64,000 bases of DNA, taken from positions 11,965,275-12,029,274 of the forward strand of contig NC_090716.1 in the NCBI RefSeq assembly GCF_040954835.1, read 5' to 3'. Positions 1 through 64,000 of the stretch are shown piece by piece (the first letter of the stretch is position 1; the number at the start of each line of letters is the position of its first letter). This stretch comes from Lepisosteus oculatus. Lineage: Eukaryota; Chordata; Actinopteri; Semionotiformes; Lepisosteidae. Position numbers and translations under genes: made by a program. The notes below the pieces were generated by a model. That model was not told the DNA's origin. It did not search any database and worked only from the letters and a program-made list of their open reading frames with translations.

Positions 1-3000
1 TTTTACTCAAATTAATTGGTTCACTTATCTCTATGTATAATACTGTACATTGCTTGTAGTGCTCAGTGATAATGGTATTTAACATAGTCACCATTCGGGG
101 ATCTGGAGCAAAGAAGCATGCCTGCCTTTTGATGTTAATTAATTTAGCTCATACCTTTATCCAAACTGACTTGTGTATTTTACTGGAGTGATAGGAGCAA
201 AGTGCAGGGTACATCAGTACTACTTTCTCAAAGGATTTGAACCTAAAATATATCAGTTGTGCATCCATAATGACAATCACTGCTCCACATACTTCCTCCT
301 GACTACAGAAAGTCTCAAAAGCTCTTGGCTGGAGGTCCCAATTTTCAAATATATTTCTCGATACACCAGTCCCCCAAACTAAACGAGCTTTAAACTGACT
401 GTAGTGCATCCTAACAACATTAAACAAGACATGAGTTCATCTCTATTGATGAGTGAAAAACTGATTATGATGTGAGAATTCAATTTCACATGATACTGTA
501 GATGAACGCTGGGCTATCACTCTGGGTTCCACATACTGTATCACTGCACACCATTGTGATAAGTATTGTGTTGGAAAATGAGTAAATTTCTGTGAACCCC
601 TGAAAATATCAAACTTCCTTGCCTGTGACATTTGTAGTGTGAAATAACAGCCTGAATTTCCCTTGCCTGAATTTTAGTGATGCTTGACAATCAGAATTAA
701 CGCAGAGGAGCAAAATGCATGTATTCTTTGCAGTGCTGTATTAATATAGAATTACAAAACTCTGTCAGATTTGATGAATGCAAAAAAGTAATTTCTTGCA
801 AATTGTTCAGTTCAGGAAGACATTCAGACACATTTTATTTGCAGTTAAACTATGTGGTGCTTCTTAGAATAACAATACTTATCATGTAAAAGGGTTCTTT
901 TTAAAATGTATTTTCTGTAAAATTTAAATATATTATCTGACAAAAATGCATTGGTCAATCTAGGTCAATGACCTGTGATGTACAGGAATTGTTCTCTTCC
1001 AATACTGTCTATGTAAATAGACATAAGCACGATAAAGATATCGGCAATACTAAAACATAAGAACTACAGGTTCCTTTTGAAGTAATAGGATAAGAAAACA
1101 TTGGAAATATGTTTTTAGCTATTAAATGAGAATGAAAACATAGTCAGTCTGTTACTATGTAATTCTAGTTAGAAAAGTTGTAAAATATGCAATAATTTCT
1201 ATATAATGTATCATGTTATATAATTGTACCTGATGCATTAAGCATATGATTGCCCAGAAGAGGTTCTTCACTTTCGTTCCTTTTCAAAAAAATATTCTCA
1301 GAGCTTGCAAGACGGTCTAAATTCCAAGAATACTTTGGATCTCATACACTACACTCTTTGAATATAAATTGAACATAGTAAAAAAGATCACCACATCCTA
1401 TATACGTAGGGCCACACAATGTACCTGATAAACTTTAAATATAGAAAAAGTTTAAGATTAATGAATAAGATTTGCAGAATAGCAGGGGCCAAGAGCCAAG
1501 GAGAAAATGTTTTGAACTTGGCAAGTTTTTGCTTATCTTCTTGTTTACCTACTCTGAATATATGCTAAGCTTGTTGACTGTGACCTTCAGATACCTCACC
1601 CTCTTCTGCTGTAACACTGACAGATGTAGCTGTTGCTGTTGGGGTCTCAACAGATTCATCTGTGCCTTATGTCATGCGGTACTGTCTCAGTATTACACCT
1701 TAGGTCACTCCACTGAGCCTGCTTAGACTATTGAGAGAGAACTTTATCTGCTGTGTTCCATCATCCTGCATGTTGAATAATTCCCACTGCACAGCATGTG
1801 AATTTTTATATTGGCCAAGTAAAAGAGTCATTGATATTGTGCATGTCCTGGATGAACTGAAACTAATAACCTTTCAGGCTAGAAGAGTGCCAGACTGAAT
1901 GAAATTAGCATATGACTTCAACTGGATTTTTTACACTTCTTCCTCCATATTTACAGCTTTGACTTCACTTTAGTCACTTAGTCAAATTCCACATGTATGC
2001 GTAGCTGAGGACTACTACGTGTGGAAAGCAACAGACCTGTCATCAATATCAAAATAATTTGATAGGTTTGAGCTGTCTTTTGAAATCTAGCATTTTAAAA
2101 CCCTTCGGGAACAAAGAGGGCAAAGAGGTGGGCATTTTGTTTTGGTTATTGATTTGTTTGTGATGTGGTGCCGTATTTGTTGGTAGTATTTCTCTCCATC
2201 TGCTGACTTTGTTCAGGTGATTCTATTTGTTATTCTCGCAGCTAAAATGTTTAAGGTGTCTGGGCTTTGCTGGCTCTTTATAGTTTCATTACTGATAACT
2301 GTCAGCCTGCAAAATGTAAAGTAACATGAGCATGACAGGTGCGTAGCAAAAGCTGCTGTTTTCACTTAACAAGACAGCATTCACTGGAAAATAACATTTT
2401 CTATCAAACTAGAAATGTCCACTAAATTAGCTATATTTTGCTATATTTATATTTTTAGCATTTTTATATTTGTATTTTATTTGTATTTATTATTTTACGA
2501 CAAAATAATATTCTGTGGTTATCATGATATCTGTATCCTGCCTGGTGTCAGGAACTCTATAATGTGGAGTTACAATTGTACCAGAAGCCATAGAAAGCAC
2601 ATATTCTTCAACAGCATCAGAATGCCCATGAAATGGCCATAATGTGAAGAAAGTGAGGCTGTGAGTAAATGGTATTGATTGTCAGACTTGGCTTGTCAAA
2701 TCCTTGGTATTTCAGAAAATAATAATGTCAGAAAATTTTTCGTTGAGGACAGATCATTTAGCCCGTAAGAGCTCACCATTTTTCTGCACTGTAAATGATT
2801 TTTCTTTGCTCCTTTGTTGCTAAGGGACATGGATCTAATGCAAGTCCTGCAATGAAGTTTCTGATGTTTTCTTTGCTTCTTTGTAATTCTCTGTTCTGAA
2901 AGAAGCAATCTGTCATTTATTTTCTGACTACCTGTTCTGCTCTCTAGTTTTCCGTCCCTTGATCTGGAAATAAGACACGGAGAGAGGGTTGAAGCAAATG

Positions 3001-4690
3001 TAGAAGAAAAATGAACTATACTTTAAATAAGCAGTCGCAGTGGCTAATTAGTCATGCTTCATCTATCAAGCAGCCATGTGTGTTCTGTGTGGAATTAATT
3101 TTTAAAGCGAGCAAAAATGAGTATTACTTGGTACAAATGAGAAACACAGATCTCCTGTCATCCACTGGTCTGCATGACCTGGTCAGCATTCACAAGAGGA
3201 AAATGGAAAATCATCGAGAGAACGATTTCATCATTCACATTTTTGCTGTTGGTCATATTTTTCTACAGTAGTGTTAAGAAAGTCAGTTTTAAACTGGACT
3301 GACTATGGTCTCTACACTGTAGATATGTATTTATAAAAGCTAGAAAACAGTCTGCCAATAACACATTTAGTTAAATGTTTATCTAGGGGATGGTTAAAAT
3401 TGTATTATATGTAGTTTAAAAAAGGTAAGAAAAATGTTCTAGGAAAAGGAGTTTTGAAAACAAAAATGGAAAAATAAAGTGCCTTTAGGAAAACAAATAA
3501 AAGAAACTTAACAAAAATTATTTTTTCTTCACTCCACCTAATTAGTGAGAGATTAAAAAATTCTTGCCTGAACCTATTTCTTTCAGAGAAATGAAGAAAT
3601 GATTTCTCTCCCTAGATACAGATACTGACAGATCTAACAGTGTTATGGGTTTAACAAAAGCCACTAATCTTTGAATAGAGACATCATCAGATGACAATGG
3701 TGACAGTGTTCTGGAGGAGATGTCACATACTGGTTCCTGTATTTCATGTATAATTGGAATCAATAAAGTTTATTGAAATAATGAATAGGAATACCCAATA
3801 ACTGTTCTTTGGAAATAAGCTTATTCTATTGAGGTCTTTCCAAAATTGCCGTATGTTTCAGATTACCACACAACATTTAATCAAATATATTAAGCTGAGA
3901 ACTTTCAGCTTTTAAGTTGTTTTGGGTGAGATCGGCATATTGTGAGCAGTGAGCTGAGTGAGCCTGGATTTCTGCTTTAAATGTTGTCTGTCTTGTTACT
4001 CTCTTCATGTTTTTCAATTCAATTCACTTCACATTAATTGTTTAGTATTTTTGAGCATTTTGTTTCTCAGCACTTCCTCCTTAAACATCTGTGCTGATTT
4101 TTACTCTGAATTTATCCTCAAGTTCCTTCAGGAACGAACAGATGCTTCCTTCCAACCCTTTTACAGCTGATCCTGCCTATGGGTGTCAAGATGTATGTAG
4201 TAGCTGATAATTGGTGCCAATTTTATTTTAATCAGATACGGTATGTGCTTATCTCACATGTGCACAATTGTCTGACTTAATATTGTTATTTTCTGCTTTA
4301 ACTATTTAAATGATTACACTGATTGAAAACATTGATCTTATGGTATCAAAAGACATGCAATTTATCATAGATACAAAAGCTTTTCAGACATGCAGTAATA
4401 ACATTGTAAAGGCACTGCTTTTATCTTTCATTTATCTATGCTAATATATAACTCTCCTTTTACACCTGACAGCAATATTGTTCGTCCGATGAAGGAATCG
4501 GTTCGGTTCATTAATTAACCAGATGTTCCAGGTGTTCTGCCAGGTTTGTTCACTGCTGGTTCCTCACTAGCATGAACGCAGCACAGTCCCCAGGCAGGCT
4601 TTTGTAGAGTAGGATAGTGTGGAAGTATGTTAACTGTGGTAAAATTACCAATACAGATAAGAACAACAGATAGGTTGCAAACTACGAGTC
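1..4690. other. intergenic DNA, no gene recognised
   Basis: AT-rich sequence in which the open frames are short, lack family motifs and do not join across plausible splice sites. I recognise no exon on either strand. It could be intergenic or lie inside a large intron of a gene outside the window; nothing visible decides this. Confidence 0.6.
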
Positions 4691-4694
4691 TCTC

Positions 4695-4870
4695 TGCTCA
4701 TTTAGCTTGATTGGTTGTGAATAGGTTGTGGATCTAAGGACGTCATCCAGCTGTTTCCTGAAGGAGGCCAGGGTATCTGCTTCAGCAATATGGCTGCGTT
4801 GTTTGCTCCAGACTCTCACAATGATCTGTGTGAAAATCTTTCCGTAGTTTTATGTGTACATTTATTGAGT
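4695..4870. repeat. fragment of a dispersed fish retroelement
   Basis: The stretch around 'ccagctgtttcctgaagga' and 'agggtatctgcttcagca', followed by 'ctccagactctcacaatga', resembles a repeat I know from many fish genomes, probably the 3' part of a non-LTR element. Related pieces appear near 62405-62590 (same orientation) and 63580-63765 (opposite orientation). The family name is not certain. Confidence 0.5.
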
Positions 4871-5756
4871 TACCACTTGTGTATTATGGTTCATGTTTCA
4901 CTGTGGATACGAAAGAAAACCTACAACATGTCTTTGAGAATATTGAATGCTTAAATCTCTTGATATCTAACCTTGTTGCTCCTGATAATTCCTTATCATG
5001 ATTACCTTTCTACTGTGGTTTACCTGAACAGTGAAGGCATGTTAAGACCATAGCAGACCATTGAGCAATAAGGTAAAAACATGCTAAAAGCACAAAAATA
5101 TTACAATCGATTAAGCATGAAAAACTGCCACAAGACAATGTTTTCTACAAAGAAAAAGGTTTGGTTTTGCTACTTTACAATGATAAATAAACAAACTTTA
5201 ATCACGTCAAACCATCCATCCATTTTGTTTATTTTAACTGCTTACTGTTAGTTTGTAATTAATGTTGTTTATTTTAGTTCATCAATGTTTTTTAATTAAC
5301 TTAAAGCCAATGCATTAGTACTGTAGTCATCATATAAGGGTGGGTTACTTACAGTATGTCTTTTAACAATACATGGTATATACTGTAATTCATTATGTAA
5401 TGGGATAGGGGTGGATTTAGTTATATGTGAATTTGGCCTTTTGTAATTGTTCTTTGCACTGTATATATAGTTTATCTTTAAAAATATTTTTGTGCAAAGT
5501 GATTTAGTAAAATGTTGCTACTGTAAAAAGTCCTGTAACAGTGAAGTTATCTATAAATGTGATACATGCATAGAGGCTATGAGAGGTTGTTAATAGCAGA
5601 AAACCTGCTGAGAGATTATTTTCGGTTTAATGTCACAGAGACCTTAAATGCAACCCTTCAAAAAATGTCAGCTCTGGTTAATCACGTGAGGATAGCCCTG
5701 ACAGAAAAAGCTAGCTTGAATGATTGCTGAAAGAGGAGAAAAGAAACATATTAGTT

Positions 5757-6103
5757 ATTGTCCATCTCCTAACCGCTTTCTCCAGTACAGGGTCTCGGGC
5801 AAGCCGGAGCCTGTCCCACAAGGCAAGATACACCCTGGACGGGACTCCAGTCCATTCCAGGGCACACATGCTCAGACACACAGAAACACACCTATATCAG
5901 AACCAATTTTCCCAGAAGCCAGTTAACCAGTATGGCTTTGGACTGTAGGAGGAACCCGGAACACCTGGAGGAAACCCATAAGAACTTGCGGAGAACATGC
6001 GAAAACCACGCAGATACTGAAGCACCCCATGTCCGGTATTGAATCTGGGGCTCCAGGGCAGTAAGGCAGCAATGCTAAGCACTGTGCAACCATGCTGCCA
6101 ATT
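5757..6103 (+). repeat. SINE or LINE-tail dispersed repeat, copy 1
   Basis: Carries the typical blocks of a very common fish repeat: 'gatacaccctggacgggac' followed by 'ccagtccattccagggcac', then a 'gaggaaacccataagaac' block and a tail ending in 'agcactgtgcaaccatgctg'. The same blocks recur near 45880-46224, in pieces near 23787-23972 and 42950-43095, and reversed near 48680-48950 and 12125-12240. Open frames across it are incidental. Confidence 0.8.
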
Positions 6104-6365
6104 ATTAGAATTTATCATGTGTATATATATATTATATTTATTCCTTGCAGTGCCTAATCGGGAATGCATCAAGACTTTCAGTGCAAGTCCTCAAAATCAG
6201 ATTCTATCTCTGAAAAGGCTAAAGAAACTTTTATGTCCTATAGTCATTTCTGCAAAGAATGGACATATCCGGCTTTGAAACTATAATTTCTTTCTATGAA
6301 ATGGAATCTGAATGCAATTGCTTGGATTGGGCCATAGTGACATGATAGCATTATGGATAACTAAT

Positions 6366-6551
6366 GAGAAGAGAAGAGAGAAAGCACAATGTTTCGGCTG
6401 AGAAGCCTTCTTCAGGTGTGAGGTCTTCTTCACACCTGAAGAGGGCTTCACAGCTGTAGTGTTGTGTTTTCTCTCTTCTCAGCATGGGATAAACCCTATA
6501 ACTTGTTCCTTTGCAGACTATGCATGTCGACGCAGCTACCCACCTGAACTA
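6366..6551. mobile_element. palindromic MITE-like element, copy 1
   Basis: An inverted repeat. The left arm (from 6366, 'gaagagagaaagcacaatg' then 'tttcggctgagaag') is mirrored by the right arm ('gaagagggcttcacag' then 'tgttttctctcttctcagc'), with the centre near 6425. It continues into 'catgggataaaccctataac' and 'cgacgcagctacccacctga'. It matches the better preserved copy at 29285-29465. No transposase is encoded, which fits a non-autonomous fold-back or MITE element. Confidence 0.7.
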
Positions 6552-9500
6552 CTATTTTATCTTGATTAGTGTTCTTATTTTAATTGATAAGAATGTTATT
6601 AATAAAAACATTTAATAATCCTGATTCTGAACAGCAATGCTTTCTGAGTGGAGTTTTCTCATTCTCCTCATGCATACAGAGTTTTTTTACCAGGTGTAAA
6701 CAACTTTCTAAAAGAGGACTGATTAATTTTTAATTGCTAGTATGGAAAATTAGTGTAAATCAAACAGTGATTTATAGTCTGTATTTAATAGGTAGCATTC
6801 ATGTGCTGTACAATACATGGATAATAGTAAGGAATGCGATTGACATTATCTTATTTGATTAGACTAGTGATTAGAAAGTGCCATGTGTGGTAATGCAGCT
6901 TCCCTTGCAATAAATCCATGGCTGTATGTTGTAAACCTGAAGGTGAAACATAGTCAATTACTGTCATTTAAAAAGATGCATTTATTAGTCCTTTCTCCTA
7001 CTCTAATCTTCAGTTCTAGTCTATTCAGCTTATTTTGTGGAAGGAATTTATAGGAACATGCATTAAGCTTGGAAGGATAATGTATCCCAGATAAAGTTGA
7101 GCATTGATCATATACAGTAAACACTGTGTGTTGAATTCATTTTGTTGCAGATCCCCCACAACAATGTAATCATTATAAAATATTGAAGTGTTTGTAATTA
7201 CGAGAAGTGCACTTGCAGAAAAGTTGCAGTGTTTGCTCAATTACTTTTAAGTACCGCCTGAAATTGTCATCATGTATTGAAGCTGAAGAGGCAGCAAAAT
7301 CATAAAAATCTGAAACCTGTTGATTTATGTCGGTAAAAGCTCAGAGAAGCTAGATTCCCATGCAGTGGCGAGCTGTGGCGTGTATTTTCAAACTGATTTA
7401 TACAGCTCCTTTTTTTCTTTTTTTTTCCCCATTTCAGCAGGTCAGAAAAAGCAGAAAATGCCACCAAACGCAAGCATGTTCGTTTCTTTTATGCTGGGTC
7501 AGTCACAGTTCATCCCATTTTGCTCTCCTAATTGATTGCTCAAGCTGAGTAAGAGGATTGCACTTGTCAAAAACATTTAAGCATTATGAAAGGGCGGCTT
7601 CTGAGGCTGCCAGTACCCCCTTGCACTGTGGGGTGTAAGTTTTGTTAAGGCTTTTCTTTTCCCCATCATAGTAAGCTTGGGATCCTCTATAATAGGATGG
7701 TAGGAAAAAGTTTAAACCCAAACAAAATCAAACTGAGCAGATCAAAGCTCTTATAAGGTGTTTTATACACTGAAAAATATGCCCTCCCAGAGCGTTGGCC
7801 TCCTCTGCCAAGAAACTATTGTAACTGTGTGCCACTCTTTTTCAGCACAGCATTCTTTCTCTGCTCAAGCATCTGATTATTTCTATTCAAATCTAAGGCT
7901 TGGCTATTTTTGACCAATTGGGTACAAAATGCTGTAGTGGACGTCAGGCACACACTTACTCGGTCTAGCCTCATTACCTTAAACCTCTCACTAATTGCAT
8001 ATTTGTTTTAGTCACCTATAAAGTATCAGCTTACTGGGAAAGCTGATGACCTTATTTTTGACTGACCCAGAATCTGATACCGGACTGGAAGCTGTGGGGA
8101 AAAATATGGAAGCCGTTGTCTGTCGTCAACAGTGTGAAATACAAATACTGTGCAGTCCTCAAAATAGGAATGAATAGATGAACTGGCTAGCCACTTTTAT
8201 TTTTAGTTACTCCACTGGGTCAAGTTAATAATTACCATGTTCTAAAATAAGGGGCATTCATAACGGGAATACTTCATAATGTTGCTGGTACCATACTCTA
8301 TACCTAGTACACTAATGTCCTTAGTGGCCAGGGAAGATGGACGTTTGTCTCATGCTTATCAAACTAACCAGGAACAGTATTTTACTGAATTACTTGTGCT
8401 TACCTAGGATCCTGACCAGTGATTATAGTCCAAGCAACGTACTAGGTTTTGCCCAGTTTGTAGCACTTGCTCAAACTACTGTAGCGTTGCAGTGTCTCTA
8501 TCTGCCACCCGTGTAAACACAATTTATGTAAAACATTGAAGACAAAGAATTGCCCATAGGATTTCCCACAGCTGCCCAGGTGGTTAACTGTTTAACAGCT
8601 CAGTGGAAGACATACACAACATTTACACCACTGTGGTGTAAATGGTTTCATTTACAACACAACCATGGTGAAAGTATCAGAGCCTGAGATCATAGAGAAG
8701 AATTTCTTCACTGTTCTCATTGCTCCCCTTCCCCGTCTGTCACCTCGCTTTCTGTTCAACACAGTATTTAATTTAATAACACCTGGAGCTGTGATCACAG
8801 CCTTGGGCCTGTTTCACACTAGGCACTGGTCTACGAAATCCTCTCAGACTACAGCACATCACTACTGCTTGGTTAAAAGTCTAATTTTGCTGCACTCAAT
8901 CTTTAAATTTAAAGTGAGGAAAATCATTCATGAAAAATTCAAAAATCCTGGAAGCAGACAGAAATGAAGGGGGTACATTTTAGTTACGTCTGACAAACTC
9001 TAATGAGTTTTATCTGCATGAATGAGTATTTTTCCGCAAGTCGTGTCAGTCAGAAGGTAACTCGGGACATTACAAAAGCATTGTGCTCTTTGAAATGGAA
9101 TTTTTCTCAACTTCATGTCTGAGTTATTTAGAATGTGTTTTCTTTGAAAATTCAAGATAATGCACTGCTTTCATCAAAGTTTAAGAGACTGGGATATTCC
9201 ACAGGAACGGCTCAATCAGTGAAGGTATTTGCTTAGAACTCAAGCTGGCATGAGTCATGACATGGCTGTGACTTGGGCAACCTCATGTGTCAGAGCAGAA
9301 CAGGTCAAAAACCACCTATTGGGTCACCTGGACATGATGGGTATCTGCAAGCTTTCAATGTTACCAGTGAGAAAAACCATCGCCCCCTCAGTCCCCACTA
9401 ACCCTGCCTCTACTGTAAGACATGTGAAGCTTGCAGAGTATCCTGTATTGAAGAGATCCCACAGGTGTGTGTGCCAGAAAACTTCAAACACCAGTACTTG

Positions 9501-10640
9501 TGGTTGAATTCGGCGGTTGAGAGGATTTACACTTGGAATGTTTTTTATCTGCTATTGTTACTTAAATTACTTTTGTATCAAATTCAGATCCAGAGTCTAA
9601 TACTTTTGAAGTATACAGTATGTATCACAAATACACTCAAAATATTGGAATTATTTGATATGTAAAAAATACCAGAATAATACATGGCTTCAGTCAATAT
9701 TTTTGTTCAAGATAAATGAATTCATTAATATATATTTATAATACTGTATTATTGAAAGAATTATTTAAAGTGGTTGGTCAGTAATTTGCATTTTCTGAGT
9801 TTCCAAAGCATCTGCAGGTTTGGGAAGTTAATTAGAAAATGAATTTTTACTTTAGTAAATGTTTTTTTTTTTAAACTCAATTCTTGAATTCAGCTTGTGA
9901 ATGAAATAACTGGCACAGACCTTTTTAAAACAAACAACAAAGCATGCCAAAAAAAGAGCTGGCATTCAGATTAGTCTGATTCAAAATAATTTATTGTTTC
10001 TATCCAAACACAAATTAAAAAAGGTTAAATGGTCCTCTAATCTGTTGTGCTCTGAACAGATGATTGTTTCACAGTTGCTCAAATGAGCTAGCAAAACCAT
10101 TTTTCCTTTCCTGGGAATTAATTGGGCCAGAAGGGTCATCACCAACTGCAGTTAGCCTCCCTCGAATTTAATTTTGCATTAGTGAAGGGATGGGGATTTA
10201 AATCACCATATGGAGAAAAGCTATGGATGTCAGCTCTCCTCATTCACATTCCAGAAGTACCAGTATGAAATCCAACCATCCTGCTGCCTCCTCACTGTGT
10301 CTGAGGTTATGGTGCTAATGTTTTAGAATACTAATTGATTGTTCCTTAAGATTAAAGAGGTACCTAATTCTGTACTTTTTATAGCTAGTAGTTTAAGTAA
10401 GCAGATTGAGTCTAATGACAATTTATTGCAATGGGCACTACAGTAGCAAATGGATCTAGATCAATGTGCAATGTTATGATGTGATGGAATGTGAGTGTGT
10501 AATCTCATGCACATCTGTCCTTGGTTTAACTGAATATGACAGCTGTGCGGTCCTGCCAAACAAAGCCACTGATACAGTGACACAAACTCTTATCAGAAAG
10601 ACTGCCATTGGAACATAGGTAAAGGAAAGGAGTGTAGTAT
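6552..10640. other. intergenic DNA, no gene recognised
   Basis: No coding exon seen. The longest open frames here (8665-8967 and 9229-9507, plus strand) have no recognisable motif or convincing exon partners. The part around 10060-10220 is less AT-skewed and reads like possible conserved non-coding sequence, which I cannot test. Confidence 0.5.
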
Positions 10641-10643
10641 AAT

Positions 10644-10736
10644 GGTGCAAAGGAACAGGTAAAGGTTTATTCCATGCTGAAAAGGAAAGTAAAGAGACAT
10701 AACATTTTGGCTGTGGAGTCTTATTCTGGTGTGTCA
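10644..10736 (-). mobile_element. half copy of the palindromic MITE-like element
   Basis: The sequence 'gcaaaggaacaggtaaagg' then 'tttattccatgctgaaaag' followed by 'cattttggctgtggagtc' matches the left arm of the element at 29285-29465, including the 'ggtttattcc(at)gctgaaaa' block. The second arm is absent, so this is a truncated copy. Confidence 0.6.
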
Positions 10737-10750
10737 GGTATATTGTCCAT

Positions 10751-10770
10751 GTATAGTATAGTATAGTATA
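10751..10770. repeat. short pentanucleotide tandem repeat (GTATA)4
   Basis: Four perfect copies of GTATA directly downstream of a partial MITE-like element. Confidence 0.9.
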
Positions 10771-13700
10771 ATAGGGTACTTTTGCCAATGGTGTGCAGTT
10801 TATCTTGCTGATCAAGCAAGTGCCTTTAAATGTATATCATTTTTACTTACAAAAGCTCCCCTTTAACTGTTGCTAATAAAATGGGACAATATGATAAGAA
10901 AGTAATTTCTTTCTCGATATTTGTTTTTATACAAATGTTTCTTTCAGTTGACCATGAATGAGGTTGTGTTTTTTGTGTTCATTCCCATGATAAAAACAAA
11001 ACACAAAACGTAATTCAATATATTTAACACTGTTTCACTTTTAGCCATCTTGAGCTGATTTCTGTTTTCTGAAGTCCTCAGTGACGTAAGCTTAGAGTTT
11101 TCACATGTTAATTTGTGCTGTTGTGTTTTAGCAAATCTTATCTTTAAGAGAGAAAAGTATAAATAGACTTTGAAATAGAATTGTTTTATTAGCTGGATCC
11201 TTTGCATGCTTCTGTTTACATTCACTATTTTCTGTTTTACACAATAACACCTTTTTTACTTATGTATCACATATGTCTCTCTCTATACATGTACCTGACC
11301 TTCAGTCTCTAAGAGTCTTCTTTAAATATATTTTTCTCTTAACAGTTATCTTGCCTGGTCAAAAAAAATTGAAAAAAAAAGTGGATAATTTAAAATTGCA
11401 CCGAGTAGAATATGAAACCAAATTCAAATAATAGAAAATACAGATTCTATTATAATTCTATAATTACAGCTCTGCAATTTATAAATGACACATCATTATA
11501 ACTTCCTTTTATCAGCACACTTTTGACTTAAACATACCATACAATCCAATGTGTGAAAAAAAAAATCAGTTTCAACTAGTCAGTATGATTGCTGGAAAAG
11601 GGAGAGTCCTTTACAAGAAAATCCTATTATGCTCTTTTCTGTACCAATTGATATCAAGAGTGAAACTTCAAGTACCAAGATATTCAGTCAGATAGTTTGT
11701 CCTGCAAATCCTGCAAAACAGTGCAAGACTCAGAGTAATGAATCTTAGCAGTTAAAAAAGAACAACTACTGGTGATAAGCTTCTTTTGAAAAATTAAGTG
11801 ACCTCTGTCTGTATTTTTGTTAGTTATAAAAGAAAGTAGTGTTCTGCAAAAGACCTACTGTATACTGCTACTGTAAGCTTTTCTAAGAAGTAATGTAAAG
11901 AGTTACATGGCTAAACATTTTAAAGGGCTTGTTACATAATGTTCATTCTAGTTTCATAAATTGATTTTTTTTCCCACTTCAATTATATTTCTAGATTTGA
12001 GTTTAAAGAATTTAATGCTCTTTGAAGAGGTCTGAAAATGCAAGGAGTGTAAGGTGACATCTGGGTTAGGATGTTAAGGCATAAAATGGGTATTGTCTCC
12101 CACGCAAAATGTAATTTTTGTTTACTGTATGTTCGATTCCGGACTACGGTACCTTCTGTGCTGAGATCCTGTGTTTGTGTTGACTTTCTCCAAATGTTCC
12201 AGTTTCATCCACGTTTCCAGTGCGATGCTACTGTAGCTACATGTAGTTTAATTGATGTCTCTAGGCTACATTCAAACCCAGAACCTTTGTTTGACCTGTG
12301 AAGCAGAAGGAGTAACTGAGTCTGCCAGTCATACCACCTCTTTATCTTACAGTAAACGAGCATAGAAAAGTCTCTTTAACTTTTGTCTTTAATATTTAAA
12401 AAAAACATTGTGATAGTGATATGTTTAATAGTTTACAATCCCACTGTCATCCCATTGTATATTTTTATAATAATGCTCCTACAGGTAATAATAATGCTAC
12501 AGGTACAGTAATAATCATCACAGAACAGTGCATTAAGAACAAATTCTCATTTGCACTGATGATTTGGCCAAAAGTTTTACACCGTTGTCACACAGAAGAG
12601 AAAGCAGTGAAAATAAAGCAGAAGAGTCAACACACTGGAAATAACAGGGCAGCATTAACAAGTGCAAGTATCGGGCAGGAAGAATTAAAATAGATATTTT
12701 CAGCATACTCATTAGTCATTAGATCCACAGCTGCTCTTGGGAGTCAATAGTTATTCTTGGGAGTGATGCTACACTCAACAATACAGGTACATCAAGCGAC
12801 CCATAATTAAACATTTCACATTACAATTGCCTGCTGAATTCTAGTATACTTGCTATTTTATGGAGTTTTCTTTGTGCTGGAAATTCAGAGCATTGTTGAC
12901 TTTCAGACATCATATAACAAAACCCAATTAAGCAACTGTCTACACTCCAAAGTTCTTGCTAAAATTGCTAACAACCTACAAAATAAAATGAAAATGTCAT
13001 CAATGGTTTTAATAGACCTTTGGAGAACTGATCTCTATTAAGTTTTATATTTTTTCTCACTTTAAGGACAATTGCTATGCTATGGATTAAAATAGGAAAA
13101 ACGAGTTCTGTTATCATCTAACTATTCCAGATGTTGGTACGCTTCCCAGTAAGTCTGACATTTAAAAAAAAAAAATATTTGGGGAAAAAAAACACTTGGT
13201 AGTAAATGTGTAAAGACTTTTTTCTTCTGAAAAATGTCACTTAAGGTCACGTGAATTCCCAGACCACAAAAGGGTTTATTGTGTAATCTCAGGTGGCACT
13301 GCGAGGATTAAAATCAGCTTTTAAGATACTGTAATTAAACTGCTACACCTCTGTTTGAATGTACAGTAGTAATCTACACAAATACCATATGACATGGATT
13401 AGGAACAGAAGTACCAGAATGGTCTGTATCAAGACAAAGTTCTTGTTCGGTGAAAAGGGTTCTCTGATGTTTGAAATACAAGATAATGAGGGAAACACAT
13501 TATGAGCAGAAGTATAATATCGCATGCATTGGGGGTTACTTCCAAGTTTAACTGTGCTTCACCTTATTGTACTGTAGCTTGACACAGTGCAAAGAAATTA
13601 GAGGTGGTTGCTTGGCAGAAACTATACGATTAAAGATAATACATTTTATGATTTGGTTATGTATTGTTTTAAAGGAATTATTGAATTATTATGATACCTA

Positions 13701-15920
13701 TAGACTAAAAGGACTGCACTAAAGACGTTGATACAGTACATGAAGTATGAACAGAATATTTGTTGTTTAGCCACCCTTAACATGTATAGTGTTAGGATGG
13801 GATGGGTTTTTTCTTTTAGTCCAGGATTGTGTTTTGGAGACTGTTGTTCTAAAAACCTCAATGCAGTATTAACTGATTTAAACAATTAAGGCGACAAATG
13901 TGTTATTTAAGAAAATCCCAATGTCTTCAACAGTCTAATCTTCAGTCCAGAGTACTCCAGTTTTTTTCATTATGATGGTTTATCCTCTAAGGTTTGTTTT
14001 CTCTGGATCATTGAACATGATCTATGTTGAAGTTCCTCACTTACAGAGGATGTGCTGGCTGTCTATTCTGAATGAAACTCTACTCCATTGCAGTTTTATG
14101 ATATAATGGAGAAAATGTAATATTCAGTAATGCTCCACTATCAGCTCCTCACACAATAATTTTATTTATTTTTAATTTAGAAGTTTTCATATAGCACTGT
14201 AACTCATTGGAACTAATAAGAATTAGAAATTGAGAAGGGCATCGATATGTTTTTTTATATGTAAACTTCTAAAGCAATCATAAATATTCTAAAAGAGGGA
14301 TAGCGAACAGCAGTATTCTTTTTCAAAACAATTGTATCACTGAAATGTAATAAAGTATTTTTTCTAGTCACCAGATAATTCATAAATGCAAAGTACATCC
14401 TTCACTGGTGATTTAGGTGTGGATTATAATTGTTTGTAAAAAATAATGCAAACAAAGAAGTAGTTAACAGCTATTTAGTGCTTTAATTTCGTATGTGTGG
14501 CATCTTACTGCGTTATCTCTCCTGATAATTGTCACAGAGATCACACTAATCTGTTAGTATTCTTTCACAGGAATTCAAAAACATCTGTACTAAAAAAGCA
14601 TCAGAAGCCAGAGTTATTGTTAGACTGGGTTCACACACTGCATCACCATTCAACTACCAACATTCGACCACTTTAACTAGATTTGAGAAGAGGAGCCTAT
14701 AAGGTAGTGACCTGCTGTTTAATTGAACCTCTGCTTGTTAAAAAACATTGTTTCTAAAATAAACAACCTCACTGATTTGTTTTCAGTACCTCAACGGTTC
14801 AGTTGTGCAGGAGAATTAAAAATTCTTCAGAAATAATCGTTTGATTAGGAAATCACCTTCAAAGCTGTGAAAATGTCACGACTACTTTAAAGGAATTAAC
14901 TGTTCACATAAAAAAAAAAGAAAACAACTTATCCTCTAAAGCAACGACAACAAATAAAGAATGTATTAATGAATAGTAGTGCACACAATGTTAGGTTTTC
15001 TTGTTTCTTAATTCAACTTGAGTATTGTAACCCTTCTCAAGCTGCTTAGGGACTTTACCGTGTCCTTCACTGTGCTTGCCCTGAAAGACCCCTTATATAA
15101 AATAACTGTTCCTGGCAACATACACCTCATAATAGACTGAAATACTTAACTATTCCTCTTGTACCTTGCTTCATTGGGATCAACTTCAGGGTATCTGAAA
15201 CGGCAGCAAGAGACATTTAATAACTAACCAAAATCACAGCCTGTCAATCCAGCATGTTATGTTAGGAACAAAATCATTCATGTCACACTCCTGTCACACA
15301 TACTAACACACATGCTTAGCTAAGGTAACACATTGTCATGGTCTGTAGAAACAAATGTGAATTTAGCATCTTGGGGGGGAAAACAAAAACATCCAGTGTT
15401 GTCAGTTTGGTTTATTTTAAAAGTAGTTTTCTCAGTTTGCACGTTTTCTAACTTTAATGTTAAAGTGAGATGACGAAGACGAGATGGGCAGTTCAATAAC
15501 AACTTTTTGGACCATTACGCCACTGTGCCACCCCTTATATTTTCCTGTTTAAATTCAATTGTATGTTTAAGTAGGATCCATTCACATTTGACATAAAGCC
15601 CCCTTTGTTGATTCATTTGTCAGTAATTGTCAGGCTTTTTGCAATATTTATTATGACATCAGGGGCGATGTAGCACACTGAAAACCTCTGTCTCTTAAGT
15701 GAAATGTGCGCAAGGTTCGGAATATTGTACATTAATGTTAAAATGTTTAATGCGGATGATTTGAGAGCTCCATTTGAATTACTCCAGACATTATGGTCCT
15801 GAGATTTCAAATTTCTGTTAGTTACTGAATATTCAAAACTTTCACTACTCTATATTCCATGCCAAGTAGTATGGAGGATGTGCTCTTATCCGTAAGGTTT
15901 ATAATGTATTGTATGTCACA
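10771..15920. other. intergenic DNA with a degenerate reversed SINE piece
   Basis: No coding exon recognised. Near 12125-12240 'gttcgattcc' followed by 'gttgactttctccaaatgtt' and 'ccagtttcatccacgtttcc' looks like an old, reversed copy of the dispersed repeat at 5757-6103. A shorter echo is seen near 15515-15535 ('cattacgccactgtgccacc'). The rest is featureless AT-rich sequence. Confidence 0.45.
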
Positions 15921-16004
15921 ACTGAAGAATGCTCCACGGCCGAAACGTTGTGTTTTCTTTCTTCTCTTTTTTTTCAGCATGGAATAAACCTTATTATTTG
16001 TTCC
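15921..16004 (+). mobile_element. half copy of the palindromic MITE-like element
   Basis: Contains 'gctccacggccgaaacgttg', then a pyrimidine run and 'cagcatggaataaacctt'. This matches the right arm of the complete element at 29285-29465 almost base for base. The left arm is missing. Confidence 0.75.
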
Positions 16005-17324
16005 ATCATAATCTACATTTCTCTTTAAATGCAAAATAAAAGTAATTGACAAGAAGAGTTTGTGTTCTACTACTTGAGTTTTGGCTTTTATTTTTGTTTG
16101 AGTTGCAGTTTAAACATTTATTTTATACTTTTGAGCCTATAAAGCTAAATCACTGAAAAAAATCTTATGCCTGTTTAATGCTATTAGGAATGCAATCTGC
16201 AGCAACCATAAACAGCAAGCTGATTGTTCTTATTTGCAAGACTGTGACAAGTCAGATAAGGTTAAGGTGATTTCTAAAACGTAATTGTGAGACTTTAAAC
16301 TGAAAGAATACCTTTTAAGTTGGCACTGAGCGCATTAGAACTTCACAACATTTTCGTGAATGTGAGATTAGGGTCTTTATACAGCAAGGTACCAATGCCA
16401 TGTAATATGTTTTGACTTCAGCATAAAATGCAGCGAGTGCTACCCAAGCAGTCAGTCTTTCATTTGTCTACACCATTTCATGAAGTACTGTATACTTGTT
16501 TCAAACCTCATTTTGCTTGTGGATGATATTTTGGAATACAGCATTAATATTTCAGTACCTGGGTCACTGTTAACTTATTCAGCATTCATACCACATCCAA
16601 TATAATCCCAACATCATTGCTGTATTTAAAAGAGATAATGGTGATGATTATTGCTATCTCAGATGTCATTATTATGTCAGAGAAAAAGGTCACCCAAAGC
16701 TGTATTTTTATTCCAAGTTGCCTCTTCACAGTGTTTTCTACTGAAATGAGTTAAGTTGCTGTGGTTCAAATTGACAACAGTATGCAAAGTAAAAGTACTT
16801 TCAAAATGCTGTTATTTCTTATTAAAATAGAAGAATAGATCTACATTTATTTTATCATAATGGATGATGTCTTATGTTGCACCTTTTATTTCTGCAGTAG
16901 GTGTCTCTCTCCTGGGTGAGTCATCCTTTTCATGTGCAGTGCAGGGTGACTGACATTTCCAGCTGCAAGTTGTTAATTTCATTTACAATAATAACATTTT
17001 TCAGTGGTTAGCAGCTCAAGTTAAAATGAGCATTCTCTAATGCATGTGCTGTGAAGAAACCTCTCTTTCTCAGTTTATCTGCTAGTAATGTGGATGGCCT
17101 CATTTCATACAGAGATTCAAAGAGTGCTGGTGTTTTTTTTTATTTTATGATCCAAAATAGTGATCCTAGAACACTCTGACTTTCACATCGACATGTCTGT
17201 CTCCAATACATTATGCTTGGCTTGGGTCTCTTGTGACAAATGGATGCATGCTCTTGTCCTCTTGTGTAAGCAAAGCAAACACATAGAATATGGTGTCTTA
17301 ATTATACAGAAGAAGAATTTAAAA
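16005..17324. other. intergenic DNA, possible conserved non-coding stretch
   Basis: No gene seen. Around 16880-17060 the sequence is of mixed composition, contains an AP-1-like TGAGTCATCC and is free of recognisable repeats, so it is a weak candidate for a regulatory element. This is a guess from composition only. Confidence 0.25.
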
Positions 17325-17830
17325 TAATAATTACTTACACTTATATAGCGCTTTTCTGGACACTCCACTCAAAGCGCTTTACAGGTAATGGGGATCCCCT
17401 CCACCACCACCAATGTGCAGCCCCACCTGGATGATGTGACAGCAGCCATAGTGCGCCAGAACGCTCACCACACACCAGCTCTCAGTGGGGAGGAGAGCAG
17501 AGTGATGAAGCCACTTCAGGATTATTAGGAGGCCGTGATTGGTAAAGACCAATGGGAAATTTGGCCAGGACTCTGGGATTACACCCCTACACTTTTAGAG
17601 AGACGCCCTGGGATTTTTAATGACCACAGAGAGTCAGGACCTCAGTTTTATGTCTTATCTGAAGGATGGTGACTTTTTTTTTTTTTTACAGTATAGTGTC
17701 CCCATCAATATACTGGGGCATTAGGACCCACAAAGGGTGTAGGGTGAGCGCCCCCTTCTGGCCCCACTAACACCTCCGGCAGCAACCTTAGTTTTTCCCA
17801 GGAGGTCTCCCATCCAGGTACTGACCAGGC
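17325..17830 (+). repeat. dispersed repeat of the 'tatatagcgcttttctgga' type, copy 1
   Basis: Begins with 'cttatatagcgcttttctgg', 'acactccactcaaagcgc' and 'tttacaggtaatggggatcc', runs through 'atgtgcagccccacctgg' and 'catagtgcgccaga', and ends with 'cccaggaggtctcccatcca'. The same order of blocks is found in a more degraded copy at 54470-54830. It is a known type of fish interspersed repeat; I do not assign a family name. Confidence 0.8.
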
Positions 17831-20000
17831 TGACCTGCTGAGCTTCGGTGGGTTGCCAGTTGTGAGTTGCAGGATGTTATTGCTGCTGGCAGAATAAGCT
17901 GTCTTACTCCCAGAAGTGAATCTATGGCTCTGAGCAGACTGATGAAACAGTCCTGCGCTGTTTTAGTATGCAAATGAGCTTTTCTTCAATACTATGCCCC
18001 AGAAGCAGATTTTGTTCTCAATGGTAGTTCTCTCTGTGTCATATAATATTATTCAGGATATTGCGATCAGGAAGAAGTGAGTAGTAAAGAGTAAGGTTAG
18101 TGAGATTGTTTCAGAATAAGGATTTACTGTTAGATCACGGGATGTTCTGGATAAAGGATCTTTTATTTCTGTTGGGTCTCCGCTAGCCGAGAAGCCTGCG
18201 TTCCCTGTGTAATGAGACTCAAGCCCAGCTCGTCGGTAGCAGAAGAAATGAAAAAAGGTCGAACTGAAGAGGCACTGAAACACTGGTCTTGTTCTGTTAA
18301 CTTTTTGTCTCATTTGTTACATGACATATGTATTTTCAAAGCAGGTCATGTTTAAAAAAAAATATATTCAGCTACAGCTTCGGTAGGATTAAACTCTTCA
18401 CATTTAAAAAATATATATAAATCAGCAACTTTCTTTTATTCTGTAGCTGCATTCATAAGCATCTAACATGGAGAGCACACTCATCAGTTTTTAAGCTCCT
18501 ACAAAAATAAATTGAATGAAACTGTCTGGACCGAAATGCAGTTGTTCAGGTCTGGAGACAGAAATTGCAAATCTTGTGAAACTCTCAGTGCAGTTCTTTA
18601 TAAAAATATCACTGAGTTTGGTTGACATTTTAGAACAAGGAACATTTTATAAACTTCAAGGGTTTTGAAAATTGTGTAAGTGATTAATGTTTTCTTTAAC
18701 TAAATACATCCAGAGATAATTTATATACAGTAAATACCAAATCTGCATTTTTAAGTGGAATATTCTAAAAAACTCTAAACTCTAAAACACATTTTTTCAA
18801 ATAGCTGTGGTTGCAGTAGTTATCTTTTTGGACTGAAATCCAATGTTTTCCTGATGTCATTATCATTGAAACATTACAGGACAAAGCACTTCTAAATCAT
18901 TCTGACAAACACTCGGCTCAGAATATGATAATTAGCAATACATTTTCAGACATCAATCTAGATTGAAGATTCCTTTAGCCTGAAAAAGGATGCGATTCTT
19001 GTATGGGAGTGCACATTTTCCTTCGCTCCAAATAGGATCTGTAATACTCCAAATGTTTTCATTGAGTGTTTTGGTAGGCTAATAAATGTGGGACCTGTAT
19101 GTTGACCTTTCCACCCTATTTAGACTACGAGAAATCAAACAGGCAACGAGAAATGTGTTTATAATGGAAGAAGCCACCTGTATACAACAGGCTGTTAAAG
19201 GAGAACTGTGACAGCAGCCATTATTATTCATTGTAGAGTCGTGAATTAACAACTTTCACATCCCAAGAGGGGCCGCTCTGTTTTTAATAGCCTGCAAAAC
19301 TCAATTAAGTTTTCTGCTAGAGGAAGTTTTTTAGATTTGATTCATGCATCACGCCATTGGAATGGTCGCTTTCTTCCAGTGTTATATTCTTCATTTAGAA
19401 AAATTCTTCCTCCGGCTACAATATTAATTACATTCTTAGCTGGGCTCTGTGTAAAGGTTGCAGCAAAACAGCTGCTTCAATTTCTTCATGTGTGTCATTA
19501 TTTAATTTATATATATGCATGACATTTGCCTTATCCTTTTCTTTTTATTGTAGGTTTTATAATTCCCCATTATGACTTTTTTTAATACTATTATTAGCCA
19601 TTGGTAGCTGTTGCAGAGTTAATTTCAGGTAATATGTAAGGATTCGTTATAGCGAATTGTGTGTTCTTTTACCATTATTATTGGTCATTATTTTTATATA
19701 CTCCGTGATCTAAGCAGAGCGTTGATTATTGTGTCCTATACTGGACAGTATATGAGTTCTGGGCAAAGTTCTTCTGCAATATTTTGTATATTACAGTTCC
19801 AGACAAAAGAATTGTTAACTTTGACAAGTAATATTACTCCTTAAACTATATTAATCAATTTTATCTTTGCGAAGTTTATGCAACATGGGTTTATCCTTGT
19901 GAGCAGTACGTAAGAAGGCCATACTGTAGGTTCAGGCAAGATGGGGATTCTTGTCTGGAAGACATCCCCCCAGAGAGCAGTGGGGAATGACCAGCTGTCC
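17831..20000. other. intergenic DNA, no gene recognised
   Basis: No exon recognised. The segment 19190-19450, with 'gggccgctctgtttttaat' and nearby TAATTA-type motifs, is repeat-free and could be a conserved non-coding element, but this cannot be judged from one genome. Confidence 0.4.
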
Positions 20001-20255
20001 TCAGACACCCTCGGTCAAGTCAGATGGCGTTTGAAAACCCAGAAGCAGAAGTGTTCGGGGGTCCGTTGACCTCTGCTGTCCAGAAGGAGGGCAGGGCTTC
20101 TGCGGATGCACTGCGTCAGAGGAAAAGGGAGAAAACAAGGGAAATCCTTCCGGCTTTTGTAGCTGGTTAGCAATTTTGTTGCCTGGCTGTTCATAGAACA
20201 GGGACACCATGAGAAGCAAAGTCAGAAGGGCATAGGGGAACACGGCTGTATTCAT
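20001..20255 (-). CDS. orphan small secreted-type reading frame
   Basis: An 84-codon minus-strand frame. I do not recognise the product. The N-terminus looks like a signal peptide: a short polar start, then the hydrophobic run YALLTLLLMVSLF at about residues 8-20. It is followed by a polar, Pro/Gln/Ser-rich tail with one Cys and the run RTLLLLGFQTPSDLTEGV before the stop. Base composition over about 19900-20340 is richer in G+C than the AT-rich surroundings, as exons often are. A possible acceptor (an AG about 10-15 bases before the ATG) and a possible upstream donor (GTAAGT-like, minus strand, near 20435) would allow a 5' untranslated exon. No paralogue or family match comes to mind. It may be a real lineage-specific secreted peptide, part of a larger gene, or chance. 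Confidence 0.28.
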   Translation of the reverse strand: MNTAVFPYALLTLLLMVSLFYEQPGNKIANQLQKPEGFPLFSPFSSDAVHPQKPCPPSGQQRSTDPRTLLLLGFQTPSDLTEGV

Positions 20256-20523
20256 GGCCTCTGGCTGAGCTCAGAATTGAAAAGAACCCAGTAACTGAGT
20301 TGCCTCTGGAAAAACGAGGAAAAAAAAGGAAATTCAGGGCAACGAGAGGTCCAACTTGTCCCTCATACTGTGATTCTGGTGATTGTGTAAAGTAAGGTAA
20401 CTGACTGTGAGTAAAGTGGACATCTTGACTTACGGGTATGTTACCATTTCCATGGTAAATAACGTGTGGAGTCTGATACTGCAGATCGTAATTCTCTGGA
20501 ATGCTATGTTGATAAAACAACAA

Positions 20524-23212
20524 ACTTCTGATTTAAGGTTTGGTTTTTCTAGTCCCTGAATAAATTCAATTTTCCCCATCCAAAGACTTAGAAAATATAT
20601 TTTTATGAAAACTGCAACATTATCTGGTAAAAATCTAAAAGTTAGGTCATACAGTATTTTAATAGACTATCAGCAACCGCACTGAGAGACTAGACCATGG
20701 TCCTATACTGCTCTCTGTTGTTCACTTTACTTGTTGCAGACCAGTCAAGACTGAATTTATTGAGTTTAAGCTTCAGCTGTGGACTATGAGGACATCGCCT
20801 GAATGCTCTGTAAAGTGTATTTTGTTATAAGAAATAATCTAGGCATATGTTTTCAAATAATTAGGTGCTAAATTTTATCAGAGAGTAGGTGTAGAACAAA
20901 TGACAATATTTTTTCAGTAGACAAAGAAACTGTCCTAGAAAATCCAGCCCTCACAAACTTGAAACATTGAAAGGTATTCTGATAATAAGCCACTACTAGA
21001 CAAGGACAGGATTGGAGGACGGGCCTGAGGAGCAATAAATTAACTTTAGTGGATTATAATCCTCAGAAACCCTTGAGGGAATTGGATTGAATAAGAACCT
21101 ACAAATTGGGGTGCTACACTCTCCCCTTTTACTACCTGTAGGCTGATAAATTCAAATGTGCTGGATTGCAGTGCACTGAATTAAATGGGACTCCCTAACT
21201 AGTTCAATTACAAAAAAAGCTATAGAACAACATTACTGATTGTACTGATCTGTTTAACATGATTTGTCTTCAATATCGTTTTGCTTTGTAATACACTATT
21301 ATGTAAGGTGGACAGAAACTAAGATGTCCTACAAAGCCAGATGGAATTGTTATGTCAGTGTCATGTTAGAAACAGTATAAAATGACTCATTCAAATATTT
21401 AACGGCTGTGACAGTTGTACAGTAGCTGAAATTGCATTTCTTAATTTGTTTGTTTTATTGTTACTCTGTTGTACTCTTAGCAACCGTGGCCTCCTTCATT
21501 TGCCAAGCGCGACCTTTGACACTAGTGTACCAATGTCCTGTATTCAGCTTTTTCTTATACTTGCTGAGGTAATTTACCCATAACAATCTTTTCCTCTATT
21601 CATAGATCATAATAAGAGAAGATGTCCGGATGAAATTTAGAAATTATTACCCTTGTGTAACATTTATACAAGGTTAGTATTCGAGAAGAGTCAGTAACTG
21701 ACGTTGGGTCTAATGTTGATGAAGAATGGCGTAGAAAATAGAGTATAAAGTCTAATAATAATTGAAGAATGTAAATCATGGGGGACGCTTGGGGTATATC
21801 TCATTTTTGAATGTTGTGCTCAGTTTTGGCCTCCATGATGCAAAAGTGATATTGTGTTTTTTTTTTAATGAGAGCAATCAGTCAAATTCCTAGTCTGAAT
21901 GAAACATCAGATGTAAAGATTAAGACTGAGTACTTTTTGACTGTACTTTTTTTCACTACATTTTTGGGGAAAAAAATGCAATTTACGATGTGAGTCTATT
22001 GTGAATTAAAATATTGCACAAGGATTCTATCTCCTGAAGACTGTAATGGATAATATGCTATATAGTAAAAATTAAAACAATATTGTGAAATATATACAGT
22101 ATATATGAATTTACTGGAGCCTGTTATGTCAGATCTGTAACTGCATATTGAAAGCAATTAGCTTGTGTATATGTATGGCATGACATTTTATACACAATAG
22201 ATATTCCGGTTGTTAAAAACTCCTTATATTTGCAATTTAACAAGAATAACCTTTTAAGCTATATATGATGCTATACTGTATATTTAATTTCTTATATAGT
22301 GTATGTGTCTACAACATTATGTTTACTGGACAAGATTTTTACACTGCAGACTTTTTTCATGAAATCCGTATCTTTTTTGCATGCTATTAATGCATGCCAT
22401 TGCCATGACTTCATAATGAATTTATTGTCATTCATTGCAAATGTCAAACGATATGTCATTTTTGCATTGATTTTTCTTTATTTGACTTGAAGAAATGCGT
22501 CCAAAAAAATTAATATTGACAGCAGGTTCTGTGATCTGCAGCAATTAGCATCAGACCGGAAAGTGTGTATTGCTTTGTGATGCAGCTTAATGAGAATATA
22601 TACATAAAAACTCAATTCTTTTAGCCTGGAAATCAATAGCAAATAACAATAATGACATAGCCAAATATGCTTTGCCATAAAAGTATATTTCTGACAGCTG
22701 GAAAGTATTTTATGATTAAAGCTGTCTTGTTTTATTTATATTTTTTTGGGGGGGGGCTCAACATTGTATTTAAGGCACTACCCTCACCAACTCACCCTGT
22801 ACAGTACTTTAAATAGTCTGCTTGTTCGCTAAGGACTTAAAGACGGTGAGTAGCCTCATTTGTTTTTCAGACTATTACTACTTTGACTGAGTAGAGCAAG
22901 AGATTCATCAACTAAATTTAATGTAACTGTATCAATGTTCCACTAGATGTGCTACAATGATTTTCTGACCTATGTGGATCTTACAATTGATTTTTAGACT
23001 TAGTTATAGTTAATTATAAGCTTCAGATCAGTCTGGATTTTAGAGCACCAGTAATGACAACTGTACATGCAGTGGGTACATAACTTATTATATCTGATTG
23101 CTAAAGGTGTCTGGACCATGACTGTTTTATGACTTTAGATGGGACCTGAGGCCACTTTTATTATGAATCAGACTCCTACATGTAATATTTTTATATGTTT
23201 TATATTTTGCAG
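20524..23212. other. upstream region of the secretin-locus gene
   Basis: No coding exon recognised. Dopamine receptor D4, which neighbours secretin in tetrapods, is not visible here or anywhere upstream in the window. A splice-acceptor-like 'ttatattttgcag' ends at 23212, ten bases before the start codon at 23222, so the transcript may have a non-coding first exon somewhere in this stretch. Confidence 0.4.
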
Positions 23213-23221
23213 GAAGACATC

Positions 23222-24741
23222 ATGGCATTTCTAATTAGCTTTGTGCAGGTACTTGTACTGGCAACAGTTCTCTTCCAAGAAATGACATCACTTCCAGTTC
23301 CTGAGAGGTAAAACTGCCTGAATCTCATGCTTTTAGCTAAAACTTCATTTAGTTCTGTGAAACTATGAGAACTCTGAGATAAAGAATTTTCTTTGGAATA
23401 TAGAAATTGGGTTTCAAACCCTTCGTCTTTAGCAGCCGTCATAGACGCTTATGCCCGTCTTTGGTTTTACAGTATCTTAATTCATTAGTTCACAATACTT
23501 CTGTTCTTCAGGTATTTTAGCTTATATAAATATTTTATAATTACATCATATTTTTTTAAGGGGCATAAACAGGAAATAGATTGTGTGAGTTCGTTTACAT
23601 GTAAAACCAGTAATATAAATACTTTTACGTAAACTGCCTTTTGGGAGCCAAGGTAAGTAAGTGCAGAACTGGAGTTTACATACTGACTCTAAGGGAAGTG
23701 CTCTTCTCATTAATGATGAGTTATGTTAATCATGTTAATAATGTATCAAAGAACACTCATGAGTAATTGAAAGATATAGCAGCATGGAGCCTATTCCAGA
23801 AGCATAGGGAACAAAGCAGGACTACACTCTGGCTAGGATGCTGGTCAGTCACCGGGCACATTCAGACACACAATTAAACCAGATAGCATGGCTTTGGTGG
23901 AAGCACACCCAACACAAATCCATGCACCCATATCAGAACTGAATCCAAGACCAGCGCTATTGCAACCACAATGCAACCTCTTTCTGATCATCATCTTGAT
24001 TTTTTTAGCAGATTCCTCACTAGTGGTGTAGAATGTTCTTATATTTATATGGTATTGCTTTTATGGTTTAGTTGAGTCCATTTCTTGTTTTAGCTGGTTC
24101 ATCAGATGCTTTTAGCACTGTCATGGGTTGCCCTTTTCTGCGCGGTTCAAAACAATGTGTGCATTTCAGCAAAATTGTTCCACGAAAAGACTGTCAGAAA
24201 AGTATTGATCACTTTTTCATTGTATTAATAATGATAAAGAATGCATCAATTTCCCTACGGGATTAATAAAGTATTATCTATCTATCTAATGGAGCTGCTT
24301 TAAGCCTTCTCTTCAAGATCCAGATATTAAATGAAATGTGCCTTAATACTTTTGCAGTCTGTCGGTGGTGTCTGGATTAAGCACAAGACAGCTTGGAGAC
24401 ATAGAATTCTCCAATAGATACGCAGAATTCCTGAGATCCAAGGCCAAGATGAGTACAATCTGCTCCTTTCTACGCCGCATGCAGAGTTCTAAAATAAGGT
24501 ATTTTATTACATGTTACTGTTATTGCTATTGTGTTACGGTCTATTGTCTTATCTTCTGTCCTATTTATATACTGCACCTGAGTGACTAATGAGAAACACT
24601 TTTCGTTATACTATGCACCTGTGTAAGTTTAATGACAATAAAGTTGAATTGAATTTAAATGCGCTCTTTCATAGGAATCAAATTTAATTGTTAGAAATGT
24701 GGACATTTCTTGCAAACAAAATTACTTGCAGTTTTTCAAGA

Positions 24742-24804
<63 letters not shown>

Positions 24805-25142
24805 TACAAGACATACAAGGTGAAATCCTTATGCTTGCACATATAAGTATTATTGCATATTGTATATATAGCTTGTTTACTTTTATCAGAAAGTGTGAAA
24901 ATGAACTGTACTGTGTTAATAGTTGTATATACTGTACATAAATGAATGTATAGACCGTATTTAATATTACTAAAGCTGTAAACATTAGAAGATATGTCTA
25001 GGATGTAAATGTGCTCCTTATTTTCTGCAACAATGTTTTCCAACCCTTATCCAGCTGGACTACTGTTGAAGAAGAGAAGGTGAACCAGCTCATGAGGCAG
25101 TATATGTGCCCAATAGCGAACCAGTGGGCATCAGATTTGTAA
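23222..25142 (+). CDS. sct: divergent secretin-family prohormone (secretin locus)
   Basis: Three coding exons, 23222-23307, 24358-24498 and 25055-25142, join in frame through two phase-2 introns with GT-AG ends and give 104 residues. Residues 1 to about 22 form a signal peptide (MAFLISFVQVLVLATVLF). The centre of exon 2 resembles hormones of the secretin/GHRH/glucagon family: after R39 comes QLGDIEFSNRYAEFL, where F46, [ST]47, N48, Y50 and L54 line up with F6, T7, N8, Y10 and L14 of GHRH (and, except N8, glucagon). R68-R69 would end a 28-residue peptide (Q40-L67). The C-terminal exon starts SWTT and has CP at 94-95, recalling the WT...CP stretch of the mammalian secretin propeptide. Position supports it: cdhr5 follows directly on the same strand, as in human. 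Oddities: the N-terminal His is absent, there is no Gly for amidation, and C64 lies inside the peptide. The alternative is an unrelated small secreted protein that occupies this site. Orthology is inference; the splice model is firm. Confidence 0.6.
23787..23972 (+). repeat. partial dispersed SINE/LINE-tail repeat in an intron
   Basis: A degenerate piece with 'gcacattcagacacacaat', 'gatagcatggctttgg' and 'catatcagaactgaatcc' corresponds to the middle and 3' parts of the repeat at 5757-6103. It lies within the first intron of the secretin-locus gene. Confidence 0.55.
24741..24804. repeat. (ATT)n microsatellite
   Basis: About twenty uninterrupted ATT/TAT units in the second intron of the secretin-locus gene. 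Read in frames they give artificial poly-Leu (plus) and poly-Asn (minus) peptides, which should not be taken as coding. Confidence 0.97.
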
Positions 25143-25262
25143 AAAGAAATTTCTTGGTGACCAACCAAGAAGAGAAAGAAAAACACAAAATTGCAAGACT
25201 CTCTCAGTTCTGTGCCTTTGCATGTGTTTGTCTGAATTTGTCCATTCATACAAGGCATATGC

Positions 25263-25268
25263 AATAAA
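25263..25268 (+). terminator. polyadenylation signal AATAAA of the secretin-locus gene
   Basis: A canonical AATAAA lies about 120 bases after the stop codon at 25142, a normal distance for a short 3' untranslated region. Confidence 0.6.
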
Positions 25269-27429
25269 AATGCAGTTTTCACCTAATTATTTTATTGCAA
25301 GCCTTGATTATTTGTTCATGCTCTATGTCTGAAAGACAATGTGGAACCAATGCTTACTTTGTGAATTAACAGATTTGTATAGATCTATATATTGTTGCAA
25401 ACATTATTTTCTCTGTATAATGTAATGGCTTTACGTAAATCAAACCACGGATAGCAAAACTGCCGATGTATCATGGACTTGTATCAGACTATCAGTTAAC
25501 CATTTAGATTACTCATAAAGATTTAATAAAGGTGATTCCACAAAAAAACGTGAAAGATGTGTGTCTGAGACTGAGGAAAGAGAAACCTGATTTGCTTCTT
25601 TTTATATTGGTATCATTCTATCAACAATCAGTGTGAATTCACTTGAATTTTACAGAAAACCTTTTGACTGGTAAAGGATGTGTGTTCTCATAAAAAAATA
25701 GTTTAAAAAGCTAATAGCCTGTGAAATGTTAAACATTTTTATATATTCCTAATTATTATGTATTCCACTGATAGTACATCAGTTGCAATCAGCAATTGAC
25801 ATCAACCTCTCTGATATGTGAGCCCATTTTGTGATATTACACATGTAATAGTGACACACAGGCACATGTGAAAACCACAATATCTGGTACACCACATAAA
25901 AAACAGAGCAGAAAGAATGTGTTAATAAAAACTAATGCTTGCAACACAGAAAAAAATATTGCTCATTTATAACAAAGAACATTTATTATTTTGCTATTTG
26001 CTGACTTCTTTACAGTTATAAAAATTGATGTGAATATTAATTCACATTCACATGTGGTCTCATTTTACAGAGAGTAACTGCATTTTTCCTGAGACCATGC
26101 ACACACTTTTCAGACCCTTTTCAGTTGTGTAAGACCTCAGCTTTAAAGTGTATTCTCTGTCAGTACATGAGGAAAGATAATTAGCAGAGTCCTACCAAGT
26201 AAAGACGTAAGCAAGCAATACAACAACAAAACGTACTTGCTTTACTAAAGAATACAACACAATAGCCTTAAGTCTATTCATTTACCTTAAGTTAATCAGC
26301 AAAAACAATTCACAAATTGATAGGGTTCAAGGTTAATTAAATAAACATGTAAACTGTTTACTTCCTTCCAGATAGCTTACATACTTTTTCCTTTATTTCT
26401 CAAATAACACGAGTTTTATACAGTAAGTGTGTGTTTTATAAATTATGACTGATTTGATACATTTGTCAGTATATATCCCAGTGACTATTTTCCTGCCTTT
26501 TTCATCCAAACAGGAGGCTGGTAAAGCATTAGGTTTCTACCTCCTATTTTCAGAAACACATTCTGAACTTTAATGCTGAAAATGCGGAAGTGAATTTAAG
26601 TGTAAAAGACGTTTTCTTATGTGGTAACACTCTTCCTTTTGTCTTATGAACTTGAAATATTCATATAGTCCAATCCCACGCTTTGATCAGGATTGTCTTC
26701 ATCAGAGGTTGTGATGAGGACGGTGGTGTTTAGCGGGTGGCTTCAGTAGTTTTCGAAGACGGCCCTGGGGGCTGTTTTCCTTCGTGGAAGGAAAGTAAGA
26801 TGATGGATGCGTCTTGCTCCTCGAGCCACTCCCCCAATACCTTCCATTGTGATGACTCATTCACTTTGCTGGGAATTCATAACATTTTGTCCAGTAAGTG
26901 TACAAGTGTTCCAAAACGCTTTTTTAAAATCACACACATACAGTATGTATTGATGAAGAACTCGAATATTTAAGGGAATGACTACCAAATTCATATTTAA
27001 ATTGTTTTAGATGATTCTAATACACCAATAACTAGTAATTCAGACTTGCTGCATTCTGTATTGCACACATTATGCTATTAATATGAGATACATTTTGTTG
27101 CCTTTGCTCTGATGACAGTTTTATACTATAGAGGTTTTTTTTTTATTAGACTCTAGGCTTCTACAACACAACATGGTATTTCTTTTGTACATGGAGCACA
27201 TAGGAAGAAAAGAGAAATGGTTCCCTAGTGTTTACCATAAAGCAGGCAGTTTTATAGCTCACACACAAGGGAAAAGTCCACAACATGTGAAGTCCTGAAG
27301 CCATAAATGCGATAAGTCCAAGTGACGAAGGCTGGAGAGGCTACACCTCATCAGGAAGTTAGGTTTTATCTATCCAGAAGAAACGGCTTGTGCCAGGGGC
27401 TCTGTGCTTCTCTTCTCAGAGGATTCAGG
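25269..27429. other. intergenic region between sct-like gene and cdhr5
   Basis: No further exon recognised. The last few hundred bases should hold the cdhr5 promoter and 5' untranslated region. A 'ttttatagc' near 27250 resembles a CDX-type site, consistent with intestinal expression but too short to rely on. Confidence 0.45.
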
Positions 27430-30400
27430 ATGGATTTAAAATATAAAAGATTTTCCGTCAACGGGATCCTCTTTCTCCTACTCCTGTTCTTCCTCCACAG
27501 AGAATGTGACTGTCAAAGTAAGCTTGTTCTTCAGTATATTTATATTTTCTCTTTTTTAAGATCAGTTTTAATTAGAATACTATATTTCCTGGGCTTAAAT
27601 GTATAGTAACAGTACAACAATATTATTGTAAAACCACTCTTTACTGCTCCTTCCCTGCTGATTTCTGTACTCTTTATGACAGGAATATCATCTGTGTTTT
27701 AATATAGTGTTTTTTTTCAGAATTGGATGTGTTTTTCCCTCCTAATTTGTGTTATAAATCTTAATTGTCCGGGGAAGAAGTTTTATGGTCTTTTCCATTT
27801 TTTAAAACCTGTTATATACAGTACATTTTACATAGAACACTTGTATAGATCTTAAACCTGTATTTACAATGTTAAATAACAATAATAAGAGGTTGCAAAT
27901 AGACCATACTTTTTAAAAGCGCTTATGTAGGCTTTATATCAAAGGAGAGTACTTTAGACTTCCTTTCTAATTCTGTTGTCTCCCCCGAACAGAATAAAGT
28001 CTGATTTCTTATATGAAGAATTTCTTCGTGCTGGTGCACTGGAGCTGAATTACTGATCCTGAGGGTGGAATTCCATCTGTCAGTCCTATAACATCACTTC
28101 TTGCAAAATACTTTTCCTTATAGCTCTCTAACCTTAGTATTGTCCAGGCTAAGAAACAAGTTTACAGGCATTCATTACTCCATAGTGGTGTAGAGTAGAC
28201 TATGTGAATGTTTTTTCTGAGCAGCCGTGATATACAGTATAAAGTTGTTTCTGATTAACAGCAATAGTTATTGTGCAGTATGTAATTCATGTAAATGTTC
28301 TTTCTTTATGGTTCTTTTCTCATTTGTGTCTAGTTTGTTCTCTGCCTGTTCCTGTACCCATACAAATCGAGGAGAACAACGCCATTGATCAGGAAGTTGT
28401 AAATATCACCACATCAGCTGGTGTAAAGCTTACCATATCTGAAGATAAAAGTCAAGCATTTGCTTTGCATGATAAAACACTAGTTCTGACAAAACAAATG
28501 GATTATGAGGTATCTGTCTGTCTTTTGGTATAACTGTTGAATCATTTAAGTGACATTACCTAACATGAAAGTCTTTCAGATGATTCATATTTATTTGGAA
28601 AATTTTCAAGTACAATATAAGGTAAATTAAAAAAAAATGTTTGTGTTTGTTTTTCAGAATATGGCAGAGAAAGTGATCATAGCCTCTATTCGATGTGAAA
28701 AAGAAGCAGAAACAGTGGTATTATTGTTCTTGTTGTTGTTCATGTTGTTATTATTATTATTTATATGATATAATTTCTATATGATTATAGATGGCATTTG
28801 TACCCAACGTGATAGGCTAATGGGTGGTGTTGTACATATATTCAATGCTAAAGCATTACCTGCTTTTTCCAATGGGAGTCATACAAAGGATACAATAATG
28901 GTATGTAATACAGTAGAAGCATCCCTAGAATACATCCTTTTTCAAGTGTTTCTTAACACTTTCTCCTCCCCAGCTGTTGGGGAGGAGATGAGAAGGTTGT
29001 ACTAGTTTTATCTTCCTGACCAGGAAAAAAGGCTAAAATAGTGTATCAACCTGTATACCACCAGATCCCTTAATACTGTCAGTTAGTCTGAAGTCCTTAT
29101 AAGTTGCAATATGCCTAAAACTCTGCAGTTGTTGCCTAAAAAGTAATATATTCAATCTGAGATCTTGTTACGAGTTTTTTGTCTCTGAATAATCCGGCTC
29201 TGTCATACATCACTGAACTTCTTCATGTATAGTATACACTTTCTCCATAGTCGTTCAGGTGGGGAGCTGCGTCAGCATGAGTAGGCTGCAAAGGAACAAG
29301 TAATAGGTTTATTCCTGCTGAAAAGAGAAGAAAGAAAATGCAACGTTTCAGCCATGGAGCCTTCTTCAGCTGTGCCTTCTTCATACCTGAAGAAGGCTCC
29401 ACGGCCGAAACGTTGCATTTTCTTTCTTCTCTTTTCAGCATGGAATAAACCTATTGCTTGTTACTTTCTCTGTAGGCTCTGTTCAGTTGAGGTTGGTTTT
29501 TTAGTCATCTCAGACTGCTGGGGACCATACTTTTTCTCTCGCTTCTCAATTATTATGGAATACCCTTCCTCCAACCTTTCAAGAGACAAATTCTTTGGCT
29601 CTTTTAAAGACTAAACTTAAAACTCATATTTTTACTAGGGCATTTACTGTATGTATTTTTAACTTGTATTTACTTTTATCATACTTTATTTGTGAGCACT
29701 GCGTTTAAATTGATGCTTGTTTTCTATCCTTTTTTTTAGGTTTTTTTACATATTTTTGTTGAAATAACAAATGTTAATGAATATCCTCCATATTTTCAAG
29801 AACTAAGCTATACTCTGTCTGTAGATGAGGTAAGTGTTTTAGGTTTGGACTACATTCAGAGTCCTAAGACATGATAAATTCGGAGGCTTATTGGGCACCT
29901 GTAACCAAAAATGCCTTCAGAAAGCTACTATAGTTAATTCTGCAGGTTCTAGAAGCAATGTTTTAATATTACTGTACTGTCTATGATACCCCAGTTAAAA
30001 TTAAATCCTAGTTTTATCTTTTTAATTTGCCTGTTACCAATGTTTTTTGAGATGCAATGAAGTATGACCCCCAATTTACTTAGTAAAATTAAGGGCATAA
30101 TTCGAATAAGTTAAATAACAAGTCAGAAGTGACATCACAATTAAAATAGATTTCAAAGGACCTAGAAAAAAATATAGTTGGTGCTTACCATTCTGGAGAG
30201 AGTTGCAAACCCATTTCTAAATATCTGGGGCTCCGTCTGTCTGCTAACAGACAGACAATCTACAGTTGGAGAAAATTCAAGACAATGGAGACTGTACCTA
30301 GGACCAGTCGTCCTGCCAAAGTCTCCTTAAGAGCAACCTGATAACCATCCAGGAAGTCTAGAAGAAATCCGGAGTAAGGTTTATCGATTTGGAGACCTGT

Positions 30401-33400
30401 CTCACCGTGGCTCATGCCTCAGCCTTCAAGAAAAGACTGAACGAGAAACGTTTTCATGGATAGATAGCCAGGAAGAAACCATTATCCTAAAAAAAGAACA
30501 TTATTGCCTTTCCAAATTCACCAAAAAACAATTTTGTCCTCCAGACAGTTGAATCTGAAGTTGAGCTTTTTTGCTATAATGGAAAACATTCTAAATCTCT
30601 GACTTCTAACAGAAGAACCTCATTCCAGCTGTCTAGCATGATGGTGGGGGTGTCGTGGTCTGGGGCTGTGTTGCTGCCTCAGGATCTGGATCCTGATCTT
30701 GGCATTGTATTGGCAAATTCTGAAGGAAAATATCAGGCCATCCATTTCTAATCCCGTACTCATGCTTATCTCTGTTGGTCGTCTGTCACCAACATGTGTA
30801 GAAGGAACCCGCGTGATATTCCTTTCTAAAAGTTTATTTTCTAAAAAAAATTAGAAAACAAGTCGGGGGTCCTGCAACTGGTAGTGGGGATGTAACTACT
30901 TGCCTGCCCCAGCATGCTATTCCTGACTCCCATGTCCCCACCTCATCACCTGGGTACACATCCATTAGCTACAGCTGGAGCAGTGTCATGTATAGTAGCA
31001 AAACCAATGGCCCTAAACATACAATCAGATCTACAACTCAGTGGCTGAAGAAGACATTTTGAATTTCAGGATGGCCAAGGTAAAGCCCATACCGAAGTCC
31101 CACTGAAAAGTTATGTCAGCACCTGAAGAGAGCCGTTCATGCGAGGAAACACTTAAGTGTCTCTGACCTGAAGCAGTTCTGTATGTATGAACAGGCCAAA
31201 ATTAATAAAAGCCAAGAGACTGATAAACAGTTGCAGGAAATGTTTACTTGAAGTCCTTGTTGTTCAATGACTACTTGTTACTGATTTTAATATTCAGATT
31301 TAAACATTTTGAAGGGGTGCTGGAGATATATTTCAATATTACACGGCATTCACCAGTGTCGCTAAATTTGTTTTTTTCAACGAACGTTCTCCTTAGTGTA
31401 TTTGAGAACTCCTTTTAGAGATTTGTAGTCAGAAATTATAACCCACATTTTCCCAAAAGAAGGAAAAGCTTTATTAAAGTGTATTTTTTAAATATAGTTC
31501 CAACCAGTGAACACTAACATCGGCAGAGTAAATGCTGAAGATCGCGATGGGGATAGACTTTATTACCACTTGGACAACAGCACCGTAAGTCTCAGGCTTT
31601 TCCTTTCTCCATACAGGTATATCTGTGAAATCTAATGTGAATCAAGCCACTTTAATTAGCTTTATTTTTTTATGTAAAGTAGATGGACCTATAGTATACA
31701 GCCTTAATTGCTGTTTTCCTGCTGAATTTTTGACATTTTATTAATTCATTTACAAATCTGTTTAGACAGTATTTGTCCCTACATACTTTGATTTAAGTCT
31801 AGCAGGCCCTGGCTCTATTGTAAAATAAAACATTTGATCCAAGAGGTGTTGTTGTAGAATTGTTAACCAATTCTATCACTTTATCCATGACCCCAGCTAT
31901 TTTCCAGCTCTTTTTAATGTTTTACTCTTTGTTTGCCTTCTTAGAATTTCACGATGCTCTGAGAATTTGTTGAAGTTTACATTTTTGACAATGTGCTCAC
32001 TGTCCTTAATTAGAACATGAAGTTACTAATACTCTACATACAGGACTTTAAACAGAAATACTGTTTAAATATGCTTACCCATGCACATTAATTTCTTTTA
32101 CAGAGTGGGGCTCAATATTTCCATTTGGCAAGTGTAACAGCCCCAGACATCTTAGTGAGTAAAATCTTGGACTACGATTCAACCCCCAAGTTGGATCTTA
32201 TCTTATTTGTACGGGTAAGTTTCACAGGTTGCTGTGTGTTTTCCTAATATAGGTTCACTCAGAACTCTAATGGCACTCAGATCATGACTCTCATTCTCTC
32301 TATAGGATACTGAAAATGCTGGGGCTGCAAATTCCCACACAGCTTCCACAAACATAGCCATCGATGTTAAAGATATTGATAACCGCCCGCCATGGTTTCT
32401 GCCATGCAAGGAAATTTCATTTGATGATACCCGTACCAAAATATGTCTCAACATGGGCTATAAAGGAAGTGTCAATTTAACTGTTAAAGAGGTAGGAAAA
32501 AACACACTGTTTTATTTCTCAAACATGCGAAGGATGTGATCATTGAGTTCTGTCTTAAAAACTGGTGCAAGTAAAGGTACACAGAGCATTCAAACTTAAA
32601 AATGTACAGTACAAATCTCCATGTACTTTGACAGGAGTTTGTGTCTGAGACGCATGCAGTAGAAACCTGATCATATTGATCTGTTAATTTGGAATGTCAG
32701 ACCATGCCAGTGTATTGCTTTTCTTTTTCCATGTTCTGCATTCAGGAATACTGAATACATTTCCTATTCTAAAGATATTTAGATTTGAGTGTTTAAACTT
32801 GGTTGTTTGTCAGAAATTTCAACAGGAAAACCTACCATTTTTTTTGCAACTGTTGTAGGTGTAAGGACTGTTGTACTTGTTTTACAAGCTTAGTATAACT
32901 TCACTCAAATCAGCTTGATTTGGCCATAATGTATTTGGTGGTTTGTGTTATAGGAAGGGGTATTGCCTTTGAAACCTGAACCCCTGTATGCTATTGATGG
33001 AGACAAGGGAATTAATGAACCGATAGAGTATTACATTTTGAGTGGTAAGTAGGGAAACACTGTTCAAAGTTTTGATTTTTAGAAAAGTAATTCCTTTATT
33101 TGTTTTGGGGAAGCTAGTTATGTTTATATTACAGTGCACTTTTAAACTTTTACACCTATAAATGAAGACTTTATCTGAGACTTTATCTGTCAATAGATTT
33201 ATATGCTTTTTGTGCTGTTTTACATCTAACAGGGAATGAAGCAGGTCTGTTTGACATGAATAGTAATACTGGAAATATCACAATGTTAAAAGCTGTGGAT
33301 ATAGCAGGGCCAATACTCTTGACAGTTATGGTAAGTGCATTTATCCAGTGAAGGAAATCATTGTGTTTATGAGCAGTTTTTAAGAAACTTTAAAGCACTA

Positions 33401-36400
33401 AAATATACTTGGAAAACTCTGGGCTGCCATCGGAAATACCTTTCATATATTGTATAGAATCTGTATATGCTTCTCCATGCTTTTGCTAATTTTTAGATTT
33501 CTAATGGTGAATCTTTGAAGAAACAGATTCATTGATTATTCTTCCATCTTTCAGGCTTTCCAGACTAAGAACCCCAACCAGTTTTCTACGACGTCTGTTG
33601 TTATAGATGTTGTGATGAAGACCCTCAACCCTCCTGAGTTTGAAAAGCCCAGATATAACGGGTTTATATCCAGTGACTCAGATGTGGGGAGTATGGTCCT
33701 GGAAGAGGGGTTTTCTGCTAGGCCCTTGAAGGTCCTTGCTACGGACGCCGATTTCGCAGATGTGAGTAAAGCATCTTCTTCATTGTGATCTTTTTTTAGC
33801 CCATTCCCTTGCTCATTGTCCTCTGCAACCCCTTTAATTGCTGTTGCAATTATTTAATTGGCTTAAAGTCATGTGGCCTAGATGGACGGTGTACACAGAA
33901 CAGGCACACAAAATAAGGAGGATAACGGCGTGTAAGCAAAACACTTCAGCAGGCACTGAAATGTTCCAGTACCGCTTAATGCTTTTAAGAAGATTTTTTC
34001 TGAAATTAGGCTTTCAGTGCAGGAAAAATTAATAGCTCTTTCCTGTTTCTTAATATTTACTGTTACAGTCTCATTGCAACACCATCTCCTTTGTTCTTAT
34101 TTTACCATGAAGTATGTTAAGATTGTTTGACAATCCAAATTATTTACTGCTATTAGTAACTATTTATTACAATCAAAATAAAAAAGAACTGGTATGAAAA
34201 TATACACATTATAAAAAGTATATAAACAGTATATATTATAAACCATATAAACGTATAAAAACAATAGTAAGACAATACCTCTACCCCACAGCAATAACCA
34301 CAACACAAAATAAATGAAAAAACTAAAATAAAGCACTCAATAAAGAACAGGCTAAGGAATGTGTTTTTAATCGAGATGCAATTTCTTGTTTTGATAAATA
34401 TTCACTGTCTTTTCTATGACATTCCAAATTGAGCTCAGGTACATCTAATTTCCTTGTGAGATCACTCTAAAACTTGAATGAAATACACTTGAGGTCAATT
34501 TAATTGCTTAACTTGATTTCAGAAGTAACACACCTGTCTATAAAAACCAAATACAAGCAAATCCTTTGGAAAAATATGTTTAGCAATAAAAAACATGTTG
34601 CACTGCATTCAATGACTTGGCATATTAAATAATTACAAGAGACTGTTCTAAAGTGGACACGAAAACAATGCATGGACATCAGCATAGGGGTGCTATAATT
34701 GAATCTGTTCAACCAGTTCAGAATTCAGTACCAACCACAGAACATAAAAAAAACAAACGCTAGGAGGTAAAAACAGACCTATAAAAATGGCAGAAGATGC
34801 TTCTTATAGCATGTGCTTAAGTTTTCCTGAAACAATTCCTGTTCTTATTTTAGGGTGTAAACCCTAATGTTGAATATAAAGTCCAAGACAACAATGACCT
34901 TACAGTGACTAAAGAAGGTTTTATTCTTACGAAGAAGATCTTACAACCTAACACAATTATTGCACAAGTAAGTAATCAGTATATTTTTATTTTGTTCTCT
35001 CTGGGAGAACTAAAGTGAGGGCATGTGTTAGTTTTAAGGAAGCATGTAAATATGTATCGTGTATAATGTAAGACAATGAAAGTACTCAGATTACAGTATA
35101 TACCACTTTTGGGTAACAAGACATTTAGGATTTTCAAGTCAATGTATTACTCAACGGGGTTTAATACAACACAACATATTCAGTATTAAATTTCAGCTTA
35201 TTTATGTGTCATGACACAGTTTACTTGACATGTTTGATATATCGGCTTATTTTGTCTGTGGTTCAAAAGTAAAAACAAAGAAAAAAAGGTCTCTTCGCTT
35301 GCAGATGTCAACAAGATTTTTGGTCTTTTGTCTCAATTGTATTTCCTCCAGATAATTGCTGAGGATATGTCAAATGGAGAATCTGCCTCAACTATAGTCA
35401 CAGTTGAGGTGCTAATGGGTGAGCAGAATTTTAGTGAAATTGTGATGTAAAAATATGTTAGTGTATTTGCTAAACAAAACTTTGAGAAAAGGTTAAAAAT
35501 ATATCTGTATTCTAGCGTGTATTATTGTAGTATATTAAGTATAAAAATATGCCTAGATTATGTATGTTTATTATAGAGGTGAATTGTATCTATATTTTGT
35601 ATTGTATCTCCATTTTTGTCAAGCTGCAGGATATCACAAGTATGATATTAAAGAACAGTAACTGGAAATTAAGATTTTGAAAACTGCTAACATTGGTACA
35701 GTACATCATTTTGAGCACATTATTTGCTAATCCTTTGATAATTGTTTTTCTTAAAATATAAAAAGTAGGGGTCAAAATGTTATAAAGATCATGGTGCTTT
35801 TTCATTAATTTTCTCCTCATTATGGGTTTCCATGAATATTTGTGTGTATCAAATTATTTTCCGCATTTAAAAATCTGCTTTGATTCACTTACTGGCTAAA
35901 AAATTAGGAAGACTCTGTAAAACGACTTGAATCTCTCTGTGACAAGTTATTTGTTTGCTAGATTGAGGAGAAGAAAACAGACTTTTATCCACATCCCTGA
36001 GTGAACAATCTCCAGGTCTCAAGCCTAATGAGCTCAAACTGCTGGAGCCACTGGCTTGTGCTGTTCAACCTAACTCACCTTTACTCTCTTCATCACTTCA
36101 GATGGCAGCTCTGCTGGAGAAGGGTGTGAAACTGGCCTGATAATATTTCTGAGCCTCATTGACTGCAGGTTGAGCTCACCCGGCTGCTTGTGATGATCCA
36201 ATAAGTCAATCAGAGGGGATTCTTTAATGTTTTGGCCACTGAGTTCATAATGCAAATGTTATGAAGTGTTATTTGCTGTATCATACTGTACCTGGGGTTT
36301 CTTCCTCAGAAGGAAAGTTAGCTCAGCAGCTTTGCAGCTGCCTGTCATTGGGCTCAGCCTTGAGTTCTGAACACATGATTGTCCTCCAGAAGGGACACCT

Positions 36401-39400
36401 TCTCTCCTGAAGGTAGTCTCTGCTCAGACCTGGCGTAACTGCTGTTCTTCCAGGTGCTACCACTGCCATGCCTACCACAAACGCCACAACAGATCTGTTC
36501 AACAGCACCACTGCCCTCCCTACATCAGAGCCCACCCAGACCCCTGATGCCACCTATGGAAGCTCACCCTGGTCACCCTCCCCCTCATCTCTTCTCCCCA
36601 CTTCAGGTCCTCACACAGGTAGACCAGCACTGCTCCGGAGCCCAGCTGGTGCAAAACATGTACTTTTGCTATTAAGACAATTAAGTACTGTCTTAATAGC
36701 ACTGTAAGTATTATTACAGTGCACTAACCATGAAATGAAGCCAGTTGCCTAGCTAAAAATTATAATATGAGATGAAATGTATCTATTATATAGTCTGTTT
36801 CTCCAGTTTGACCTTTTCATCTAACATTACTACTGTATGTTACAACTAGAATTAATTACAGAAACTCAACGGTGGCATTTTGAGATTTGCTGTCATTGCT
36901 GCATAGTTGTGGACAAAACATTTTCTGAGCTTTCATGGAACTTTATTGTCCTCAAAATAAGCAAATGTTTGTAACGACGAAGATTATTTATTATTCTTGT
37001 CCAATCTATCGCACCATTTTCTTTAATATTTTTTGTCTGGCTCAAATCATTTGTCAGACTTAATAACTTACTTTCTGGCCAAAATATTAGGAAAACTATC
37101 AAATGACTTGACTCTCTCTGTGACAAGTTATTTGTTTGCTAGATTGAGGAGAAGAAAACAGACTTTTATCCACATCCCTGAGTGAACAATCTCCAGGTCT
37201 CAAGCCTAATGAGCTCAAACTGCTGGAGCCACTGGCTTGTGCTGTTCAACCTAACTCACCTTTACTCTCTTCATCACGTCAGATGGCAGCTCTGCTGGAG
37301 AAGGGTGTGAAACTGGCCTGATAATATTTCTGAGCCTCATTGACTGCAGGTTGAGCTCACCCGGCTGCTTGTGATGATCCAATAAGTCAATCAGAGGGGA
37401 TTCTTTAATGTTTTGGCCACTGAGTTCATAATGCAAATGTTATGAAGTGTTATTTGCTGTATCATACTGTACCTGGGGTTTCTTCCTCAGAAGGAAAGTT
37501 AGCTCAGCAGCTTTGCAGCTGCCTGTCATTGGGCTCAGCCTTGAGTTCTGAACACATGATTGTCCCCCAGAAGGGACACCTTCTCTCCTGAAGGTAGTCT
37601 CTGCTCAGACCTGGCGTAACTGCTGTTCTTCCAGGTGCTACCACTGCCATGCCTACCACAAACACCACAACAGATCTGTTCAACAGCACCACTGCCCTCC
37701 CTACATCAGAGCCCACCCAGACCCCTGATGCCACCTATGGAAGCTCACCCTGGTCACCCTCCCCCTCATCTCTTCTCCCCACTTCAGGTCCTCACACAGG
37801 TAGACCAGCACTGCTCTGGGCCCAGCTGGTGCAAAAAACATTGACTATTTGCTTCTCAACAAGCATTTTGTTTCTCAGGGATACATAATGAGTGAAGAAC
37901 CTTTGTTCTTCGTTTGCAGGACCTTTACTCATCTGTATTTTAACACTGCATGTTACGTAGCACCTGGTTTAGTTATATTAAAAGTGCTTAATTTGAAATG
38001 AAACTGCATGTATTGCGCATAGCACACTTTCTCGCTTAAATGTTGAATATTTAGAATATATTCAGCTCCTTGTCAAATTATATTTCAGCAGAGCTTTTTC
38101 TCCAAAAGTAATCTGCTACTTTACTTTTCCTATAGCGATCATCTGCCTCTTTTGTCCCAAATGACTCTAAGAGGCTAAAAGTGTAGTGCCATATTATTAC
38201 ACTGCGTGCAGTAGAATATTCACACATTTTGCATTATTTTGGATAAAATAATGATGCTGTCTTTTGATATAAGTTTATACTGGTGCAATGAACTCTGATG
38301 TATTTGTTTTATCTAACATTAGATGTGAACTGTTCAACATTGAGTCAGACGGATCCTGGCCTAATCAGTGTTGCTATGCACTGCTGATTTCCAATCAGTC
38401 ATTCTGGTGTTATATTGATTGTCTCTTGTTTCACCTGGCTGCGCTAATGCTAGCACAATTCTAACAAGCATTTAGAGGCACTTTATCTTCTTTTTACCTC
38501 GTGCTTTTGATAACATCAGGCATGTGTTATTGTCAATTAACTGTAATCACATTGTCTGTCTTTAGAATTCACACAGACATCTTGTGTTTTGTTGTTTGCA
38601 TATTAGTCAGTGACCAATGAGTACCTATCTTGAATTGTCTTATTTTTGTCATTTCTTATGTTTATAAGTGAACAAAACTGAATAATAGAAACATATTTAC
38701 TGAAAACCTATTTATAATTTAAAAAATAAAAACCCTTTCATGGCAACTCTTCACCCAGCTACCCCACAGGGGGAACCCAAAACAGGTCCATCAGTGTCGA
38801 GTTCAGTAGTGCTTCTATTTCATTAACCACTATCTTACAAGGTTGTTGGGTTTCATACAAGGCACCATGGACCCAAGCAGCAGCTATCTTGATAAGAGGC
38901 ATGTAAAGTATGGTCAGTTGGCACTAGGAGAAAGAGTGCAGTAGGTGCCAACAACAGAGAAATGACCCTTGTGGTAACAGTAAAGTCAGCCAGCCACACT
39001 CTTTTCTGCAGCTTGGTTTAAACATAACGAGAGACATCATTTCAGTATTAGAATTTTTATCTTCATCCTTCTAAAAATACATTAATTAATTCACTTAGAT
39101 TGGAGGAAATTGATAAATAATTAAAAAGAAGGCAGTATCTTACTGATTATGTACATCCCCATCCATGTTTTGTTCTGTGTCATTAGGATAAACTGCACTC
39201 TTTTATCTCCTATTATCTATGAAACTTCTTTTTTCTCCAGCGTTTCTCATCTTCTCTGCTTTTGTAGGTGGCGATGCAGTGCTAACTGGTGCATACAGTC
39301 CAGAAGACATGGCTGCCCTGGGAGCTACTCTTGCTGTCCTGCTCATTCTTTCGATGGTGATAATTGGCCTGCTGGTATTTAAAATCTACAAAACAAAAAC

Positions 39401-40385
39401 AGACTGGAAAAAGCTATCTGAAGCCAGTATCTTCCGGAGTTCTGTAAGCATAACATCGACATAATTGGTGAAATAATTCCTAATACAAAAGTAGTGTGCG
39501 ATGCACAATATGCACAGGATATCTCTCGGCAGACAATCAATATACTCTATTTGAAGCTGTTTTTTCAGTGCACTGCAAAACTTTGGCATACTTGTTGAAG
39601 TTATATTTAGGATTCTTTTGTATTTTAACATTTTTTTTTAGGTAATTAATTATAAATGCAATTTCAAACACAAGGCCTGAAGATTTTTCCCTGGCAAAAT
39701 GTAGGATTTTTGTAGTACACTCACTCAATAAATGATCTGAATATATTACTAAAGCATTCTCCTGTGACATGTGATCCATCTTTATTCTTTTTCTCCCCGA
39801 CAGATTGGCCGCGGTTCCTCTGCAAATGACGGGATGCAGTTTGTAAATGATGGTTACAAGAATGGTGATGATGCAAGCAGTGTTGATTCCAAATGCCCAG
39901 ACGAGGTTGACCACAATATATACGTAAATCTACAATCAAAAACCCAAGAGCTTCCCGAGCCTGTGAGCTTCTCGGCAGCTCCTGCTCTGGCCTCTGATCT
40001 GCTGGGAGATTCAAGCAGCCTGGCTGGGTCCGACAAAACAGAAAGTGAGAAAGAGGTCAAGCCCATCCTCACCAAGGAAAGAAGGAATGAAGAGGGGTAT
40101 AAGTCCGTCTGGTTCAAAGAGGACATTGATCCCAATGCTAAAGAGGAAGTAGTCATTATTCCAGACAACCCAGAGACCGAAGCTGTGGAAGATTATGAAT
40201 CCTTAGCTGGGGATGACAGTGACAAGGATCCTGAGTCTCCAACACCCCAAAGAAAAGCGTCCTTGGAAGATGCAGAGATTAAGTTTACCAAGACCTCCGC
40301 CGTCCGCTTCCAAGACCCCAAACCTCACAGTGGAGACAAATATAAATTGGACACTGACAACGAGGAAGACAACATATCTCTGTAA
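27430..40385 (+). CDS. cdhr5: cadherin-related family member 5 (mucin-like protocadherin)
   Basis: A 16-exon model encoding 820 residues (human 845). Exons: 27430-27517, 28334-28509, 28658-28717, 29740-29829, 31498-31584, 32104-32214, 32306-32491, 32954-33044, 33233-33330, 33555-33761, 34854-34967, 35352-35418, 36454-36618, 37635-37799, 39268-39443, 39804-40385. All join in frame with GT-AG ends. CDHR5 is a brush-border cadherin that pairs with CDHR2 across microvilli and anchors through the intermicrovillar adhesion complex. Residues 1-28 are a signal peptide. Cadherin repeats show calcium-site motifs such as VNEYPP (about 120), DRDGD (153), DIDNRPPWFLPC (227-238), AIDGDKG and ATDADF. Two Thr/Ser/Pro-rich exons follow (460-568), then a membrane segment (about 584-606) after YSPEDMAALG, and a cytoplasmic tail containing ILTKERRNEEGYKSVWFKED, nearly the human sequence. 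The tail ends NISL. Identification is very secure; the first exon and the use of both mucin exons are less so. Confidence 0.95.
28720..28770. repeat. imperfect TTG/TTA trinucleotide repeat
   Basis: A short, interrupted run of 'ttgttgttgtt' and 'attattattatt' immediately after the donor of cdhr5 exon 3. Confidence 0.8.
29285..29465. mobile_element. complete palindromic MITE-like element in a cdhr5 intron
   Basis: Two arms of roughly 85 bases are near-perfect reverse complements about a centre near 29380. The left arm reads 'gcaaaggaacaagtaatagg' through 'caacgtttcagccatggagc'; the right arm reads 'ggctccacggccgaaacgtt' through 'cagcatggaataaacctat'. It encodes nothing and can form a long hairpin in the cdhr5 pre-mRNA. 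Other copies are at 6366-6551, 10644-10736 and 15921-16004. Confidence 0.85.
29480..29700 (+). repeat. 3' fragment of a degenerate non-LTR retroelement
   Basis: The run 'tatggaatacccttcctcca' with 'acctttcaagagacaaat' and 'aaagactaaacttaaaac' matches a reverse-transcriptase-end or 3' UTR segment common in fish LINEs, followed by AT-rich sequence. It ends only about 40 bases before cdhr5 exon 4. Family not assigned. Confidence 0.5.
30110..31330 (+). mobile_element. Tc1/mariner transposon relic in a cdhr5 intron
   Basis: 'tggagagagttgcaaaccc', 'ggagacctgtctcaccgtgg', and especially 'atggtgggggtgtcgtggtc' followed by 'tggggctgtgttgctgcctc' correspond to the well-known middle of Tc1-type transposase genes. 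No long open frame remains, so the element is dead. It is interrupted around 30760-30970 by sequence of another kind. Confidence 0.75.
35932..36660 (+). repeat. tandem duplication unit, copy 1 (carries a mucin exon)
   Basis: This segment is repeated 1181 bases downstream with only a handful of substitutions. It contains roughly 520 bases of intron, the mucin-like exon and its donor. A further 50 bases upstream are also related but clearly more diverged. Confidence 0.97.
36454..36618 (+). CDS. cdhr5: cdhr5 mucin-like exon, copy 1
   Basis: A phase 1-1 exon of 165 bases encoding a Thr/Ser/Pro-rich stretch that includes TTALPTSEPTQTPDAT and SPWSPSPSSLLPTSG, with N-glycosylation sequons NAT and NST. 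It belongs to the O-glycosylated stalk between the cadherin repeats and the membrane. A second in-phase donor (after CTTCAG at 36606) would shorten it by four residues. Being symmetrical, it can be included or skipped without breaking the frame. Confidence 0.8.
37113..37842 (+). repeat. tandem duplication unit, copy 2
   Basis: Near-identical to 35932-36660. Visible differences include a T/G near the 'catcac(t/g)tcag' block, a T/C in 'gtcc(t/c)ccag', a G/A in the exon (NAT versus NTT), and a small change and indel around 'ctgctc(cg/tg)g' at the 3' edge. Confidence 0.97.
37635..37799 (+). CDS. cdhr5: cdhr5 mucin-like exon, copy 2
   Basis: Same length, phase and splice sites as copy 1, differing in the protein by one residue (Ala to Thr in the first sequon, NTT). 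Joined in tandem the two exons give about 110 residues of Thr/Ser/Pro-rich stalk. In human CDHR5 the stalk grew by repeats inside the coding sequence; here it grew by duplication of a whole exon with its upstream intron. Confidence 0.8.
37843..39267. other. cdhr5: last large cdhr5 intron, no other gene
   Basis: AT-rich intronic sequence between mucin exon copy 2 and the membrane exon. I see no third copy of the mucin exon and no recognisable mobile element. Confidence 0.5.
39268..39443 (+). CDS. cdhr5: cdhr5 transmembrane exon
   Basis: Encodes the juxtamembrane SPEDMAALGA motif, very close to human VDMAALGG, then the hydrophobic run TLAVLLILSMVIIGLLVF and the stop-transfer KIYKTKTDWKK. It starts in phase 1, as required by the upstream mucin exon, and ends in phase 0 into the cytoplasmic exon. 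Confidence 0.92.
39804..40385 (+). CDS. cdhr5: cdhr5 cytoplasmic tail exon
   Basis: Encodes 193 residues and the stop codon. The conserved block PILTKERRNEEGYKSVWF with an acidic follow-on (KEDIDPNAKEEVVIIPDNP) identifies the family. The rest is acidic and Ser-rich. The last residues, NISL, do not fit a class I PDZ ligand but have the hydrophobic-x-hydrophobic form of class II. As I recall it, the human tail ends DSYI, so the exact C-terminus is not conserved. Confidence 0.93.
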   Translation: MGRGSSANDGMQFVNDGYKNGDDASSVDSKCPDEVDHNIYVNLQSKTQELPEPVSFSAAPALASDLLGDSSSLAGSDKTESEKEVKPILTKERRNEEGYKSVWFKEDIDPNAKEEVVIIPDNPETEAVEDYESLAGDDSDKDPESPTPQRKASLEDAEIKFTKTSAVRFQDPKPHSGDKYKLDTDNEEDNISL

Positions 40386-41934
40386 AAGAGAAACTCTTCT
40401 TGTTGCATGAGAAACACACCTGCATTGCCATGATCTGTTATGAACTCTCAGGATTTCACTGCAATCAGCAGAAGTGTGATTAGAAATTCCGTTGCTCGTG
40501 AATGCTGCCTTCCATTTAATTTTTCTGAAAGTGATTTTAGAACTTTTCTCTTTGAAAGATTATTAACCATTTCAAAAAATTTGAAATGTGAATGTGAGAT
40601 TGATTTGTCAAAACGCCAGCAATGAGCTTTAAATTAGGTGAGTTTTTCCTTTTCACTTTTTTTTCCTTCCTTTTCCTACATGAGTGAAAGGAAATGAATA
40701 CACAGTACAATGAGAACTCAAGTTGTTATAAATCGAGACATTTCTAAATCAAGTGCCAAACGCACAGACTTAGACTGTCTTAGTTGTCTTTAAGCTAAAA
40801 ACTTCAAGCTTGCTCTCTCTAACATAGGAGTTGTAAGTAAATCTCAAGAGCTTCTTTTCATGATTTACTGAATGTGCGGAAATATTATTATTAATATATA
40901 ATATTATTTATATTACTGTATTAGATGATCTTCTAGTAGGTAATTTATCACCCACAAGTTTTTGAAAGATTCATAATTGTCAATAGCAATGTAAAAATTA
41001 ATGAACATTGGTGCACTTTAACTACTGTATATAAATGATATAATAGGGTAGTTAATTATACTCTACCCACTGTTTGTATTACAGTTTCTCATTAAACTTT
41101 GAATGCTTTGAAATAAGAAGACAAATACATATTGTCATAGCATATTATCAGCCCTAAACAAAATTGCTTACAGCAGTTTAAAAGAAATATAGAAGAATTT
41201 GATTGAAAAAAAAAGGTGTCTGTAGTGTGGTTGTCTATCCTGAGTTTCAGCTGCTGATCATGGTCTTGATCTCAACATGAGCACTGTAATAACAGCAACT
41301 GCAGTGCTACTTGTCACGTGCTATTTGCTTTTCATAAAAATAAACCTCATTAACTATAGCTGTGTGCTAAAAACAGCAGCAGAGTGACACATATCAGTGT
41401 ACCTTGACCACAATGGCAGAAGCTGTGTGCAATATAGTTATGAATCAGTAGCCCTTCTATAGCTATGTCAGGATCAGTGCAGTGTGTCAAATGCAGTGTG
41501 ATCTGTCATATTGTAACTCACTAAAACCAAACGGGCAGAGTGTGAGGTCTGTCTCGGGATCTGCTAGTTAACACTAGAGATGGGATTCAAATCTACACTT
41601 TGTTGCTGTAAGATGACTATAAAAAGATTTAAAAAAAAACAATAGTGAGGCACTCTGTGCCACTACTCAGTTATGGAAAACAAAGCTCTGTGTGTTTCAC
41701 ATTTTGTTTTATAACCAACCACATTTGCTTTAGGATTACAGTTAAAGAAGAAGCCGCATGGGAACTGGTGCAGGGTTTACCACATAAGGTTAATAGTTAA
41801 TTCACACATTTCTTTTCATTATATTTGTGAAAGGACCTCTTTAAAAAGGTCTCTGATAAGGAGAGGAGTTAAGACTTTTATTGTACTGTGGAAATGTCAT
41901 GTATTGCAAATTAAACACCACTCTGTGCAATAAA
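40386..41934 (+). other. cdhr5: 3' untranslated region of cdhr5 and flank
   Basis: Non-coding. Candidate AATAAA signals are at 41339-41344 and 41929-41934; which one is used cannot be told from the sequence. Short runs of AT-rich repeats lie around 40885-41050. Confidence 0.45.
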
Positions 41935-43519
41935 ATATCAATTTTCAATAACTGCTTAGTATAAAATGGGGATGTTGATGTTGTGAGCTTGAGTCGAACA
42001 TGGCAGACAATCTTACTTTATTGATTAAATCACTGTTGCAATGGTTGCTAGATACTATTAAATGGGGGCAAAAGCAAGTCACACACACAGAGGAAAACTT
42101 AGACTCCAATTAATCTAGACAACATGGCCTATGTGGCCATGGGGAGAAAAAGTAAGCTGCTGGGCAGACGTGTGCTGTGGTTCAGTTTAAAGAAAGCTGA
42201 TATGAGCCGTTAGGGACAGACTAATGTTGCTAGTCATTGCAACAGAGTACATTTCTCTTTGGCATGAGACAGATTAAGGAGAGAGCTTCCAACTGGCTGC
42301 TGTGTCAGGGGCAAAGGTTCTTATTAAGAATCAGTGTCCTGTCCCTGGCTCCACAGGATAAGACAGATCATTTTCTTACTCTGTAATAATCTTAGGGGGG
42401 GAATAAATGAGTGAACATGAATGCTTCAATACAGGCTGTTACATGTGAGTAGGGCTAAGTGACGGGCAGGTAAAAAGGAGGACTGAAGCAATTTTCCCTG
42501 AAGCTGATTGATAGATCTAGGATCCTAGAGGGGGTGTGAAAGATAAGCATAGACCACACAAAATGTAAAAAAGTAAGACAACATCCTGGCAGCATTGTGA
42601 TTAATGATGTGTGTAAGTGTCCCAGATAAAGCCTGAATGACAAGCCCAATAGGAAACACCTCGATACGTATTTTCCTTCTTGTTTTCTTCTAGTGATGCT
42701 ATAGACGTTAACCAAAAAAAGTGATTAAATTGAGAGCACCTTCAGTTCTTTTCTGAAAAGTTTAAAACGTAAACTGAGCTGTTGGGCTACAGGGAGAAGT
42801 GAAAAATTATCACTGTAAAGAGAAGATATCATTCAGTTTTGCCGTTCTTGGAATAAGTTCTGTTTCACTATAGTATCATAGCCCCAGGTATTAATTCCCC
42901 TTGACCCCTTCCTCCTGCTAGTAGAAACTTCAGAGCAGTTGATCAAACATAAGCTGTATGTCTTTGGGAGTGAACCAGAGCACCTGGTGAAAACCCACAT
43001 GGGCAAGTGGAGAACATGCAGGTTCCACAGGAAGTCAGAAGAGGGTCCTGGGTTAGTGAGGCAGTAGTGTTGACTACTACTTCATTATGCCTCCCTATCC
43101 AGCACTGAACCAGTTATCCTGATTCTGCTCTAGTGTTAAAACCAGAGAAAAGGGATTGTTTAAATTGTTCTTAAGCTAAATAAATTAGATTGTGCTCTAG
43201 ATGTTCACTTGAGCTCTACATTAGGCAAATCTAAACTTCACTATATTTTGTCTTCAAAGGTTTTCTTGAGGGAACAGAAAGGATTGAGGTTTGTTTCAGA
43301 AAATAATCTTCTAATTGAGACTTGGCACTAAGGCAAACTAAGTTAGGTCTTTTGCCTAAGATGGACATGATCTAGATCTTCACTTCAGTAGTGTTTCTTA
43401 GAACAAGAGAAGGGTATTGCTTTGTTGTGCCAATTCTCAAGTCGGATGGGGACATTTTCAGCTACAGGAAATGTACACACTTTCCAACAGCAAAAAAAAC
43501 TTATCAGCAGCTAGTGGTT
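41935..43519. other. convergent intergenic region between cdhr5 and ctsd
   Basis: No gene recognised. A partial copy of the dispersed repeat at 5757-6103 is seen at about 42950-43095 ('tgggagtgaaccagagcacc', 'gtggagaacatgcaggttcc'). Confidence 0.5.
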
Positions 43520-43525
43520 TTTATT
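43520..43525 (-). terminator. ctsd: candidate polyadenylation signal of ctsd
   Basis: TTTATT on the plus strand reads AATAAA on the minus strand, about 490 bases beyond the ctsd stop codon. Plausible, not proven. Confidence 0.35.
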
Positions 43526-44010
43526 TTAGTTATGTTTACAAATGGTCTAACTGGTACCCTGCACTTTTTAGTTTCCATATTTCAAAAATATCACGTGAAC
43601 AAAGCCGACACACACTAAGTTCATTTTCAATTTATGGAAACAAATTCTCACATAAAAAGGCTGTGGTTCTGAGACATATTTAAAAAAATGTAACAAAAAG
43701 CAAGTGAACTGGCAGTTACTAAAAAGTACCTTTTTTAAAAAAATACACACATTAAAACAAAATTGTTCATGTCGTCACATCAGATTAAATATTCTGCCAG
43801 ATACCACAAAGCATGTAGTCTTAATTTTTCAACTTAAAATTTGATCATTTGTTATTTACTGAAAAATATCAGCTGATGAGTAATTAGGCTCTAAGCCCTT
43901 AAATCTAAATAAATGCATTGCTACCTGATACAACGGAACCCATATTTGTGCAATAACCTTAGTACGTTTCTCCTTTCCCTAGAGATTGTCAAATTTAACT
44001 ACTTCTATAA

Positions 44011-53466
<9,456 letters not shown>

Positions 53467-53597
53467 TTTATTGTTGCAGCGATCAGGACATGCAGCGTAT
53501 CGTTAGGCTCCCTATTATGGATATGAACAATGACCAAGCAGTTCACCCGAGTTTTTATTAACACAGCACCTCCGTCAGCTGACTCCAGTGCAGAATG

Positions 53598-53607
53598 ATC
53601 ATGTGAC
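53598..53607 (-). promoter_or_regulatory. ctsd: CLEAR/TFEB-like E-box upstream of ctsd
   Basis: On the minus strand GTCACATGAT, 132-141 bases upstream of the start codon, matches eight of ten positions of the lysosomal-gene CLEAR element GTCACGTGAC and contains a CANNTG E-box. TFEB/MiT factors are known to control cathepsin D, so function is plausible, but the match is imperfect. Confidence 0.4.
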
Positions 53608-53699
53608 GAAACAGCGCCCTCATACACAACACAACCACAGCGGAACAGACAGACAAGGCACATACTGTACTGTATGCCAGCTGAAAGGCTGGCCTGCAT

Positions 53700-54469
53700 C
53701 AGTCGCTTACTTAGTCAAAATAGGGTTTTCCCTTCACAATTTATGAAGTATAAAGCTATTTATAGATGAACTATTGGGTATTCAATTGCATTTGTCTCGT
53801 TAGCGGTCAGAAAATATACAAATATCGATTAAAGGAGAAAATATGTGCCACTAAAACTGTCATGTTTGCAACGTTATCAAGCCAAGGAGATTAGTTAAGA
53901 AGAATGACCCACTTTTGTATTAAGAGTTTCTAGTTTATTCGAAAAATCCTGTAATTCAAAAGCATACCTGATCTAAATATTTTAATCGGTGAAATAAGGT
54001 TTTTTGTAATCGTCCAGAACTGCAAGTCATGTTTCTCAACAATGATTCTGATGACAAAGCCAAATGAACACATGACAGTTTAAGTACAAAACCAATTTTG
54101 CTAAGTTGTTTCTTTTTAAGTTCACTCTGCAGTTCCCACACTTTTTTACTGTTCAAAAGTAGATTTTCAATTTAACCTGAATTTGTACTTTTACTACATC
54201 CTTTGAAATTGAGGCTATAACCCTAAACGGTCCTACCCCCACCCCTGACACACACATGCATTATTAACCACGGGAAATTTCCATCTCATTTCATGAGTGC
54301 TTGTTTAAACCTAGGATAAATGGTCATACTTTAGTGTTGAAGCTGCAAAATTACACATCATAAAAAGATAACATAAAAATATATGAAACTTTTAATTGTT
54401 TTCAATGTGTATCAGTATATTCGGACATGACTGGATTTGTACTATATTAGAAATGAACTTTATATAATA
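53700..54469. other. intergenic region upstream of ctsd
   Basis: No gene recognised between the ctsd promoter and the repeat at 54470. Confidence 0.5.
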
Positions 54470-54830
54470 TAATTCCACCACCCAGATGATGCAAATGCAG
54501 GCATAGTGCGCCAGTACACTCACTGCACATTAGCGAACAGTGAGGAGGAGAACACAGTGATGGAGGCCATTAGTAGCAAGGCCAGTGGGAAATGGATAAT
54601 ACCTCTCCGCTTTATCTGTGTTCAAGAAATTCCCTGGGATTTTTAATGACAACAGAGATTTAGGTTTTACATCTCATCCAGAGGACAGTGCCTTTTTACA
54701 GTATGGTGTCCCCATCACTACACTGGGGCATTAAGACCCACACAGACTGCAGGTTGAGTGCCCCCTACTGGCCCCACTAACACCTCTGCCAGCAGCCATC
54801 TTAACTTTCCCAGGAGGTCTCCCATAGGTT
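54470..54830 (+). repeat. dispersed repeat of the 17325-17830 type, copy 2
   Basis: Blocks in the same order as copy 1 ('catagtgcgccagtacactc', 'ccctgggatttttaatga', 'tacactggggcattaagacc', 'cccaggaggtctcccata'), with many substitutions and a missing head. An older insertion of the same family. Confidence 0.75.
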
Positions 54831-56991
54831 TGCATAAACAAGGTTAACCATATTTAGTGCGTTGAGTTTTGTTACATTGTTTGCATCAATGGATGCCAAT
54901 ACATATGGCTGTTTTTGGTAAAAGAAGTGTACTACTGAGCCTAAATTATTTAGGTTTTTGTCTAAATACAGTCTTATCATGTCTTAAGAACTGCATGGAC
55001 AGTTTTTAGGGGAGATATTCAGGAAGGAAGACCTTCTCCAAAGTCACCTGCTGCCTCTTCTATATAAATAACAGATATCAGACTCTCCTTCCCAGAATTC
55101 CCTGCTCAGCCACCCTCTACCAACTAAATGTTCATCAACAATCTTGCTCTGTAGGGATACCTAGCCTCCTCATTCACAGAACTGTTTTCATCCCTGTATC
55201 GAAGGGAATTAAAGCTAAAGTAAGCTGTAGTATTCACAATGCATAACTCCACAGGGTCTGTATATCTCTCCTGAAATATCAGTTAAATAAAAGCCATTTC
55301 CCTAAATACTTAATCACATGTAAAAAACACAGAAGTGTGACTCCAGACCTTTCAGTCCTCATCTGACTGTTTTATTAGTTTTTTTTCAGCAGAACTAAAT
55401 CATATGATTGTTTAGAAATGCAATTTTGCAATTTGTTTTAGCTGTGTCATACTCTGTTGAATCTACAAATTTGCATGGATTATGTAACTTATCATTATGA
55501 ACAAAAATAGGAAGAAAAATGTAACATTTCAAGTAATATTTCTATTGACATTGACAAGCTTGAGGACCATTTTTTCATGTGTATATTTATGAATATATTT
55601 ATTATATAAATGAATGTATTTATTCACTGAAATAAGAATGACTTATATTATGCACATTTCAGCACTCCAACTAAAAACCATCGAACATAGTAATAATGTC
55701 AATAGTATTTCATTTTTTGTACGTTTGTGAAAACTGAACTGGACAAAGTATTTTTATTGAAACCGTAAAAGTAGTGATTATTGTGGAGGTGGAAGAGATT
55801 CAAAATTGAGAATGAAACAAAAAGCAGTAAGCTTGGAAACACTAACATCGCAGGATGGTAATCCTGGTAACAGTTTTTCGTAACAGGCACCAGATAATAA
55901 TAAAAAATAAAATTACACCTCTAGTGTGAAAGCAAATCTGTAAAAACAATGCAAGGAAATATCAGCATAAAAACCTTTTTACAAGTCTTCTATGATCAGG
56001 CTATAGTAAGGTGTCATTTTCTGGAATATGTACAAATAATATAAAACCACAGAAAATACCAATATACATAATTAATGACAAACTGTGTTCTCCATTGGCA
56101 GCTAACTGCAACCAGGATTCTAAGCCATAGTAAGGAATGAAACTGATAAAACATTATATTGTTTTCATCTGCAGGTGTGAGTGAGATGCTGGACCCAGAA
56201 GCAATAATATGAAAAAAAAAATTCACAATAGTTTAAATCACTATTTATATACAGAATTGGGATAATTTAATCCCTGTTCAATGTCTTCAATCTGAAAGGC
56301 TTTGGCTTTATGTATTATGGATTGTGCACTTGCAGTCGGAGGCATCTCAGAAAATTCCAAAACATCTTATATAATATTTCTCCTTTGCTTTGGCTCCAGT
56401 TAGAATGAAAGACTGTACAAAACCCAGTAAAATGACACTCCACATTGGCACTTTGTTGTGAGGTAACATGCAAATTGTTTAACAATGAGTTCTTTGTGTA
56501 GATAACATCTTCCAAAGTTAAGGAATTACAGTGTGTTAACATGAATAACTTACAAAAACACAATATTTACCTTCAAAAAGCAGTCTGCAGTATTCAGAGT
56601 TTTCAAGGCATGACATTTATAATATGGACTTAATGATAATAAGATCTTGGAAACTTGGGAGAAATTTAGTACTTCTAAAGAAATACTTTGAAATTCACTT
56701 TGTGAATAGATTTTAAAAACAAACAGCAGCTACAGTTTTTTTTTATCAAAACAAGCTGAATATATTTCAGTTCATCCCATGCCATAATCATATTATCCGT
56801 GATCATATAATCATTTAAGCATGCACAGCTCCAAGAGAAGCAAGTGTGTTATATTTTAACCCTTAGTCCCATTTGGTGCTCATTGTTAGGAAGCTGGTGC
56901 CCGTGTTTCTGACTCTAGAAAGGATGCGAATGAGAGGCTGCAGTCAGGTGTTCAACCTACTCATCTGTAGCTTAATAATACAAGAAAACCA
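54831..56991. other. intergenic region, 3' flank of the NT5C1-like gene
   Basis: AT-rich, no exon recognised. The 3' untranslated region of the minus-strand gene at 56992 must lie in the right-hand part, but no single polyadenylation signal stands out. Confidence 0.45.
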
Positions 56992-59900
56992 TCAGAAATC
57001 TTCTTGGTCTTTCTGCAAGCTCTGCAGACCAGGAGAATAAAGTATGTGAGGCTGAATTTGGGCCAGAATAGGTCCTTCTGGGGCTCCAACCAGGAAAAAA
57101 GCTTCATCCACCTCCAGTCCCCAGCCGCGAAGTGACTGTATTACCTTGGAGCTCACTTCCTTATTGCTCCGGGCTGTCATCAAATAGGTACATAAGGGGC
57201 TGCTGTCTCGGCCAAACTTCCTTCTCATCTCCCCAATTAGTCCTGCAAACTCTTTCATTGCCCCCTGAAAAAAATAACAGTATAAAACGGTATAAAAATA
57301 ACAGTGTTTCATCTCCAGCAGCAATAACAATTCAATGTTATCGATAATACTGTCAAATCTGCTGTACCCTGCATTAGGACTTCTTCTCCCTTATCCTGAT
57401 TTATCAAGACAGTTATAAACCACTTATCAGAAAAAAAATCAATTAGGGAAACTTTTAAAGTATGACTACTCCTGAAAAATTAAAAGAAGCATTGCTGGGC
57501 GAAAATCCGATTGTAGAAAAGCTACAAAACCCTTGATAATATAACATAACGCCTTTAAGTCGATCTTACATATTATAATGAGTACTTCTGTACCTTTGCT
57601 GCAGTTGCATTCTGAAGCTCCTTCTTGGAGTCCACAGGTTCAGCGAGCTCTCCTCCCCTCAGCCCGAGCTCTGCGCTGTTTGAGAGCACATCGTCCCCAG
57701 TGAAGAGGATCCTCAGCTGGTCTGTGGGTGCCTGGGCATCCTGCCTGAACAGGAGAGCTGCTGGAATTCCTGAAGTATACACGACAATGCAGAAAAGTGG
57801 AACTTCTGTTTTGTCTACAATTATGATATACAGTACAAGCATTCTGTAGAGTTAAAGAGTGCTAACATTCTTTTATCCATGACAAACATGTATTTTCTAT
57901 ATCTGGAATCAGTTTAGAAGGCAGTTAGGTCGAATGTTGCTCTCTTACCTTTCTTTAGTTCTCATATCTCTATTAACTTAAGACTTGCTGCCCACAATCT
58001 CGATGTTGTAGGAAGTGTTTCCACATGTTATAATAGCAGAAAACAAGTGAAATATTTGATTAAATTGTTGATTCTTATAAAATTGTGTTGTATTTCCTGA
58101 TTGTCAATGATGTTGAAGATGTTTCACCATAGTTTATTCACACACTCTTTTTAAATCACATGGTAATTGAATATAACTCAACTAAATACCGTGAATCAAA
58201 CAAGACATTAATGATGTTAAAATGTATCCACAACATTTTACTTTAAACATAACTGACCATGAAACAGTCATTCCATGAATGATATAGCTGGATAAAATAT
58301 TATCAGTGGCTATTTCACACAAAGAATGTGAAGGAAAATAATTAGAACCCAAGTATAGTAAAGCAGTTGTGCAAAATTGCAATAAAGGAACTGGGTACAT
58401 TGGGTAATGAAACATTTTATAGAGAGTCTGTATTCCTTTACATTATAACATTATAATTTATAAAGATTGACACTTTTTATCATAACACTTTCCATATGAA
58501 GATGGATGGAGAGATAGAAACATCATGTGCTTGATTTCACGTGATATAAGACAGCATTTTTCGTCACAAGATACACAACTTTGGTATATGCTTTTTTTTT
58601 GCATTAGGTACAGCTACCCGTCACCCTGAGCAGGTGGACATACCTTTCTTCAGAGTCTTGCAAACATTGGTCTTATCTGTTGACAGGAACAACTTCACAT
58701 TGTTTGACTGCAGGTGGTCTACAAAATCATCATTACGGAAAAAGCAAAATCTGCTGATGTCCAAACCTGGAAGAGAATAATCACATATCAGCCTTTAACA
58801 GGCAGAAAGAACAGACCTGGAATCTATACCTAAATTAGGTAATGGCTGTGGCTGGCTTAAAAAAAGCTACAGTAATAAGTTCTTTTTCTTCCACATTCTA
58901 AAGACATGCCATCTATGTTAATCAGTGTCATTAAATCATCTCTGTGTACTTGTGTGTGTATCATACACAAAGCAGGTTTCTTGTTCAGGGTGTTGGTCAT
59001 CCTGTCTGGTACCATGTTCTTCCGAGATCGTCCCAGTAAGGATCGTGTGAACTCTAAGTGGCTTTCTGATAATGGACAGATGATAAATCTCAGTCAATTT
59101 ATTTATCTGACAGTTTTGTCCAAGAGGACACTGCAAGGTATGTATCTCTCTACAGAGCCTGAATGTGCAGAATTCAAATGTAGTGCTGTGAAGTCATGCT
59201 AAACCAGCTGCTGAATCTTCCCAGAAATGGGCCTGCGAAATTGATATTCTTGTCTTTAACTAGGTGACCAAGTGAGTATATGTCTCACTTACCATAATGC
59301 TTTGCACTGTTGACTAGCTGCGTGCGGATTTGGGGTCTGTTATCAGATACAAGGATCACATCAAATAAATGTGTTTCATCAGGATTTTTCTCCAGCAGTT
59401 TCCTGTTAACCATCTCAGCTGCCTTCACAAGACAGATGAGTCAGAGTCAAGACACACTGCCTCACGGACCATTTGTACTGTATATTCCTGAGACTGATTC
59501 AACCACTGGATTTCTTTTCTTAATTTAAGCTTTTAGCATTTCTTAATTTATTTGCATCTATTTTAGTTTCAGTTAGCAGTTATCAAAATCCTGGGCAACA
59601 TTTACAAAGATTAAATTTATTCTATCTTGGGTATCACATCATATAACAAAGCAAAGCAGTCCAATAGATCAGCAAATTAGATTTATTGAAAGTGCATTTT
59701 TTTCTATACACTTTCCATTTATTTTTCGTAGTACATCTTACCAGATAATAATATTTTATATCTAAATTACACTTGAGGAAATCAATGCAAACTATTTTAC
59801 CATCCTTAAAATGAAGCTAAAGTGCCTGAATGCAGTATTAATTTATTTGTCCTAAAAGGTACATGTACATTTAGCATAACAATACTGGTATTACTGTAAA

Positions 59901-61062
59901 TAGGACCACACTGACTTCCAGTACTGATTTTGAGCAAGTTCTATTCTAAAAAGCAGGACAATAACAAAATAATTTCAAATATTAATATTTCATTATGATG
60001 ATTGACAAGTTTCTACTGTGTTTCCTGTAGAAATTGTCATGACACACAAAAATTTTCACTTCCTACAGCTGAAGATTTTCTGCTTTAGACGACAAGAGAG
60101 ACAAACACAGTGCTCTACCTTGATAAAGGGGAAGGCAGTGCCTGGCTTCAGCAGTTCAGTCCCGAGCTGCTTTTCAGTCTCTCTCTTGCTCTCCTCTGCA
60201 CTGAGCTTTTGTTCCTCTTCCAGGTTAAAGATCGCGTCTGATGAGACTGCAATCACGATTGCTCGATTGTAGTCTTTCTGCAGGTAGACAAAATCTTCAA
60301 AATATGACTGCACATCAAGAAGCCAGATCAATCTGTGGCTTTGAATATTTTAATACCCATAGCAAATACAGAGTGGTATCTCAATAGAGCCTAATCCCAC
60401 TCTCCACGGTGATACAGCTTTTTGTATTTCAGAGATACCCTGGGAGTAGGTTATTTCTTCACACATGACTGAAAGAAAAGAGATACTGACACATCTAGTC
60501 TATTTTATCCTCAGCCCCCATGCACAACATCTAAATTAAAATTAATTCCCTCCTTTAAAAACCTACTCCTTTTTTTTGCCTAAAAATGCAACACTATATA
60601 CACTATGTAAGTGTATATATCTGTGTAAACACAAATCAAATCTGAATCCAGTTTCAAGACTGCTAAAAGTCTACTTTGTATCACTCTTTAAGAAACTGGT
60701 TAATTCAGTGTCACCACTGCTGTGATTCTAGTATAAACTACAGTACCTCTGAATTAAGACTCATTACGACCTGAAATAATGTTTATTATTAAAATTAGTA
60801 TAACTGCTAAAATTAAGAGGCTTATGAAATTAATTATTTTTAAATATTTGGAAGAAAGTACAAACTTAGTTTTTAAGCTCTACATTCCAGTTACTTATGG
60901 ATGTGGTAATGGTCTAAGATCATTTTTTTTGTGTATATCACTTTGTACTGTCATAAACATTAGTCTCTATTGGTTACAACCATTAATGCGTTACATAAAC
61001 TGATTAAACAATCTTACCTGTTTTACATTAATGTTCACAATGGTATTCTCACTCTGTTCCAT
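56992..61062 (-). CDS. cytosolic 5'-nucleotidase 1-like protein, probable pseudoenzyme
   Basis: Six coding exons on the minus strand (61018-61062, 60119-60277, 59293-59422, 58644-58766, 57594-57769, 56992-57264) join in frame with GT-AG ends to give 301 residues; human NT5C1A has 368. Family blocks in order: AIVIAVSSDAIFNLEEE (21-37), PGTAFPFIK (60-68), HLFDVILVSDN, GIPAALLF, LRILFTGDDVL (171-181), CTYLMTARS (236-244) and SLRGWGLEVDEAFFLVGAPE (255-274). NT5C1 enzymes dephosphorylate AMP or IMP in the cytosol using a haloacid-dehalogenase-type aspartate. Here the expected FDGDAVLF reads FTGDDVLS, so the nucleophile position is T176. The lysine of GAPKG is E274, and the FFDD metal-site acids are replaced by LYSP (S288, P289). 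The fold thus seems kept and the chemistry lost. A clean frame and intact splice sites argue against a pseudogene. It could be a fish-specific paralogue; I give no symbol because orthology is unclear. Confidence 0.85.
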
Positions 61063-61850
61063 CTTTCAGCTTTTCCCCACTGAAAACAAATTATATTAAT
61101 GTAAAGATTAGTTTAAACTGTTTTATTGTATTATTTGTGTGTACTTTAATTTACAATACTTACTGTACATTTCTGGTGTTAAAATGCAAAACACTGAAAA
61201 TACAGTATTTGGTTGGTGAGGTTACACCCTTAACATATTCAACATTAGAAAACGTTTCTTAATAGGGGCTTTAACACAGTTTATCCGTTTCTAGACCAGA
61301 TGAACAGTTGAGAGCAATCACATTTTAAGACCAAATAACGGATATAAAAATGATATTTTATTATTCAAAACGAAGTTGTTATAATTCATGTCCAAATTAC
61401 CTTAAAGCCGGAAGCACCCTTTTAAGAACCAATGCGCCGATGCACGCTTTCAAACTGTCAACAACTGAAATAAAAGAAATTAGTTTTTAAAGCGCTGCAA
61501 CACATCACTGTGAAGAATAGTTGTTCTCTTTCATTTGGCTTTTTCTTACGTTTGTGCGCATCTTGTATTTCCTTCTGTACCAAGACATAACACACACCTG
61601 ATTAACATCAAAAACCACATTCACATACGACACTTTGTAGTTTCTGGGTCAGAAAACAAGGGCATGAGATTATCTGAACAGCTCACTGCAAGTCAGCATC
61701 TTGAGCGAAAAGTCATATCAGAATACACCATAAATGATATTCGGGAATATAAAGCACTGCCGATAGTGATCGGTATTTGGAACAGAAGTTGTATTTTTGA
61801 ATGAGGTTTTCGCACATGCAACACTCGAATACGCATGCGCGGAAGTCTGC
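61063..61850 (-). promoter_or_regulatory. 5' untranslated region and candidate promoter of the NT5C1-like gene
   Basis: Just upstream of the start codon the minus strand has 'ttttcag', an acceptor-like site (at about 61080), suggesting a non-coding first exon. At 61825-61850 the plus strand carries 'tacgcatgcgcggaagt', combining an NRF1-type GCATGCGC palindrome with an ETS-type CGGAAG. This pairing is typical of CpG-rich housekeeping promoters. Assignment to this gene is inference. Confidence 0.4.
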
Positions 61851-62404
61851 AGGCTCTGTTGTCTTTTTTGACCCCTCTACACGTGCATTGTATTAAGATG
61901 AATATTTAGATTCGCCAATCTTGTGAAATTTTAAGAATGATATGCATCTCCTAATTTGAAGGTTACGGATATCTTCAGCTTGTTTACACTGGATAAAATC
62001 GACAAGAACAAAACAGATTAACCTTCGTGCGGTAACTGCCGTTGGTGTCTGCGTCCGCTGACATTAATTCTTTGTGTGGGACGGCTGACTTGCACAGCAA
62101 TGGCTGTGCTTAAACCTTGTTATGTGCTGCCACCGAGGGGCCATGAGTCGCAATCGTTCTTTTTTCACTGATTTTCTTCGGTAAAATACTTCCAAGTAAT
62201 GTTGCTACACGATTTCATTTTCTGCTCTAATTATGAAAGGAAATACTTCTGTTTCTCATCCCAGTGCGCTCTTAAATTATGCTTTCATTTGTACATGCAG
62301 TATGTGGAAGATGCTTCTGTGCAGGGTTACATTGTGCATTAAATGTTTTTAACGTCTTTGACACGTTATTCTATGAGTGAGCTGTGAATAAAGATTGCAG
62401 ACAC
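61851..62404. other. intergenic DNA, no gene recognised
   Basis: A moderately CpG-rich stretch near 62030-62150 contains an ATG followed by a stop after 23 codons. I see no donor or downstream exon that would make it a gene. Confidence 0.4.
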
Positions 62405-62590
62405 ATTAAGATGTTACCCCCTTAATGTCCTCTGGATTTCTTTAACATTTATTCTGTTGAAGTCCATTGGGTTGACTTTATCAATGCCCTTGAGGACTTT
62501 AAAAGATTTGAAATAAGTCCCCTTGTAGTCAAAACGAAAACCCACAAAATTCAGGTCATTTACTGTACAATGCAAAAGGTTGTTTCAAAG
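62405..62590. repeat. fragment of a dispersed fish retroelement
   Basis: 'gttgactttatcaatgccct' followed by 'tgaggactttaaaagattt' and 'aagtccccttgtagtc' belongs to the same repeat class as 4695-4870, a later part of the same element. Confidence 0.55.
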
Positions 62591-63579
62591 TTTGTTTTCC
62601 CTGTGTCACAGGCCGAGTTATAGAGTGTAAGTTTCTTCCTGTCAAAATGTCAGTGGGGTTTAGCTTGTAACTATATTATAAAAAGCAGCATGCCCTCTAA
62701 CCTTGCGGGATGTTGTGTGATAAGACAAATGATTCATGCACTTCAGCACTGAGGCTTGTGAAAGGAGTAGTTTTCTTTGTAGTCTGACTTTGTGTACCTT
62801 CATGTTTGATTAGTGACCACACCCCATGACAATGAGGTTGTAAGTTCTACATGGGTGCAGAAATGTTGATATTGAATTATTCAAGAATGTGTGGAAAAAC
62901 ATGAAGGTGGGCCTCATGTAGTAAACTTTTATTTTTCAAGCATGATTATACTTTGTTGTTATAGCATTAAAGTTAGCAGAACACCAGGGCAGATCTTCCT
63001 GGCACAAAAAATAAGTGCAGAAGAAATGTAGTATCCCTCAAACCTTCATTCGGTATATAGGCACTATAGAGTTGTGTAACATCTGTAAGATACAGTCATG
63101 TCTAGGTCTGTGCAGCTCTGGTTGTGAAGATTTGCTTTGACACTGTACTCAAAGCAATGTGTAAGCAGACCATTCCTGCCAGACCAGTCGAGTGAGGTGG
63201 AGCTCCCTCCTAACATTCCGATGGAGGCTGGTCGTGTACGGGATGTTTGCTGATGAATATTTAAGGTGAGGTGTGGCTAGGACTGTTCTGTTACACTTGT
63301 GCAATATAAGGGTTTCTTGAGTTGACAACCTTGTTTGGTGCCCGTTAAGCCTTGGTAACAATTCACAATGTTTATTGTGAAGGAGACAAGAGAAGCTTTG
63401 AAGCACAGAGAGATAGCCTGAAACCATCATTCATGAGCTAATTTGTTTCAGGGAGGCATCTTGGCCTCAGTCTGCAACACTTGTGTTATTCTTCAGAAGC
63501 TAGGTAAGAAACTTAAGTGATCTTTTTTAATTAATTCACTTTGTTTTAAGAGCCAAGAGCTCCCACCTTTTGTCTTGTT
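62591..63579. other. intergenic DNA, no gene recognised
   Basis: No exon or named repeat recognised; the minus-strand frame at 63149-63430 shows no motif. Confidence 0.4.
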
Positions 63580-63765
63580 GCCAAAGGGTTGTGGGCATGT
63601 GAAGCAATCTACTCAGCCACGTTGCTGAAGCTGATACCCTGGCTACTTTCAAGAAAAGTATGGATGAGATTCTTGGAGCCATTAACTGCTAAGGACCAAA
63701 CAGACTAGATGGGTTGAATTGCTTCTTCTTGTTTGTAAAGTGTCTCATGTTCTTTCTACAGCACC
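63580..63765. repeat. reversed fragment of the same dispersed retroelement
   Basis: 'ggctactttcaagaaaagta', 'tggatgagattcttggagcc' and 'gatgggttgaattgcttctt' followed by 'tgtttgtaaagtgtctcatg' form a block very common in fish genomes. It runs in the opposite orientation to the fragments at 4695 and 62405. Confidence 0.6.
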
Positions 63766-64000
63766 TCTCCCTAGGCTAAGTAGCCAAGAAAGCTGTCTCT
63801 GTTTATTGGTTTTTGAGTTTATGGTGTTGGCTTTCACTATTAGATCATTTGAAATATTTGTAGTTGTGAGCACTTAGGAAATGTATTATCTGGTTCTTGA
63901 AAATGTATAATTAGACTGGTTTAACATCACTTGTTTGAAAAAAGAAAACTGCAGTATGTGGGATAGCTGATGTACTAAAGTGTGTATTCAGAGGCATTTA

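Follow-up and report, generated by a model that had tools for sequence, protein, structure and literature searches.

Secretin genes of fishes were described by Morash et al. (PLoS Biol, December 2025; PMC12714231), who recognised sct in several fishes, zebrafish and gar among them. In that paper, the zebrafish gene si:zfos-2372e4.1 was recognised as sct by tblastn with gar and elephant shark intermediates and by synteny; the elephant shark gene is LOC121850333, gar sct is located on chromosome 21, and gar LOC107075768 is included in the alignment. Zebrafish sct is expressed in a ccka-rich enteroendocrine cluster, and its peptides were seen by mass spectrometry, every zebrafish peptide of the fish-conserved region starting with pyroglutamate. 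The authors consider the likeness in the secretin region limited and suggest that fishes retain a second, C-terminal peptide. The same text mentions that secretin activity was claimed for salmon gut extracts in 1903 and that later work repeatedly missed fish secretin. In an earlier study (Tam et al. 2011; PMC3084839), DRD4, DEAF1 and ASCL2 are given as genes syntenic with SCT, a receptor is reported from lungfish, and no secretin was found in lungfish or fish databases. Thus two background statements of the original prediction, that secretin had not been described in teleosts and that it had been described in lungfish, do not agree with these sources. Fish secretin is already known, the main claim having been in print since December 2025.

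The gene considered here lies in a 64-kb stretch of gar DNA (64,000 nucleotides, below called the window). It is very probably the secretin (sct) orthologue of this non-teleost ray-finned fish and probably the gar gene aligned by Morash et al. as LOC107075768, judged by locus and description. The orthology is supported by position and orientation, by the phase-2 exon structure, by six sister genes found elsewhere in the genome and by the presence of a secretin-receptor (SCTR) gene, and not by similarity. Together with the published fish sct, these lines of evidence bear out the core of the original prediction, namely a secretin orthologue beyond the reach of plain similarity searches. As described in PMC12714231, the fish genes share with the window gene the syntenic locus, a secreted precursor (the zebrafish signal peptide is predicted at residues 1-23) and a weak likeness to mammalian secretin. 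Moreover, the window gene has a Gln after a basic residue that could yield pyroglutamyl peptides of the kind published for zebrafish sct. A copy of sct in a non-teleost would mean that fish secretin has been altered, not lost, and makes the gar product a ligand to try on the fish secretin receptor.

The predicted gene consists of three coding exons on the plus strand, which are joined in frame into 315 nt including the stop codon and encode a 104-residue secreted precursor, MAFLISFVQVLVLATVLFQEMTSLPVPESLSVVSGLSTRQLGDIEFSNRYAEFLRSKAKMSTICSFLRRMQSSKISWTTVEEEKVNQLMRQYMCPIANQWASDL. Exon 1 (23222..23307) starts with the ATG at 23222, corresponding to C21:11988496, encodes the signal peptide and LPVPE, and ends in phase 2 at the donor GAGAG/gtaaaa. 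On inspection, the hydrophobic run FLISFVQVLVLATVLF suggests a signal peptide of approximately residues 1-23. Exon 2 (24358..24498, 141 nt) is the hormone exon and is in phase 2 on both sides (tttgcag/.../gtattt). Exon 3 (25055..25142) encodes the C-terminal peptide SWTTVEEEKVNQLMRQYMCPIANQWASDL, the first Ser codon of which spans the junction with exon 2; the exon ends with the stop codon TAA. Both introns have GT-AG borders and are in phase 2. The three-exon structure and the motif FSNRYAEFL in exon 2 are thus present as originally claimed. An AATAAA polyadenylation signal (25263..25268, plus strand) starts 121 nt 3' of the stop codon. A possible promoter or the end of a 5' non-coding exon (22808..22844, plus strand) was observed upstream, with TTTAAATA at 22808 and the donor GACG/GTGAGT at 22845. 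This candidate is weak; the spacing is too short for both elements to be right, unless the exon starts further upstream. In a search of the whole genome with the precursor (E<=10), all three matches were its own exons on C21, with no sign of a second copy. The 64-kb window yielded nothing in Rfam and tRNA scans.

The order of genes on contig C21 is DRD4(-), sct candidate(+), CDHR5(+). Human DRD4, SCT and CDHR5 have the same order and relative orientation. The CDHR5 gene (28255..40382, plus strand) encodes cadherin repeats, a mucin-like repeat, a transmembrane segment and a conserved tail, ILTKERRNEEGYKSVWFKEDI. Using human CDHR5 as a query, we obtained six tblastn pieces (32110-40223, E from 6.8e-9 to 0.005), with matches that include RPPWFLPC, the transmembrane segment and, in the tail, ILTKERR-E-GYK-VWF-EDI. 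The joined pieces, including the part from 28255 that was read by eye, match the Pfam Cadherin profile at 3.4e-16. A stretch of the mucin-like region is duplicated (36417-36704 and 37598-37885, about 1.18 kb apart), the two frames being near-identical over most of their length. Two more genes were observed on the minus strand, cathepsin D (44017..51635; recovered in eight tblastn pieces by human CTSD) and a cytosolic 5'-nucleotidase of the NT5C1 type (56995..60349). In the latter, the joined frames at 56995-57851 match PF06189 at 3.4e-19, and the segment 60059-60349 was recognised by eye only.

No DRD4 was found inside the 64-kb window at E<=1. Exons of this gene are located at C21:11950450-11956758 on the minus strand, outside the window on its 5' side, the nearest about 32 kb before the sct start codon. 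The joined pieces score 289 bits against the solved D4 receptor and 150 bits against D3; its first exons were not recovered from the piece of C21 examined. The location of the gene upstream of CDHR5 on the same strand, which the original prediction had compared with the position of human secretin, was confirmed, with DRD4 on the other side of the gene, outside the window. No gene was recognised by eye among the open frames of at least 50 residues at window positions 1-22.6 kb (68 on the plus and 64 on the minus strand), where small exons could escape notice, and three open frames from this region that were scanned gave no match. The DRD4 query also revealed a second D4-like gene on C7 and, at C2:3.72-4.60 Mb, a large array of mostly stop-free frames of rhodopsin-type receptors, perhaps trace-amine receptors.

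We then considered the complement of the family in this genome. The hormone profile PF00123 had 12 matches, ten of them over the cut-off and none on C21 (all 34 candidates were scored); the two matches below the cut-off had E values of 1.15 and 3.85. By our reading of the sequences, the ten matches correspond to PRP and PACAP (C6), GHRH (C16), glucagon, GLP-1 and GLP-2 (C12), PHI and VIP (C17), GCRP (C1) and GIP (C31), that is, to the six genes ADCYAP1, VIP, GHRH, GCG, GCRP and GIP, each in a single copy. The GLP-1 is identical to GLP of the alligator gar. No better secretin was thus found elsewhere in the genome among the matches over the cut-off, the matches with E 1.15 and 3.85 standing outside this reading. 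Secretin is the expected family member without a canonical gene in this genome, and the window gene occupies the secretin locus. The GIP hormone is itself divergent here, YAESTLASDISKIVDSMVQKNFVNFLL (C31:9498397-9498477), with Leu for Phe at position 6.

The hormone exons of the family lie between phase-2 introns, and exon 2 of the sct candidate (phase 2 on both sides) is consistent with this pattern. In a crude splice scan the best-scoring donor was in phase 2 in all ten hormone exons, or in nine of nine real ones, as the PACAP exon is the last exon and its donor is spurious. The best acceptor was in phase 2 in nine of the ten; in GCRP the best was in phase 1 and the second best in phase 2. 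The genome also contains a secretin-receptor gene at C12:6.50 Mb, which scores 398 bits against the solved SCTR, 358 against PAC1 and 351 against VPAC1; it was assembled from pieces picked with human SCTR, and this choice somewhat favours SCTR.

The similarity of the peptide itself is another matter. A family-profile search, suggested in the original prediction as a check on identity, did not recover the gene: the 104-residue precursor and the peptide had no match to PF00123 or any other Pfam profile at the E limit of 10, with HMMER filters dropping most matches above about 0.1. All nine known hormones run alongside as a control were matched by PF00123, and the peptide cannot be assigned to this profile from its sequence. 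A PDB sequence search gave no match; in viral contigs, five stretches fit a pattern and none was confirmed. Scanned with a matrix of ten family peptides, the mature precursor scores highest at the 27-mer LGDIEFSNRYAEFLRSKAKMSTICSFL (24392..24472, plus strand), with shuffle p of 0.0076 and 0.0073, and a matrix of the ten family exons of this genome gave p 0.0127; these values are uncorrected, seven families and one subset having been tried, and the family-corrected p for the secretin family is about 0.05. The 27-mer ranks fourth among the 26,540 open 27-mers of the window. Its family-matrix score is 8.7, whereas the ten family exons found in this genome score 33-60. By similarity alone, the peptide would be placed barely above chance.

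Alignment of precursors does not single out secretin, as GHRH and VIP score about as well. With mammalian sequences, the local alignment of the mature precursor had p of 0.037 with pig secretin precursor and 0.42-0.64 with those of rat, mouse and human; human GHRH (p 0.050) was about equal to pig secretin. The global alignment p values were 0.010 for pig, 0.021 for human, 0.20 for mouse and 0.40 for rat secretin, 0.026 for GHRH and 0.021 for VIP. The controls insulin, NPY and PTH were not significant. The helical moment of the peptide is unremarkable (p 0.54) and uninformative.

The register of the 27-mer corresponds to secretin positions 1-27, with D3, F6, S7 and Y10. Of the two family traits named in the original prediction, Phe at position 6 is present (Phe46), whereas the N-terminal His or Tyr is absent, position 1 being Leu41 with Gln40 before it. 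The acidic residue at position 3 is Asp43. D3 and F6 are shared with mammalian secretins and are not universal in the family: position 6 is Leu in GIP of this genome and Tyr in GLP-1. Unlike the mammalian sequences, the window gene has lost His1, Gly4, Thr5 and Thr7, lacks the Gly-Lys-Arg amidation and cleavage site after residue 27, and has a shorter C-terminal part. Instead, Arg68-Arg69 (24473..24478, plus strand), the sole adjacent basic pair in the precursor, directly follows the 27-mer with no Gly before it. The N-terminal cleavage site is a single Arg (Arg39) with no basic residue close upstream. Within this genome, GHRH, VIP and PACAP are identical to the window peptide at 5, 6 and 4 of 26 in-register positions, respectively, including D3, F6 and Y10, and share the phase-2 exon border; however, they score far above the PF00123 cut-off (55.3, 46.7 and 47.9 bits), whereas the window peptide has no match. 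If the gene is secretin, the absence of the activating His1 would provide a natural experiment on the switching of class B receptors.

These features suggest the following scheme of processing. The signal peptide (about residues 1-23) would be removed from the prepropeptide, of which exon 2 carries the hormone. A prohormone convertase may cleave after Arg39 and at Arg68-Arg69, and the arginines would be trimmed. Gln40 (24389..24391, plus strand), a candidate N-terminal pyroglutamate by analogy with the zebrafish peptides, could then cyclise to give a 28-residue peptide, pGlu-LGDIEFSNRYAEFLRSKAKMSTICSFL, residues 40-67. The product would be helical when bound to a class B receptor, presumably the SCTR whose gene is on C12, and may act on targets in gut and pancreas by raising cAMP. 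The placement of Gln40 fits the published pyroglutamyl peptides. Our assignment of the mature peptide to pyroglutamyl residues 40-67, in the secretin register and ending before Arg-Arg, is tentative and has somewhat less than an even chance of being right.

Another possibility, only slightly less probable than this assignment, is that the gene is sct by descent, its exon-2 peptide is inactive, and the conserved fish hormone comes from the C-terminal part encoded by exon 3, for example as QYMCPIANQWASDL, starting from the Gln after Met-Arg. In PMC12714231 the fish-conserved pyroglutamylated region is placed on the C-terminal side of the segment that aligns with human secretin, and the Gln that directly follows an Arg in exon 3 offers an alternative peptide start. 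There is also a likeness, seen by eye, to the C-terminal peptide of pig (WT...E..QL), where the statistics are weak: against pig, local p is 0.037 for the whole mature precursor of the window gene and 0.093 for the C-terminal 33 residues of the latter. On the other hand, exon 3 contains no dibasic site, and just 14 residues follow the Arg in question. Moreover, when mammalian precursors were aligned over their full length with MAFFT, in three modes, Phe6 of human secretin faced Ser37, nine residues before Phe46. Through such a register slip the hormone exon could be taken for a region C-terminal to secretin, which we offer as a hypothesis about the published alignment. Where Morash et al. describe a conserved fish peptide C-terminal to secretin, we regard the hormone exon itself as its likely source. 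It is conceivable, although rather doubtful, that the secretin of ray-finned fishes acts on SCTR without His/Tyr1 or amidation, starting instead with pyroglutamate, and that the 'second' peptide of zebrafish is secretin misread through a slip of about nine residues. If true, the N-terminal end by which a class B hormone activates its receptor would have been rebuilt here.

That an unrelated small secreted peptide, or one like parathyroid hormone, sits at the locus by coincidence seems improbable. The overall similarity is weak, the best window of the PTH/PTHrP matrix is also at Gln40 (p 0.042), and by eye a phase-2 intron likewise seems to precede the PTH-family exon on C21. However, the frame of the latter continues to a stop codon, whereas in the sct candidate an intron follows the hormone, and the genome's three matches to the PTH family lie elsewhere, on C7, on C5 and at C21:9.00 Mb. 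The glucagon/secretin matrix also fits better (p 0.007) than the matrices of other families (p 0.04-0.52), among them TIP39 (0.14), CRF (0.27), NPY (0.085), galanin (0.52) and orexin-B (0.12). A PTH-like identity was rejected on these grounds, PF01279 being unmatched as well. The PTH-family gene on the same contig (C21:9001458-9001598) is 3 Mb from the sct candidate. Human PTH and SCT likewise share a chromosome arm.

It is still less probable that the three exons were joined by chance or represent a decayed, unexpressed gene, as exon 1 with its non-coding-like codon usage might suggest, since the frame is intact, with a signal-peptide-like start, consensus splice sites, a poly(A) signal and raised GC content, and an expressed zebrafish counterpart is in print (PMC12714231). 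Codon usage was compared with null stretches. Exons 2 and 3 are weakly coding-like, with 9% and 14% of the null stretches, respectively, scoring equally high; the value for exon 1 (40%) is indistinguishable from non-coding and uninformative. None of the 4000 null stretches scored as high as the full coding sequence, a comparison in which open stretches of 104 codons to sample are few. The GC content is 44% at the gene and 34-36% in the neighbouring 4-kb windows. A long run of ATT trinucleotides was observed in intron 2 at window positions 24743-24803 (approximately), about 250 nt 5' of exon 3.
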